From Gammaproteobacteria bacterium (GTDB lineage Bacteria; Pseudomonadota; Gammaproteobacteria; Pseudomonadales; Azotimanducaceae): a stretch of 52,408 bases of DNA. Under the pieces are notes generated by a model. It was not told the DNA's origin. It ran no database searches and was given only the letters and a program-made list of their open reading frames with translations. The position numbers and the translations under genes are program-made. The stretch spans positions 1 through 52,408 of the forward strand of contig VXUA01000061.1 of the NCBI GenBank assembly GCA_009837185.1, in the 5' to 3' direction. Position 1 is the stretch's first letter. Each line of letters starts with the position of its first letter. Of the stretch, positions 1-52,408 are shown in pieces.

Positions 1-191
1 AAAATTTCGGTCAGTTGCTTTGGAATTGGACGTATACAGAAATCCTTCTGAGAAACGAATCGAATTCGTTCTTTACAGTCCTTTATAAATTCGCTACTGC
101 TTCAAGCACTAGATTAGTTCGAGCAGGTGGCTTTGGAACTAGGAGTGTACGAGTAAGCGTAAACTCTACGCGCTAGGACAAGGAATGTTTC
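1..191. other. Non-coding left edge
   Basis: I see no supportable gene here. The stretch leads into the methyltransferase remnant that follows. A Shine-Dalgarno-like AAGGAA lies just before the ATG at 192, so the right part of this stretch was probably the upstream region of that gene. The left boundary is cut by the window. Confidence 0.4.
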
Positions 192-517
192 ATGTCTGCG
201 AACTGAGCAAACCGAACCATCTGGACGGGCGACAATCTCCCGATCATGCGGGGAATGAACTCACAGTCCATCGACCTCATTTATCTAGATCCCCCCTTTA
301 ATTCCAAAGCGAACTACGCGGCTCCGATCGGGAGTGAAGCTGCAGGGGCGGAGTTCAAGGATACCTGGACGTTGCAAGACGTTGATATCGCGTGGCTCGA
401 TCTGATTGAAGCGAAGCACCCGCAACTGAACAAAGTCATTCACGCGGTGATGAGCAAAAGCGACAAATCGTATCTGATCTACATGGCGGTGCGACTGTTG
501 GAAATGCATCGGATCCT
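192..517 (+). pseudogene. DNA methyltransferase remnant (5' fragment)
   Basis: Fragment of a site-specific DNA methyltransferase. From an ATG at 192, preceded by an AAGGAA ribosome site, the frame reads MSAN, then a TGA stop at 204-206, then continues in the same frame as ANRTIWTGDNLP and the catalytic motif IV LIYLDPPFNS, ending near MHRIL at about 510-517. Family members run on with a KPTG-type continuation and a few hundred further residues including motif I. Here homology stops and antisense sequence of another methyltransferase begins. So there is both an early nonsense codon and a 3' truncation. A reinitiation product from the ATG at 246 would still lack the SAM-binding motif. Read directly: the stop, the motif and the loss of homology. 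Inferred: the gene is dead. Confidence 0.75.
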
Positions 518-1061
518 CCCGACTGGGGTCAACACCGGTGTATTGCTCAGGTCGGATGTGCTTGAAACGAAAGTCGACAAGGGTACCTGTACCGCAACCG
601 ATGTCCAAAATTTCCGTTTCGGGTTGAATCGGCAATAGCTCGTACACCCGTTTGCTTCGCTCGACGTCCGACTGTTTTTTATGAAACCCAAGGTCATAAT
701 AGTCTGCAATCACTGTATAGGGATCGAACTGTGCGGCGTGAGTCGCCCTATTGATTAGGACATGGTCAAGGTTAGCACCCATGGTCCAATATTTGTAACC
801 GTTGGCGTTGAACCGTCGATACCAGGATCCTCTAAAAAACTCCTCAACACGTTCGACAGCCCTCATTTTCCGCAAGGCTTCGACGAACGCTTCTTCGCTA
901 GGCCACGACCGTTTCAGCGTGTAACAGTGAGGCGTGCTGGGCATGGTGAACGCAAAGTTGTACGAATTCTGTTCCAAGAGTTCGGCTAGTTCCGAACATG
1001 TATCAAATATAGAGTCGCTCCAATCAGGAACTGTTTCAATAAGCCGCAGTTTTTCTTTCAT
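513..1061 (-). pseudogene. Class I SAM-dependent methyltransferase, 3'-truncated
   Basis: Leftward gene starting at the ATG at 1061 (MKEKLRLIETV). About 115 residues of an upstream domain (with motifs such as FTMPSTPHCYTLKRSW and NGYKYWTMG) lead into a class I methyltransferase glycine loop, EILDIGCGTGTL, and the acidic strand YTGVDPS. Recognisable sequence ends right after that, at about 513-520, where the reading frame runs into the reverse complement of the DNA methylase fragment. The open frame physically continues to 285, so a chimeric protein of about 258 residues is possible, but its last 75 or so residues are antisense sequence without a fold to expect. The upstream-domain pattern reminds me of phage-associated or modification-associated proteins. 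The substrate is unknown. Confidence 0.6.
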
Positions 1062-1265
1062 GTGTGTCAAATTTCTCGATCTCAGATGGCAATTCCGACC
1101 GAAACTTGTTCCCTCGTCAAACGAATTCTTCTGTCGACCGAATATTGGTCCGGAAAAGAACGCAAACTTTTGTACATACAACTCAATTTGCAGAATTCAC
1201 TGAAAATATTGAAGACTGTTATTTCTTTCGTGTACGATTGAATCCAATTAAGGAGATGTTATTGA

Positions 1266-1643
1266 ATGGCTGTCACACTCGATCACACTATAGTCAGTGC
1301 TCGCAATAAAGAAGAGACTGCACAATTTCTTGCCGAGATCTTGAATCTTCCAGAACCGGTTTCCTGGGGACACTTTGCAATTGTGCAAGTAGGCGAACTA
1401 TCTATTGACTTTGTCGATACTAAGGATGCAATTCAGTCGCGACACTTTGCTTTCAAGGTGAGCGAAGAAGAGTTCGATGAAATTTTCGCCCGAATTAAAA
1501 GCAAGAAGTTGCAATACTGGGCTGATCCCTCGAAGAATCGACCAAACGAAATTAATACCCGTGATGGAGGTCGTGGTTTTTACTTCTATGACCCGAATGG
1601 GCACTTTCTTGAAGTTTTAACTCGTTCCTACAAAATTTCTTAA
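1266..1643 (+). CDS. VOC-superfamily protein (glyoxalase/dioxygenase fold)
   Basis: A 125-residue single-domain protein of the vicinal oxygen chelate superfamily. It opens with the typical strand LDHTIVSARN and closes with GRGFYFYDPNGHFLEVLTR. Likely metal ligands are H7, H60 and E116, which match the usual His/His/Glu positions. Each chain would carry two beta-alpha-beta-beta-beta modules and probably works as a dimer. The substrate cannot be told from sequence: relatives include glyoxalase I, fosfomycin and bleomycin resistance proteins and ring-cleaving dioxygenases. An AAGGAG ribosome site lies about 8 to 12 bases before the ATG. The gene converges with the rpoE operon and is flanked on its left by the broken methyltransferase pair, so it may be an orphan. 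Confidence 0.85.
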   Translation: MAVTLDHTIVSARNKEETAQFLAEILNLPEPVSWGHFAIVQVGELSIDFVDTKDAIQSRHFAFKVSEEEFDEIFARIKSKKLQYWADPSKNRPNEINTRDGGRGFYFYDPNGHFLEVLTRSYKIS

Positions 1644-1657
1644 GAAAGAAACTAAGC

Positions 1658-1682
1658 CGAAGTGTGGTTTTAGCCTACTTCG
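1658..1682. terminator. Possible bidirectional terminator hairpin
   Basis: Between two convergent genes. A 7-bp stem (CGAAGTG paired with TACTTCG, one G-T pair) closes an 11-base loop containing a T run. No strong trailing T tract on either side, so it is only a candidate. Confidence 0.3.
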
Positions 1683-1708
1683 TGCAAATTTGAAGCGGTA
1701 ATCGTTCT

Positions 1709-2359
1709 CTACTGTTCTGTAGCAGAAGAAGTTTCGGGTTGTTCCTCGCTTTCCTCGTCTTGTTCCGCTTGAGGCATCTTGGGTACGGTGTCAACCGGCG
1801 GCAACTCTTTCATTCGTGGTACAAAGTCTGGAATGAGTTCTTGAGCACGCTTCCTAACTGCATCAAGTTTAGCTAACGTAGAATCAATAGTTGCTTGGTC
1901 AAGGTAATTAAGTACTTCTTCAGGATCTGGGTTGTCGACAATTAAAACAACCTTTTGATCACCGGAAGTTGACCCACCTGTAGCGTCGGTATCCGGTGTC
2001 GAATTCTGTGCATCCGAAGCTTCTTCAGTCTCGGCCAATCTTGCTGTTGACAGAAACCACGGTTTTAAATCTTTCCCCTCAGCGGTTTGCACCAATGCAG
2101 AACGATCTTCGTCTGTCTCCACGGCAACAATAACGCGATAAACTTTACGATCCTTGACCGTAGCTTGCATCGTCGTCGCTTTCTGTTCCAAAAGCCCAGA
2201 AATTCGCTCTGCGTCAGTTGTCGCTTTTTCCTGGGTGTCCCAACTACTAAATATCAATACACCACTAGTGGCGAAAGAAGAGATCGCGTAAAAAGTCAAC
2301 GTAAGAAGAAACAGTGGTACTAAGGCTTTGCTAGCCTTTTTAATTCCACAACCGGTCAT
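1709..2359 (-). CDS. Exported SPOR-like protein at the end of the rpoE operon
   Basis: A 216-residue protein with a hydrophobic N-terminus (about residues 13 to 31: signal peptide or single membrane anchor). Residues about 34 to 103 resemble a SPOR domain: FSSWDTQEKATTDAERISGL, then a KVYRVIVAVETDEDRSALVQ strand-helix, the pattern of proteins that bind denuded septal peptidoglycan. The rest is low-complexity and rich in acidic, Ser, Thr and Pro residues, ending with a Glu-rich tail. It lies 30 bp downstream of rseC on the same strand, so it is probably co-transcribed with sigma-E. In Pseudomonas this position holds mucD (a periplasmic protease), which this is not. The SPOR assignment is by pattern only. 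Role inferred: envelope or cell-wall function under sigma-E control. Confidence 0.65.
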   Translation of the reverse strand: MTGCGIKKASKALVPLFLLTLTFYAISSFATSGVLIFSSWDTQEKATTDAERISGLLEQKATTMQATVKDRKVYRVIVAVETDEDRSALVQTAEGKDLKPWFLSTARLAETEEASDAQNSTPDTDATGGSTSGDQKVVLIVDNPDPEEVLNYLDQATIDSTLAKLDAVRKRAQELIPDFVPRMKELPPVDTVPKMPQAEQDEESEEQPETSSATEQ

Positions 2360-2389
2360 ACTTTACTTCTCCGAAATGTCGTCAACTGG

Positions 2390-2812
2390 TTACCTGTTTA
2401 CGTTTAGATCGACGTAATCCGCCGACACGCATAAAGTGCTGAACTGATAAATTCTACGAATTGTTGGACGGAGCAGGTAGTCAGCTAGTCTGAAATGTCG
2501 AAATGTTCCAATATTAACAAGAAGAACTAATGCCATCGACACGCAAGCCCAAAGTACTGATCGAGTCAAAGCAAAACTCAATGCACATGCAAGCAACGGC
2601 ACTCCCAACAAAAGGAACATCACGATGGAAAGACCGGAGGATGGTACGTTTAGAAGTATGGTGGACCCTATGGTCAACCGTTCTGAATGCACAAGTTCGT
2701 TGCGTTTGGTTTGAGGACACTGGTTCGTGCAACCGGCGCAGGTAGTGTACTCGAATCGAATCACTGAACTATCGCTTTCGGCAGCAACAACAGTACCGCG
2801 TGCTACGATCAT
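2390..2812 (-). CDS. rseC: RseC/MucC family inner-membrane regulator
   Basis: A 140-residue homologue of RseC (MucC), an inner-membrane protein encoded in sigma-E operons and linked in Escherichia coli to reduction of SoxR by the Rsx complex. The N-terminus carries the family cysteine cluster (CAGCTNQCPQ), consistent with a redox or metal site on the cytoplasmic side. Two adjacent hydrophobic helices follow (roughly residues 60 to 80 and 85 to 105). Length matches the family (about 150). It follows rseB by 14 bp and precedes the SPOR-like gene. The function of RseC in envelope stress signalling is modest and not fully defined even in model organisms. Confidence 0.85.
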   Translation of the reverse strand: MIVARGTVVAAESDSSVIRFEYTTCAGCTNQCPQTKRNELVHSERLTIGSTILLNVPSSGLSIVMFLLLGVPLLACALSFALTRSVLWACVSMALVLLVNIGTFRHFRLADYLLRPTIRRIYQFSTLCVSADYVDLNVNR

Positions 2813-2826
2813 CGTGGTAACACGAG

Positions 2827-3822
2827 CTATCGTTCGAACTTAACCCCTTCGGAGATTTTCCAAATCGTTCTACGAGGTAAATCACCGACCACGGTGATGA
2901 TCTGAGGACGTCCTCGGGAGTCAATCGCATTGCGTGAAGCAATAATTGTCGGACCAACCATTTGTTCTAACTGAATGTCCACGTTCTTGCTTCCCGGTAG
3001 TGGGCGTATTTGAACGGTGAAACTATTCATTCCGTCCGAATATTTGCGGTGAAATAATACGCCATCCTTAGTCTTAGTTGCCGATAACTTGAAGCCTTCT
3101 GGAATATAGCTAGATTCCCAACCAGCTTGCACGCTGGATGCATCCGATTCGTCTTCAGTCACGATGCTTACGGAAAGATCCGATTCTTCTGCATCGCCAG
3201 CGTTCGCTAGTTCTGGATCGAATCCTTCCAAAACTCTAATTTCGGTAAACCGCAACATTTTTAGTTGTCGCCCGTCGTCACAATCGCACATTTCCTTACG
3301 GAGCAGTAACGCTGTCGATTTGTCAATCCATACCTTAAAACCGTGCCGATCTGCTTGCTTGGGCATGATTGAAATTCCCACCGCGGTGCGATCTGCAATG
3401 ATTCTTTCAGGAAGTTCGACGATGTCGTAGGACTCGCTCAGAGTCGCAACATCTGCAGTAAACAGTTTTGAAAGAGAATTGCCGCTTAGTTCATTACTGG
3501 ATCCACGAAGTTCGTCATCTGGAGAGAAACTGATCGACAGCCCTTCGTCAGTTCTATTAATCTCACGTTTTGGTCCTTTAATGGGCTTAGCCTTGACCTT
3601 AGCCTTCCCATCAATGACATATTGACTGTACTCGATCGAGATGATATCGCTACCGTTCCAAAAGTCTAGGATTCCCTCAAAGCTAAGCTTCGATTGTGCT
3701 TCGTGCATTGCCTGAACCCACTCTGTTGCAGTACGCTCTTCCCCACGCACTCCAAACACACAAACCGCAATAACAACGCAGTAACAAATGGGATGTGTGA
3801 AACGGTATTTTGAGTCGGTCAT
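2827..3822 (-). CDS. rseB: Sigma-E regulatory protein RseB/MucB
   Basis: A 331-residue periplasmic protein of the MucB/RseB family, which shields the anti-sigma factor RseA from the DegS protease and releases it when lipopolysaccharide intermediates accumulate. Residues 1 to 27 form a signal peptide. The large N-terminal LolA-like domain carries TEWVQAMHEAQSKLSFEGIL. The smaller C-terminal RseA-binding domain contains the IPEGFKLSA segment. Between them sits a longer acidic linker (about residues 205 to 230, EESDLSVSIVTEDESDASS). The start codon overlaps the stop of rseA (ATGA), indicating translational coupling. Length is close to the E. coli protein (318). Confidence 0.9.
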   Translation of the reverse strand: MTDSKYRFTHPICYCVVIAVCVFGVRGEERTATEWVQAMHEAQSKLSFEGILDFWNGSDIISIEYSQYVIDGKAKVKAKPIKGPKREINRTDEGLSISFSPDDELRGSSNELSGNSLSKLFTADVATLSESYDIVELPERIIADRTAVGISIMPKQADRHGFKVWIDKSTALLLRKEMCDCDDGRQLKMLRFTEIRVLEGFDPELANAGDAEESDLSVSIVTEDESDASSVQAGWESSYIPEGFKLSATKTKDGVLFHRKYSDGMNSFTVQIRPLPGSKNVDIQLEQMVGPTIIASRNAIDSRGRPQIITVVGDLPRRTIWKISEGVKFER

Positions 3823-4430
3823 AACTCTTCGGATACGTTCCTGGACAAAACGTTCGCATCATGCATTAATGATTGTTCTATACCAGAGCGACTAATGTCG
3901 TGAGCGAACAAAGCATCTTGCATCATTTGGTGAAGGTCTTCAAGGATATCTGGAGGTATCATGAGGCCACTCGATTCAAACGATCCGTCAAAGGGGAATG
4001 GCTGCTGAGCGATGTCTCTAGACGCAAGTGCGTCAGAAAGAGTGTCCTCAGTTGTGTTGGTGTTAGCTACGTTTGAGGTCGACTCGGAAGTATCCTTTGC
4101 AAACATGAAAAACAACGCGACCATGATGCATGCCGCAAGACCGGCACCAATACCTCCATGGACCAACATGTTCTTGATCCGGTTTCGAGATCGGAAAGGA
4201 AGCACATCACCGTTAGCAGGAAGTTCTTCGGCAAGGGCATCCCAATCCGTAGGCGACTGCAAATTAGAAACATCTTCATTCCGTAGTACAGCGGCGATCG
4301 AGTGGTAATTTTTCCACTCTGTTCGCAATTCTTCGTCCTCCGCTAACTGTTGCAGCAGTTGCGAGGATTCGTCTGTCGAAGCTTCTCCATCGACAAAAGC
4401 AGAAAGGGATGTTTTCAAAGAATCGGACAT
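3819..4430 (-). CDS. rseA: Anti-sigma-E factor RseA/MucA
   Basis: Single-pass inner-membrane anti-sigma factor. The cytoplasmic N-terminal domain (LKTSLSAFVDGEA, then DEELRTEWKNYHSIAAVLR) is the RseA_N sigma-binding helix bundle. The membrane segment lies at about residues 91 to 112, followed by a 90-residue periplasmic tail that would be cut by DegS and bind RseB. I chose the ATG at 4430 (MSDSLKTS) rather than the TTG one codon earlier. The gene lies 133 bp after rpoE and overlaps rseB by 4 bp. The periplasmic C-terminus ends VSEEL rather than an obvious YxF-type DegS signal, which belongs in any case to outer membrane proteins. Confidence 0.88.
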   Translation of the reverse strand: MSDSLKTSLSAFVDGEASTDESSQLLQQLAEDEELRTEWKNYHSIAAVLRNEDVSNLQSPTDWDALAEELPANGDVLPFRSRNRIKNMLVHGGIGAGLAACIMVALFFMFAKDTSESTSNVANTNTTEDTLSDALASRDIAQQPFPFDGSFESSGLMIPPDILEDLHQMMQDALFAHDISRSGIEQSLMHDANVLSRNVSEEL

Positions 4431-4563
4431 CAAGATTTCTCATCACTCGTTGGGTCGCCCCTTCGGGATACCCAAAAGTTAACACTTAATTTTATACGAA
4501 AAATCATTGTGCTTTCCGATATTCTCCTTCGTTTCACTAGGTTATTTCAATGTTCATTACTTG

Positions 4564-5148
4564 TTAGAACCTGTTTTCACGTTCGCGAATCTTCTCAGAC
4601 ACCGATGCCCGTGCTCGAAATATTCGTGATCGAACCGTTCCCACCGGACAGTCCATGATCTGGGCGATCTGTTCGTAGCTTAGACCCGCGTGTTCTCTTA
4701 ACGTAATAGCACTTCGTAGTTCTGGTTCTAAATTTTGGACAGTATCCTTTATTAAAAGTTCCAACTCTCGGGATTCCAACAGATTTTCTGGATTTTCATT
4801 TTCCTGAAGATGAGTATATTCATTGCTAGACGCCTCTTCATATATGTCGATATCGGTATTAGTATGCTTGCGCGCTTTCGCGACTAGGTGATTCTTTGCA
4901 GTATTGGTTGCAATGCGATACAGCCAAGTAAAGAACTGACTGTCCCCTCGAAATTTTGGTAGTGCTCGATATGCTTTAACGAAAGCATCTTGTACTACGT
5001 CATCCACGTCTTCGCGGTTATCTAAAATTCGACTCACTGCCGAGCGCAACCGGTGCTTATATCGATGGAACAGCAAATCGAACGCCCGGTTGTCGCTTGC
5101 TTGAACTCGCTTCACCAATACGGCGTCTGTGTCTTCCTTTACTGTCAA
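4564..5148 (-). CDS. rpoE: RNA polymerase sigma factor sigma-E (RpoE/AlgU)
   Basis: A 194-residue ECF sigma factor of the RpoE/AlgU group. Region 2 is clear (DVDDVVQDAFVKAYRALP, then FFTWLYRIATNTAKNHL), and region 4 ends with the helix-turn-helix LSYEQIAQIMDCPVGTVRSR. It directs RNA polymerase to envelope-stress promoters and is held inactive by RseA, encoded next. The first codon is TTG at 5148 (MTVKEDTDAVLV), with an AGGAA ribosome site about 7 bases upstream, and no ATG lies nearby in frame. A perfect sigma-E type -35 element lies about 150 bp upstream, consistent with autoregulation. An acidic insertion between regions 2 and 4 (EEASSNEYTHLQENENPE) is typical for this group. Confidence 0.93.
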   Translation of the reverse strand: MTVKEDTDAVLVKRVQASDNRAFDLLFHRYKHRLRSAVSRILDNREDVDDVVQDAFVKAYRALPKFRGDSQFFTWLYRIATNTAKNHLVAKARKHTNTDIDIYEEASSNEYTHLQENENPENLLESRELELLIKDTVQNLEPELRSAITLREHAGLSYEQIAQIMDCPVGTVRSRIFRARASVSEKIRERENRF

Positions 5149-5273
5149 GTGAATGTTCCTTTAATCGTTGACCGCGAGAATCAAGCAGACCACTGGTCAA
5201 AATTTTTTAAATATTGTAGAGCATAACATTCCTCAACAACACGAGTGCTTAAAAAACAGTTCGCTGATACTCA

Positions 5274-5302
5274 GTTTGTTAGTGGCAACGGTAAAAAGTT
5301 CC
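5274..5302 (-). promoter_or_regulatory. Candidate sigma-E promoter of rpoE
   Basis: On the minus strand GGAACTT (5302 to 5296) is an exact match to the sigma-E -35 consensus. A weaker CAAAC/ACAAA element follows after 16 to 17 bases, where the -10 is expected. It sits about 150 bp upstream of the TTG start of rpoE. The -35 was seen directly. The -10 fit is only partial. Confidence 0.5.
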
Positions 5303-5373
5303 CTTACACATGGACATTTCAGAAAAACACACTTGTTTCAGTGCGTTCCCAGTCCCAAATTTAGTCGATTGAC

Positions 5374-6972
5374 ATGAGTTTTGACGCAGATGTCTTAATT
5401 TGTGGAGCCGGAGCTGCTGGACTCACCACTGCTCTTCAATTGGCCGACACGCACAGGATTCTGGTGATTACCAAGAAAGATCTTCAAGCTGGTTCCACTA
5501 CACAAGCTCAGGGCGGAGTCGCGGCAGTGACTCACAAAGGGGACTCTCTGGATGCACACGTTCAAGATACTCTAAATACGGGCTTTGGCTTGTGTGACCC
5601 GGCGGTCGTACGTATGGTAGTAGGTCAAGCCAATCAGGTTGTCGCGCGTCTCGTGAAACTTGGCGTGCCTTTCGATCGAGACACTGAAGGATTTCAACTC
5701 GCCAGCGAAGGTGCTCACAGTTTTCCCCGAGTGCTTCACGTCGCCGATGAAACTGGGCAGGCCATTGCTACGACTCTCGTACGCCATGTCAGTGAGCACC
5801 CTAACATCGAAGTTCGTGTCAACCGAGTGGCTATCGATCTTATCACCAATAAAAAACTCGGTAAACAAGAAAACAGAGTACTTGGAATGTACGTTTACGA
5901 CCGAGGGCGACAAGTCGTGGAGACGTTAGCAATACCATGTGTTGTTCTCGCGACGGGCGGTGCTTCAAAAGTCTACAAATACACCAGCAACCCAGCTGGA
6001 GCGACCGGGGATGGTATAGCAATCGCCGCGCGAGCCGGCTGTCGCATTTCCAACATGGAATTCAATCAGTTTCACCCTACCTGCCTGTATCATCCGAGCA
6101 CTACCTCATTTTTGATTTCAGAAGCAGTGCGAGGTGAAGGCGGAAAGTTGATCTTACCGAACGGCGACACGTTTATGCATCGATTTGATGAACGGGAAGA
6201 ACTGGCTTCGCGAGACGTCGTTGCGCGTGCGATTGACTTTGAAATGAAACGTCTCGGAGTACCCTCGTTGTATCTGGACGTAAGCCAACTCTCCGCTACT
6301 CATGTCCAAGAACGGTTCCCGACAATCTATGAGAAATTATTGAGTGTTGGAATCGATATGACGCGGGAACCGATCCCAATTGTCCCTGCCGCACACTACA
6401 CGTGTGGCGGCGTGTTGGTCGATCGCGACGGACTAACCGACATAGAGGGACTCTATGCTGTGGGTGAGACAGCTTGTACCGGATTGCACGGAGCAAATCG
6501 ATTAGCAAGCAACTCATTACTTGAATGTTTTGTTTTCGCCGACGCTGCAGCGAAGCACATTCAAAAGAATTGGACCGTTCTGAAACAAACGGACTTCGTT
6601 ATTCCCAAGTGGGACGAAAGCCAGGTCACAGAATCTGATGAAGATGTCGTTCTTTCGCAAGACTGGGGGGAATTACGAGGATTTATGTGGAATTTCGTCG
6701 GTATCGTGCGGACTAACCAGCGACTCGAACGAGCTTCTCGCCGCATCGATATGCTGAAACGCGAAGTGCATGAGTATTACTCAAAGTTTAAGGTAAACAG
6801 TGACTTGCTGGAACTCAGAAACTTAATTCTGGTCGCGGAACTCATAGTAAAAGCTGCTCAATGGCGAGAAGAATCACGTGGTCTACATTTCAACAAAGAC
6901 TATCCTGAAACAAGTCCTAACGCAACACCCAGTATTATCCGACCGGGCATGGATCCGCTTGATGTGTTTTAG
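5374..6972 (+). CDS. nadB: L-aspartate oxidase NadB
   Basis: A 532-residue FAD enzyme that oxidises L-aspartate to iminoaspartate, the first step of de novo NAD synthesis (NadA and NadC are not in this window). The N-terminal dinucleotide-binding motif VLICGAGAAGLTTALQLA, the segment TTQAQGGVAAV, the substrate-region FNQFHPTCLYHP and the capping-domain SEAVRGEGGKLILPNG are all present. So is the second FAD contact GLYAVGETACTGLHGANRLA. Length equals that of E. coli NadB (540). The gene is divergent from rpoE, as in enteric bacteria, where nadB and rpoE are also neighbours. It converges with sdhE across only 16 bp. Confidence 0.95.
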   Translation: MSFDADVLICGAGAAGLTTALQLADTHRILVITKKDLQAGSTTQAQGGVAAVTHKGDSLDAHVQDTLNTGFGLCDPAVVRMVVGQANQVVARLVKLGVPFDRDTEGFQLASEGAHSFPRVLHVADETGQAIATTLVRHVSEHPNIEVRVNRVAIDLITNKKLGKQENRVLGMYVYDRGRQVVETLAIPCVVLATGGASKVYKYTSNPAGATGDGIAIAARAGCRISNMEFNQFHPTCLYHPSTTSFLISEAVRGEGGKLILPNGDTFMHRFDEREELASRDVVARAIDFEMKRLGVPSLYLDVSQLSATHVQERFPTIYEKLLSVGIDMTREPIPIVPAAHYTCGGVLVDRDGLTDIEGLYAVGETACTGLHGANRLASNSLLECFVFADAAAKHIQKNWTVLKQTDFVIPKWDESQVTESDEDVVLSQDWGELRGFMWNFVGIVRTNQRLERASRRIDMLKREVHEYYSKFKVNSDLLELRNLILVAELIVKAAQWREESRGLHFNKDYPETSPNATPSIIRPGMDPLDVF

Positions 6973-6988
6973 CCGTTTAGAGAGATGG

Positions 6989-7279
6989 TTATGCGTCGGC
7001 AATCTCGCCGGTTTTTCGAAACTGCAACACCATTTGAAGGAGCATCGTATAACGAGGAATCTGTGCAGGTTGCCGTGTTAAATCCAGTAGTTCAAAGTCA
7101 TCACGGTCAAGCAGTTCAACAAACACAAGCTGAGATTCGCCGGAAAGTTTTTCAAAACATGCCTCCGCAAACGGACGAAACAAGAGGTCTAGTTCGAGCA
7201 TTCCTCGCCGTGAACGCCACAGTGCTTGTTGATGGAGTACAGATTTGACAGAATTGTTCACGACTTGAAAGTATCCCAA
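6989..7279 (-). CDS. sdhE: FAD assembly factor SdhE
   Basis: Small protein (96 residues from the first possible start) of the SdhE/YgfY/CptB family, which promotes covalent flavinylation of the succinate dehydrogenase flavoprotein SdhA. The signature RGxxE motif is present in WRSRRGMLELDLLFRPF, followed by the five-helix-bundle pattern LVFVELLDRDDFELLDL. Family members usually start about 10 to 15 residues before RGMLE, so a later GTG (VNNSVKS) is also plausible. It is divergent from ygfZ, the classical partner of sdhE (ygfY-ygfZ in E. coli), and convergent with nadB. Confidence 0.85.
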   Translation of the reverse strand: MGYFQVVNNSVKSVLHQQALWRSRRGMLELDLLFRPFAEACFEKLSGESQLVFVELLDRDDFELLDLTRQPAQIPRYTMLLQMVLQFRKTGEIADA

Positions 7280-7318
7280 TGCAACACTATTCCAAAAGTA
7301 TCAAATTCTAGAAATCTA

Positions 7319-7999
7319 ATGCAATATCTTGCGTCTCTGACAATCAGCGGAATCGATGCCGCTAAGTTTCTTCAAGGCTACGTCACCTGTGACTTAGACA
7401 TGATTCAACCGAGGGAAGGACTACCCACAGCGCTCACCGAAATTAAGGGTCGAGTCATCGCCAACGGATGGTGCTACGGAACTCCCACAGAAGTTTCGTT
7501 CGTGTTCCATCAGTCACTAGTTGAGACAGTCAAGAATCACCTAGGACGATACATAGCATTTGCGAAGTCCGAGTTTTCCGAAGAAACCACTGAACTAGGT
7601 CTCGCGGTTGCTGCTTCCGAAGGCAAGGTCGTATTAGCACCGTTTGGATGGGGGATAGTGCCCGCTACAAACGCGGATAATCAACTAACACACCTCACCG
7701 TCACGAACGAATTCCCAATCATACAAGACAACACTAGCGGACTGTTTCTACCACAAATGCTCAATCTCACACAACATGGAGCAGTCAGTTTCACAAAGGG
7801 GTGTTACCTAGGTCAAGAAATCGTCGCCAGGACCGAACACCTTGGTCAGGTGAAACGACAACTCTTTCGAACAAACCGACCTACAGATCCGGTTTCCGTG
7901 GGAGCAAGTATCGAAGTTGCAGATCGTGGGAAGTGTATGGTTGTTGGAGTGGATAACGACCAGGTTCTGCTAGTTGGCAGACGGTCGAAATCTACGTGA
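7319..7999 (+). CDS. ygfZ: tRNA-modifying protein YgfZ (folate-binding)
   Basis: GcvT-fold folate-dependent protein that supports iron-sulfur enzymes such as the MiaB tRNA methylthiotransferase. The diagnostic motif KGCYLGQEIVAR with its conserved cysteine is present near the C-terminal third. I favour the ATG at 7319 (MQYLASLTISG), which begins the conserved first strand and leaves a gap of 39 bp to the divergent sdhE. A longer in-frame start at 7226 would add 31 residues and overlap sdhE. The protein is therefore about 226 to 257 residues, shorter than the 326 of E. coli, as in many non-enteric relatives. miaA of the same tRNA modification pathway lies at the far end of the window. Confidence 0.85.
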   Translation: MQYLASLTISGIDAAKFLQGYVTCDLDMIQPREGLPTALTEIKGRVIANGWCYGTPTEVSFVFHQSLVETVKNHLGRYIAFAKSEFSEETTELGLAVAASEGKVVLAPFGWGIVPATNADNQLTHLTVTNEFPIIQDNTSGLFLPQMLNLTQHGAVSFTKGCYLGQEIVARTEHLGQVKRQLFRTNRPTDPVSVGASIEVADRGKCMVVGVDNDQVLLVGRRSKST

Positions 8000-8037
8000 G
8001 TTCCAAGGAGCTACCACTAGAATGAACATACCTAAAT

Positions 8038-8814
8038 TTGAAGAGGATTGAAACTTTGTACCAGATTCTTGAAATTGCACCTGGCATAGTTTTTATAGCT
8101 TCATACTTTTTCGTCTTCGACCAAGACATCTACTGGGCTACCGCATGTTTCATGATTGCATTAGCCGTGCAATTCATAATCTGTTTCCTGTTCAAATTAA
8201 AAATTTCTAAGCTAATGTGGGTCGTACTTGTTGTAGGTATGACTGCGGGAACCATTACGATCGTGTTTCAAATGCCGATCATTATCAAGTGGAGGCCCAC
8301 AGCAATTTCCTGGGCGATGAGCGCCGCGTTTTTAACGACTCACTTTTTTGGTCGTAAAAACATCCTTAAATGGCTTCTCGAAGATTACGTTCAACTTTCA
8401 GACCGACTTTGGAACTATCAAACACTAGTTCTCGGGATCGTGTTTCTACTTTCAGGCACTACCAATATCGTGGTCGCCTACTCGTTCTCCGAGCCGACTT
8501 GGATGTTTTACAAATTTATTTCCTGGTTCGTGTGGCCCCTGCTCTCGGGAGCCTTATTGGGAATAGTGTTCTGGGTCGAACACCGCAGAACCGGCGGGGC
8601 TATTTTTGAACAAGACAGCAACGACGCGATCACGCAGAAACTAACGAGCGGGAATCGACACCGTAAAAGCATCGAACTTTATCGCTCGACTTCATTAAGA
8701 CAACATGTTGCGGAACGTCTGCCAGCACAATTGATTTTTTACGTCCGTACCCTTCGTGAATACGAACTCGGGAATGCCCAGAGTCGAGACTACAATCGGA
8801 TGAGTCTAAAGTAG
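8038..8814 (+). CDS. YciB/IspZ-like septation membrane protein, copy 1
   Basis: Inner-membrane protein of the YciB (intracellular septation protein A) family, implicated in envelope assembly and cell division. The N-terminal 190 residues follow the family pattern: FFVFDQDIYWATACFMIALA, a KISKLMWV turn, the IIKWRPTAISWAM motif (family IKWKPT) and a late TNIVVAYSFSEPTW motif. There are about five to six membrane segments. Unlike the family (about 180 residues) it has a hydrophilic, basic C-terminal tail of some 65 residues. The only start in the right position is TTG at 8038. An ATG at 8022 is out of frame. Copy 2 follows 10 bp downstream, so the two are co-transcribed and may form a hetero-oligomer. 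Confidence 0.78.
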   Translation: MKRIETLYQILEIAPGIVFIASYFFVFDQDIYWATACFMIALAVQFIICFLFKLKISKLMWVVLVVGMTAGTITIVFQMPIIIKWRPTAISWAMSAAFLTTHFFGRKNILKWLLEDYVQLSDRLWNYQTLVLGIVFLLSGTTNIVVAYSFSEPTWMFYKFISWFVWPLLSGALLGIVFWVEHRRTGGAIFEQDSNDAITQKLTSGNRHRKSIELYRSTSLRQHVAERLPAQLIFYVRTLREYELGNAQSRDYNRMSLK

Positions 8815-8824
8815 GATTGCTTTG

Positions 8825-9418
8825 ATGTTTGCTCACGGTATAACTGACTGTATAGCTGCTCTCGCTTTTTTAGTGTCTTACTTCTTTTTCTTCGATCAAG
8901 ACATCTACTGGGCTGCAGTTCTTTTCATCATTGTATTAGCAGTCCAATTCCTGATCATCCATCGGGTCTTCAACTGGAAAATTTCCAATCTAATGTGGGT
9001 CGCATTAGGTGTCGGGATGACAACAGTCTTAGTTGCCATGTTGTTTCAACACCCTGACGCGATTAAGTGGCGACCGACTGTGATTTTGTGGACAATCAGC
9101 GCGGTTTGCTTCCTCGCTCTCGCCCTAGGTCGCAAAAAAGTTCTTCAGTGGATCCTAGGAAAATGGATGATTTTTGTAGAGTCTTTCTGGAGTGGCGTAT
9201 GTGTTGTATTCGCGCTCACCTATCTTCTTGCCGGGATAACCAACCTCGTCGTTGCGTACGTATTCAGCGAGCAAATGTGGGTTATTTTTGTAGCGTTCGC
9301 GTGGATCGTGTGGCATTGGATCGGAAGCGCTGTAATTCGTATCGTAATGCCGTTCATGGGTAAAAAAATCGAAAACGAAGTTATTGAAATGGAAGCAGAT
9401 CTACCCGAGTCAGAGTAA
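8825..9418 (+). CDS. YciB/IspZ-like septation membrane protein, copy 2
   Basis: A second YciB-family protein, about 197 residues from the ATG at 8825. It aligns with copy 1 along the membrane core: FFFFDQDIYWAAVLFIIVLA, then KISNLMWV, AIKWRPTVILWTI and TNLVVAYVFSEQMW. It lacks the basic tail of copy 1 and ends in an acidic tail instead (EVIEMEADLPESE). The opposite charges of the two tails suggest, as inference only, that the copies pair. The stop codon directly abuts the GTG start of pdxJ, so all three genes look like one transcript. YciB is normally single-copy. Confidence 0.78.
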   Translation: MFAHGITDCIAALAFLVSYFFFFDQDIYWAAVLFIIVLAVQFLIIHRVFNWKISNLMWVALGVGMTTVLVAMLFQHPDAIKWRPTVILWTISAVCFLALALGRKKVLQWILGKWMIFVESFWSGVCVVFALTYLLAGITNLVVAYVFSEQMWVIFVAFAWIVWHWIGSAVIRIVMPFMGKKIENEVIEMEADLPESE

Positions 9419-10228
9419 GTGCACACAGTTTTATCGGTAAATGTCAACAAGATTGCGTGGCTGCGAAACGCCCGTAACGGCAACGAACCCAATGTCGGTG
9501 CGGCAAGCTCAAAGATCATCAAAGCAGGTGCGGCCGGGATCACCGTACACCCTCGACCAGATCAACGGCACATCCGACCAGACGACGTCTACGAACTTAG
9601 TTCCATAACTAGTTCTCTCAATGTTGAATACAACATTGAGGGTAACCCAACGACTGGATCACAAAGAAACGGTTATCCAGGTTTTATGACGTTGGTACGA
9701 GATACTCGGCCAACACAGTGCACGTTGGTACCCGATGAATCATCTCAACTAACGTCTGATCACGGATGGAATTTACTCGACTCCAATCAGAGGGACACAG
9801 TATCGCACTTTGTTTCCGAGCTACACGAACTCGGTTGTCGGGTAAGTATTTTTGTTGACGCGGATCCAGAGATCGTCAAACTCGTACACCATACTCAAGC
9901 AGATCGGATTGAACTCTTTACGGGTCCTTGGGCAACAGCCGTCGCAAACGCTGGAATCTATGGCGACGAATCGGCACAATGGCTCGCGAAATACATCGAA
10001 GCCGCCGACGCCGCACAGGAACTAGGCCTAGATGTGAATGCAGGGCACGACTTGAACTTACACAATGTAACGGAGTTCTGTCGAGCAGTCAGTGTTGCAG
10101 AGGTATCCATCGGTCATGCGCTCATCGCTGATGCCCTTGATCACGGCCTTGAACCTGTCGTCAGAAAATATCTCGATGCTATCAGACAAGGATGTGAACT
10201 TCGCGACGGACGACGCGGTCGAACATAA
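9419..10228 (+). CDS. pdxJ: Pyridoxine 5'-phosphate synthase PdxJ
   Basis: TIM-barrel enzyme condensing 1-deoxyxylulose 5-phosphate with 3-amino-1-hydroxyacetone phosphate to give pyridoxine 5'-phosphate, the ring-closing step of vitamin B6 synthesis. Visible motifs are SVNVNKIAWLRNARNGNEPN at the N-terminus, ITVHPRPDQRHIRPDDV (phosphate and substrate loop), VSIFVDADPE, RIELFTGPWA and GHDLNLHNV near the C-terminus. The HPRPDxRH variant differs from the HLREDRRH of E. coli and is common in other phyla. The start is GTG at 9419, immediately after the stop of the YciB-like gene. The usual neighbours recO and acpS are absent. Confidence 0.92.
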   Translation: MHTVLSVNVNKIAWLRNARNGNEPNVGAASSKIIKAGAAGITVHPRPDQRHIRPDDVYELSSITSSLNVEYNIEGNPTTGSQRNGYPGFMTLVRDTRPTQCTLVPDESSQLTSDHGWNLLDSNQRDTVSHFVSELHELGCRVSIFVDADPEIVKLVHHTQADRIELFTGPWATAVANAGIYGDESAQWLAKYIEAADAAQELGLDVNAGHDLNLHNVTEFCRAVSVAEVSIGHALIADALDHGLEPVVRKYLDAIRQGCELRDGRRGRT

Positions 10229-10269
10229 AATAGTTTGTGTGAACAACTAAGTAAATCTGGAGACAAAAA

Positions 10270-10821
10270 ATGAAATTTTGGCGAACCGTTTCTGTGGCTG
10301 TCATCGCACCTTTACTAGCATTGATTACGTCAGCCGAAGAGGTCGAACCCGTAGAGCTCAACGCCGGCGACGAAGCACCAGACTTTACTCTACCTGGTAC
10401 AGACGACGAAGACTACAAATTGTCAGACTTGTTGAAAGAGGGACCCGTTGTACTCGCTTGGTTTCCGAAAGCAGACACACCGGGATGTACAGCTCAGTGT
10501 AAATCCATTACCAAGGACGGCGACCTCATTCGTGAGTTCAAAGTGAATTACTTTATGATCAGCGTAGACACCAAAGACGACAATGTAGCATTCGCAGAAA
10601 AGTATGGTGCAGACTTCACGATTTTGTCCGATGAAACGAAAGACGTCGCCAAAGCTTACGGTGTACTGTCGAACAAAGGGTACCCGAAACGGCACACTTT
10701 TTACATTGGTAAGGATGGAAAGATCTTAAAGGTAGACCGCAATGTATCAGTAGATACGTCTGCCGAAGACATGGCGAAAATTCTTGAGGAATTGAAGGTC
10801 GACAAAGTCGAAGAGACCTAA
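10270..10821 (+). CDS. Exported Bcp/PrxQ-type peroxiredoxin
   Basis: A 183-residue thiol peroxidase of the AhpC/TSA superfamily, Bcp (PrxQ) group. The peroxidatic motif is ADTPGCTAQC, with C73 as peroxidatic and C77 as resolving cysteine, the alpha-2 type PrxQ arrangement. Downstream segments match: NYFMISVDTKDDN, FTILSDETKDVAKAYGV and RHTFYIGKDGKI. Residues 1 to 22 (MKFWRTVSVAVIAPLLALIT) look like a cleavable signal peptide, so it probably acts in the periplasm, whereas standard Bcp is cytoplasmic. A GGAG ribosome site precedes the ATG. It sits between pdxJ and a TonB-dependent receptor on the same strand. A periplasmic reductant for it would be needed and is not encoded nearby. Confidence 0.88.
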   Translation: MKFWRTVSVAVIAPLLALITSAEEVEPVELNAGDEAPDFTLPGTDDEDYKLSDLLKEGPVVLAWFPKADTPGCTAQCKSITKDGDLIREFKVNYFMISVDTKDDNVAFAEKYGADFTILSDETKDVAKAYGVLSNKGYPKRHTFYIGKDGKILKVDRNVSVDTSAEDMAKILEELKVDKVEET

Positions 10822-10859
10822 TATCAAGCACCAACAACACTAACGCAAATTAACGATCG

Positions 10860-10876
10860 TAGGACACCAAGTCCTA
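10860..10876. terminator. Small perfect hairpin after the peroxiredoxin gene
   Basis: TAGGAC, loop ACCAA, GTCCTA, followed by TATCTTTTCG. The stem is short and A+T-rich with a weak T tract. It could be a weak terminator separating the peroxiredoxin from the receptor gene, or an operator. Confidence 0.3.
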
Positions 10877-10932
10877 TATCTTTTCGAGTATCGACCCGTA
10901 GTGCTGTGACTGTCTCTGTGTTGGCCGGTCGC

Positions 10933-12987
10933 ATGCGTATGCAAGCGACTCTCATTGCTTGTTCTTTTCTTATTCTCTACACCGCGGTGGAAGGAAATGA
11001 ATCCTCCGATGCAGTCGAATTGAAAGAAGAAGTCGTTGTCAAAGGTGATCCTCGAGATATACCGACTCGGTCTAGCCTTGGTACTCTGACGACTGTCGAT
11101 AGTCAAGATCTTGAGCTTACGCGACCTCTTCATCCACACGAAATTTTCGTGCGGATTCCCGGAGTTTGGGTTGTTAAGAATTCAGGTCAGGAACACCTTA
11201 CAGGACTTCGTTCAGCAGTCCTCGCTGGTTCCGGTGCGTGTGGATCCTACCTTTTACTAGAAGATAACATTCCGGTGCGTCCTATTGGCTTTTGCAATGT
11301 CAATGGTTTGTTTGAACTGAACATCGAACAAGCTGATCGTGTTGCCGTCCTACGTGGTCCCGCGAGCGCTATTTACGGTGGGAATGCGATGCGTGGCGTG
11401 ATTAACGTGCGCCCTTTCGTTGGGGGTGAGAAGACTAATTCGATGAGTCTGGAAGCAGGATCGCATGACTATAGTCAAGTTCGCATGACTTGGTACAACG
11501 GAAAGGTGCAAGCGAAATTTCATTCCACAGACACGAACGGATTTCGAAATGACACAGGGTACTCGCAACAAAAATTCAATGTTGGATGGACTTCGAAGAT
11601 CGGAAGTTGGGATGCGACCCAAACGCTATCAATTACATCGCTAAGACAAGAAACTGGCGGGTATGTACTGGGCTACCAGTCATACAACGATCACGACTTC
11701 CGAAGGACAAATCCTAATCCAGAAGCTTATCGCGACGCAGACTCCTTCCGTTTGTCCAGCCAAATTGACATCGGTACAAATCTCTACATATACCCTTACG
11801 CACGTGCCTCGCGAATGGACTTCCTGCAGCACTTTCTACCGGGACAACCGCGTGAGGAAAACAAACAAGTGAGTGCAGGCGCAATATTGTTTGGGATGAC
11901 GCAACTCAATGCTCTGAGCATTAAGTTAGGTGCACAATTGGAATGGTTCAAAGCTTCGCTGGTACAACATCAACAACGTCCAACCGTAGGATCACCATTC
12001 TTACAGGCGACTCGACCAACCGGCACTCACTATGACTTCGTGGTCACTGGGGGAACCTATGCGATTTTTCAGAGTGCCACCAGAACCTGGGGCAACCGGC
12101 ATGAAGTAGAAGAGAGCCTCCGCGTAGAGCACTCGCAATATCAGTATGACAATCTTCATTTGGACGGGAACACCCGCGACGATGGTTCAATGTGTGGCTT
12201 CGGGGGCTGCCTTTACACCCGGCCAAGCGACCGATCTGACAGTTTTACAAGTATTGCAGCTAGGCTCGGCTACAAATTCCTGAGCACGGATAGTTCGCAA
12301 TTTTGGGTACTCTCGTCGATTGGCTATCGACCACCTCAAATAACTGAGCTATATCGACTTCAAAGTGGCCAGACCGTGGCTGATCTGAAGAGTGAAAGTT
12401 CGCGATCTGTTGAGTTAGGCTGGAATTCTTCGTGGCGCGCCCTCGACGTTGTTGTCTCAATCTACTTTGATTCGAGCTCCAATCTCATCTTCAGAGACGC
12501 CAATGGTATGAATGTAAGTGATGGCGCGACCGCCTCAAGTGGGCTCGAGATCGAAATTCAGTGGCAAGTCAATGACTCTCATCAGATTACCGTCGCAGGT
12601 ACCTTCGCGAACCATGAGTACGACTTTACTCGGAATCTTGCACGAGGTGAAGTAATTTTCACCGGAAATCAAATGGATACCGCGCCCCACGTCCTCGCGC
12701 ACGCTCGTTGGACTGCAAAAATCGGCTCTGCTGGCAAGGGCGAAGTAGAAATCAATCGCATCGGCTCACACTACCTAAATGCTGCGAATACCGCGCGGTA
12801 TGGCGGGCACAACGTAGTGAATTTTCGGATGGATTTTCAACTCAGTGGGCAATGGTCGCTCTTTGGTAGAATACTCAACATCTTCGACACCTACTATGCT
12901 GATCGCGCAGATTTCGCGTTTGTTAGATACCGCTATTTCCCGGCGGATTTACGACAATTTTTCGTAGGAATTAAACGTCGTTTTTGA
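10933..12987 (+). CDS. TonB-dependent outer-membrane receptor
   Basis: About 684 residues. A signal peptide (MRMQATLIACSFLILYTAVEG) is followed by a TonB-box-like EEVVVKG, a plug domain (PHEIFVRIPGVWVV, then RVAVLRGPASAIYGGNAMRG) and a 22-strand type barrel ending in an aromatic residue (FVGIKRRF). The plug carries two cysteines (GACGS and GFCN) and an extracellular loop carries another pair (MCGFGGC), which could form disulfides. I chose the ATG at 10933 over an upstream GTG because it starts the signal peptide cleanly. The ligand is not evident: the plug resembles siderophore and cobalamin receptors in general. It is followed by the large permease/peptidase-like gene. No TonB-ExbB-ExbD set is nearby. 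Confidence 0.9.
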   Translation: MRMQATLIACSFLILYTAVEGNESSDAVELKEEVVVKGDPRDIPTRSSLGTLTTVDSQDLELTRPLHPHEIFVRIPGVWVVKNSGQEHLTGLRSAVLAGSGACGSYLLLEDNIPVRPIGFCNVNGLFELNIEQADRVAVLRGPASAIYGGNAMRGVINVRPFVGGEKTNSMSLEAGSHDYSQVRMTWYNGKVQAKFHSTDTNGFRNDTGYSQQKFNVGWTSKIGSWDATQTLSITSLRQETGGYVLGYQSYNDHDFRRTNPNPEAYRDADSFRLSSQIDIGTNLYIYPYARASRMDFLQHFLPGQPREENKQVSAGAILFGMTQLNALSIKLGAQLEWFKASLVQHQQRPTVGSPFLQATRPTGTHYDFVVTGGTYAIFQSATRTWGNRHEVEESLRVEHSQYQYDNLHLDGNTRDDGSMCGFGGCLYTRPSDRSDSFTSIAARLGYKFLSTDSSQFWVLSSIGYRPPQITELYRLQSGQTVADLKSESSRSVELGWNSSWRALDVVVSIYFDSSSNLIFRDANGMNVSDGATASSGLEIEIQWQVNDSHQITVAGTFANHEYDFTRNLARGEVIFTGNQMDTAPHVLAHARWTAKIGSAGKGEVEINRIGSHYLNAANTARYGGHNVVNFRMDFQLSGQWSLFGRILNIFDTYYADRADFAFVRYRYFPADLRQFFVGIKRRF

Positions 12988-13069
12988 TATCGTGAGTACG
13001 TGTCTCAAAAGCCTCCAACTTAAGCTCTAACCTTATATTCTCTCTTTTTGAAATCTTCGACTCAGGATC

Positions 13070-16000
13070 GTGTTTAACTCGATAACTCGAACTCTAGCGG
13101 TCGCAGGCGCGCAAATTAGAATTTGCCGATCCCAAGTACGGTTCTGGGTTACTAGCGCGTTGCTTACTCTGGTCGTGTTGATCGGCTACCTGCAGTCCTG
13201 CGTGTGGCAAACTCTAAACGCTTCCTATTCTCCATCCTTCAGTCTGGCTGAACCCAAGTATTTATTGGGCAATGTCGATGCGCTAGTGTTCCTCGCATTT
13301 CAGTTTGCTGCCGTGTTGCTGACGTTCGACCTAAGGCAATTCCACAATAGAAATCGCATCCAATCGGTCTTGGAGAGTCGTCAACTTACGAACATCGAGT
13401 ATCTTTTTGGAAGTGTCTTGGGCGTAACTTTTCTGCTGTACTTGGTAGTTCTTGGCAACATTGCGCTGATCCAGGGACTCGGTGCTCTAAGTCACTACCT
13501 TGGCTCTGCGTGGGGTGATTTCCTTGAGCCTGTATCGGTATTCAATCTTCTCGTTCTAGATACGTTTCCGACGCTATTCTTGTGGAGCAGTGTCGCACTC
13601 ACTCTTACCTGCACTCTACGATCTGGATTTGTTGCGGTGGCAATCGCTTCGAGCCTGTTAGTGGCGTTTTACATCGGTAGTTTGTTAGTTCCTTTCTCAT
13701 GGCTTGATATAGTTACGCCTTCCTCGAATTTCACTGCGTACATTTCTGATCTTGTCCCAGACTTTGCTGCCCGCGAAGTCATCGGATTACGTGCACTGAC
13801 GGTTATCGGTGCGTTTGGGCTCATTACTGTTGCAGCTGTTGTACTAGATCGACGCGACGCCCGCATGGGGATCGTGAACTTACCACTTGGTGCAGTCATG
13901 ATCGTGCTTAGTGTCGTCGGTTTTGGTGTTCTCTCTCATCAACTGATAACAGCTTACTACCAGCCACAAGAATGGTCAAGAATTCATGCTGAGTACGACA
14001 AAAACGTCGAACTTGACATTGATAAGATTGAAGGTTCAGTCACAATCAATCCGGGTCGCCTGTTGTCGATCAACCTTGGGTACGAGTTTCGAGTAAAACA
14101 TGAACACAACATACCGCAACTGACCTTCACACTTAACCCGGGCTTTGCCATTGATCGAATTACCTTAAACGGAAAAGAGGTTGATCACAGCTTTTCCAAT
14201 GGACTACTGATCGTACCCACGGGAGTACCTTTAGAACGAGATGATCTGCACGAACTGACTATTGAAGCCCACGGTCTCCCAAATCCGTTGTTCGCTTACT
14301 TAGACAGTCCAGTTCATTACTTCATTGACCGCAACGTACCACGCCGCGCCGGGCAATTATTCGGTAAGGACGGTTCGATCTTCTCGAAATCATACGTCGC
14401 ACTTATGCCAGGGATGTATTGGTACCCGGTTCCTAACTCGCAAAATCTTGCGAGATCCGCGTCCATTGGGATAGACTTTTTCGAGACCAACATCAAACTT
14501 TCGGTAACTGCTTCAAATTGGTTATTGGTTGGTACAGACATTACACAGAGTGATGATGAGATAGGGACGTTTGCATTGCGACCGGAGACTCCCTTATCGG
14601 AAATCGCAGTGTTTGGGACGAACTTTGTGAAACACTCTTTGACCATTGCAAACATTCAATTCAACCTTTACCTTCATGAAGACCATCAGAAGAATTTCGG
14701 TAAGTTCAATTTTGACGACGAGCGAGTACGCGAAGAGATAGAAGAGATCTTCACTCCGTTTGAGGAAGCAGGACTAGGATACCCTTTCAACGAATTGTCG
14801 TTTGTAGAAATCCCGAACAGACTTAGAACTCTAAGTGGCGGCTTTAAAACCGAAAGTGTGCAGGTGCTACCCGGCATGTTCCTCATGAAAGAGCGCGGTT
14901 TCCCGACAGCCCATTTCGATACGCGCATTAAGCGGATCGAACGCTGGGTGGACGATAAGGAATGGGTGGAAAACAGTAAATATTGGGCTCTCGCAGATTA
15001 CTTTGGAGATGCTGTAGGGACCGATAATTTGTGGGCTAGCTTCTCGAAGATTTTCTGGACTCATGCCACCACCGCTCACGGGGACGACGCTATCGTGCTG
15101 AACGACCTCGTTCAAAATGTAATTTCTCGCGTTTCCCCTGCTCCAGATTTGTGGTTTTCACCCTACGCCACTTACCAAATATCCGATTTCACACAAATGT
15201 TTCTCCCGGCCGTCGAATGGGCGATTGATGATGGCGGTGGTGGCGACATGATCGGCTGGGTACGCAACTTAGCGCAACGATATTTGAATCGCCACTCCGT
15301 ATGGGAAGCGATGGAGACTAAGTCATTACTCGACCTCCCCACGACCGACTCGCACCAGAGCGATCTCGAGTTCATGCTTGCAAAAAATCGCATGATCGCA
15401 CGCGTGTTTGTTCAGACCAACGATAACGACACGATCTTAGCATGGCTTGGAAACTTGAGGAGTGCTTATCAAGGACGGTCCTTCACGATGCAAGAGTTGG
15501 TAAGTCAGGCGGAAGCTGCTGAATTGGATTTATATCCCTATTTTGGAGAGTGGCTCAGTAGCAGTAATTTACCGGGATATTTGGTGTCCGATATTACCCG
15601 TCGAGAACTTGCTGAAGACGAGGAAGGAAAGCCGCAGTATGAGTCGTCCTTCTATGTGTTCAACCCTAGTGAAACTACCGGCGTGTTTTGGGCGGCATAT
15701 CCACCTGATTCAAGGCGAGAGTGGCCAAGAACGCCGACTATAGTGATCGACGGTAAGTCCTCTGTACGAATGAATGTGGTGACTACCCACGAAATTGACT
15801 ACATTCACCTTTATCCCAATCTATCATTAAATCGGAACGAGTTTGGAATCCGTCTTGATGAGTCCGTGGTACTGGATAGCAACGGCGAGTCTCGCGATCC
15901 ACGACCAATGTTTGAAGTGGTAGACTGGAGACCGCCAAATCCCGGCATCATCGTAGATGATTTAGATCCTGGTTTTGCAATTGAACAACCACCTGCTTTC

Positions 16001-16534
16001 AACAGTGCTTCGTCGATTGGTCCAATGGGTTGGTTTCGCATTCCACGACTTCAAGCGGATAACGACAATGGCTTACCGGCGCGCGCCAATTACGCCTATC
16101 GAACGAGTCGCGGTGTGTGGGGACGTATCTCCGACGAAGATTCCTACGGGCAATTTCGCCGTACGGCCACTGTGACCCGATTTGCTCCCGAAATCCACCC
16201 CGTCGCGTTTTCCGCGGAGTTACCAGATACAACTCGGTGGAAGCTGGAATACTTTGTGAATACGGGCTGGTTTCGTCGCAGTAGTGGACAAGGAGACCTC
16301 CACTTAGAAATCGAGCACTCAGAAGCAACAGAAACACGCGATTTGAGCTTCGAAAACTCGATCTATGGGTGGAATGAAGTAGGTGAATTCGAACTATTAA
16401 AAGGAGAAGTGAACGTCCGGGTGATTAGCGCTTCCGAGGACACTCCCTGGCTCTACGCAGATGCGATTCGATGGGTTCCGGTCCGTGCAAACCGTAATAA
16501 CATTTATGGAGATGGTGGAGGCGGCGGGAGTTGA
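13070..16534 (+). CDS. ABC-2 permease fused to a degenerate M1-peptidase-like periplasmic region
   Basis: A 1154-residue membrane protein. Residues 1 to about 295 hold some seven hydrophobic helices in an ABC-2 permease-like arrangement. The next 700 or so residues resemble the M1 aminopeptidase part of known ABC-2/M1 fusion proteins: a beta-rich domain (about 310 to 500), then a helical domain. No HEXXH zinc motif exists in this region, and the expected site seems replaced by KYWALADYFGDAV. So it is probably not an active zinc peptidase. The last 130 residues, ending WLYADAIRWVPV, look like a golvesin/xanthan-lyase-type beta-sandwich. The start is GTG at 13070 with AGGA just upstream. No ATPase subunit is adjacent. 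Its last 22 bases overlap the 3' end of the tmRNA gene on the other strand, and the resulting C-terminus is YGDGGGGGS. Confidence 0.72.
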   Translation: MFNSITRTLAVAGAQIRICRSQVRFWVTSALLTLVVLIGYLQSCVWQTLNASYSPSFSLAEPKYLLGNVDALVFLAFQFAAVLLTFDLRQFHNRNRIQSVLESRQLTNIEYLFGSVLGVTFLLYLVVLGNIALIQGLGALSHYLGSAWGDFLEPVSVFNLLVLDTFPTLFLWSSVALTLTCTLRSGFVAVAIASSLLVAFYIGSLLVPFSWLDIVTPSSNFTAYISDLVPDFAAREVIGLRALTVIGAFGLITVAAVVLDRRDARMGIVNLPLGAVMIVLSVVGFGVLSHQLITAYYQPQEWSRIHAEYDKNVELDIDKIEGSVTINPGRLLSINLGYEFRVKHEHNIPQLTFTLNPGFAIDRITLNGKEVDHSFSNGLLIVPTGVPLERDDLHELTIEAHGLPNPLFAYLDSPVHYFIDRNVPRRAGQLFGKDGSIFSKSYVALMPGMYWYPVPNSQNLARSASIGIDFFETNIKLSVTASNWLLVGTDITQSDDEIGTFALRPETPLSEIAVFGTNFVKHSLTIANIQFNLYLHEDHQKNFGKFNFDDERVREEIEEIFTPFEEAGLGYPFNELSFVEIPNRLRTLSGGFKTESVQVLPGMFLMKERGFPTAHFDTRIKRIERWVDDKEWVENSKYWALADYFGDAVGTDNLWASFSKIFWTHATTAHGDDAIVLNDLVQNVISRVSPAPDLWFSPYATYQISDFTQMFLPAVEWAIDDGGGGDMIGWVRNLAQRYLNRHSVWEAMETKSLLDLPTTDSHQSDLEFMLAKNRMIARVFVQTNDNDTILAWLGNLRSAYQGRSFTMQELVSQAEAAELDLYPYFGEWLSSSNLPGYLVSDITRRELAEDEEGKPQYESSFYVFNPSETTGVFWAAYPPDSRREWPRTPTIVIDGKSSVRMNVVTTHEIDYIHLYPNLSLNRNEFGIRLDESVVLDSNGESRDPRPMFEVVDWRPPNPGIIVDDLDPGFAIEQPPAFNSASSIGPMGWFRIPRLQADNDNGLPARANYAYRTSRGVWGRISDEDSYGQFRRTATVTRFAPEIHPVAFSAELPDTTRWKLEYFVNTGWFRRSSGQGDLHLEIEHSEATETRDLSFENSIYGWNEVGEFELLKGEVNVRVISASEDTPWLYADAIRWVPVRANRNNIYGDGGGGGS

Positions 16535-16870
16535 ACCCGCGTCCGCCAGAACTCGATCCTTGGATCTACATGCTTAGTCCAGTTCTCAAATTTAACTCGT
16601 CGTTAGCCCAACTGGACGAGGCTACGGCAAGCGAGTCCTGAGATTTAGTGTTCTTTGCTTGGACCGGCAAGAAACACGAGCTCACGAAGTATGATTCCGT
16701 CTAACCTCCCATGAGCAAGCAGTTAGACAGAACTAGCGGCTTTAAGCTGCTAGAGCGTAGTTGTCGTCGTTGGCAACTATGTTTGTATTGAAGGATCGTT
16801 TTACGAGCTATCCAACAAACTCGACATGCACCTGAGACTTTGTATCCGTCGTCGAATCCAGATCGCCCCC
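16513..16870 (-). ncRNA. ssrA: Transfer-messenger RNA (tmRNA)
   Basis: One-piece tmRNA of 358 nt including the encoded CCA end. The 5' end GGGGGCGATCTGGATTCGAC (from 16870) pairs with the 3' end CGCCTCC-ACCA (16513) to make the tRNA-like acceptor stem, and the T-arm GGGTTCAACTCCC is clear. The tag frame lies at 16774 to 16742: GCC AAC GAC GAC AAC TAC GCT CTA GCA GCT TAA, giving ANDDNYALAA. This is the standard gammaproteobacterial tag ANDENYALAA with one Glu to Asp change. The -ALAA end recognised by ClpXP/ClpAP is kept. It rescues stalled ribosomes with SmpB, which is not in this window. The 3' 22 bases overlap the end of the convergent large membrane-protein gene. Confidence 0.95.
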
Positions 16871-16913
16871 AGAATGTGACTGTAGAAAAATAGAAACTTC
16901 TTCCTATTTATAA

Positions 16914-16919
16914 ATTATA
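16914..16919 (-). promoter_or_regulatory. Candidate -10 box of the tmRNA promoter
   Basis: An exact TATAAT on the minus strand, about 44 bases upstream of the mature 5' end, consistent with a precursor trimmed by RNase P. The -35 region is poor, so this rests mainly on the -10 and its position. Confidence 0.4.
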
Positions 16920-16932
16920 CCCATCTTTCTAG

Positions 16933-17217
16933 TTGAAACCTACCGAACCGGCACTCCCTATGGGCGAAGCACTCCGAATCACAAAGACTATTTTCGATGC
17001 TTTCGTAACGGTCAGCGATGAGAGTGCTACCGCAGTGCTTCCAGGTGATCTCGTCCAACATATGCGAGAACAGAACGACCCAATGGGCATATGGAAAATC
17101 ATTGGGGAGTTAAACACACTTCATGAACTCGGACTTATACGGTTCGATGAAGAATCGGCAACATGGCACTTAGTCGCAACTAGTTGGGACCCTACATGGT
17201 CCCAGGAGGGTCTCTAA
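16933..17217 (+). CDS. Small protein of unknown function, winged-helix-like
   Basis: Up to 94 residues (TTG start at 16933), or 85 from the ATG at 16960 (MGEALRITKTIFD). I do not recognise the family. The pattern of helices with GIWKIIGELNTLHELGLIRF, then a short strand pair with ESATWHLVATSW, resembles the recognition helix and wing of a winged-helix domain, but this is inference. It lies alone on the plus strand between the tmRNA and the convergent ispA gene. A perfect 6-bp hairpin (GGGACC, CTACAT, GGTCCC at 17186 to 17203) lies at its 3' end, just past the ispA stop on the other strand. It has no T tract. Confidence 0.55.
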   Translation: MKPTEPALPMGEALRITKTIFDAFVTVSDESATAVLPGDLVQHMREQNDPMGIWKIIGELNTLHELGLIRFDEESATWHLVATSWDPTWSQEGL

Positions 17218-17224
17218 CTAAGCA

Positions 17225-18106
17225 TCAGCTTTGCCGATGCACACACTCCTCCGCAAGCCTTTGCACTAAGGTCATATCCGCATCTACTGATTTGAGAATT
17301 TCAACAGCTTCATTCAGATACTGAATTGCTCTATTTCGGGTCTCCTCTGTACCTAAGAAGGCGACGGCATTCTTCTTCCCAGCAAGTGAATCCGCACCCG
17401 CTGGTTTACCGAGTTGTTCATTTTCTGCGGTAGCATCTAGATAGTCATCCGTGAGTTGAAACGCGATGCCGATCTTGGTACCAGCTTCACTCATCGTTCC
17501 AAATTGCTCTGACTCTCGCGAGAAGCCGGCAACAATCGCACCCATTTCAAGTGCGGCACGAAACAGTGCGCCAGTCTTACCCTCGTGCATGGTGAACAGT
17601 TGGTCAAGGTCGTGTATAGCACGATGCATTAACTCCATATCCATCGCCTGACCGCCAACCATATACCGCCAACCACTTGCGTTTGCTAGCACGGCCGCGC
17701 AGTCCGTTCGCTGTTGTTCGGTTAGTTCTGCTGCGTCCAGAATGGTTGAGAACGCTAAGGTTTGAAGCGCGTCACCAGCGAGAATCGCGATCGTACTTCC
17801 AAATTGTTTGTGGCAACTCGGTTGTCCCCGCCTCGTATCGGAGTCGTCCATATCCGGTAAATCATCATGCACCAATGAATACGCGTGAATCAATTCAATG
17901 GCGGCGGCTGGCGGTAGAGCGGTGTTGATTTCCGCACCAAAACCAACGGATGCAGCACAAACTAGCACCGCACGCACTCGTTTCGCGGTCCCACACACCG
18001 AGTACTTCATCGCTTCCACCAAAGCAGATGAATGCTCGGAAGTAAGTTGTAACCGCGCCTCTAAGTCCAATTCGACTAGATGCCGAATGTGATCTAGATC
18101 GTACAT
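17225..18106 (-). CDS. ispA: Farnesyl diphosphate synthase IspA
   Basis: A 293-residue all-helical trans-prenyltransferase that builds geranyl and then farnesyl diphosphate from isopentenyl and dimethylallyl diphosphate, feeding ubiquinone, undecaprenyl and other prenyl lipids. The first aspartate-rich motif (HDDLPDMDDSDTRRG) and second (FQLTDDYLDATAE) are intact. Before the first motif the AIELIHAYSLVHDD segment is typical of bacterial short-chain enzymes. Lys-rich GKPAGADSLAGKKNA follows the second motif. It is last in the leftward run and lies 27 bp after xseB. The usual next gene, dxs, is absent: here the transcript ends against an opposing small gene. Confidence 0.94.
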   Translation of the reverse strand: MYDLDHIRHLVELDLEARLQLTSEHSSALVEAMKYSVCGTAKRVRAVLVCAASVGFGAEINTALPPAAAIELIHAYSLVHDDLPDMDDSDTRRGQPSCHKQFGSTIAILAGDALQTLAFSTILDAAELTEQQRTDCAAVLANASGWRYMVGGQAMDMELMHRAIHDLDQLFTMHEGKTGALFRAALEMGAIVAGFSRESEQFGTMSEAGTKIGIAFQLTDDYLDATAENEQLGKPAGADSLAGKKNAVAFLGTEETRNRAIQYLNEAVEILKSVDADMTLVQRLAEECVHRQS

Positions 18107-18133
18107 AGTTTCCGCGATACGAAGACGAAGTCG

Positions 18134-18358
18134 CTAGTCTTCGGAGTCAAAATTCATTTCCTGCATCAACTTCGATACTCTCGCCTCGGCATCAGCGAGT
18201 GATTGCTGGCAGCGCCGTGCTAGTCCAACGCCCTTTTCAAACGCTTTTAATGACTCTTCTAGAGTCAATTCCCCGCTCTCCATTTTCGAGACTAGTGCTT
18301 CCAATTCAGCGATGTCTTTTTCAAAGTCAACTGCTGTGTTTTCTTCTTGCTTCGACAT
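18134..18358 (-). CDS. xseB: Exodeoxyribonuclease VII small subunit XseB
   Basis: A 74-residue coiled-coil subunit of exonuclease VII, which degrades single-stranded DNA together with XseA. The family core is plain: FEKDIAELEALVSKMESGEL, LTLEESLKAFEKGVGLARRC and the heptad tail ADAEARVSKL. Length is normal (E. coli 80). It lies between pgpA and ispA, the same xseB-ispA pairing seen across Proteobacteria. XseA is not in the window. Confidence 0.92.
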   Translation of the reverse strand: MSKQEENTAVDFEKDIAELEALVSKMESGELTLEESLKAFEKGVGLARRCQQSLADAEARVSKLMQEMNFDSED

Positions 18359-18366
18359 AAACTCTC

Positions 18367-18888
18367 CTAACCATGCGTTGTGATCCCCATAAGATGGGTG
18401 ATTATTGCTGCTCCTGCGCCGGCGATCACATCGTCCAAAATAATTCCGTATGCACCTGGAGCTCTCTGCTCAACCCAAGAAATCGGCCACGGCTTTACGA
18501 TATCAAAAATTCTAAATATTAGAATTGCAATCACGTAAAGCCACCACTTTTGAGGCACCAAAAACAACGCGACGGCCATGCCAAGAAACTCATCGAGAAC
18601 AATACAAGATTCATCCTTTGCACCGTACTTTCGAACGACAAAGCCTAGAGTAAGTCGAGTGCCAATAAATAATAAAAAAATGACTGCGAACTGGATTACC
18701 CTCGTCTCTGGTTCTACCGGCACGAAGAACCAGAAGATTAGCGCCATCACCAAAGACGCTATAGTTCCCGGTGCGAAGGGAATCCACCCGATTCCGAAAC
18801 CAGTAGCTATTACCACCAACGGGTCTTTAAACGCGTGAGTTCTTAACCGCTCCGCGTTCGAATCAATTGGGGGTGTACTTTCTGGCAC
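18367..18888 (-). CDS. pgpA: Phosphatidylglycerophosphatase A
   Basis: A 173-residue inner-membrane phosphatase that removes phosphate from phosphatidylglycerol phosphate in phospholipid synthesis. Family signatures are the N-terminal ATGFGIGWIPFAPGTIAS, the charged ESCIVLDEFLGM centre with its conserved Asp and Glu, FRIFDIVKPWPISWVE, and GIILDDVIAGAGAA at the C-terminus. There are four predicted membrane helices. It follows thiL by 11 bp, the standard thiL-pgpA pair. Confidence 0.94.
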   Translation of the reverse strand: MPESTPPIDSNAERLRTHAFKDPLVVIATGFGIGWIPFAPGTIASLVMALIFWFFVPVEPETRVIQFAVIFLLFIGTRLTLGFVVRKYGAKDESCIVLDEFLGMAVALFLVPQKWWLYVIAILIFRIFDIVKPWPISWVEQRAPGAYGIILDDVIAGAGAAIITHLMGITTHG

Positions 18889-18899
18889 AAAAATCTCTG

Positions 18900-19850
18900 T
18901 TAAAAGTGAGAATACCCGGTAGTACGAGAAATCACATCATGATCGGGGATGAATATACGATCCGACGTAGACAGTACCTTTCCGATGAGGGAAATTGGGA
19001 TGTCTGAACTTTGGGCATAGTTTAACACCATCTCACGCTTGTCGTTCGCTGAAGTTAACAGTATTTCATAACTGTCGTCCTGTGTTAAAACTTCTTCTAG
19101 TTCCGCACTGGGCCAAAGGGGTATTTCACGACTCTCGACGCGATACCCGTATGAAGAACCAGAGACTAACTGTGTTAACTCAAACCCTAAGCCATCGCTG
19201 ATGTCCGTACATGCACTCGCACACTCACGAACGCAATCAACAAATCGAGTTCTTATCGGTGGGAGCAAATAGCGGGCAATAACATCTGTGCTCGTCAGTC
19301 GTTTCAGATCGGACAAACCTCGTGGACTCCATGTGGTCATAGTCTGCAATGCAAGTGACGTTGCGCCCAATTTACCTGTGACCCAAATATCATCCTCTGG
19401 TTCGGCGGTATTACGTAGTATGGCTTGACCTCGAGGTACTGACCCTATTGCAGTTACGGCAATCTGCTTGACGCCTTTAGCGAGATTGCCGCCAATCACG
19501 GTAGTGTTGGCATCGGTGCACCCATCACGAACACCATCTGCGAACGCGGCTATCCAATCAACGTCCGCTTGGTCGATAGTTAAAGCAATAGTTAAGTATC
19601 GAGGCACGGCACCCATTGCGACGATATCCGAAACGCTCATTGCGACGGTTCGATATCCAACTAAATCTCCGGGACAATCTCTTGGAACATGAACTCCGTC
19701 CAAACATACGTCCGTACTCACCACCATTTCCTGCTCTGGTTCCCATGCAACCACAGCAGCGTCGTCGCCAGGTCCAATCTTAAGTTGCGCGTCGCGTCCG
19801 GCAGTTCCAAGTCGATCGAGAATTAGATGAATGAGCTCTACTTCATTCAT
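18900..19850 (-). CDS. thiL: Thiamine-monophosphate kinase ThiL
   Basis: A 316-residue enzyme that phosphorylates thiamine monophosphate to thiamine diphosphate with ATP. It belongs to the AIR synthase/PurM-like ATPase fold. The conserved IGPGDDAAVV metal-binding motif near residue 26, VVSTDVCLDGVHV, the GYRTVAMSVSDIVAMGA helix, and the late TDISDGLGFEL motif are all present. The start codon overlaps the end of nusB by 4 bp, so the two are translationally coupled. Length matches E. coli ThiL (325). Confidence 0.94.
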   Translation of the reverse strand: MNEVELIHLILDRLGTAGRDAQLKIGPGDDAAVVAWEPEQEMVVSTDVCLDGVHVPRDCPGDLVGYRTVAMSVSDIVAMGAVPRYLTIALTIDQADVDWIAAFADGVRDGCTDANTTVIGGNLAKGVKQIAVTAIGSVPRGQAILRNTAEPEDDIWVTGKLGATSLALQTMTTWSPRGLSDLKRLTSTDVIARYLLPPIRTRFVDCVRECASACTDISDGLGFELTQLVSGSSYGYRVESREIPLWPSAELEEVLTQDDSYEILLTSANDKREMVLNYAQSSDIPISLIGKVLSTSDRIFIPDHDVISRTTGYSHF

Positions 19851-20281
19851 GAGGACTCCCGCGCGCTTCGTGCCACGGCATCTAGCACAGCATTAATGTA
19901 GCGAAAACTATCTTGTGCACCAAACAATTTCGCGAGTTCGACCCACTCATTAATTACTACCGTGGTAGGAACATCCTCGCGTTCAAGCAACTCAAAACTG
20001 CCTGCGCGTAAACATGCTCTTTCCACCGGGGTTATGTCATCGAATGACCTGTCGAGATATGGTTCGTAGGTACGATCGAGATCTTGCACTGAACGTAATA
20101 TTCCCTGCAAACACTGGGTGAAGTACTTTTTATCGGCCTTGGCTAGAGATCCTTCATCCGTCATGAATTGATGCAGATCAGCTTCCCCTGTCCTAGCTAA
20201 ATCCCACTGATAGAGGGCCTGCAATAGGGCACGACGACTTTGTCGACGTTGTTTCGGTGAAAATTTCTCGGCGTTAGACAC
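19847..20281 (-). CDS. nusB: Transcription antitermination factor NusB
   Basis: A 144-residue helical RNA-binding protein that binds boxA with NusE (S10) for antitermination of ribosomal RNA operons. The N-terminal arginine-rich SPKQRRQSRRALLQALYQWD and the C-terminal VVINEWVELAKLFGAQDSFRYINAVLDAVAR are characteristic. It overlaps ribD by 8 bp upstream and thiL by 4 bp downstream. The riboflavin genes ribE, ribBA and ribH, which usually stand between ribD and nusB, are missing here. Confidence 0.94.
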   Translation of the reverse strand: MSNAEKFSPKQRRQSRRALLQALYQWDLARTGEADLHQFMTDEGSLAKADKKYFTQCLQGILRSVQDLDRTYEPYLDRSFDDITPVERACLRAGSFELLEREDVPTTVVINEWVELAKLFGAQDSFRYINAVLDAVARSARESS

Positions 20282-21353
20282 AGGACTCAGCGTTGATGAT
20301 CACAATGCGAAGATCTTCTCCAATCGTGTCGATTGAGTGTAGTTTACCGTTGATCGCGTTACATAGAGCGTCAATTTGTAACTGCGCCACGGGCCGAGCT
20401 CGCGAACCAAGTATTTTCGGCGCGACATAAAAGACAAACTCATCCCACAAGCCTGTTTGCAAATAACTAGAGGTGAGTGTAGGACCAGCCTCAACCAAGA
20501 CTTCATTGACTCCCACTTTGGCTAATCGTTCGTGCACGCTGTCAAGGTCGGCTTGAGCGTTATCGTGCTCCCACTTGATGGAGTTTGGTGGCGTCGTCGC
20601 AGTCGAGTTGCACACAAGGACAACTTCACCGGGATGCTTGAACAACTCGGCGTCAGACGGAGTCTGACCTTGAGTGTCCAAAACCACTCGCATGGGCGAG
20701 CAGGACCCGTAACGAGTGTCGCGAACGGTCAGTTTTGGATTGTCGCTAAGTATCGTGTTTTTGCCGGTAACAATCGCGCCGCTGCGCGCTCGTAGACGCT
20801 GGACATCCTGACGGGCATCCGAACTTGTGATCCATTGACTCTCCCCAGACTCCATGGCCACGCGTCCGTCCAGCGACATTCCTGACTTCACTCGGACATA
20901 GGGTCTTGCATGTGTCATCCGTTTATGAAAACCGGGATTCAACGATCGAGCTTCAACTAACCCAAGCACAGTGACCGATATCGATGCCTCCTGAAGCTCG
21001 CGGACACCAGACCCGTTCACTTCAGGATTGGGATCGAGTTCTCCAACAACAACGCGGTGGATTCCCGCTGAGATCAACGCAGCCGTGCAAGGCGGAGTTC
21101 GCCCCTCAATACAACATGGTTCTAAACTAACGTACGCAGTGGCTCCCGAAGGGTCCTCCGAGGCGGTCGCAAGTGCTTGTACTTCAGCATGAGCGCCGCC
21201 GTCGTGAAGATGTGCACCACGCCCAATCACCGTTCCATTCTTGACCAATAAACAACCCACTCGAGGGTTGTTTCGCGTTACTCTATAGAGTCCATTAGCA
21301 GCGAGCCGAATAGCGGCGTGGGTGTAGAGTTTGTCAACTGTAGGCCGGTGCAT
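20274..21353 (-). CDS. ribD: Bifunctional riboflavin deaminase/reductase RibD
   Basis: A 359-residue two-domain enzyme for steps two and three of riboflavin synthesis. The N-terminal deaminase (1 to about 145) carries the zinc site HAEVQAL, then LEPCCIEGRTPPC. The C-terminal NADPH-dependent reductase begins near RPYVRVKSGMSLDGRVAM and includes the SQWITSSDARQDVQRLRARS substrate loop. Length matches E. coli RibD (367). It lies 53 bp after glyA with no nrdR in between, unlike many gammaproteobacteria. Confidence 0.94.
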   Translation of the reverse strand: MHRPTVDKLYTHAAIRLAANGLYRVTRNNPRVGCLLVKNGTVIGRGAHLHDGGAHAEVQALATASEDPSGATAYVSLEPCCIEGRTPPCTAALISAGIHRVVVGELDPNPEVNGSGVRELQEASISVTVLGLVEARSLNPGFHKRMTHARPYVRVKSGMSLDGRVAMESGESQWITSSDARQDVQRLRARSGAIVTGKNTILSDNPKLTVRDTRYGSCSPMRVVLDTQGQTPSDAELFKHPGEVVLVCNSTATTPPNSIKWEHDNAQADLDSVHERLAKVGVNEVLVEAGPTLTSSYLQTGLWDEFVFYVAPKILGSRARPVAQLQIDALCNAINGKLHSIDTIGEDLRIVIINAESCV

Positions 21354-21406
21354 TGCCAGAATTCCTGGATCGAAACTCGACCGTAAACGGTGTTATGACA
21401 GCACAA

Positions 21407-22660
21407 TCACTGCGTGTAAACTGGATGCTTTTGACACATCTCACGTACTTTTATCCGAACGGACGCAACCATATTGTCGTTGGAAATGTCATCGAGAATA
21501 TCGCACATCCATTGAGTTAGCGTAGAACACTCCTCTGTCCCAAAACCGCGACGGGTCGCCGCTGCAGAGCCAATGCGTAAACCGCTGGTCACGAATGGTG
21601 AACGCGGATCGCCCGGTACGGTGTTCTTATTGACCGTGATGTTCGCTCGATTCAAGGCTGCGTCTGCAGCTTTTCCGGTGATGTCCTTGTCGATCAGATC
21701 CAACAAGAACAGATGGTTATCAGTGCCACCCGACACTACCTTGTAGCCGCGCTCGACAAATCCGCGAGCCATCGTCCTAGCGTTTTCCACAACCTGTATT
21801 TGATAGTCTCGAAATTCCGGGGCTGCGGCTTCTTTAAAACACACTGCTTTTGCGGCGATGATGTGCATCAAGGGGCCACCTTGAGTGCCTGGAAACAGAG
21901 CAGAATTGAGTCGTTTTTCGATGTTTGGATTTGCTCGAGCCAAGATCAATCCACCGCGTGGTCCAGCCAGTGTTTTGTGCGTCGTGGTCGTTACAACATC
22001 CGCATGTGGAATTGGATTGGGATAGACACCGGCGGCCACTAAACCGGCAACGTGAGCCATATCCACCAATAGATAAGCACCTACAGAATCTGCTATCTCT
22101 CGAAATTTCGCCCAGTCGAGTTTGCGACTGTAAGCGGAAAAGCCAGCTACAATGAGTTTAGGTTGGTGTTCATGCGCGATAGCTGAAATATCGTCGTAGT
22201 CCACTAAACCGTCTGTAGGACGTACCCCGTATTGGACCGCTCGATAGATTCGCCCCGAAAAGTTTACTGGTGAGCCATGAGTTAAATGGCCACCCTCTGA
22301 CAGGCTCATTCCCAACACCACATCATTTGGTTCCATCAAGGCCAAGTAAGCTGATGCATTGGCCTGACTACCCGAATGCGGCTGGACATTCACGTAGTCG
22401 GCACCAAAGAGCTTTTTCGCTCGATCAATCGCTAATACCTCGACCTGGTCTACGTAGTCACAACCGCCGTAATATCGCTTACTGGGATAGCCTTCCGCAT
22501 ATTTATTTGTCATTCCACAACCTTGTGCCTCTAACACCGCCGGAGACACGTAGTTCTCTGAGGCAATCAGTTCGATGTGTTCTTCTTGACGACGATCTTC
22601 AGCAATAATAGACTTCCATACTTCGGGATCAAGATCGCTCAGTTTTTGTTGATTGAACAT
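21407..22660 (-). CDS. glyA: Serine hydroxymethyltransferase GlyA
   Basis: A 417-residue PLP enzyme that interconverts serine and glycine with tetrahydrofolate and is the main source of one-carbon units. The PLP lysine motif [16 protein letters not shown], the [18 protein letters not shown] substrate loop, the [16 protein letters not shown] motif, and the C-terminal [17 protein letters not shown] segment are all in place. Length equals E. coli GlyA (417). It heads the leftward cluster glyA-ribD-nusB-thiL-pgpA-xseB-ispA and is divergent from the first poly-TonB gene across 177 bp, which must hold both promoters. I see no PurR or riboswitch signature there. Confidence 0.96.
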
Positions 22661-22837
22661 GTGTGGAATAGCAATTTCTATGTTTTAATGAAGGGACTAT
22701 TTTAGTGTTGTGCAAGACGACGACTGGAGAACAGATGTCGAGAAAAATGGTCTTCTCAGACACATGATTGTTTTATAGGAGATGTCAGTTTAAGGTAGTA
22801 GCTTAAAATTTTTAAGTAGAAATTTCGTGGAGGGTAG

Positions 22838-24373
22838 ATGCGAGCGTTTAAGACAAAGCACAATCAACGACGCACCTTAATTGGCGCGATCTGTACCGCA
22901 ATGATTGGGACATTTCTCACACACGCAATTTTCGTCTCAGCAGTCGAGGATGATCGGCTAAGAGAAGTGGCTACTCCGAACGCGACTTATCCTAAAGGAG
23001 TCTGGCACAGCGGTCATGATGGCCGAGTCACAGTTACGTTTGACGTAAACAAACGTGGCAAAGTGCAAAACGTTTGTATCACCCATTCCACCTACCCCGG
23101 TATATTCGACCTCTACGCACTTAAAGCGGTGAAAGACTACCAATATGAAAACTTGAGCCGTCCTCGTGAACTCGTAGAGGGACTCAGTACGACAGTTAAT
23201 TTCACTCTAGACTCAAATCCTCGAGACTATGTTTCTCCTAAGTATCCGCACTCTGCTTTAGAATTCGGTTTCCAAGGATACGTCGTCGTTAGGTTTGCTG
23301 TTAAACGTAATGGTGCAGTGCGCAACCTGTCGACGGCAGCCGCAGTACCCTCTGAAGTGTTTGAAGACGCTGCTCTGGGGGCGGCAGGACAGTTCAACTT
23401 TGACTCGAATCGATTTTTAAAACGCGAGACAATACATCACAAGTTTGTTTTTTCATTGGACAGTGAACCAAACAATCTAGTAATCCCCGAATATCCAGAT
23501 CAAGCTAAAGAAGACGGCATACAGGGACATGCAATCGTGAATTTTGACATCACTTCTGAAGGTACTGTTGACAGAGAGTTTGTGGTGTACTCCAGTAACA
23601 GCTTATTTGATCAACCTGCTCTGGATGCAGTGTCTCAATTTACTTTTGATCCCAATAAACCTGCTAAGAACATCCATCACAAAGTAGAGTTCGTCCTCAA
23701 TAGGAACCATCGCGCATTAACCAAAGCGGTACCGAAATACCCACGAGAGGCAGTTCTTAATAGAACTGAAGGACATGTAATCGTAAAGTTCGATATCGAC
23801 GAAAGAGGATCCGTCGATAATCTGTCCGTGCTCGAAGCAGAGCCGCCTGATGTCTTCAATGAAGCCGCCCTAGCGGCTACGGCGCAGTTTACTTACTTGC
23901 CGAAGTATGTTGACGGAAAACCCGTTCGTGTTCAGGGGGAGCGCAACAGGCTTCGATTTACACTCGGATCACAAAACCAAGCCGCTCGACAACAAGCTGA
24001 GGAAGTTCAACAGCAACGTCAAGCACGGCGGCCGCAGAGTCGAAGAGGACGGTCTGCTGCGCGGCGATCAGCGGGTGAAGACAGGCGACCCGAGCACATG
24101 CGCAGTATCAAACTCGATCCAATCTACCAATTACAGTTGATTGGGGATCACGATGATGGCAGCGTCATTGTTCAATTCGATGTGAACGGCAGCGGCTACG
24201 TTGAAGGACCAAAAATACTGGAGGTCATCGACACAAGCTTACCGGATGAAATCACGGAACGCATTCTTGACGAGGTTAGCTTCTTTTGGTACGCGCCGTG
24301 GATTGAGAACAATCAACCAAAAACCGTATACGGGGTTAAGCACCGGATTGAACTGACTTTCGTTGACGACTAG
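22838..24373 (+). CDS. Exported protein with five TonB C-terminal-like repeats, copy A
   Basis: A 511-residue protein. Residues 1 to about 36 form a signal peptide or membrane anchor. Five successive domains follow the TonB C-terminal pattern (YP..A...G..G.VVV.F.I...G.V, then FD..AL.AV..F.F.P, then a closing strand F.L). Approximate limits are 46-126, 127-209, 210-288, 289-377 and, after a Gln/Arg-rich linker (378-422), a divergent fifth domain 423-511. Domain 4, with KYVDGKPVRV, is closest to classical TonB. There is no proline-rich TonB spacer and no ExbB or ExbD gene. The start is supported by GGAGGG just upstream. A close paralogue lies 278 bp downstream. Role unknown: periplasmic binding or scaffolding is an inference. 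Confidence 0.75.
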   Translation: MRAFKTKHNQRRTLIGAICTAMIGTFLTHAIFVSAVEDDRLREVATPNATYPKGVWHSGHDGRVTVTFDVNKRGKVQNVCITHSTYPGIFDLYALKAVKDYQYENLSRPRELVEGLSTTVNFTLDSNPRDYVSPKYPHSALEFGFQGYVVVRFAVKRNGAVRNLSTAAAVPSEVFEDAALGAAGQFNFDSNRFLKRETIHHKFVFSLDSEPNNLVIPEYPDQAKEDGIQGHAIVNFDITSEGTVDREFVVYSSNSLFDQPALDAVSQFTFDPNKPAKNIHHKVEFVLNRNHRALTKAVPKYPREAVLNRTEGHVIVKFDIDERGSVDNLSVLEAEPPDVFNEAALAATAQFTYLPKYVDGKPVRVQGERNRLRFTLGSQNQAARQQAEEVQQQRQARRPQSRRGRSAARRSAGEDRRPEHMRSIKLDPIYQLQLIGDHDDGSVIVQFDVNGSGYVEGPKILEVIDTSLPDEITERILDEVSFFWYAPWIENNQPKTVYGVKHRIELTFVDD

Positions 24374-24651
24374 AGCCGAGCGAGCATTTGTCGTCGGGAG
24401 TTCACTCAGCGTCGTCACAAAGGAATTTCAGGCCGAGAATCTGTAGCAAATTCTTACAAGATTCAAGTACTAGCGGAGTACTGGATCTGAAACGCTAACC
24501 ACAGACTGATGCCTTCACCCCTAGTATAATTCCTACTTTAAACTCACTTCTTATCACTCTAGGGCGTCCTACGGTCGCGTCAAGGAATAAGAGACGGTTT
24601 ATAATTTTTTGAAGTTGCTCATCCGGAGGAGACATCAGAACTGGTAAGTCA

Positions 24652-26112
24652 ATGAAGATCCAGCGATATACCGCGTTAGTTGTTCTGACCATCGTATTGA
24701 CTAGTAGTGTTATTACGCGTATGGGAACGATAGCCCTTGCTCAAGAAGCAGACAATGTCCCACTAGAAATCGATGCCCCTATTCCAGTTTATCCTAACGA
24801 GGCTTGGGAAAAGAGTCCGGAAGGCATGGTCACCGTGAAGTTCGACATTACCGATAAGGGCTATGTCGAAAACGCCTATATATACAACGCTTCATTACCG
24901 GGAAAATTCGAACTCTATGCACTCCAAGCAATTAAAGACCATCGTTTCGAACCACCAGACGGATCTCCTCAGCATACTAAGGGCGTCTCAAAAAACTTTT
25001 TCTTTACACTCGATTCCAGTCCAAAAAATCCCGTAAGGGTGAAGTATCCAAAGTCCGCGATGGAACAAGGACCTGAAGGTTATGTCGTGGTGCGGTTTGG
25101 AGTATCGGCGTGGGGTGATGTCCGAGATCAAGAAGTCGTTGGCGCTGAACCGGCTGGTCTCTTTGAAGCTGCAGCCCTTGATGCGGCAAGCAAGATGAAA
25201 TTTGCAAGGCACTTCAAACCTGACCAAAAAATAATGCACAAGTTTACGTTTTCTTTGAACAGTGAACCCAGCAAGGCAGTCGTAGCTGAATTTCCCGCTG
25301 CCGCCAAAGACCAACAACTACAAGGGCATGTCGTCGTCGAATTTGACATCAACGAAGATGGTGAAGTAGAAAATCCCGAAGCGATTTATTCCGATGCTAG
25401 CGTATTCGAGAAAACCGCAATTGCTGCCGTGTCAGAATTTCGTTTTGAGCCGAACTCCCCGAACGAAGGAGTACTGCACAAAGTTGAATTCAATCTCAAC
25501 CAAGACTACCAACCTCTATCCAAAGTTGAACCCGAGTATCCCAAGGAAGCATTGTTGAATAGCATCGAGGGGTACGTAGTCGTTCGATTTGACATTGACG
25601 AAACAGGATCAGTAGCCAATCCAAAGGTGTCAACAGCGAAACCACCGAATTTATTCGACGAATCAGCGTTAACTGCTGTGGCGCAATTCAAGTACTTGCC
25701 AAAGTATGTAGATGGTTATCCTACACCCGTCAAAAATAGATATGTCAGGATCATGTACGAGATGGCTGAAGAAGACAACAAGAGCTCCGGTCGCACACTC
25801 GATGAACAGCCATCAAGTGCCCAAGCAAGGTATCCAATGCATCGACACTCACTAAAACCGACTCACAGGTTGTATATAGCAGGCAACCAAGAGGACGGCA
25901 GCGTTATCGTCGAGTTTGATGTGAACGACCGTGGCTTTGTCGAACAACCCAACATTTTTGAGGTTCAAGGTACGCGGCTGACCGAGAAAATCACTCAGCG
26001 AATTCTCGACGAGGTAGGGTTCTACCGATATACATCCTTTACGATCAATGATATTCCAGTAGGCGTTTACGGTGTCCGGCACCGTATCGAACTACGTTTC
26101 CTAGAGAACTAG
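24652..26112 (+). CDS. Exported protein with five TonB C-terminal-like repeats, copy B
   Basis: A 486-residue paralogue of copy A with the same five-domain plan: signal peptide or anchor (1 to 30, ending IALAQEA), TonB-like repeats at about 42-121, 122-202, 203-282 and 283-371, a short linker, and a divergent fifth repeat at 400-486. Shared landmarks with copy A include GYVVVRF in repeat 2, ALLNSIEGYVVVRFDIDETG versus the matching repeat 4 of copy A, and the closing RIL-DEV-F motif followed by VYGV+HRIEL. The linker differs most, lacking the Gln/Arg tract. The ATG at 24652 has a GGAGGAG motif about 20 bases upstream, rather far. The 278-bp gap before it holds no gene I can support. Confidence 0.75.
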   Translation: MKIQRYTALVVLTIVLTSSVITRMGTIALAQEADNVPLEIDAPIPVYPNEAWEKSPEGMVTVKFDITDKGYVENAYIYNASLPGKFELYALQAIKDHRFEPPDGSPQHTKGVSKNFFFTLDSSPKNPVRVKYPKSAMEQGPEGYVVVRFGVSAWGDVRDQEVVGAEPAGLFEAAALDAASKMKFARHFKPDQKIMHKFTFSLNSEPSKAVVAEFPAAAKDQQLQGHVVVEFDINEDGEVENPEAIYSDASVFEKTAIAAVSEFRFEPNSPNEGVLHKVEFNLNQDYQPLSKVEPEYPKEALLNSIEGYVVVRFDIDETGSVANPKVSTAKPPNLFDESALTAVAQFKYLPKYVDGYPTPVKNRYVRIMYEMAEEDNKSSGRTLDEQPSSAQARYPMHRHSLKPTHRLYIAGNQEDGSVIVEFDVNDRGFVEQPNIFEVQGTRLTEKITQRILDEVGFYRYTSFTINDIPVGVYGVRHRIELRFLEN

Positions 26113-26163
26113 TACCGATAGAACAAGTGGTCTTCGTGCATTCATTAGCTCAGTGTCTGTACC

Positions 26164-27546
26164 TTAACCCATCAAAATGTCGTTTAGAACATCCAGTGCG
26201 CTGCTGAGCGTAGGGACGTAAGACACTTCGACTCCTGCGAAAGGTTTCTTCGCTTTGTTCGCTAGTGGGACTATCGCGCGCGTAAAACCGTGTTTTTGTA
26301 CCTCGCGCAGACGTTCTTGCCCGTTGGGTACTGGACGTATTTCACCAGTGAGTCCTAATTCACCAAACACAACCAGATCGTGAGGTAGCGCGCGATTTCT
26401 GAAACTGGAATAAACTGCGATCAAAGTCGCTAAGTCTACCGCGGTCTCCGCCACCTTGATACCGCCAGTGACGTTGGCGAACACGTCTTGATCTGCTAAC
26501 GAGATTCCACAGTGCCGGTGCATGATCGCTAAGTGCATCGCCAATCGTTGAGTGTCTAGACCTACCGAAACTCGACGAGGATACCCCCCTTGTACGTCGT
26601 CTACTAGTGCCTGAATTTCAACCAGAAGCGGGCGCGTGCCCTCCCAAGTAACAGTTACCACGCTACCGGCCGTTGGTTCTGTAGTACGTTCTAAGAAAAT
26701 CGCCGAGGGATTCGCGACCTCTCGCAACCCACGGTCTGTCATGGCAAACACACCAAGCTCGTTCACAGCACCAAACCGGTTCTTAATACCGCGCAGCGTA
26801 CGAAAACGACTACCAATCGGAGCTTCCAACATCACAAAACAATCAATCATGTGCTCCAGAACTTTAGGACCAGCGAGATTTCCTTCCTTGGTCACATGTC
26901 CGACAAGTACGAAGATCGTGCCGGTCTGTTTTGCTAATTGTGTCAGCTGGGACGCACATTCTCGGACCTGGCTGACACTCCCAGGGACACTTTCAATCTC
27001 ATCCGAATACATCACTTGGATAGAGTCAATAACGACGACCGCAGGTTTAGTGCGTTCCACTAGGGCAATCACTTGTCCGACATCCGTAAGTGTAGCTAGT
27101 TGAACTTCACGGTCCGAAATCCCGAGACGTATAGCACGACTCGCGATCTGCTGAATAGACTCTTCTCCACTAACGTAGACGCACCCCAAGTCGCGAGCTA
27201 TCTCGCTTGCCATCTGTATCAGCAACGTCGACTTCCCAGCACCGGGCTCGCCACCTATAAGTACCACTGATCCCGGTACTAAACCGCCACCTAAAACACG
27301 GTCGAGTTCCTGAATCCGGGTGAGAATTCTTGGGCTCGATTCAAGCTTGACTTCAGCTAGTCGAGTGATCTCAGTTGTACTGCCGGAAAAACCAGCTCCT
27401 GACGTTCCGCCTGACTTCTTTTGTTTTTGCGAAACCCTGACTTCTTCCAAGCAATTCCACTCTCCACACGTAGCACACTGTCCCTGCCATTTAGGATAAG
27501 AAGCACCACATTCACGACAGGCAAAAAGGACTTTTGTCTTTACCAT
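26164..27546 (-). CDS. radA: DNA repair protein RadA
   Basis: A 460-residue RecA-related ATPase that acts as a branch-migration helicase in homologous recombination. The N-terminal C4 zinc finger uses C10, C13, C24 and C27 (ACRECG and CATCGEW). The Walker A motif is GGEPGAGKST, the RadA-specific KNRFG motif is present (GIKNRFGAVNELG), and a C-terminal Lon-protease-like domain begins near TVTWEGTRPLLVEIQALVDD. Length is standard (E. coli 460). It is convergent with poly-TonB copy B, 51 bp away, and stands downstream of the autotransporter gene on the same strand. Confidence 0.95.
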   Translation of the reverse strand: MVKTKVLFACRECGASYPKWQGQCATCGEWNCLEEVRVSQKQKKSGGTSGAGFSGSTTEITRLAEVKLESSPRILTRIQELDRVLGGGLVPGSVVLIGGEPGAGKSTLLIQMASEIARDLGCVYVSGEESIQQIASRAIRLGISDREVQLATLTDVGQVIALVERTKPAVVVIDSIQVMYSDEIESVPGSVSQVRECASQLTQLAKQTGTIFVLVGHVTKEGNLAGPKVLEHMIDCFVMLEAPIGSRFRTLRGIKNRFGAVNELGVFAMTDRGLREVANPSAIFLERTTEPTAGSVVTVTWEGTRPLLVEIQALVDDVQGGYPRRVSVGLDTQRLAMHLAIMHRHCGISLADQDVFANVTGGIKVAETAVDLATLIAVYSSFRNRALPHDLVVFGELGLTGEIRPVPNGQERLREVQKHGFTRAIVPLANKAKKPFAGVEVSYVPTLSSALDVLNDILMG

Positions 27547-27714
27547 GCTAGTGTCTCTTCCTACTCTTTCGTCATCGTTTTTGAAAGAGTTCGAGGAATC
27601 GTATTTACTTCTACTGGCTTGTCAGAATTACAACACCGTGCAAGTTCGGTTCAGTCGCTGAACAAGAAACAAAGACGTTCTCCCGATTACAACACATTCA
27701 CCGTCAACCAGTAA

Positions 27715-29325
27715 TCACCACCGCAACGTGCCCCGAAGCTCGATGCTGTGATGAGGTGATCGATGAATACTTTCTTGTCTTCCAATCTGCAGTCCGGCAT
27801 TGAAACCTTGTGTCGATCGGAACTGTAAGCCCACTCGCATAACGCGGAATTTGTTATCGTGATCGGTACCTCGGTAGGAAGTCCACAAACCAAGCCCGTC
27901 TGGTTTGCTAAAGTCGTAACGAACTGCGGCATGTATCCATGGAGACGTTGACATAAGACTCTCGCGCTGATTCGGTAGCCGTTCAGCACTAAATGACCTC
28001 AACGATTCGCTTTCGAGATCTCGATTCGCAATGCCCCACGAAGAACCAAGAGACATCGAAAGTCCGTGGCCCTCGCTACTCGGTTGGAGCGCGATCATGC
28101 CTCTAAAGCTCCAATCTTCAAAATCATCAACATCCGAGTGCGTGAGTAAGGTTTGGGAGTTGAGCTTAAGTACCATCCGACCCGCCGAATATCCCAATCC
28201 TGCACCAATCTCAAGTCCATTTCCTGTAGTTCCGTCTCCGCCGTCAATCCTCCAACCAGCTTCGATCGAAGGGGTGATGACCGCCGCCGATTTGAGTGTT
28301 CGTGCGTGCAGACCCTTCAACGAAACCCGATGTCGGGACGCGTCTAAACTTGTTTGTTCTAGACTGACGCCTTCATCAACTTCTGCGCTTGTGAAGGCTG
28401 ACTGACTGTTCAACTTGATGCTGGTAGTGCCTCCTTTGATAAGGTTCTCACTGGACATCAAAGACAGATCGATACCCGCGGCGATCATAGTCTGCGACAG
28501 ATCGCTAGCCTGGGAGTTCGTTGATTCGGTGAACTCAACCTCACCCCAACCAAAACCGGCTGCAGCCCACAACCGAGCATTGTCTGCCATCTGCCATCCC
28601 AGATAGGGATTGATGCTCGAGATCGAAGTTGAGAGTTCCCCCATTGCTGATTCTGGATCTTCATAGTCCACCGTCCCGCTAGCCAAGGTCATCGACACTC
28701 CGCCAACTAAGTCGTCCCCGACCTTACGATCAATACCAATGTTAGCACTGGTCACATTGCCGTCGTAGCCCATGACTTCCACGTTCTCATCAGAGAGCTT
28801 GCGGTAGTCGGCGTTCGCCCAAAGCGTAAAGTGACTGAGGAAACCGTTGCCGCCATGCGCTGCATTCAGAGGGAGCACGAAGTACGATCCTTCGGACAGC
28901 CAATTGGATAAAAACGAACCATCCCGCCTCCCGAATATAGCATTGGCTAACGTAGATGTACCACCTAGTCTGAAAACTGTAGAAGGAGAAGCACTCGAGT
29001 CTAAAGTCACTTGCTCGATACGGTCAGAGATGGCATCAACAATACTTGCAGTCATAGTTCGCAGGACTTGGGGAAGCACGGTTTGAACAACTTTGTTTTG
29101 GCGTATCGTAACAACTGCTGGATCAGTTAGATAAAAGCCAGATCCAACGATGTAGTTCGATGGGATGACGCTTCCGTCTTGTCGTCTAACCGTCCCTGTA
29201 AACTCGCGCGCATACCCCACCTTCGGGGTATCGGCACTATCCGTGTCAATAGTAGGATCGTCGAAGTAATATCGTACGAATCCTCCTTCGGGACCACTCT
29301 TCGCGGCATCGATGACTTGAGGCAA
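27715..29325 (-). CDS. Autotransporter-type beta-barrel part of a frameshifted Cache/autotransporter protein
   Basis: A 536-residue open frame whose first codon is TTG. The first 80 or so residues complete a second Cache-like sensor domain begun in the previous frame (LPQVIDAAKSGPEGGFVRYYF). Then comes a linker and, from about residue 160, an outer-membrane beta-barrel rich in alternating strands (NGFLSHFTLWANADYRKLSD, then ATAGFGWGE-like strands) ending in RGTLRW, an aromatic C-terminus as expected for barrel insertion. The pattern fits the autotransporter domain superfamily. By itself it lacks a signal peptide, so it is functional only if joined to the upstream frame. It is the 3' part of one original gene of about 907 codons. 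Confidence 0.7.
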   Translation of the reverse strand: MPQVIDAAKSGPEGGFVRYYFDDPTIDTDSADTPKVGYAREFTGTVRRQDGSVIPSNYIVGSGFYLTDPAVVTIRQNKVVQTVLPQVLRTMTASIVDAISDRIEQVTLDSSASPSTVFRLGGTSTLANAIFGRRDGSFLSNWLSEGSYFVLPLNAAHGGNGFLSHFTLWANADYRKLSDENVEVMGYDGNVTSANIGIDRKVGDDLVGGVSMTLASGTVDYEDPESAMGELSTSISSINPYLGWQMADNARLWAAAGFGWGEVEFTESTNSQASDLSQTMIAAGIDLSLMSSENLIKGGTTSIKLNSQSAFTSAEVDEGVSLEQTSLDASRHRVSLKGLHARTLKSAAVITPSIEAGWRIDGGDGTTGNGLEIGAGLGYSAGRMVLKLNSQTLLTHSDVDDFEDWSFRGMIALQPSSEGHGLSMSLGSSWGIANRDLESESLRSFSAERLPNQRESLMSTSPWIHAAVRYDFSKPDGLGLWTSYRGTDHDNKFRVMRVGLQFRSTQGFNAGLQIGRQESIHRSPHHSIELRGTLRW

Positions 29326-30440
29326 ATCAACTCGCCGGTCACGGCGTCTCGAACCGTCGCAATCAGCGGTCGAAATTCAAACCGGTTCGGATTCGCACCG
29401 TGAAAGAAAATGATGTTGCTCCTGAGATCCAGTATGTAAATGTACACTGACCCTTGTCGCCAAGGTCCATTCGGATCTCGCATAGCAACTTTCGCTACCG
29501 AACCAAGAATACCATCTCGAGTATCTCTCTGCGCTTCGACAAAGTAATTTCCAGCTTCGATAACAAATTGCTTCAACGTCTCTCGATCAACCACATCACT
29601 AGCAGTAACACTTGGGTTGCCGTAATCTACAACTTCGTCGACCACGTGTGAAGCATTTAAGTCAAATCCACCAAGTACTATTAAAGGAATCTGAAACGCC
29701 CGTCCGACATAGACTGCTACATACCCTTTAGCACCAGGACTTCCTGGCCGCACGCCTGGTATGGGGGTGGTAGCATCGAAAGCTGCATCTTGTTCTTTTG
29801 CCAAAGTGACAAGGATTGATCGGCGAGCTTTTGCCACGGTGTCAGGATCAGAAGATCTCAGGTCTGCTATGTCTTGGCGGGAGACTCCTAGCTGCGTGTA
29901 AATTGTCCCCAGTATAGCGGGATTAAGCAGCCGCCCTGAAAGCGTCATGTCCTTGGTGTGAAATACCACTCGCCCGAACGGAGTCATAAGAATGGGATAG
30001 ACGGAATCCGTGCGCCAGGGTCCTTCGTCCTCTCTTAGGACACATCCGAAATAAGCAATTTGTGTGATACTAGTAACTGTCAAAGAGTAGTTTTTAAACC
30101 GATCACGCGTCAGTCGTGTGAAATCTCCCAATTTAGATTCGTCGGCAACGACTTCTTGCGCAGTCACCTCTGGATCTTCAACAGGATCAGTGTCTGGTGG
30201 GACAGGACACTCATTTTCTGTTTGAGCTACAACCGAGTGGCTAACACACAACACCCCTACCAACAAAAGCCAAGCAGCAATAAGTTTCTTTGATGTACCT
30301 ACCAATTTCCATGCTGACGACGGATTGGACGATTTGCAACACTCTCTGTCAAGTAGAAAACGCCTCTGCGACGACGCGTTGACTAGGTGCTGGTTGCTTT
30401 GCAAATGCCGTGAGATTTCAGGTTGAAGATTCCAGGTCAT
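29127..30440 (-). CDS. N-terminal Cache-like part of the frameshifted surface protein
   Basis: A 437-residue frame, of which about the first 371 residues are genuine. A long N-terminal extension (residues 1 to 50) precedes a hydrophobic signal segment KKLIAAWLLLVGVLCVSHSV, similar in plan to the extended signal peptides of large autotransporters. Starting at the TTG at 30305 is an alternative. Two Cache-like units follow: one with EGPWRTDSVYPILM and GRVVFHTKDM, the other with NGPWRQGSVYIYILD and IIFFHGANPN. After GELI at about 29327 this frame leaves the family, runs antisense-like for about 65 codons and stops at 29127. The protein is best read joined to the frame that begins at 29325. Confidence 0.65.
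   Translation of the reverse strand: MTWNLQPEISRHLQSNQHLVNASSQRRFLLDRECCKSSNPSSAWKLVGTSKKLIAAWLLLVGVLCVSHSVVAQTENECPVPPDTDPVEDPEVTAQEVVADESKLGDFTRLTRDRFKNYSLTVTSITQIAYFGCVLREDEGPWRTDSVYPILMTPFGRVVFHTKDMTLSGRLLNPAILGTIYTQLGVSRQDIADLRSSDPDTVAKARRSILVTLAKEQDAAFDATTPIPGVRPGSPGAKGYVAVYVGRAFQIPLIVLGGFDLNASHVVDEVVDYGNPSVTASDVVDRETLKQFVIEAGNYFVEAQRDTRDGILGSVAKVAMRDPNGPWRQGSVYIYILDLRSNIIFFHGANPNRFEFRPLIATVRDAVTGELICLKSSMPRRVVPKEDSYDITSTILLLTRIVPIPRRWGMRASLQGRLDDKTEASSHRTTSLDLAFI
29324..29326 (-). other. Frameshift point between the two Cache/autotransporter frames
   Basis: On the minus strand GAG TTG ATT TGC CTC AAG. Adding one T to the T run (AAA in the plus strand at 29324-29326) would read E-L-I-L-P-Q-V-I-D-A-A-K through both frames without interruption. 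So one base appears lost, either in nature or in the read data. No classical slippery heptamer is visible. Confidence 0.65.
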
Positions 30441-30778
30441 AAGTTCTATTCCTACAAACTGATGAGTTACTGTCTACGCACGCTACTAAAAAACAGGTAC
30501 GGGACGGATTGATGAGAAAAATCTCATTCTAGTCAAACTGCCCAACAGGACCGAAGAAAATCAACCCAACGTATTGCGTCAATACACTCGTCTAAGCAGT
30601 TTTGTGCTTACAGTTTCATTGGATCTAGTTGGATTTTTACAAGTTCAACACGGACCTCGAATCCCCAAGACTCTATTGTGAAAGTCTGATGTTTCTACCA
30701 GCAAGTTGCTGAAGATGACACGAGACTGCCGAAGAGGTCTAGCACGAACGTAGTAGTAGTCCTCAGATTTCTCGGAAT
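30441..30778. other. Intergenic region between dnaB and the Cache/autotransporter gene
   Basis: 338 bp without a gene I can support on either strand. It must hold the promoter of the leftward Cache/autotransporter gene and the end of the dnaB transcript. The only structure I see is a perfect 6-bp hairpin with a 4-base loop (ATGAGA AAAA TCTCAT, 30512 to 30527). Confidence 0.5.
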
Positions 30779-32320
30779 TTAGAGTGGTGGTTCATCATCT
30801 TCCAGATCTTCGTCGTCGATAAGTTCCTCATCCTCTTCATATGGAGTCTTAGTGAGCCCATCATTTTTGTCGTACTGAACGGATGCTCGAAAAGCTGTTT
30901 CACCTTCGTTCGAAAACTTCATGAGATGATCTTGAAAGTCAAGTGTTAGGTCTCCTCTAGGACCGTTACGGTGTTTTCCGACAATGATTTCCGCTTTTCC
31001 TTTCTGTGCCGAATACTCGTCATAGACTTCGTCTCTGTAAATAAAGAGGATCAAGTCGGCGTCTTGTTCAATTTCACCGCTATCGCGAAGATCTGCCATT
31101 CGAGGTCGCTTGTTTTCCCGATTTTCGACGTTTCTATTGAGTTGTGCAACACTAACGACTGGAATCTTGAATTCCTTCGCGAGTGCTTTTAAACCACGCG
31201 AAATTTCACCGAGTTCGATTACTCGACTGGTGCGTTCACGTGAAGGTTTGACCAATTGCATGTAGTCCACCACTACCATGGACAACCTGTTATTCGAATC
31301 TTTATTCTCATCACGAAGTTCGCGATTAATTCGACGAATCTGAGACATCATGTCTTCCAATGTAATATTTGGGCGATCAACGATGAAAAACTGAACCTTC
31401 GACAGACTAAGACGAGCACTCTCCAGTTGCTGCCAATCTTGTGTTGTCAGATCCTTCCCGCGATCAAGCTTTCCATGCGACACTCCTGCGACGGCCGAGA
31501 GCATTCGCCGAATTAGTTGCTCGCGATCTTGTTCCAACGAGAAAAACAAAATCGGTTTCTGTGAACTCAACAGGATGTTCGTACAAATATTGAGTGCTAG
31601 TGCGGTTTTTCCCATACTCGGTCGTGCCGCTATGATGATCAAGTCATTGTCTCGAAAGCCGGCTGTGAGTTTGTCTAATCGTTCAAAACCTGTCTCGAGA
31701 CCCGGGATGTAGCCATCGTGTTCAGCGAGTGTCTTTATGTAACCGACAGCATCGTCGATTCTTTCGTTTAATTTAACGACTATGTCTTCGTCGTCGCGTT
31801 GTTCGCCCACTTTCAGGACCTTAGTTTCCGATTCGGTTAACAGTTCGTCAACTGTTCTATCTTGAGGGTGCGTCGCGATTAACCGAATCTGCTGTGAAAC
31901 ATGCACGAGCTCTCGTCGGATCGCAGTCGCGCGAACGAGCTCTTTGTAGTCGAGTAGCCTGTTCTTATCAAAAAGCGTCTCCTCGATTTCCATCAGGTAG
32001 TTCTGCCCCCCAACTTTCCCAAACAGATCGGAGTCTCTTAACGCGCCACTAACGCTTATGGGATCTAATGACTTGTTTTGTTCCGCAAGCAATCGCATCG
32101 TGGCGAAAATTCGTCGATGTTTGTGATCGGAAAAGTCAACTTCGTGAATAAGGCCGGTGAGTCGATCCCAAGCACTGTCTTCTTTCATCAAACAAGCCAA
32201 GATGGCTCGTTCAGCATCTTGATTAGTTAGTGCTTCGTGTAGCCTTACAGGTTGTGAGTCGTCCACATCATCGTATTCAGCTCGCGAACCATAAATTTCG
32301 TCGTTGGAGTCAGATTGCAT
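30779..32320 (-). CDS. dnaB: Replicative DNA helicase DnaB
   Basis: A 513-residue hexameric 5'-3' helicase that unwinds the replication fork. The N-terminal domain begins near EALTNQDAERAILACLMKED. The C-terminal RecA-like motor has Walker A ARPSMGKTALALN, Walker B MVVVDYMQLV, and the DnaB motif SRGLKALAKEFKIPVVSVAQ. There is no intein. The C-terminus has an unusually acidic tail (YEEDEELIDDEDLEDDEPPL), longer than in E. coli (471 residues in total). It follows rplI in the conserved rpsF-rpsR-rplI-dnaB order, 172 bp downstream. alr, often next, is absent. Confidence 0.95.
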   Translation of the reverse strand: MQSDSNDEIYGSRAEYDDVDDSQPVRLHEALTNQDAERAILACLMKEDSAWDRLTGLIHEVDFSDHKHRRIFATMRLLAEQNKSLDPISVSGALRDSDLFGKVGGQNYLMEIEETLFDKNRLLDYKELVRATAIRRELVHVSQQIRLIATHPQDRTVDELLTESETKVLKVGEQRDDEDIVVKLNERIDDAVGYIKTLAEHDGYIPGLETGFERLDKLTAGFRDNDLIIIAARPSMGKTALALNICTNILLSSQKPILFFSLEQDREQLIRRMLSAVAGVSHGKLDRGKDLTTQDWQQLESARLSLSKVQFFIVDRPNITLEDMMSQIRRINRELRDENKDSNNRLSMVVVDYMQLVKPSRERTSRVIELGEISRGLKALAKEFKIPVVSVAQLNRNVENRENKRPRMADLRDSGEIEQDADLILFIYRDEVYDEYSAQKGKAEIIVGKHRNGPRGDLTLDFQDHLMKFSNEGETAFRASVQYDKNDGLTKTPYEEDEELIDDEDLEDDEPPL

Positions 32321-32492
32321 TTATGTCGTTTCCGGGAGAAGTTTTCACAGATTCAGAATGATATTACACAGCAAAAACTGGTCCAGCACTAGCTGAACGA
32401 CCGAGATTCAAACAAAATTCACCGATCGAACGGAAATCGGTTCAGTTTCGACGGATAACTGAGTGGAAAAGTCTTAGTTAGAAATTGGAAAA

Positions 32493-32939
32493 CTATGTTG
32501 GAGCGACAATCACATGAATGGTACGGGACACATCTGCGTGAACCTGAATATCTACATCAAACTCTCCGATTTCACGGATCGGTCCAAGTGGCATCTTGAT
32601 TTCACTCTTGTTGACTTCAATACCGAGGTTTTCAAGGGCGCGAGAGATTTCTACTGGACCTACGGAGCCGTATAGTCGTCCTTCGCCTAATGCCCGTTGA
32701 AGGATCGTGACTTCGAGATCTTCTAATTGCGCTGCACGTTTTTCTGCGCCTTCTAATTTCTCGATCGCTTGCGCGCGCAATTCTTCCTCTCTGTCCGCAA
32801 AGATCTTACGATTTTCTGGAGTGGCCTTCAGTGCCAATCCCTGAGGGATTAAGTAGTTTCGAGCGAAGCCGTTCTTTACCTTTACTTCGTCGCCAATATC
32901 GCCGAGGTTAGTCACTCTATCAAGTAGTAGAACATTCAT
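32493..32939 (-). CDS. rplI: Ribosomal protein bL9
   Basis: 148 residues from the ATG at 32939 (MNVLLLDRVTNLGDIGDEV), with a GAGAGA ribosome site just upstream. The longer frame to 33035 would only add sequence overlapping rpsR. The N-terminal rRNA-binding domain (VKVKNGFARNYLIPQGLA) is followed by the long connecting helix and the C-terminal domain (GPVEISRALENLGIEVNKSE). Length matches E. coli bL9 (149). It binds 23S rRNA domain V and reaches out of the L1 stalk base. Third gene of the rpsF-rpsR-rplI operon. Confidence 0.96.
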   Translation of the reverse strand: MNVLLLDRVTNLGDIGDEVKVKNGFARNYLIPQGLALKATPENRKIFADREEELRAQAIEKLEGAEKRAAQLEDLEVTILQRALGEGRLYGSVGPVEISRALENLGIEVNKSEIKMPLGPIREIGEFDVDIQVHADVSRTIHVIVAPT

Positions 32940-32952
32940 GATGGTCTCTCTT

Positions 32953-33177
32953 TTAGTGCTGGTCTGTGTACGGTAAAAGCGCGAGGTACCGAGCGCGTTT
33001 AATTGCCCTTGCCAATTGGCGTTGGTAACGGGCACTTGTACCCATCATGCGGGCAGGTGTAATTTTCCCAGTCTCTCCAATATACTGCTTGAGCGTCTCG
33101 AGATCTTTGTAGTCAATTTCTTTCACGCCCTCAGCGGTGAATCGGCATGTACGGCGACGTCTAACGTTTCTGATCAT
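32953..33177 (-). CDS. rpsR: Ribosomal protein bS18
   Basis: 74 residues: [20 protein letters not shown], then [20 protein letters not shown] and the C-terminal [13 protein letters not shown], all typical of bS18, which forms a heterodimer with bS6 on the 30S platform. The start codon overlaps the end of rpsF (4 bp). priB, which lies between rpsF and rpsR in enteric bacteria, is missing. Confidence 0.96.
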
Positions 33178-33827
33178 TCCGCTTTCTCCTCTGTCTCTTC
33201 TTTTTCCTCTTGCTCAGTTCCTTCGTCTGCTTCCTCTTCCGCTACATCATCCTGAGTCTGTTCATTGGTACTAGTCTCTTCTTCAGCGACTGGTTCTGCG
33301 TCATCTTCTGGAGGGGGTTCTTCCGCGTCGTCGGCTTCCGGTTCCGGTGTTTCGGGTTCACCTTCGCGTTCGTCTTCAGCGTCAGTCGACGCGTCCATTT
33401 CGGCTTCGTCAGCTCCATCTTCGGTTTCTTCGTCGCGGGCTCGTTGGCGGGCGGCCATGTCTTCTTCGCGCTGTCGCTCGCGCTCACGCTCTCGCTCTTG
33501 TTCTCTCAGCTCGGCCGCGTATAGTTTCGACATCTCAGTGACAGCTTCTTTTCTCGACAGAATCAAGTTCCGTAGTACAGCGTCGTTGAAACGAAACGAA
33601 CTCTCAAGTTCCGCAAGCGTATCAGCGGGCACTTCAATATTCAAGAGTACATAGTGCCCCTTATGAATTTTTGCGATCGGATAGGCTAGCTGTCGACGAC
33701 CCCAGTCTTCACACCGATGGATCGCACCACCATCCCGTTCGATCATAGCTTTGTATCGTTCAATCATTCCCGGCACCTGCTCTGATTGGTCTGGGTGAAC
33801 GATGAACACAATTTCGTAGTGTCGCAT
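33174..33827 (-). CDS. rpsF: Ribosomal protein bS6 with a long acidic C-terminal extension
   Basis: 217 residues from the ATG at 33827 ([18 protein letters not shown]). Residues 1 to about 100 are a standard bS6: the four-stranded sheet with [16 protein letters not shown] and [14 protein letters not shown], which binds bS18 and 16S rRNA. The remaining 115 or so residues start with a charged helix ([16 protein letters not shown]) and then form an almost purely Glu/Asp/Pro/Ala/Thr tail ending [12 protein letters not shown]. coli bS6 has 131 to 135 residues with a short tail to which RimK adds glutamates. I chose 33827 over the upstream start because it gives the normal N-terminus and has a GGGAA ribosome site. 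Confidence 0.93.
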
Positions 33828-34132
33828 GGATTGTTCCCTATGGCAAAAGTCTCCGACCACAAGTCGAGTCGTGAAACAAGGAGTGAGTTAAAGGCGCAGT
33901 TAGTTAACCGCGAAGAGTCGATATTTTACGAAATCCAGTGTCGTGCGGTATCGGCAAGGATCAAAATTCTTTGGCTACAACTAAGGTAGCACTGTCCCAT
34001 CGATTAGTGCCGTATTGCGTTCCAATTCAAACACTGACTCGAGTATGAGGTATGGCGTTGAGGGATACAAATTTTTTGATGGCTCTAAGATGTTTTGAAA
34101 TTTGTTTGGGTTCACTAATGTGCACTGCGGAA
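33828..34132. other. Upstream region of the rpsF operon
   Basis: About 305 bp with no supportable gene. It must hold the rpsF promoter and leader. Many gammaproteobacterial leaders here carry a CCG-containing structure bound by the S6-S18 complex. I could not identify it with confidence by eye. Confidence 0.4.
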
Positions 34133-34495
34133 TCATTCTGAGTCCCCTCCTTCCACGGTGTCTTCTCGTTTTACAGCTTGATCAATATGGAAGCTGGGTT
34201 GATCAATGTCGAAGCTGGCCTGGGCGACAAACCAGTGTGAGTTGTCAACTCGATGTCGTATGGTTCCAACCAATATGTGGTTTTCTACGAGCACATCCGG
34301 GTATGAATTACAAGCCTCGAGAAGTGAATTCAGAGGGGAAATTGACTCTTGAAGTTGATTAATGGGCACAAGTTTGTCATTGGTTGTTGTGACTTCATCA
34401 GACCCTAACGGAATGAAGAGGGATAAGGTATTGTCTCTAATCATGGGATAGAAATTCTGCCTCAATACGTTGGCTTTGCTATCTACCTCGGTCAT
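34133..34495 (-). CDS. Unknown protein coupled to the restriction endonuclease gene
   Basis: A 120-residue protein (MTEVDSKANVLRQNF) starting at an ATG that shares one base with the stop codon of the upstream endonuclease gene (TAATG). This tight coupling argues that it is a real third gene of the restriction locus. I do not recognise it. It is mixed alpha/beta with an acidic C-terminal end (REDTVEGGDSE) and no visible membrane segment, zinc motif or helix-turn-helix. It could be a second subunit, a specificity or control partner, or a C-terminal piece of the endonuclease. All of these are guesses from position. Confidence 0.5.
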   Translation of the reverse strand: MTEVDSKANVLRQNFYPMIRDNTLSLFIPLGSDEVTTTNDKLVPINQLQESISPLNSLLEACNSYPDVLVENHILVGTIRHRVDNSHWFVAQASFDIDQPSFHIDQAVKREDTVEGGDSE

Positions 34496-35127
34496 TACTC
34501 GAAATCTAATTCGCACTGCCGATGAAGCCAAGCTGCGCGATTTAGCAAAGTCTTCTTGCTTGGGGGGCGTGTTAACACAGCTTGATCAAGATCCAATGTC
34601 GAAAATTCACTAAGGATTTGTTGAAATGACCATTTAACGAGTTCTGAAGCTGAAATTGTTTCAAAAAAAGATCCATGAACTAAGCAAACCTTTGACACTG
34701 GAAATGGTTTAGCGTCTGGAATTCTGCCTCGTATTAGGTAATACACACTTCTCATCTCATCATCATGTGAATCGAAGCCCGACAGTCTTAAGTGTTCTTT
34801 ACGCTTTTTGGATAAAGTACCAAACGGTTTATAACCTGTGGGAATGGTGGAGTTGAAGCTAGCTATGGAATATGACTGGGTGTTCTTAAATTCGATAAAC
34901 TCACCGCCTGGAAAAAGGGGTGAGTCGTGGTTGGTTTTGAGAATAACATCTGGAAAAGTCTTATTTGCAACACTCGCCACCAATTCTTGATCATAATCGA
35001 AGGACTCTAGATCGTGCTCTTGTAAAAAATACCCCCTCTTAGACACAAGATCTAGAAAAAAGTGGTATATTGAACTAACCAATGTGACCCGTACAAGTTG
35101 AAGTTTTTGAGTTCCAAATTTGGTCAA
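34495..35127 (-). CDS. Putative type II restriction endonuclease (PD-(D/E)xK)
   Basis: About 210 residues. The first possible start is TTG at 35127; a TTG about 15 codons on (LVSSIYHFF) is an alternative. A PD-(D/E)xK nuclease core is visible: FPDVIL (Pro59-Asp60), then GEFIEFKNTQ (Glu79-x-Lys81), with the expected spacing and flanking hydrophobic strands. It directly follows, and overlaps by about 50 bp, the 3' end of a beta-class DNA methyltransferase, the usual pairing of a type II system. The recognition sequence cannot be inferred. The frame is intact, although the partner methylase is interrupted, so either the enzyme is inactive or unexpressed or the sites are protected otherwise. Family identity rests on motif and context, not on a named homologue. 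Confidence 0.6.
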   Translation of the reverse strand: MTKFGTQKLQLVRVTLVSSIYHFFLDLVSKRGYFLQEHDLESFDYDQELVASVANKTFPDVILKTNHDSPLFPGGEFIEFKNTQSYSIASFNSTIPTGYKPFGTLSKKRKEHLRLSGFDSHDDEMRSVYYLIRGRIPDAKPFPVSKVCLVHGSFFETISASELVKWSFQQILSEFSTLDLDQAVLTRPPSKKTLLNRAAWLHRQCELDFE

Positions 35128-35643
35128 GATCTTCGGTATGCTGGTAAAGAGGTTTAAATTTTTCGATTAAATCCGCAGAGTAGTTTTCTTGTAATCGTTC
35201 CTCAATCAGTTCAACATTAAAAGGATCCACATCAATACCGATCGACTCTCGTTGCAATTGTCGTGCAACCACTAGTGTAGTACCAGTACCAGCAAACGGA
35301 TCAAACACTAAATCTGTGGGGAGCGATGACACCAATACAACTCGTAAAAGTAAGGCTATCGGGGATTGCTGTTTATGAATTCGTTCGCCGCTACTATCTC
35401 TCAGAACTTCCTTACCAGCGAAATATCCCGATGTAAGTTCGCGAATGTCGTCCCAAAGATCAGTCAATAACATTCCTCTATCTCTGGGTCTATACCCTTT
35501 CAAAAGAGGTGGATCAATTCTTAATTGATTGAATGTTCGTGGAATACGACCTTTGCTCGCAAAGACAATAATTTGGTAGGATTTGCTATAGCGACACATG
35601 CTTGGAATGGCAGAGGTCTTTTTTTTCCAAACGATAAGATTCT

Positions 35644-35651
35644 GAAATGTC
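35644..35651. repeat. Target-site duplication, left copy
   Basis: GAAATGTC, directly before the left end of the MITE. It is identical to the copy at 35859-35866. Confidence 0.88.
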
Positions 35652-35858
35652 GGTAGTGTCTCAGTTTGAATTTATGACTATAATATTGTATATGTTTACA
35701 GATGATTTAAACATCGGAGGAGAGGTACTTCTTCGTCAATCGTGGAGAAGGTGTCAGACTAGATGCTATTGAGTATTCAGCAGTCTTCGATGAAGCGAGT
35801 GGGTTGGGCATCCTTGTCGAGCTCCGAAATGGCTCAGATTTCAAACTGAGACACTACC
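35652..35858. mobile_element. 207-bp MITE with 19-bp terminal inverted repeats
   Basis: Both ends read GGTAGTGTCTCAGTTTGAA inward, 19 bp perfect, and then diverge. The element is flanked by identical 8-bp copies of GAAATGTC. It contains no transposase. The 8-bp duplication and the GG-starting ends suggest mobilisation by an IS1595-like transposase, but I cannot confirm the family. It splits a methyltransferase gene. The right half of the element has an open, coding-like frame without a start codon. Confidence 0.88.
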
Positions 35859-35866
35859 GAAATGTC
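35859..35866. repeat. Target-site duplication, right copy
   Basis: GAAATGTC, directly after the right end of the MITE. It is identical to the copy at 35644-35651. Confidence 0.88.
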
Positions 35867-36339
35867 CATCCAGCATTCTCTAAGGCAGCGATAGTTTCAC
35901 TAGCATTTTTTTCTCGTTGCATAAAGTAAATAGAGGCACCGTCGCTTGCATGGTTGTAAGCTAGCTTGCAAATATTTGTCATCCACGCCCAATACTGAGC
36001 GGGATCCGCATCGTCGTCGTAGTGTCTGTATTCCTTTCCTTGATTGAATGGTGGATCAAGAAATATCAAATCAAAACACTTGTCCCGTAAAGATCTCTGT
36101 CTGAGCCAGTCGAGCGAGTCGGCACAATGGACAGACATCTTCGATAATAAACCTCTAAAAATGTCATCAGGGTTCAGGTTCACTTCGTAATCAGAAGAAG
36201 GCGCAGAGTTAGCAGTCATCGAATCGTGTTATATATTTAAGACTTAATTAAGAATATCCGTGAACATTGTACACTTTATTCTGAACATATACCCACTATA
36301 GCAACTGTTCTTTGAGTAGTCGAACAACGATGTTGGTTT

Positions 36340-37086
36340 TTAGCAGACTAACCTCTGCCGCTTCGCCTCAAATAAGATTATGCCTGATGCTACCGCGACG
36401 TTCAGGCTAGGTACGATTCCGTACATCGGAATTGAAACAATCTGGTCGCAAATCTCTTCTGTTAAACGACGTAGTCCCTTGGCTTCACCGCCAACGACCA
36501 AAACCGTCGGGTCCCGGTAATTGACAGCAGTGTAATGAGTATCTGAGCGGTCAGAGGCACCCACAATCCAACAGCCACTCTCTTTCAAATTTGAAAGACA
36601 ACGGACGAGGTTAGAGACCTCCACCAAAAAAATTGAATCCAGCGCACCGGCCGATGTCTTGTGAACAACACCAGTCAAAGGAGCACTACGATTCTTACCC
36701 ACAATAACGGCGTCCACCCCAGCTCCTTCGGCAGAACGCAGGCAAGCACCTAAATTACGAGGATCCTGAATCGAGTCGAGGGCTAAGATCAATGGACATT
36801 TCCAATGTTCGAGCTTGTCTTCTAAGTCTGTTTCGGAGTGCGCACGAAAAGCTTGCACTTCTAAAACCACTCCTTGATGTGCAACTTTGGCGGCGAGTCG
36901 ATCGAGATAGGAACGTGGTACGGATTTTGTTTGAATGTGGTGTTGTTTGGCTAATGTCACAATCTCGTGCAGCTTTGCACCATGGTAGTTCTCAGCTATG
37001 AGTATCCTACGAACCTTCTCGGGTTGAGTGCTCAAAAACGACTTCGCACTATGTATCCCACATACTATGTTCGACTCTAATGACAC
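36340..37086 (-). CDS. rlmB: 23S rRNA (guanosine-2'-O-)-methyltransferase RlmB
   Basis: A 248-residue SpoU/TrmH-family (SPOUT knot) enzyme that methylates the ribose of G2251 in the 23S rRNA P loop. The N-terminal substrate-binding domain begins with VCGIHSAKSFLSTQPEKVRR. The knot motifs are LDSIQDPRNLGACLRSAEGAG (motif 1), VLVVGGEAKGL (motif 2) and IPMYGIVPSLNVAVASGI (motif 3). Length equals E. coli RlmB (243). It lies 19 bp after rnr on the same strand, the conserved rnr-rlmB pair. Confidence 0.94.
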   Translation of the reverse strand: MSLESNIVCGIHSAKSFLSTQPEKVRRILIAENYHGAKLHEIVTLAKQHHIQTKSVPRSYLDRLAAKVAHQGVVLEVQAFRAHSETDLEDKLEHWKCPLILALDSIQDPRNLGACLRSAEGAGVDAVIVGKNRSAPLTGVVHKTSAGALDSIFLVEVSNLVRCLSNLKESGCWIVGASDRSDTHYTAVNYRDPTVLVVGGEAKGLRRLTEEICDQIVSIPMYGIVPSLNVAVASGIILFEAKRQRLVC

Positions 37087-37105
37087 TATTGTTCGTACCT
37101 TCGGA

Positions 37106-39049
37106 CTAACGATGAAACCTTAGTTTACCACGGCGAAATTCGTGTCGTTTTTGCCGAGGTTTCGATTCTATCAAGTCGATACGACACAATTCAACATCCA
37201 CGGAAACAACTACTACTTGTAGACATTCGCCTAAACGATATTCGACCCCACTGCGCGTTCCTTGCATTACCGGTCCCTGAGCAACATAGTAGTCGTCTCC
37301 GAGGTCGGTCACGTGAATTAACCCAGAAACACAGTAATGATCGAGCTCTACGAATATCCCAAACTCCTCCACTCCAGAAATAACACCACCAAATGTTTTA
37401 CCACTCATCTTCTTCAGCAATCGACACTTTAACCATAGATCGACTTTGCGGGAAACACTTGTTGCGCGACGTTCACACTCGGATAAGTCTTCGCCCAAGT
37501 AGGCAAGTTCTGGGTCTCTCTTTAACTTCTCACTTGAAGACTTCAATGTAATCTTGATTAATCTGTGGAGATGGAGGTCTGCATATCGACGTATCGGAGA
37601 TGTGAAGTGTGCATATTCAGTTAATGCAAGACCAAAGTGTTGGTTTTTAAGAAATGAATATCTTGCTTGATGCATTGCACGTAGTACTTGGAGCTCCCAT
37701 ATCCATGAATCTTTGCTCAACCGGCGGAGTTCATTTAACAAATGCTGAATCTTCCGAGAATTGCACTCTTCGAGATCAAATTTACATATGTGGGATTGTT
37801 GTAGCACAGATTGCAGCTCTTTGAGTGCTTCAGGACGAGGACTCGTGTGCACTCTGTAGAGGGGATTGAGATTGTTCTTCTGTAGATGTTGCGCGGCGCA
37901 AACATTCGCTAAGATCATGGCTTCTTCGATCATCTGGTGGGCTTCGTTTTGTCGCACCGCGACGACTTCAATCGGCTCACCGTTTTGCACTCTTACTGTT
38001 GTCTCTCGAGACGTAAAGTCTAATGCACCACGCTGTTCGCGCTGTTGGCGTACTACACGGAACGCTTGGTAAAAAGCCTTTAGTGAGGCATTTATCGCGG
38101 GCGCGCGATCGCGCAATTCTTCACCGCGGCAAACAGAAACTGTCTCCGAGTAAGTCAGTCGCCCAGCACTTCGAATCACCGCTTCGTAAAACTTAAACGC
38201 TTCGGTTTTACCTGCTCGGGATAGTTGCATTTCGCACACCAAGACCAATCGATCTAGATTGGGTTTGAGTGAACAAATTCCGTTGGATAGATCCTCCGGC
38301 AACATAGGTACAACTCGATCCGGCAAATACACCGAATTTCCACGTCGTCTGGCTTCTCTATCTAAATCGTCATTGGGATAGACGTAATGCGCGACATCAG
38401 CGATAGCTACTAACATGCGCCAACCACCAGCAGTCTGAGGCTCAACATACATTGCGTCGTCAAAGTCTTTCGCTGATTCTCCGTCGATGGTTACGAACGC
38501 GTATTTGCGTAAATCAATGCGGTCCTGCGCGGACTGTTCACTTATGAACTCCGAGAATTTTTTACGCTTTGGATTCCAAGGATCGCCGTGTGGTACTTCA
38601 TAAGCTGTGAGAAGCGCTAATGCCGCACGGCTCGCTTCATCTTCTGCTGGAATCTTGGCAACAACCTTACCGTAATAGTGGTCTACATCGACTTCATCGA
38701 TTTCTATAGTTACGATTTCGCCGTCAGTAAGGCCTTTGTTGCCTCTTATCAGAATGTTTGGAGGAGAATATGGCGTTAGTGATCGAAAATGCCAATGACC
38801 CCTAGTGTATTCCGCTACGCCGGTGTATTGACGATCGAAGAAAGAAGGTAACTGTTCTAACCCTTGAGTTCGGCGCGACAATTGGTATTTACCACGTTGA
38901 TCACAAACGACCGTTTCGCTGTTCTCAAGGGACTGTAATACTTCCGCAAGATTCTGCGATGCCGTAAAATTTTCTGCTAGTTGGGCATAACTCAGTGAAC
39001 TCGATTTCTTCAGTAAACTAAGAACGCGGCTAGGCGTAGCACGTTTCAA
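37106..39049 (-). CDS. rnr: Ribonuclease R (short form)
   Basis: A 647-residue 3'-5' exoribonuclease of the RNB family. Domains in order: a winged-helix-like N-terminus (1 to about 58), one cold-shock-type domain (about 70 to 135), the RNB catalytic domain with FVTIDGESAKDFDDAMYVE (the metal-binding aspartates), and one S1 domain (GKTFGGVISGVEEFGIFVEL). E. coli RNase R has 813 residues with two cold-shock domains and a lysine-rich tail. Here the first cold-shock domain and most of the tail are missing. The basic end is just KPRQKRHEFRRGKLRFHR. It degrades structured RNA and takes part in tmRNA-mediated decay of non-stop messages. Confidence 0.9.
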   Translation of the reverse strand: MKRATPSRVLSLLKKSSSLSYAQLAENFTASQNLAEVLQSLENSETVVCDQRGKYQLSRRTQGLEQLPSFFDRQYTGVAEYTRGHWHFRSLTPYSPPNILIRGNKGLTDGEIVTIEIDEVDVDHYYGKVVAKIPAEDEASRAALALLTAYEVPHGDPWNPKRKKFSEFISEQSAQDRIDLRKYAFVTIDGESAKDFDDAMYVEPQTAGGWRMLVAIADVAHYVYPNDDLDREARRRGNSVYLPDRVVPMLPEDLSNGICSLKPNLDRLVLVCEMQLSRAGKTEAFKFYEAVIRSAGRLTYSETVSVCRGEELRDRAPAINASLKAFYQAFRVVRQQREQRGALDFTSRETTVRVQNGEPIEVVAVRQNEAHQMIEEAMILANVCAAQHLQKNNLNPLYRVHTSPRPEALKELQSVLQQSHICKFDLEECNSRKIQHLLNELRRLSKDSWIWELQVLRAMHQARYSFLKNQHFGLALTEYAHFTSPIRRYADLHLHRLIKITLKSSSEKLKRDPELAYLGEDLSECERRATSVSRKVDLWLKCRLLKKMSGKTFGGVISGVEEFGIFVELDHYCVSGLIHVTDLGDDYYVAQGPVMQGTRSGVEYRLGECLQVVVVSVDVELCRIDLIESKPRQKRHEFRRGKLRFHR

Positions 39050-39113
39050 ATTGTTTGATTCTTATAACAAATTAATCGAGAAATGTAGAAGTTTTTTTAT
39101 AGTTGTCATAAGT

Positions 39114-39135
39114 GGCTAGTGTGTGATCACTAGCC
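39114..39135. promoter_or_regulatory. Perfect 8-bp palindrome upstream of rnr
   Basis: GGCTAGTG, 6-base loop TGTGAT, CACTAGCC, between rnr and the divergent tRNA-Leu gene, 65 bp upstream of the rnr start. No T tract follows in either direction, so an operator is more likely than a terminator. The binding protein is unknown. Confidence 0.4.
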
Positions 39136-39243
39136 TAGATGTCGGCAAAACGCACCGAAAGCGCGAGAGTCGGCTCGGGATTATGACCACAAAATACTGA
39201 AAATGTTCAAGAGTCTCATGACTGAATTAGCCTGCGCAATCAT

Positions 39244-39330
39244 GCCGAGGTGGTGAAATTGGTAGACACGCCAGCTTCAGGTGCTGGTGGGGGTAACCCC
39301 GTGGAGGTTCAAGTCCTCTCCTCGGCACCA
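39244..39330 (+). tRNA. tRNA-Leu (anticodon CAG)
   Basis: An 87-nt type II tRNA. Acceptor GCCGAGG pairs with CCTCGGC. The anticodon stem CCAGC/GCTGG closes the loop TTCAGGT (anticodon CAG, reading CUG). The long variable arm GGTGGGGGTAACCCCGT is typical of tRNA-Leu. The T-arm loop GTTCAAGT is present and the CCA end is encoded. Convergent with folE2, whose stop is 7 bp away. Confidence 0.97.
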
Positions 39331-39336
39331 ACCCTT

Positions 39337-40302
39337 TCATGTCCTCGTCGGATTTGCTTGCAATCCACCAGGAACCCCCTTGGCAACCCAGCTGACGACA
39401 TTGTGCGCATGCAAACTCTCGAAGTGTTCAACTCGAACGAGAAAGTCCAACAGACCAGGTGCCTCGTCTAAAGTTTGCTTTAACCTACGACTCGCATCTT
39501 CACAAAACATTGGATTTTGCCCATTGAGTACGGCAAATGCCTGTTCATCTTCTCTTTTTACCGCAGTTTGCACCGGTGTCTTTAACGCATCTTCCACGCG
39601 ATTGATTAACTCCTTAAGCGGAAGTTTTTCTGATTGGTCGGAGAGTCGGACTGTTATGTCCGCTTTACTGCGTTGGCCATGTGGTGTCGCAACAATTCCT
39701 TCAGTAGAACCGAGCCACTGCTTGACGCGGGTTGGTTCAACTGTGCTTGATTGCTCGAAGTCGTGCTCAAACTGTTCTTGTATCGATTGTCTTGCCAATG
39801 CCGCAGACGCAGGACAAGTGCTTGAGTACTTGACGGTAAAACACAATTCCACAATACTATCAGTAGTACTTCTGATACCGCGAATTGCGGCGGGGTAACT
39901 GCCCCAACCAGCATTTTCAGTCACCAGCGCCGCACGCCGTAGTGGTCGCTCGAACGATATCTCAAAAAACGCACGGGAAGAGACATCTTTATGGGAGTCT
40001 AGCATTTGCTTTAAGAAGTGTTGTACTGAAGCAGGTGAAAACGTCCGTGACCGAGCTGCTTCATCCAACAACACGTACAACCGTGACATGTGAATTCCTT
40101 TTGCCTTCGGATCAAGCAGATCTACATATATTTGAACGGAGCCAATGACTTCGCAAATCTCAGCCCCGTCCTGTATTCTGACCGGCAAACGAATTTCGTT
40201 CATTCCGACCCAATCCAAGGTCCCCTGGTCATGAGCTAGCGAACGCATTGCGACATCTGGCATTAGATGTTCCATATTTGAACGATCAGCTTTCTTGAAC
40301 AA
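39337..40302 (-). CDS. folE2: GTP cyclohydrolase FolE2 (type IB)
   Basis: A 321-residue GTP cyclohydrolase of the IB class, which makes dihydroneopterin triphosphate, the first step of folate synthesis, and also feeds queuosine synthesis. The start of the family is clear: MPDVA, then LDWVGMNEIRLPV. The catalytic cysteine is C163 in SSTCPASAALARQ, and the conserved HGQRSKADITV follows. Unlike FolE it does not strictly need zinc. In many bacteria it is Zur-controlled, but I see no Zur box in the 32 bp upstream. It follows a Trm112-like gene. queG, a late queuosine gene, lies at the right end of the window. Confidence 0.92.
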   Translation of the reverse strand: MFKKADRSNMEHLMPDVAMRSLAHDQGTLDWVGMNEIRLPVRIQDGAEICEVIGSVQIYVDLLDPKAKGIHMSRLYVLLDEAARSRTFSPASVQHFLKQMLDSHKDVSSRAFFEISFERPLRRAALVTENAGWGSYPAAIRGIRSTTDSIVELCFTVKYSSTCPASAALARQSIQEQFEHDFEQSSTVEPTRVKQWLGSTEGIVATPHGQRSKADITVRLSDQSEKLPLKELINRVEDALKTPVQTAVKREDEQAFAVLNGQNPMFCEDASRRLKQTLDEAPGLLDFLVRVEHFESLHAHNVVSWVAKGVPGGLQANPTRT

Positions 40303-40334
40303 TTTCGAAAACGTGAAAAAAGAAGACTCACAGC

Positions 40335-40526
40335 TTATGACTTGGCTTTGAGTTCTTCCGCAGTCAATGTTCTTGCCTTATCAACGATCATCACAGGGAT
40401 ACCGTCTTTAATTGGATATGCGAGTTTTGCTTCCCTTGACCATAGTTCACCTGTAGATTTGTGGTACTCCAGTTCGCCCTTTGTCAAGGGACAAACGAGT
40501 ATCTCGAGTAGTTTTTCGTCAATCAT
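40335..40526 (-). CDS. Trm112/YcaR family protein
   Basis: A 63-residue protein of the Trm112 family: [20 protein letters not shown], then [15 protein letters not shown]. In eukaryotes and archaea Trm112 activates several methyltransferases. In bacteria the homologue (YcaR in E. coli) is small and its partner is not firmly established. Only the first cysteine of a possible zinc site (C12) is kept, as in YcaR. In enterics it sits beside kdsB and lpxK. Here it stands between purA and folE2, 30 and 32 bp away, so it may share their transcript. Confidence 0.85.
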
Positions 40527-40556
40527 ATTACAAAATTCTAAGTGCTAAAGACGTCT

Positions 40557-42151
<1,595 letters not shown>

Positions 42152-43027
42152 CTAATCTCCCGATCCGGCCTTAAAATACTTGAAAAACTCACTTGATGGA
42201 TCTAGGACCAACAGGGAACTTCCGTCCCCGAAAATGTTGACGTACGCATTGATGCTCCGATAGAATTCATAGAACTCTGTATCTTGACCGTAAGCTTCCG
42301 CGTAAATCCGAGTCGATTCCCCGTCTCCCTCACCGCGAATTTGCTCTGCTTCTTTTTCTGCGGTTGCGAGGATTGTCACTTTTTGCTTGTCGGCATCTGA
42401 TTGAACGACCAATCTCTCTCGGCGTCCCTCAGCACGGAATGTTTCTGCTTCAATGTTCCGTTCTGACTTCATGCGGTCATAGACTTGCGTTGCAACTTCT
42501 CTTGGTAGATCAATCTTCTTGACCCTAATATCAATTACTTCGATACCGAATTCTGCTTTCATGGTCCGATCGAGTGTATTGGTGAGTTCTGCCATCAATT
42601 CTTCACGTTCGCCCGAAATGACATCAATCATGTCTCGCGTACCGATCTGATTCCGTAAACCTTCGTCGACTCGTCTCGCTAAGCGCGAGCTAGCATTTGC
42701 TTCAATACCTTGAGTTGCTTCATAGTACTGCGTGGTGTTAAAAATACGCCACTTGACGAAAGAATCCACTTCTAGAGGTTTTTGTTCACGAGTTAAATAG
42801 CGTTCCGGGTCTGAATTCAAGATCAAGACACGACCATCAAACTTTTCTACCTGATCGACAAACGGAATCTTGAAATTCAAGCCTTCCAATTCTTTTTCGT
42901 GTTCGACTACTTCTCCGAAGCGCTTTACAATCGCTCGCTCTCGAGCATCCACAATGAAGAACGAATCCAGTGCTAGGATACCAAGGAGAATGGCGACTAC
43001 AACGATAACAATTGTCTTTACGTTCAT
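42152..43027 (-). CDS. hflC: HflC, modulator of FtsH protease
   Basis: A 291-residue SPFH/prohibitin-family membrane protein that with HflK forms a large periplasmic cage around FtsH. One N-terminal membrane segment (IVIVVVAILLGILALDSFFIV) precedes the SPFH domain (VDARERAIVKRFGEVVEHEK) and a long coiled coil (YDRMKSERNIEAETFRAEGR). Its start overlaps the end of hflK by 4 bp. Length matches E. coli HflC (334) apart from a shorter C-terminus. Confidence 0.95.
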   Translation of the reverse strand: MNVKTIVIVVVAILLGILALDSFFIVDARERAIVKRFGEVVEHEKELEGLNFKIPFVDQVEKFDGRVLILNSDPERYLTREQKPLEVDSFVKWRIFNTTQYYEATQGIEANASSRLARRVDEGLRNQIGTRDMIDVISGEREELMAELTNTLDRTMKAEFGIEVIDIRVKKIDLPREVATQVYDRMKSERNIEAETFRAEGRRERLVVQSDADKQKVTILATAEKEAEQIRGEGDGESTRIYAEAYGQDTEFYEFYRSINAYVNIFGDGSSLLVLDPSSEFFKYFKAGSGD

Positions 43028-44190
43028 TTAAGTGCCTCCTTAGTCGACGTCTGTGAAGTGGTTCCACTCAACACACTTGGCAGCCCATGCTCTTCTGCTT
43101 GACTTCGAAGTTGTTGAAGCTGATCTAATAAATCCTCTCGATCCGCAGAGTTGCGGAGCAAGTCGTAAAGAGGCAGTAACAAAAAATTGTTGCCGCTATC
43201 GACATCAACGAGGACTTTCGCGACGTTTCGCAGAACAGTTTCCATTGCTGTGATGTACAAGCGATCTCGAGTTACCTCTTTCGCGACTTCGTACTCGGCG
43301 AGGATAGCAAGAAAACGATCCGCTTCCCCTTGGGCACGTTCGACTACTTGTGCTTGGTATCCCTCGGCTTGGGCGATGATCTTATCAGCTTCACCTCTTG
43401 CTTCCTGGACAACTTTTGCCCGATATGCTTCTCCTTCATTCGTAAAGCGGCTTTTGTCCTCTTTGGCGCGCTGTACGTCATCAAAGGCATCCTGCACTTG
43501 TGACGGTGGTCCCGCATTGTTGATGATGACCTTGTCAACTTCAATTCCCGATTGGTATCGGGCGATATAACTCTGTAATCGACGTTGTACATTTATCGCT
43601 AATACCGCACGACCTTGAGTAATAATGTTGTCTAACTCTAAACCGCCCACAACATGTCGTAATGCACTCTCGGCAGCATGTTGCAAACTCTCAACCGGTT
43701 CCCGGATTTGCACGACATAAGATTTTGGATCACCAACTCGGAATTGCACCTCCAAGTCGACTTCCACTAAATTTTCTTCAATGGTCAGCATCTGGGATTG
43801 TTGCGAAATTTGATTCACCTGAGTTACGTTGACAAGTTCTACTTGATCAATAAAGCGTGGATTCCATTGCAAACCCGGATTTCGAAGGTCATCCTGTAAT
43901 TTTCCAAGACGAAGTACTACGCCGCGCTGTTGTTGATCAACCACGTAGAAACCAGACGCAAACCAAACTAGTACGGCAGCAACGCCAACTATCACCACAA
44001 CTATCCATGGAGACAATCTGAAACCTTTGCCGCCCCCTTTCTTGCCGTCTTTCCCGCCACCGCCGGAGAACATATTTTTAAACTGATTTTGGATTTTTTT
44101 AAACGACTCGTCTAAGTCAGGTGGACCTTGTTGTCCGCCCTGATTCCCCCAAGGGTCCTGTTTCTTGCCGTCGTTATCACTCCACGCCAT
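43024..44190 (-). CDS. hflK: HflK, modulator of FtsH protease
   Basis: 388 residues. A Gly-rich cytoplasmic N-terminus (MAWSDNDGKKQDPWGNQGG) leads to one membrane helix (IVVVIVGVAAVLVWFASGFYVV), the SPFH domain (VDQQQRGVVLRLGKLQDD) and a coiled coil rich in Ala, Glu and Lys. It lies in the inner membrane with HflC and controls FtsH degradation of membrane proteins. The gene lies 43 bp after hflX. The usual hfq-hflX-hflK-hflC order holds except that hfq is missing. Confidence 0.95.
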   Translation of the reverse strand: MAWSDNDGKKQDPWGNQGGQQGPPDLDESFKKIQNQFKNMFSGGGGKDGKKGGGKGFRLSPWIVVVIVGVAAVLVWFASGFYVVDQQQRGVVLRLGKLQDDLRNPGLQWNPRFIDQVELVNVTQVNQISQQSQMLTIEENLVEVDLEVQFRVGDPKSYVVQIREPVESLQHAAESALRHVVGGLELDNIITQGRAVLAINVQRRLQSYIARYQSGIEVDKVIINNAGPPSQVQDAFDDVQRAKEDKSRFTNEGEAYRAKVVQEARGEADKIIAQAEGYQAQVVERAQGEADRFLAILAEYEVAKEVTRDRLYITAMETVLRNVAKVLVDVDSGNNFLLLPLYDLLRNSADREDLLDQLQQLRSQAEEHGLPSVLSGTTSQTSTKEALK

Positions 44191-44233
44191 ATTGACTCCT
44201 GTTAAATAGATGCGACAATTTTAGATATGTACC

Positions 44234-45493
44234 TTAGCCATGCAAACGAAGTTTATAGGTTTCAACCAAGTGACTTGCTTGTTCAGCTTTGAGGTTTAAA
44301 GTAAACCGGGAGCTTCCATCCCCACAAATTTCTTCATGTTCAACTACATGCATATCGTATAAGAGAGACCGAATTTTGCCTTCATTCGGTTTCAGTTCTG
44401 TCAGGTAACGTTGGTGTAAGCCGTAAAGGCTGTTCAAGATTTGATCCCGCAGATCTTCGATGCCAATCCTATTCTGCGCACTGACGCATTTCGCGTCGGT
44501 TCGTCTCAATGCGACGTCTGGTGCAAGATCGATTTTGTTGAATACTGTGATGGTAGGAAGGTCTGCAGCCCCGATTTGTTCGAGAGTCGATTTCACCGCC
44601 TGACAAATTTCATCGAGCTTGGGTTCAGTCGCGTCCAAAACGTGTAATAGCAGATCTGCCCGAGTAACCTCTTCCAAAGTCGACCGAAATGCAGCGACTA
44701 ACTCCACGGGCAAATCTCGTATGAAGCCCACCGTGTCCACCAGCAGGACTTCCTGTTCAGTCGAGGTATTTAATCTGCGAACTGTCGGATCCAGCGTCGC
44801 GAACAACCGATCGTCTGCGTACACGTTGGCAGTTGTAAGCGTATTGAAGAGTGTAGACTTGCCCGCATTCGTATAACCGACGAGAGCGACCGTGGGGACT
44901 CGTTTCCGAGTTCGTTGTTGTCGTTGTCGATTCCGTTGTTGTTGCACTTTCTTGAGTCGCGCCTGGGTAACTTGCACACGTTTTTGCAGCATGCGTTTAT
45001 CGAGCGAAATCTGCGTCTCACCAACTCCTCGCAAGCCTATCCCACCTCGTTGCCGATCCAAGTGGGTCCATCCGCGCACTAACCTCGACTGTGCGTGAGA
45101 CAACATCGCTAGTTCCACTTGAAGCTTACCTTCGTGGGTCTGTGCTCGGTCTTCGAAGACATGAAGAATTAATTCAGTACGTGTCATGACTCTCACTTTG
45201 AGCTCAAGTTCCAACTTTCGTTGTTGCGACGCCGTGAGTTCATGATCAAGCACGAGCAAATCCAGTTTTTCCAAACGAATCGCATCTTGAAGTTCCGAAA
45301 CTTTCCCTGGGCCGATACAAGTTGCAGGATGCGGCGATTCACGACGTACAGAATGGGTACGTATGACATTTAAACCGGCTGAATCGGCTAGTTGTGAAAA
45401 CTCAGCTAGATCGTGGTCAGTTGCTGAAAGCTTGTCAAAGCGAACCGACAACAAAATGGTGCGTTCGCCTTTACTAGGACGGTCAAAAAACAT
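44234..45493 (-). CDS. hflX: GTPase HflX
   Basis: 419 residues. HflX splits stalled 70S ribosomes under heat or antibiotic stress. The N-terminal domain contains KLDLLVLDHELTASQQRKLE and the HflX motif ATCIGPGKVSEL. The coiled coil (QQQRNRQRQQRTRKR) precedes the G domain: G1 GYTNAGKST, DTVGFIRDLP and NKIDL. The ATG directly follows the miaA stop (TAGATG), with no room for hfq between them. Confidence 0.95.
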   Translation of the reverse strand: MFFDRPSKGERTILLSVRFDKLSATDHDLAEFSQLADSAGLNVIRTHSVRRESPHPATCIGPGKVSELQDAIRLEKLDLLVLDHELTASQQRKLELELKVRVMTRTELILHVFEDRAQTHEGKLQVELAMLSHAQSRLVRGWTHLDRQRGGIGLRGVGETQISLDKRMLQKRVQVTQARLKKVQQQRNRQRQQRTRKRVPTVALVGYTNAGKSTLFNTLTTANVYADDRLFATLDPTVRRLNTSTEQEVLLVDTVGFIRDLPVELVAAFRSTLEEVTRADLLLHVLDATEPKLDEICQAVKSTLEQIGAADLPTITVFNKIDLAPDVALRRTDAKCVSAQNRIGIEDLRDQILNSLYGLHQRYLTELKPNEGKIRSLLYDMHVVEHEEICGDGSSRFTLNLKAEQASHLVETYKLRLHG

Positions 45494-46480
45494 CTATCTA
45501 GCTACTAAATTACCAATTGGTTGAACACCTAGAGTTTCGAGTTGAGCGTGCACGGTGTTCAGCGTTGAAGATGAGCTAAGTTCATTGTAATTTGGCAGCG
45601 TCGACCAATTACGGAGCCAAGTCATTTGTCGACGGATCAGCCCCCTGTTCGCGACCAATATTCGTTCTTTAACCGTTTCCGAAATTGTGTTCTCGGAACA
45701 CTCGTCAAAATGTTCCCATAGTTGCCGATATCCGACGGTACGCATCGAACTGGCAGAAGCTGATAATCCAGGTCGTTGACGAAGCTGTTTTACTTCGTCT
45801 ACGAAACCCGATTGTAACATACCTTCGAGTCGGTCTTTAACGCGTTCGTGCAGTTCTTCACGACGATGATACGTGATCCCGAATTCGACATAGTCACAGC
45901 TGAGCCGGGTTGTTGCCGGAAAGCCGGCATTTTCTTTCAAGAACTGTGTCATCGGTACTCCAGTCTGTGAAAATATCTCCAGGGCGCGCTCAATTCTTGG
46001 GTAGTTGTTTGGATGAATCTTGTCGCAGGCTTTTGGATCTATTGATTGTAATTCCGTGTGAAGCGCGGGTATTCCCGATACCTCTGCGCGCTTGCGAAGC
46101 TGTTTCCGAAACCCTGGATCCCGAGGTGGCAATGGAGCTATCCCTTCACGGAACGCCTTGAAGTACATCATGGTACCGCCTACAAGTAGTGGTGTTTTGT
46201 TCTCAGCAAAACTCTCTAGCACGGCCGCGTCCGCGCTTCGGATGAACTCACTGACAGTGAAACTCGTTTCTGGTTCCACAATATCAACCAGAGCGTGAGG
46301 ATATTTCTCCAGGATCGTTGGCTTTGGCTTCGCCGTCCCGATGTTCATACCGCGGTAAACCATCGCAGAGTCGACGCTGATGAGCGCAACATTGAAGCGT
46401 TCTGCTAGCTCGACAGCTAGCTCTGTTTTGCCGCTTGCAGTAGGTCCTAATAAACCTAGTACACAGCGTTTTAAGGACAC
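45494..46480 (-). CDS. miaA: tRNA dimethylallyltransferase MiaA
   Basis: A 328-residue enzyme that adds dimethylallyl to A37 of tRNAs reading UNN codons. The P loop is GPTASGKTELAVELAE. The DSAMVYRGMNIGTAKP substrate motif and the later RGLIRRQMTWLRNW catalytic-domain end are present. The start is GTG at 46480 (MSLKRCVLGL). The ispA product upstream in this window makes farnesyl rather than dimethylallyl diphosphate, but it shares the same precursor pool. miaA lies 28 bp after mutL, the classic mutL-miaA pair. Confidence 0.95.
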   Translation of the reverse strand: MSLKRCVLGLLGPTASGKTELAVELAERFNVALISVDSAMVYRGMNIGTAKPKPTILEKYPHALVDIVEPETSFTVSEFIRSADAAVLESFAENKTPLLVGGTMMYFKAFREGIAPLPPRDPGFRKQLRKRAEVSGIPALHTELQSIDPKACDKIHPNNYPRIERALEIFSQTGVPMTQFLKENAGFPATTRLSCDYVEFGITYHRREELHERVKDRLEGMLQSGFVDEVKQLRQRPGLSASASSMRTVGYRQLWEHFDECSENTISETVKERILVANRGLIRRQMTWLRNWSTLPNYNELSSSSTLNTVHAQLETLGVQPIGNLVAR

Positions 46481-46508
46481 AAGAAACTCAGATCAAGCGT
46501 ATCGCTTT

Positions 46509-48284
46509 TTAGCGACCTCGAAGAAATTCGTTGTCCAGAAACTTCATTGATTGCACCCGAAACGTTGGTCTTCCATGATTACACTGACCCGCGTTTTCAG
46601 TTTGTTCCATATCACGGAGGAGAGCGTTCATCTCCGGAATTGACAATTTCCTGTTGAATCTGATCGCGTCGTGACATGCGATGGTGGCCATGATTTCATT
46701 TTCTCGAGCCTTTATCGAATCGCTAGTCCCTTGTTCGTGAACTTCATCTAGGAGGTCCATCACAAGTTTTTTAATATCCAGATTCTGAAGCATGAAGGGC
46801 ACTTCTCGCACTGTTATCCCATTGTCGTCAGATACCTCCAATATCAATCCTAGGTCAGCAAACATAGATTGATGTTTTCGTGCGACTTCAGCATCTTGAC
46901 CGCTCACTGAAAATTCCACCGGGATGAGAAGTCGTTGCGAAATTCGTTCTCGCGCGTCTCGGGCTTTCTTCATCTTTTCATAAACGACACGTTCGTGCGC
47001 GGCGTGCATATCGACAATTACGAGGCCCTCAGCATTCTCCGCTAGTACATACGCGCCGCGCAACTGAGCTAACGCATACCCCATGGGTGGAATTTCACTT
47101 GACTCAGTTGGAGTCGTGGCACCGTCGCCGTCATTTCGTCCCACTCGCGAGATTGGTTTGACAGGAGTGTGAGTTGGACCATGTTCAAACTTCAGGGCTG
47201 TCTGTTGGTGAGCTTCAAGTTCCTGCCCAAAGGGACTTTTCACTTGTGCTTGCGTTGGATCAAATTCCAAATGTGTGGGTACGTCAGTACCAACGCTTTT
47301 TAAACGATGGTGCATTCCAGACATTAAGAAACCGTGCACTCGACGGGCTTCGCGAAAACGGACTTCTCGCTTGGTGGGGTGCACGTTCACGTCGACAGAT
47401 TCCGGATCGAGTGTAAGGTTGAGAACAAACACGGGATGTCGACCGTGAAACATCACATCGTGGTATCCTTGGCGAATCGCGTGCGCCATCAACCGATCAC
47501 TAACTGGCCGACCGTTGACGAAGAAGTACTGTCGCGTTGCAGTACTACGTGTATGCGTCGGTAATCCCACCCATCCTGTGAGGTACATGTCATCTCGTCG
47601 CAAATCGATCTGAATTGACTCATCCATGAATGAGAGTCCAAGAACCTTGGCAATCCTATCGTTCGGTACATCCACTGCAGGTAATTTCTCAATATCGCGA
47701 CCGTCATTGGTCAGTCGAAAGGAACACTGAGGATGCATGATCGAAAGGATTCGAACAACATTTGCAACGTGTCCAATTTCCGTCCGAGGTTGTTTGAGAA
47801 ATTTTCGGCGTACTGGTGTGTTATAAAAGAGATCAGTCACATCCACTGTGGTACCAGCATTGCGGGTCGTGGGACTGAAGTCAACTTCTTCGCTACCATT
47901 TACTGCAATCTGCCACGCCGATTTTGCGTCTAAGGTTCGAGACACTAGTGTCAGCTTGGAGACCGCGGCGATGCTCGCAAGTGCTTCACCACGAAATCCC
48001 ATGGTATTAACAGAAGCTAGATCGTCCGCCGTATGAATCTTGCTCGTAGCGTGTCTTTGAACAGCTAACCGAAGATCATCCGATTCGATTCCAGACCCGT
48101 TGTCCGATACTTTGATTCGGCGGATACCACCTTTTTCAACTTCGACATGTATCTCCGTCGCATCAGCGTCAAGGCTGTTTTCTATAAGTTCCTTAACAAT
48201 TGATGAAGGTCGTTCAACGACCTCGCCCGCGGCAATTTGATTCGCAACATGTTGGTCCAGCAAATGGATTCGAGTTTGAACCAT
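46509..48284 (-). CDS. mutL: DNA mismatch repair protein MutL (endonuclease type)
   Basis: About 591 residues. The GHKL ATPase has the motifs ELIENSLDADATEIHVEV and VSDNGSGIESDDLR. The C-terminal dimerisation domain carries VIVDMHAAHERVVYEKM, TIACHDAIRFN and QCNHGRPTF, which match the metal-binding and nicking motifs of endonuclease-type MutL. Such forms act in species without MutH, though the first motif here is DMHA, not DQHA. I take the ATG that overlaps the amiC stop (TGATG) rather than the TTG one codon earlier. Neighbours miaA and amiC are conserved. Confidence 0.94.
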   Translation of the reverse strand: MVQTRIHLLDQHVANQIAAGEVVERPSSIVKELIENSLDADATEIHVEVEKGGIRRIKVSDNGSGIESDDLRLAVQRHATSKIHTADDLASVNTMGFRGEALASIAAVSKLTLVSRTLDAKSAWQIAVNGSEEVDFSPTTRNAGTTVDVTDLFYNTPVRRKFLKQPRTEIGHVANVVRILSIMHPQCSFRLTNDGRDIEKLPAVDVPNDRIAKVLGLSFMDESIQIDLRRDDMYLTGWVGLPTHTRSTATRQYFFVNGRPVSDRLMAHAIRQGYHDVMFHGRHPVFVLNLTLDPESVDVNVHPTKREVRFREARRVHGFLMSGMHHRLKSVGTDVPTHLEFDPTQAQVKSPFGQELEAHQQTALKFEHGPTHTPVKPISRVGRNDGDGATTPTESSEIPPMGYALAQLRGAYVLAENAEGLVIVDMHAAHERVVYEKMKKARDARERISQRLLIPVEFSVSGQDAEVARKHQSMFADLGLILEVSDDNGITVREVPFMLQNLDIKKLVMDLLDEVHEQGTSDSIKARENEIMATIACHDAIRFNRKLSIPEMNALLRDMEQTENAGQCNHGRPTFRVQSMKFLDNEFLRGR

Positions 48285-49660
48285 CAATTACTGCTGGTGT
48301 GACTTGGGATGTTGAGAATCTGATCTTCGAAAATGTTTACTGAACTACCTAGATTGTTTAGTTGCTGAATGGAGCTTACAGTTACTTTGTAAGTCTGAGC
48401 GATCTCAGATAGAGTATCACCTTTGCGCACGCGATATCGAGTGATGCTTTTCTCGAACTCACACTCGTAGGTACCGTCGTCTAAATGAGTATGGTACGGT
48501 GGGTTAGTACAGAAATGCGAAAGGATGCCGTACGCAATGGCCCGTCCGATCAATTTCTGGTGTCCTGGTTGGCTCAACATCTCCGCATCTTTCGCGTTGG
48601 ATAGAAATCCGGTTTCTACCAAAATTGCGGGTACTTGTGTATTTTTCAATACGACATATTGGGCATCTGTCACGCGAAAGTTGTCCTGTTCCCTAGTCAA
48701 TGAACGCGGATGGAGTGTTGTTACCTGCGACATGAAGTACAAGACGCTCTTACCTAGCTCCACCGAACTCTCAATTACCGCGTCGGCAGCTAAGTTGTTG
48801 AGAAAGCGGTACTGCTCGGGGTCGTCAAAACACTCGGAATTCACCCAAGTCGCAACTCCGCCAACCCAGTCCGCACGATTTTCGTTTTGTCGAAACCATT
48901 TGGATAACTCTGATTCCGCATTACCCGATCCCAGAATGAAGACACTACCACCTCGCGGTTGCGAATTTTTGAATGAATCGGCATGGATGGATACAAACAG
49001 ATGCGCCCGTTCACGTAACGCGATGTTGCGTCGAGTCTCAAGCGGAACCTCATAGTCGGCACTTCGAGTAAGCACAACTTTGAACCCCTGTTGTTGCTCG
49101 ATATAGTCTTTCGCATGTCGAGTGATCGCTAGATTGACGTCCTTTTCCAATAGTTTGTTGATCGCAACCGCACCCGGGTCTTCCCCTCCGTGCCCCGCGT
49201 CCAACACAATCACGACGTCTTTATGTGGTTCGGTATCGGTGGAACAGTCTTCTTCATCAAAACCGATCCCGCTTGGTAAATCAATCACTAAGCGATGGCC
49301 GTACGGAGCGTAGGGCTCTAGGCGAAACACTGACGGATCGACGAGTTCATTAAGGTCAAGAACGACGCGATGGCTATTCCCCTCCCGTGGTGCATGTCGA
49401 ATTCGTTGTAAAATCCGACTATCGACTTCGCGCACACTAATCTTGCGCGCGAGCTTCGTGTTCTTTAGGTCAATGTAGATTCGAGGTGGATCGTCTAATT
49501 TACCAAACGTATAGTCTGCAGTTTCGCTGAGATCCAATACTATGCGAGTGTTGTTTGGACCTTCGTTCCAACGAATTCCCATCAATTCGTTCGCGGCAAC
49601 GGGTAGGGCTAAGGTAGTAAGCAACGCACCAATCAACAATCCATGTAAGCGGGTGTTCAT
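48284..49660 (-). CDS. amiC: N-acetylmuramoyl-L-alanine amidase (AmiC/AmiB type)
   Basis: 458 residues. A signal peptide (1 to about 23) is followed by an AMIN domain (24 to 135, with RIYIDLKNTKLARKI), the zinc amidase_3 domain (VIVLDAGHGGEDPGAVAINK, LFVSIHADSFKN, ILVETGFLSNAKDAE) and a C-terminal LysM domain (YRVRKGDTLSEIAQTYKV). It cleaves peptide stems from glycan strands in the periplasm for daughter-cell separation. The LysM places it closer to AmiB of E. coli and to amidases of other gammaproteobacteria near mutL. The exact AmiB or AmiC name is a convention. It overlaps mutL downstream and tsaE upstream. Confidence 0.92.
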   Translation of the reverse strand: MNTRLHGLLIGALLTTLALPVAANELMGIRWNEGPNNTRIVLDLSETADYTFGKLDDPPRIYIDLKNTKLARKISVREVDSRILQRIRHAPREGNSHRVVLDLNELVDPSVFRLEPYAPYGHRLVIDLPSGIGFDEEDCSTDTEPHKDVVIVLDAGHGGEDPGAVAINKLLEKDVNLAITRHAKDYIEQQQGFKVVLTRSADYEVPLETRRNIALRERAHLFVSIHADSFKNSQPRGGSVFILGSGNAESELSKWFRQNENRADWVGGVATWVNSECFDDPEQYRFLNNLAADAVIESSVELGKSVLYFMSQVTTLHPRSLTREQDNFRVTDAQYVVLKNTQVPAILVETGFLSNAKDAEMLSQPGHQKLIGRAIAYGILSHFCTNPPYHTHLDDGTYECEFEKSITRYRVRKGDTLSEIAQTYKVTVSSIQQLNNLGSSVNIFEDQILNIPSHTSSN

Positions 49661-50112
49661 ACTAAATTTTGTTTCACATTTTCGACACTTGTCATAGCCT
49701 GCCGGGACGGACCATCGTATTCCAATTGAATGTCAAGATCGGGATCCGGGAGGTGATTTTCCCCCCGTTCCGGCCACTCCACAAACTGAAGTTGGCTCGT
49801 TTCTAAGTGTTCCAACATACCAATATATTCAATTTCACTCGGATTTGCAATACGAAAGAGATCAAAATGCAGTATTTGAACCGAGTCAATCTCGTAAGGT
49901 TCGACTAATGTGAAGGTAGGACTTTTGACCGGTCCATCATAGCCGAGCGCACGTAACCATCCCCGTACCAGTGTAGTTTTTCCTGCACCTAACGGTCCGC
50001 GGAGAAACACGAGACCTTGACGAAATTGTGTCGCTAAATTTGCACCAAGCGCTTCAGTAGCCTCAAGATTACTAAGTGGTATCACTCGCTTTTTCTCAAT
50101 AATTACTGTCAT
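49657..50112 (-). CDS. tsaE: tRNA threonylcarbamoyladenosine ATPase TsaE
   Basis: A 151-residue P-loop protein that with TsaB and TsaD forms the machine adding threonylcarbamoyl to A37 of ANN-reading tRNAs. Walker A is GPLGAGKTTLVRG. The switch-like SPTFTLVEPYE and the LHFDLFRI motif follow, and FVEWPERGE is the conserved terminal loop. It overlaps amiC and nnr by 4 bp each, indicating tight coupling. Confidence 0.95.
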   Translation of the reverse strand: MTVIIEKKRVIPLSNLEATEALGANLATQFRQGLVFLRGPLGAGKTTLVRGWLRALGYDGPVKSPTFTLVEPYEIDSVQILHFDLFRIANPSEIEYIGMLEHLETSQLQFVEWPERGENHLPDPDLDIQLEYDGPSRQAMTSVENVKQNLV

Positions 50113-51569
50113 ATACGAAGCGCGTCTATTAAATCGCTCGCGATCAACGATCGATCTGGGTTTTCACGTATCGCTCGCGCCCCTGCCGCTCCGTGGAGAG
50201 AGACAGCGACTGCCGCGGCTTCGATCGGATTCCCGCAACGCGCGTACGCCGCCGCCGCGATTCCCGTAAGCACGTCGCCACTACCCGCTGTTGCTAAGGC
50301 ACCATCAACGAATTGCGAGACCGAACACAACTGACCCTCGGACGCAATCAAACTACCCGGACCTTTAAGTATGACGGTACATCCGTACTGATGCGATATG
50401 GTTTGTGCGAACCTAGGTCGATTAGTCTGGATATCTTCGGTAGACACTCCAGATATGAATGCGGCTTCTCCAGGGTGCGGTGTGAAAATACAGCCCTCAG
50501 GTACTGTCCATTCCTGAGATTTCAGAGTTCGTAAGGCATCTGCATCAAGAATACTGTGAACAGGTGGGTGCGCTAACGCGGTTTTCAGTAAAGTTTGACC
50601 CCAAGTACCTTGACCTAATCCGGGACCGATCGCAAGCACATCAGCACGCGCTAGCTGCGAGCTTATATCCGTAGACTCGTCGACGCCAACCGCCATGATT
50701 TCGGGTCGGCGCGCCAAGACCGATGGTACGTTTTCAGTCCGTGTGAGAACTGTGACTAAGCCCGCGCCCGTTCGCAGCGCTGCTTCAGCAGTCAAGATGA
50801 CCGCGCCACCCATACCGTGATCACCACCAACAACGAGTACATGTCCAAACTTAAATTTATGTGCGAGCGGATCTCTTGGCGGGAGTGCCGGACGTTTGAT
50901 CGTCGTGTCGAGGAGCGGCACGCCGAACGAATCTTGATAGACTTCAGTGGGTACTCCAAGGTCGGTAAATACAAGATCTCCTCGGTATCGTAAGCCCGGT
51001 CCGGTGAAGAGTCCTAGTTTAGCTCCTATGAACATACAGGTAAGATCAGAGGTTACTGGATTTTCAGTCAGCAACCCACCGCTACTCGCTTCAACGCCAC
51101 TGGGTACATCAATGGCGACAACAGGACCGTTGAAGTTATTGATGTGTGCAATCGCACTTTCGTACTCTGGAGATAGAGATCCGCGTGCCCCGGTACCCAA
51201 TAGTGCATCAACAACGACATCTGCCTCATTCAATTCGTCTACGACAGGAACCTCGTGCTCGTTGAGCTGTTGCCAAGCAAGCAGAGCATCTCCGCTTATA
51301 CGATTCGTTGCCCCTATTTGGTACACCTCGGTCGCAATTCCAGCTTGATGCGCGAGCAGTGCCACAACGTATCCATCACCAGCATTATTTCCTGAGCCAG
51401 CTACAACGCGCAACGATCGAATATCGGACCAGCGATCTTGAATCGTGGTAAAGACGAAAGCACCCGCGCGCTGCATGAGTGTGAAACCCGGTATATCATG
51501 TTTCTCAATAGCGAAACGATCGAGTTCCCGACACTCATCGGCGGTATACACTTTTGAAATGAGACTCAT
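50109..51569 (-). CDS. nnr: Bifunctional NAD(P)HX epimerase/dehydratase
   Basis: About 486 residues from the ATG at 51569 (MSLISKVYTADECRELDRFA), just after a TTG two codons earlier. The N-terminal YjeF_N epimerase (to about 210) includes VVAGSGNNAGDGYVVALLA and VDALLGTGARGSL. The C-terminal dehydratase includes HVLVVGGDHGMGGA, IFTPHPGEAAF and the Mg/ATP site TAGSGDVLTGIAAAAYA. It repairs hydrated NAD(P)H. The start faces queG across only 16 bp, so the two genes share a very compact divergent promoter zone. Confidence 0.94.
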   Translation of the reverse strand: MSLISKVYTADECRELDRFAIEKHDIPGFTLMQRAGAFVFTTIQDRWSDIRSLRVVAGSGNNAGDGYVVALLAHQAGIATEVYQIGATNRISGDALLAWQQLNEHEVPVVDELNEADVVVDALLGTGARGSLSPEYESAIAHINNFNGPVVAIDVPSGVEASSGGLLTENPVTSDLTCMFIGAKLGLFTGPGLRYRGDLVFTDLGVPTEVYQDSFGVPLLDTTIKRPALPPRDPLAHKFKFGHVLVVGGDHGMGGAVILTAEAALRTGAGLVTVLTRTENVPSVLARRPEIMAVGVDESTDISSQLARADVLAIGPGLGQGTWGQTLLKTALAHPPVHSILDADALRTLKSQEWTVPEGCIFTPHPGEAAFISGVSTEDIQTNRPRFAQTISHQYGCTVILKGPGSLIASEGQLCSVSQFVDGALATAGSGDVLTGIAAAAYARCGNPIEAAAVAVSLHGAAGARAIRENPDRSLIASDLIDALRI

Positions 51570-51585
51570 ACCCAAATTCTAGGTC

Positions 51586-52408
51586 ATGGACATAGCACTA
51601 TTAACAGAACAAGTTCGTGAGTGGGCAACAGATTTCGGTTTTGCAGACGTAGGGTTTAGCGATACGGACCTCAGTGCTGCGTCGAAAGAATTCCGTGAAT
51701 GGTTACGAAGAGGATTTCATGGAGAGATGTCCTATCTGAGCAGGAATCTTGAGAAACGGTTTAACCCACAACGACTGCTACCAGGTACGGTGCGAATCAT
51801 CAGCGCGCGAATGGATTACTCACCTGAGGCTTTTCCCGATGCACTCAAAGATCCTTCCATAGCCTATGTCTCACGATATGCGCTCGGGAGAGACTACCAC
51901 AAAGTTGTTCGAAAACGACTAGCGAAGATTGCACGGAAACTGGTCGCCGCGACCGGAGGGACACATCGTGCGTTCGTTGATTCAGCGCCAGTTCTTGAAC
52001 GGTCCATCGCAGAGAAAGCTGGTCTTGGATGGGTTGGAAAAAACACCTTGATCTTGAATCGCGACGCAGGTTCTTTCTTCTTCCTCGGAGAGATATTCAC
52101 AGACATCCCGTTTGCAGTGTCAGAACCAAACGGTAAGGATCATTGTGGTTCATGCTCATCCTGTATCACGCTGTGTCCCACTGGAGCGATAGTTGGTCCA
52201 CGAGAGCTTGACGCAAGGCTGTGTATTTCTTACCTTACCATCGAGTGCAAGGGCTCGATTCCTTTGGAGCTCCGACCTTTGGTAGGAAATCGTATCTTTG
52301 GTTGTGATGATTGTCAGTTGGTTTGTCCATGGAATCGGTTTGCGCCACAGACAGAAGTTGCAGACTTCGCGCCACGCCACGAGCTAGATCGGGCCAAAAT
52401 TGTCGATT
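51586..52408 (+). CDS. queG: Epoxyqueuosine reductase QueG (partial, runs off the window)
   Basis: The first 274 codons from the ATG at 51586 (MDIALLTEQVREWATDFGF), with the rest outside the window. It performs the last step of queuosine synthesis, reduction of epoxyqueuosine in tRNA, using cobalamin and two [4Fe-4S] clusters. Visible are RYALGRDYHKVVRKRL, AFVDSAPVLERSIAEKAGLG, WVGKNTL, the first cluster CGSCSSCITLCPTGAI and the second CDDCQLVCPWN. The last visible codons are still in the conserved segment. Divergent from nnr, as in many gammaproteobacteria. Confidence 0.94.
   Translation, partial: MDIALLTEQVREWATDFGFADVGFSDTDLSAASKEFREWLRRGFHGEMSYLSRNLEKRFNPQRLLPGTVRIISARMDYSPEAFPDALKDPSIAYVSRYALGRDYHKVVRKRLAKIARKLVAATGGTHRAFVDSAPVLERSIAEKAGLGWVGKNTLILNRDAGSFFFLGEIFTDIPFAVSEPNGKDHCGSCSSCITLCPTGAIVGPRELDARLCISYLTIECKGSIPLELRPLVGNRIFGCDDCQLVCPWNRFAPQTEVADFAPRHELDRAKIVD

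Follow-up and report, generated by a model that had tools for sequence, protein, structure and literature searches.

TonB powers nutrient uptake across the outer membrane; its C-terminal domain is usually present once per protein, and TonB has been studied as a one-domain, motor-driven coupler. As set out in the available parts of two reports, the TonB box pairs, in both the Escherichia coli and the Pseudomonas aeruginosa proteins, with the last strand of this domain, where a phenylalanine (Phe230/Phe336) sits beside Val10 of the box; the strand starts with a basic residue, which is suggested to face an acidic residue of the box (PMC6118199, PMC11658791). The D-box of TonB, flanked by prolines, binds ExbD, according to the accessible portion of a further paper (PMC10907165). 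A 2025 study of TonB/TolA evolution presents a three-part architecture and, in the part available, describes no chains (PMC12204202). No paper on multiple, tandem or repeated TonB C-terminal domains was among the titles listed for the open-licence literature, in agreement with a preliminary description of the locus analysed here, which knew of no well-described system of this kind.

The window, i.e. the whole stretch of 52,408 nucleotides that was analysed, is contig C29 of a gammaproteobacterial genome of 2.77 Mb in 86 contigs. Two plus-strand genes, A and B, sit in it between the minus-strand genes glyA and radA, the latter named from its domains (table 1). Their architecture is unusual, selected and recurrent in one genus, in which the receptor-binding domain is found in chains of three to five units and, in one clade, outside the motor operons and under selection.

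Table 1. Features of the A/B locus, with positions in the window.
Feature	Position	Strand	Remarks
glyA	21407..22660	-	left neighbour in 6/6 carriers
Gene A	22838..24373	+	511 aa, five TonB_C units
A residues 1-35, Sec-type signal (or anchor)	22838..22942	+	hydropathy and N-termini, by eye
A unit 1	22961..23215	+	PF03544, 37.9 bits
A unit 2	23222..23464	+	PF03544, 39.4 bits
A unit 3	23471..23701	+	PF03544, 55.4 bits
A unit 4	23711..23971	+	PF03544, 68.2 bits; most TonB-like
A linker, Gln/Arg-rich	23972..24100	+	length and sequence variable
A unit 5, diverged	24101..24370	+	found by units 1-4 model
Candidate -10 box TATAAT upstream of B	24600..24605	+	putative; kept in 7/7 aligned intergenic stretches
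Gene B	24652..26112	+	486 aa, five TonB_C units
B residues 1-30, signal (or anchor)	24652..24741	+	ALA before residue 31; by eye
B unit 1	24763..25017	+	PF03544, 41.9 bits
B unit 2	25024..25263	+	PF03544, 45.9 bits
B unit 3	25270..25500	+	PF03544, 53.4 bits
B unit 4	25510..25770	+	PF03544, 68.4 bits
B unit 5, diverged	25846..26109	+	found by units 1-4 model
radA (presumed)	26164..27546	-	right neighbour in 6/6 carriers

Four stretches of A and four of B (37.9 to 68.4 bits) exceed the curated cut-off of PF03544, 24.6 bits. With borders cut by hand, joints of 2-3 residues separate neighbours among units 1-4, and unit 5 is preceded by a linker of 43 residues in A, where it is basic and glutamine-rich, and of 25 residues in B. 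Unit 4 of A matches TonB2 (2k9k, E 6e-10) and E. coli TonB (2gsk, E 2.2e-9); at E up to 0.001, unit 4 matches 14 PDB sequences and the profile of the whole protein 16, two of these 16 at unit 2, and every one of them is TonB. As a separate observation, DUF1573 (PF07610) matches residues 49-84 of A just above its cut-off (26.5 vs 26.1 bits), overlapping unit 1; it is matched by 4 of 5 other chain proteins scanned, in 2 of them above the cut-off.

The last unit of the chain is the most diverged one. Alone, unit 5 of A reaches 17 bits to PF03544, i.e. below the cut-off, this being its sole Pfam match; at E up to 1, the same family is matched by unit 5 of all 12 copies (best E 7.8e-5), and six other Pfam families match just 1 or 2 copies each. 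A model built on units 1-4 alone detects unit 5 at 23.5 bits in A and 20.8 bits in B, and at 28.9 and 25.5 bits, respectively, when given the isolated segment, vs at most 3.8 bits in 2000 shuffles. When each of positions 1-4 is left out in turn, it is recovered by the model of the others at 40 to 68 bits. The profile of unit 5 has TonB as its top PDB match, which is not significant (E 0.027). Unit 5 is diverged but real, and A and B both appear to end in a TonB-type C-terminal domain. The five units per protein of the preliminary description are thus confirmed, the four or five profile matches that it expected being four above the cut-off, with the fifth unit recognized by the model of units 1-4. 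A chance repeat was also considered, and was rejected on the scores of the shuffled sequences.

The likeness to the TonB transducer lies in units 1-4, each a TonB_C domain above the cut-off, in the match of unit 4 to solved TonBs, and in the docking-strand phenylalanine (placed by eye) kept in units 1-3; the differences are five units instead of one, and the absence of a proline-rich spacer and of an ExbB match on the contig. The signal or anchor first proposed for the N-terminus corresponds to a hydrophobic stretch in the hydropathy profiles of A and B, with none further along, and its peak value (1.81-2.51 across 12 copies) would permit an anchor. Hence, one alternative is an unusual but energised TonB, in which the N-terminal segment stays in the membrane and ExbB-ExbD are supplied from elsewhere. 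The SHLS spacing pattern is found in none of the 12 chain copies, but it is also missing from 12 of 12 single-domain TonBs of the exbB-exbD clusters (a set outside which the own-genome proteins on contigs C27 and C81 fall), so that its absence from the chains says little. Nevertheless, an energised role is improbable: V/I-S-A, by eye a cleavage-type site, precedes residue 36 in 5/5 A copies, a histidine near residue 29 is present in just 5 of the 12 copies, the genome has 7 ExbB-family matches, all on contigs other than C29, and, with 4 and 9 prolines in residues 36-110 of the pair vs 10-20 in 12 single-domain TonBs of the genus, a proline-rich periplasm-spanning spacer is absent from both proteins. 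Both absences had been claimed from the letters alone. The best reading is that A and B descend from a TonB-like protein and are no longer part of the motor.

How the docking strand has been kept differs from unit to unit. The position taken by eye as the docking phenylalanine is Phe in 12/12 rows of each of units 1-3 and Leu in 12/12 of unit 5, whereas unit 4 has Phe in five rows and Tyr in seven; the strand opens with His-Lys in 11/12 rows of unit 2 and 12/12 of unit 3. In these last two units the strand is the most conserved 8-residue stretch (none of 74 and none of 70 stretches, respectively, is better); it is middling in units 1 (20 of 78 better) and 5 (23 of 83), and ranks near the bottom in unit 4 (72 of 80). 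To judge from these alignments, units 2 and 3 seem to serve in binding or as joints, and unit 4 looks as if the overall appearance of TonB had been kept while the docking strand was relaxed.

The reading that we tentatively prefer, although we place it short of an even chance, is that A and B are non-energised, multivalent periplasmic binders of TonB boxes, i.e. of beta-strands, at the receptors. The signal would be cleaved and the proteins exported to the periplasm, where the last strand of a unit would still pair with an incoming beta-strand, as that of TonB does with the TonB box of a receptor, and the presence of several units per chain would make the binding multivalent. By strand recruitment and multivalency together, A and B would hold, cluster or buffer the TonB boxes of outer-membrane transporters without energy, working as adaptor or governor alongside the genuine TonBs, with units 2 and 3 as the main docking sites. 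In favour of this reading, the genome has, at other loci, TonBs next to ExbB and to an ExbD recognized by eye. The binding of several receptors, a ruler or scaffold and a decoy were the roles suggested in the preliminary description. Several findings weigh against the multivalent binder. Plug-domain matches number 20 in the window's genome, 17-20 in the six genomes that carry the pair and 9-35 in the 12 non-carriers of the genus, so that there is no excess of receptors in carriers; the genes adjacent to the pair are glyA and radA, with no receptor or motor gene immediately beside it, and the receptor gene of the window lies some 10 kb off; neither upstream stretch has a conspicuous Fur-like site, the best matching 11 of 19 bases of the consensus, and at least 11 bases being matched at 93 positions of the window; furthermore, conservation of the docking strand is low in unit 4 and intermediate in units 1 and 5.

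Alternatively, the strand of units 2 and 3 may owe its conservation to packing on the next unit. A and B might then serve as an envelope scaffold or ruler, the units packing as a rigid rod which ties together the outer membrane, peptidoglycan or other proteins, with TonB boxes unused. The short, hand-cut joints between units 1-4, the fact that last-strand conservation falls at the joints of units 2-3 and 3-4, and the basic, glutamine-rich linker of A would all suit such a rod. So would the binding of peptidoglycan that has been proposed, in the available part of one report, for a dimer of the TonB C-terminal domain (PMC9022066). We regard the scaffold as unlikely, since the features of the strand fit a docking surface for the TonB box, and a Pfam search of A and B at E up to 0.1 gave no peptidoglycan-binding family.

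A and B are 43% identical overall, and units at the same position in the two proteins are 38-51% identical vs 15-36% for different positions within one protein. In a tree of units (104 rows, 88 columns), positions 1, 2, 4 and 5 correspond to four separate groups of 13 units (SH-aLRT 98, 95, 93 and 98, respectively), and the 13 units of position 3 group with one unit of a 567-residue protein of genome G008 (SH-aLRT 90). As 48 of 101 inner branches are open and some units of the G008 protein are long branches, only the position groups were used, and groups within single proteins are taken with caution. The position groups span A, B and a third paralogue, C, so that one five-unit ancestor was later duplicated; the shared plan and the odd fifth domain reported at the outset for the two paralogues are borne out by the same clustering. 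A recent and separate expansion inside each protein was rejected, in that units pair by position across the paralogues.

Selection on the chains is purifying, as the preliminary description had presumed in calling the architecture selected: dN/dS is 0.12-0.28 in eight orthologue comparisons, the value of 0.12 having a saturated dS. The constraint on unit 5 is about that on the other units, and linker and signal are mostly unconstrained. At the same time, A is 62-83% identical to its counterparts in four relatives vs 93-97% for GlyA and 92-97% for RadA in five relatives, so that A evolves faster than its neighbours. This rate, together with the broken copy in genome G013 described below, would be in line with a gene family without any Ton-related task, e.g. 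a secreted or surface protein reusing the fold. The dN/dS values, the 112 columns that by our own count are invariant among 12 copies, and the fact that every one of the six carriers retains two or more intact copies all go against such a family, which we hold to be very improbable.

Full-length relatives, for which 58 genomes including the window's own were searched, are found in the latter and in G002, G005, G008, G011 and G013, the five relative loci coming from metagenome-assembled gammaproteobacteria (Pseudomonadales, 1; OMG group, 1; Gammaproteobacteria, 3). These make six carriers of the pair between glyA and radA among the 18 genomes of the genus, and gene order around the pair is identical in 5/5 relatives over the fetched stretch. 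In the 12 non-carriers, ten loci were fetched (G016 was left unfetched, and G012 has no glyA match), and glyA and radA abut in nine of them, with 64-158 bp between the aligned ends; in the tenth, G010, radA is absent from the fetched stretch. Thus, the pair was either gained in one clade or lost outside it. Relatives were found in no viral contigs, and matches in 31 plasmid records all fall short of 80% coverage of A (37% in the best of the 15 listed), so a mobile or phage origin is unsupported. As for glyA itself, two matches are found in the six carriers and in G010, one in ten other genomes of the genus and none in G012; those of the window's genome are at 14273-15511 of contig C81 and at the gene of table 1.

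The types of copy vary among carriers: A and B in the window, A and C in G008 and G002, C and B in G011, and A, a broken C and B in G013, where the third five-unit copy (L041:7886-9470) is split into three frames between the intact A and B. G005 has A plus a second gene. This gene resembles C more in columns 1-120 and, with less clarity, in columns 181-240, and B more from column 241 on, with neither favoured in columns 121-180; in the unit tree, its first two units fall with those of the broken C copy of G013. The pattern suggests a small family in which A, B and C genes are born, lost and recombined. Such turnover would fit changing selection and, with it, a dominant-negative decoy, in which soluble TonB domains, when made, occupy the receptors and shut off uptake, including the entry of phages and bacteriocins. 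The decoy shares the docking-surface evidence with the multivalent binder that we prefer, and periplasmic TonB fragments do inhibit transport in E. coli; yet the fixed syntenic place and the purifying selection within the clade suggest a steady role, and we consider it distinctly unlikely.

The start of B deserves a remark. Its relatives start at an ATG right after a GGAGG-type site, where the window (24634-24654) has ATC, and the first in-frame ATG of B is 18 nt downstream of the relatives' start; the start of B may, therefore, be unusual or late. The putative -10 box upstream of B was not among the hits listed by the promoter scan.

Chains of at least three units are present in 9 of the 18 genomes of the genus, namely the six carriers and three sister species, G003 (three units), G007 (four, plus a second protein with two) and G014 (four). 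The sister-species chains share with A and B an N-terminal hydrophobic segment (by eye), repeated TonB_C units and the genus. They differ in having longer spacers between units and in being located beside exbB, exbD and tonB, the adjoining genes being relatives of the ExbB, ExbD and single-domain TonBs of the window's genome; TPR-like genes (by eye) are found beyond the Ton genes in all three clusters. The position of these chains inside Ton operons ties the trait to the Ton system. Their units group within the protein (SH-aLRT 94 in G003, 95 in G014 and 88 in G007, there for three of four units), and they probably arose separately from the A/B family. The same cluster in the window's genome, on contig C3, encodes two ordinary TonBs and a TPR-TonB_C protein and no chain; these ordinary TonB domains differ from A and B in being single, with a proline-rich spacer or TPR (by eye), and without repeats. 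Among the chains found, only the A/B family and the 567-residue protein of G008 are outside a Ton cluster; the latter has four Pfam stretches and no Ton motor gene seen beside it, and looks like a distant cousin of the A/B family.

The survey of proteins with three or more units, and of their neighbours, suggested in the preliminary description modifies its picture of an isolated trait: no chains of at least three units outside the genus were among the matches listed in the sampled draws of Pseudomonadota, but three more species of the genus have chains in Ton operons. One may go further and propose a class of soluble multivalent chains, poly-TonBs, which would gather or gate many TonB-dependent receptors without energy and have evolved repeatedly in one genus. 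Although we find this generalization rather doubtful, the chains offer natural material on non-energised TonB domains in receptor clustering, traffic control and resistance to phages or bacteriocins.

Outside the genus, a two-unit model was run on overlapping draws of 369 genomes of the class, 200 of the family, 398 of the phylum and 390 of the order; with strict thresholds, counts made among the matches listed and Bacteroidota outside the sample, weak tandems may be missed. Matches over all or most of both units come from G424, G942, G1279 and, in one other genus of the family, G495, G511 and G549; a partial-span match is seen, e.g., in G143. The proteins of G424, G942, G495, G511 and G549 have two units each, and the match of G1279 is a frame of 275 residues that looks similar to them. 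Thus, the two-unit proteins (those of G424 and G942, one of 230 residues in G495, and HExxH proteins, M56-like by eye, in G495, G511 and G549) resemble A and B in carrying more than one TonB_C unit per chain, and differ in having only two, several with other parts attached. At L178:7723-10190, one such HExxH membrane protein, which has two TonB_C units, adjoins a two-unit protein and a single-domain TonB. A three-unit TonB_C protein with near-identical repeats, beside Ton genes, was also seen at L046:3938-4960, and is apparently the product of a recent tandem duplication.

Elsewhere in the window, a TonB-dependent receptor of 693 residues is followed by a protein of 1154 residues (10906-16534), which has only a weak match to Golvesin_C, below the cut-off. 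On the minus strand, an autotransporter-like gene (PF03797; 27715-30440) is split across two overlapping frames of the window; it is a single frame of 908 residues in the relative locus L040, so that intact copies exist.
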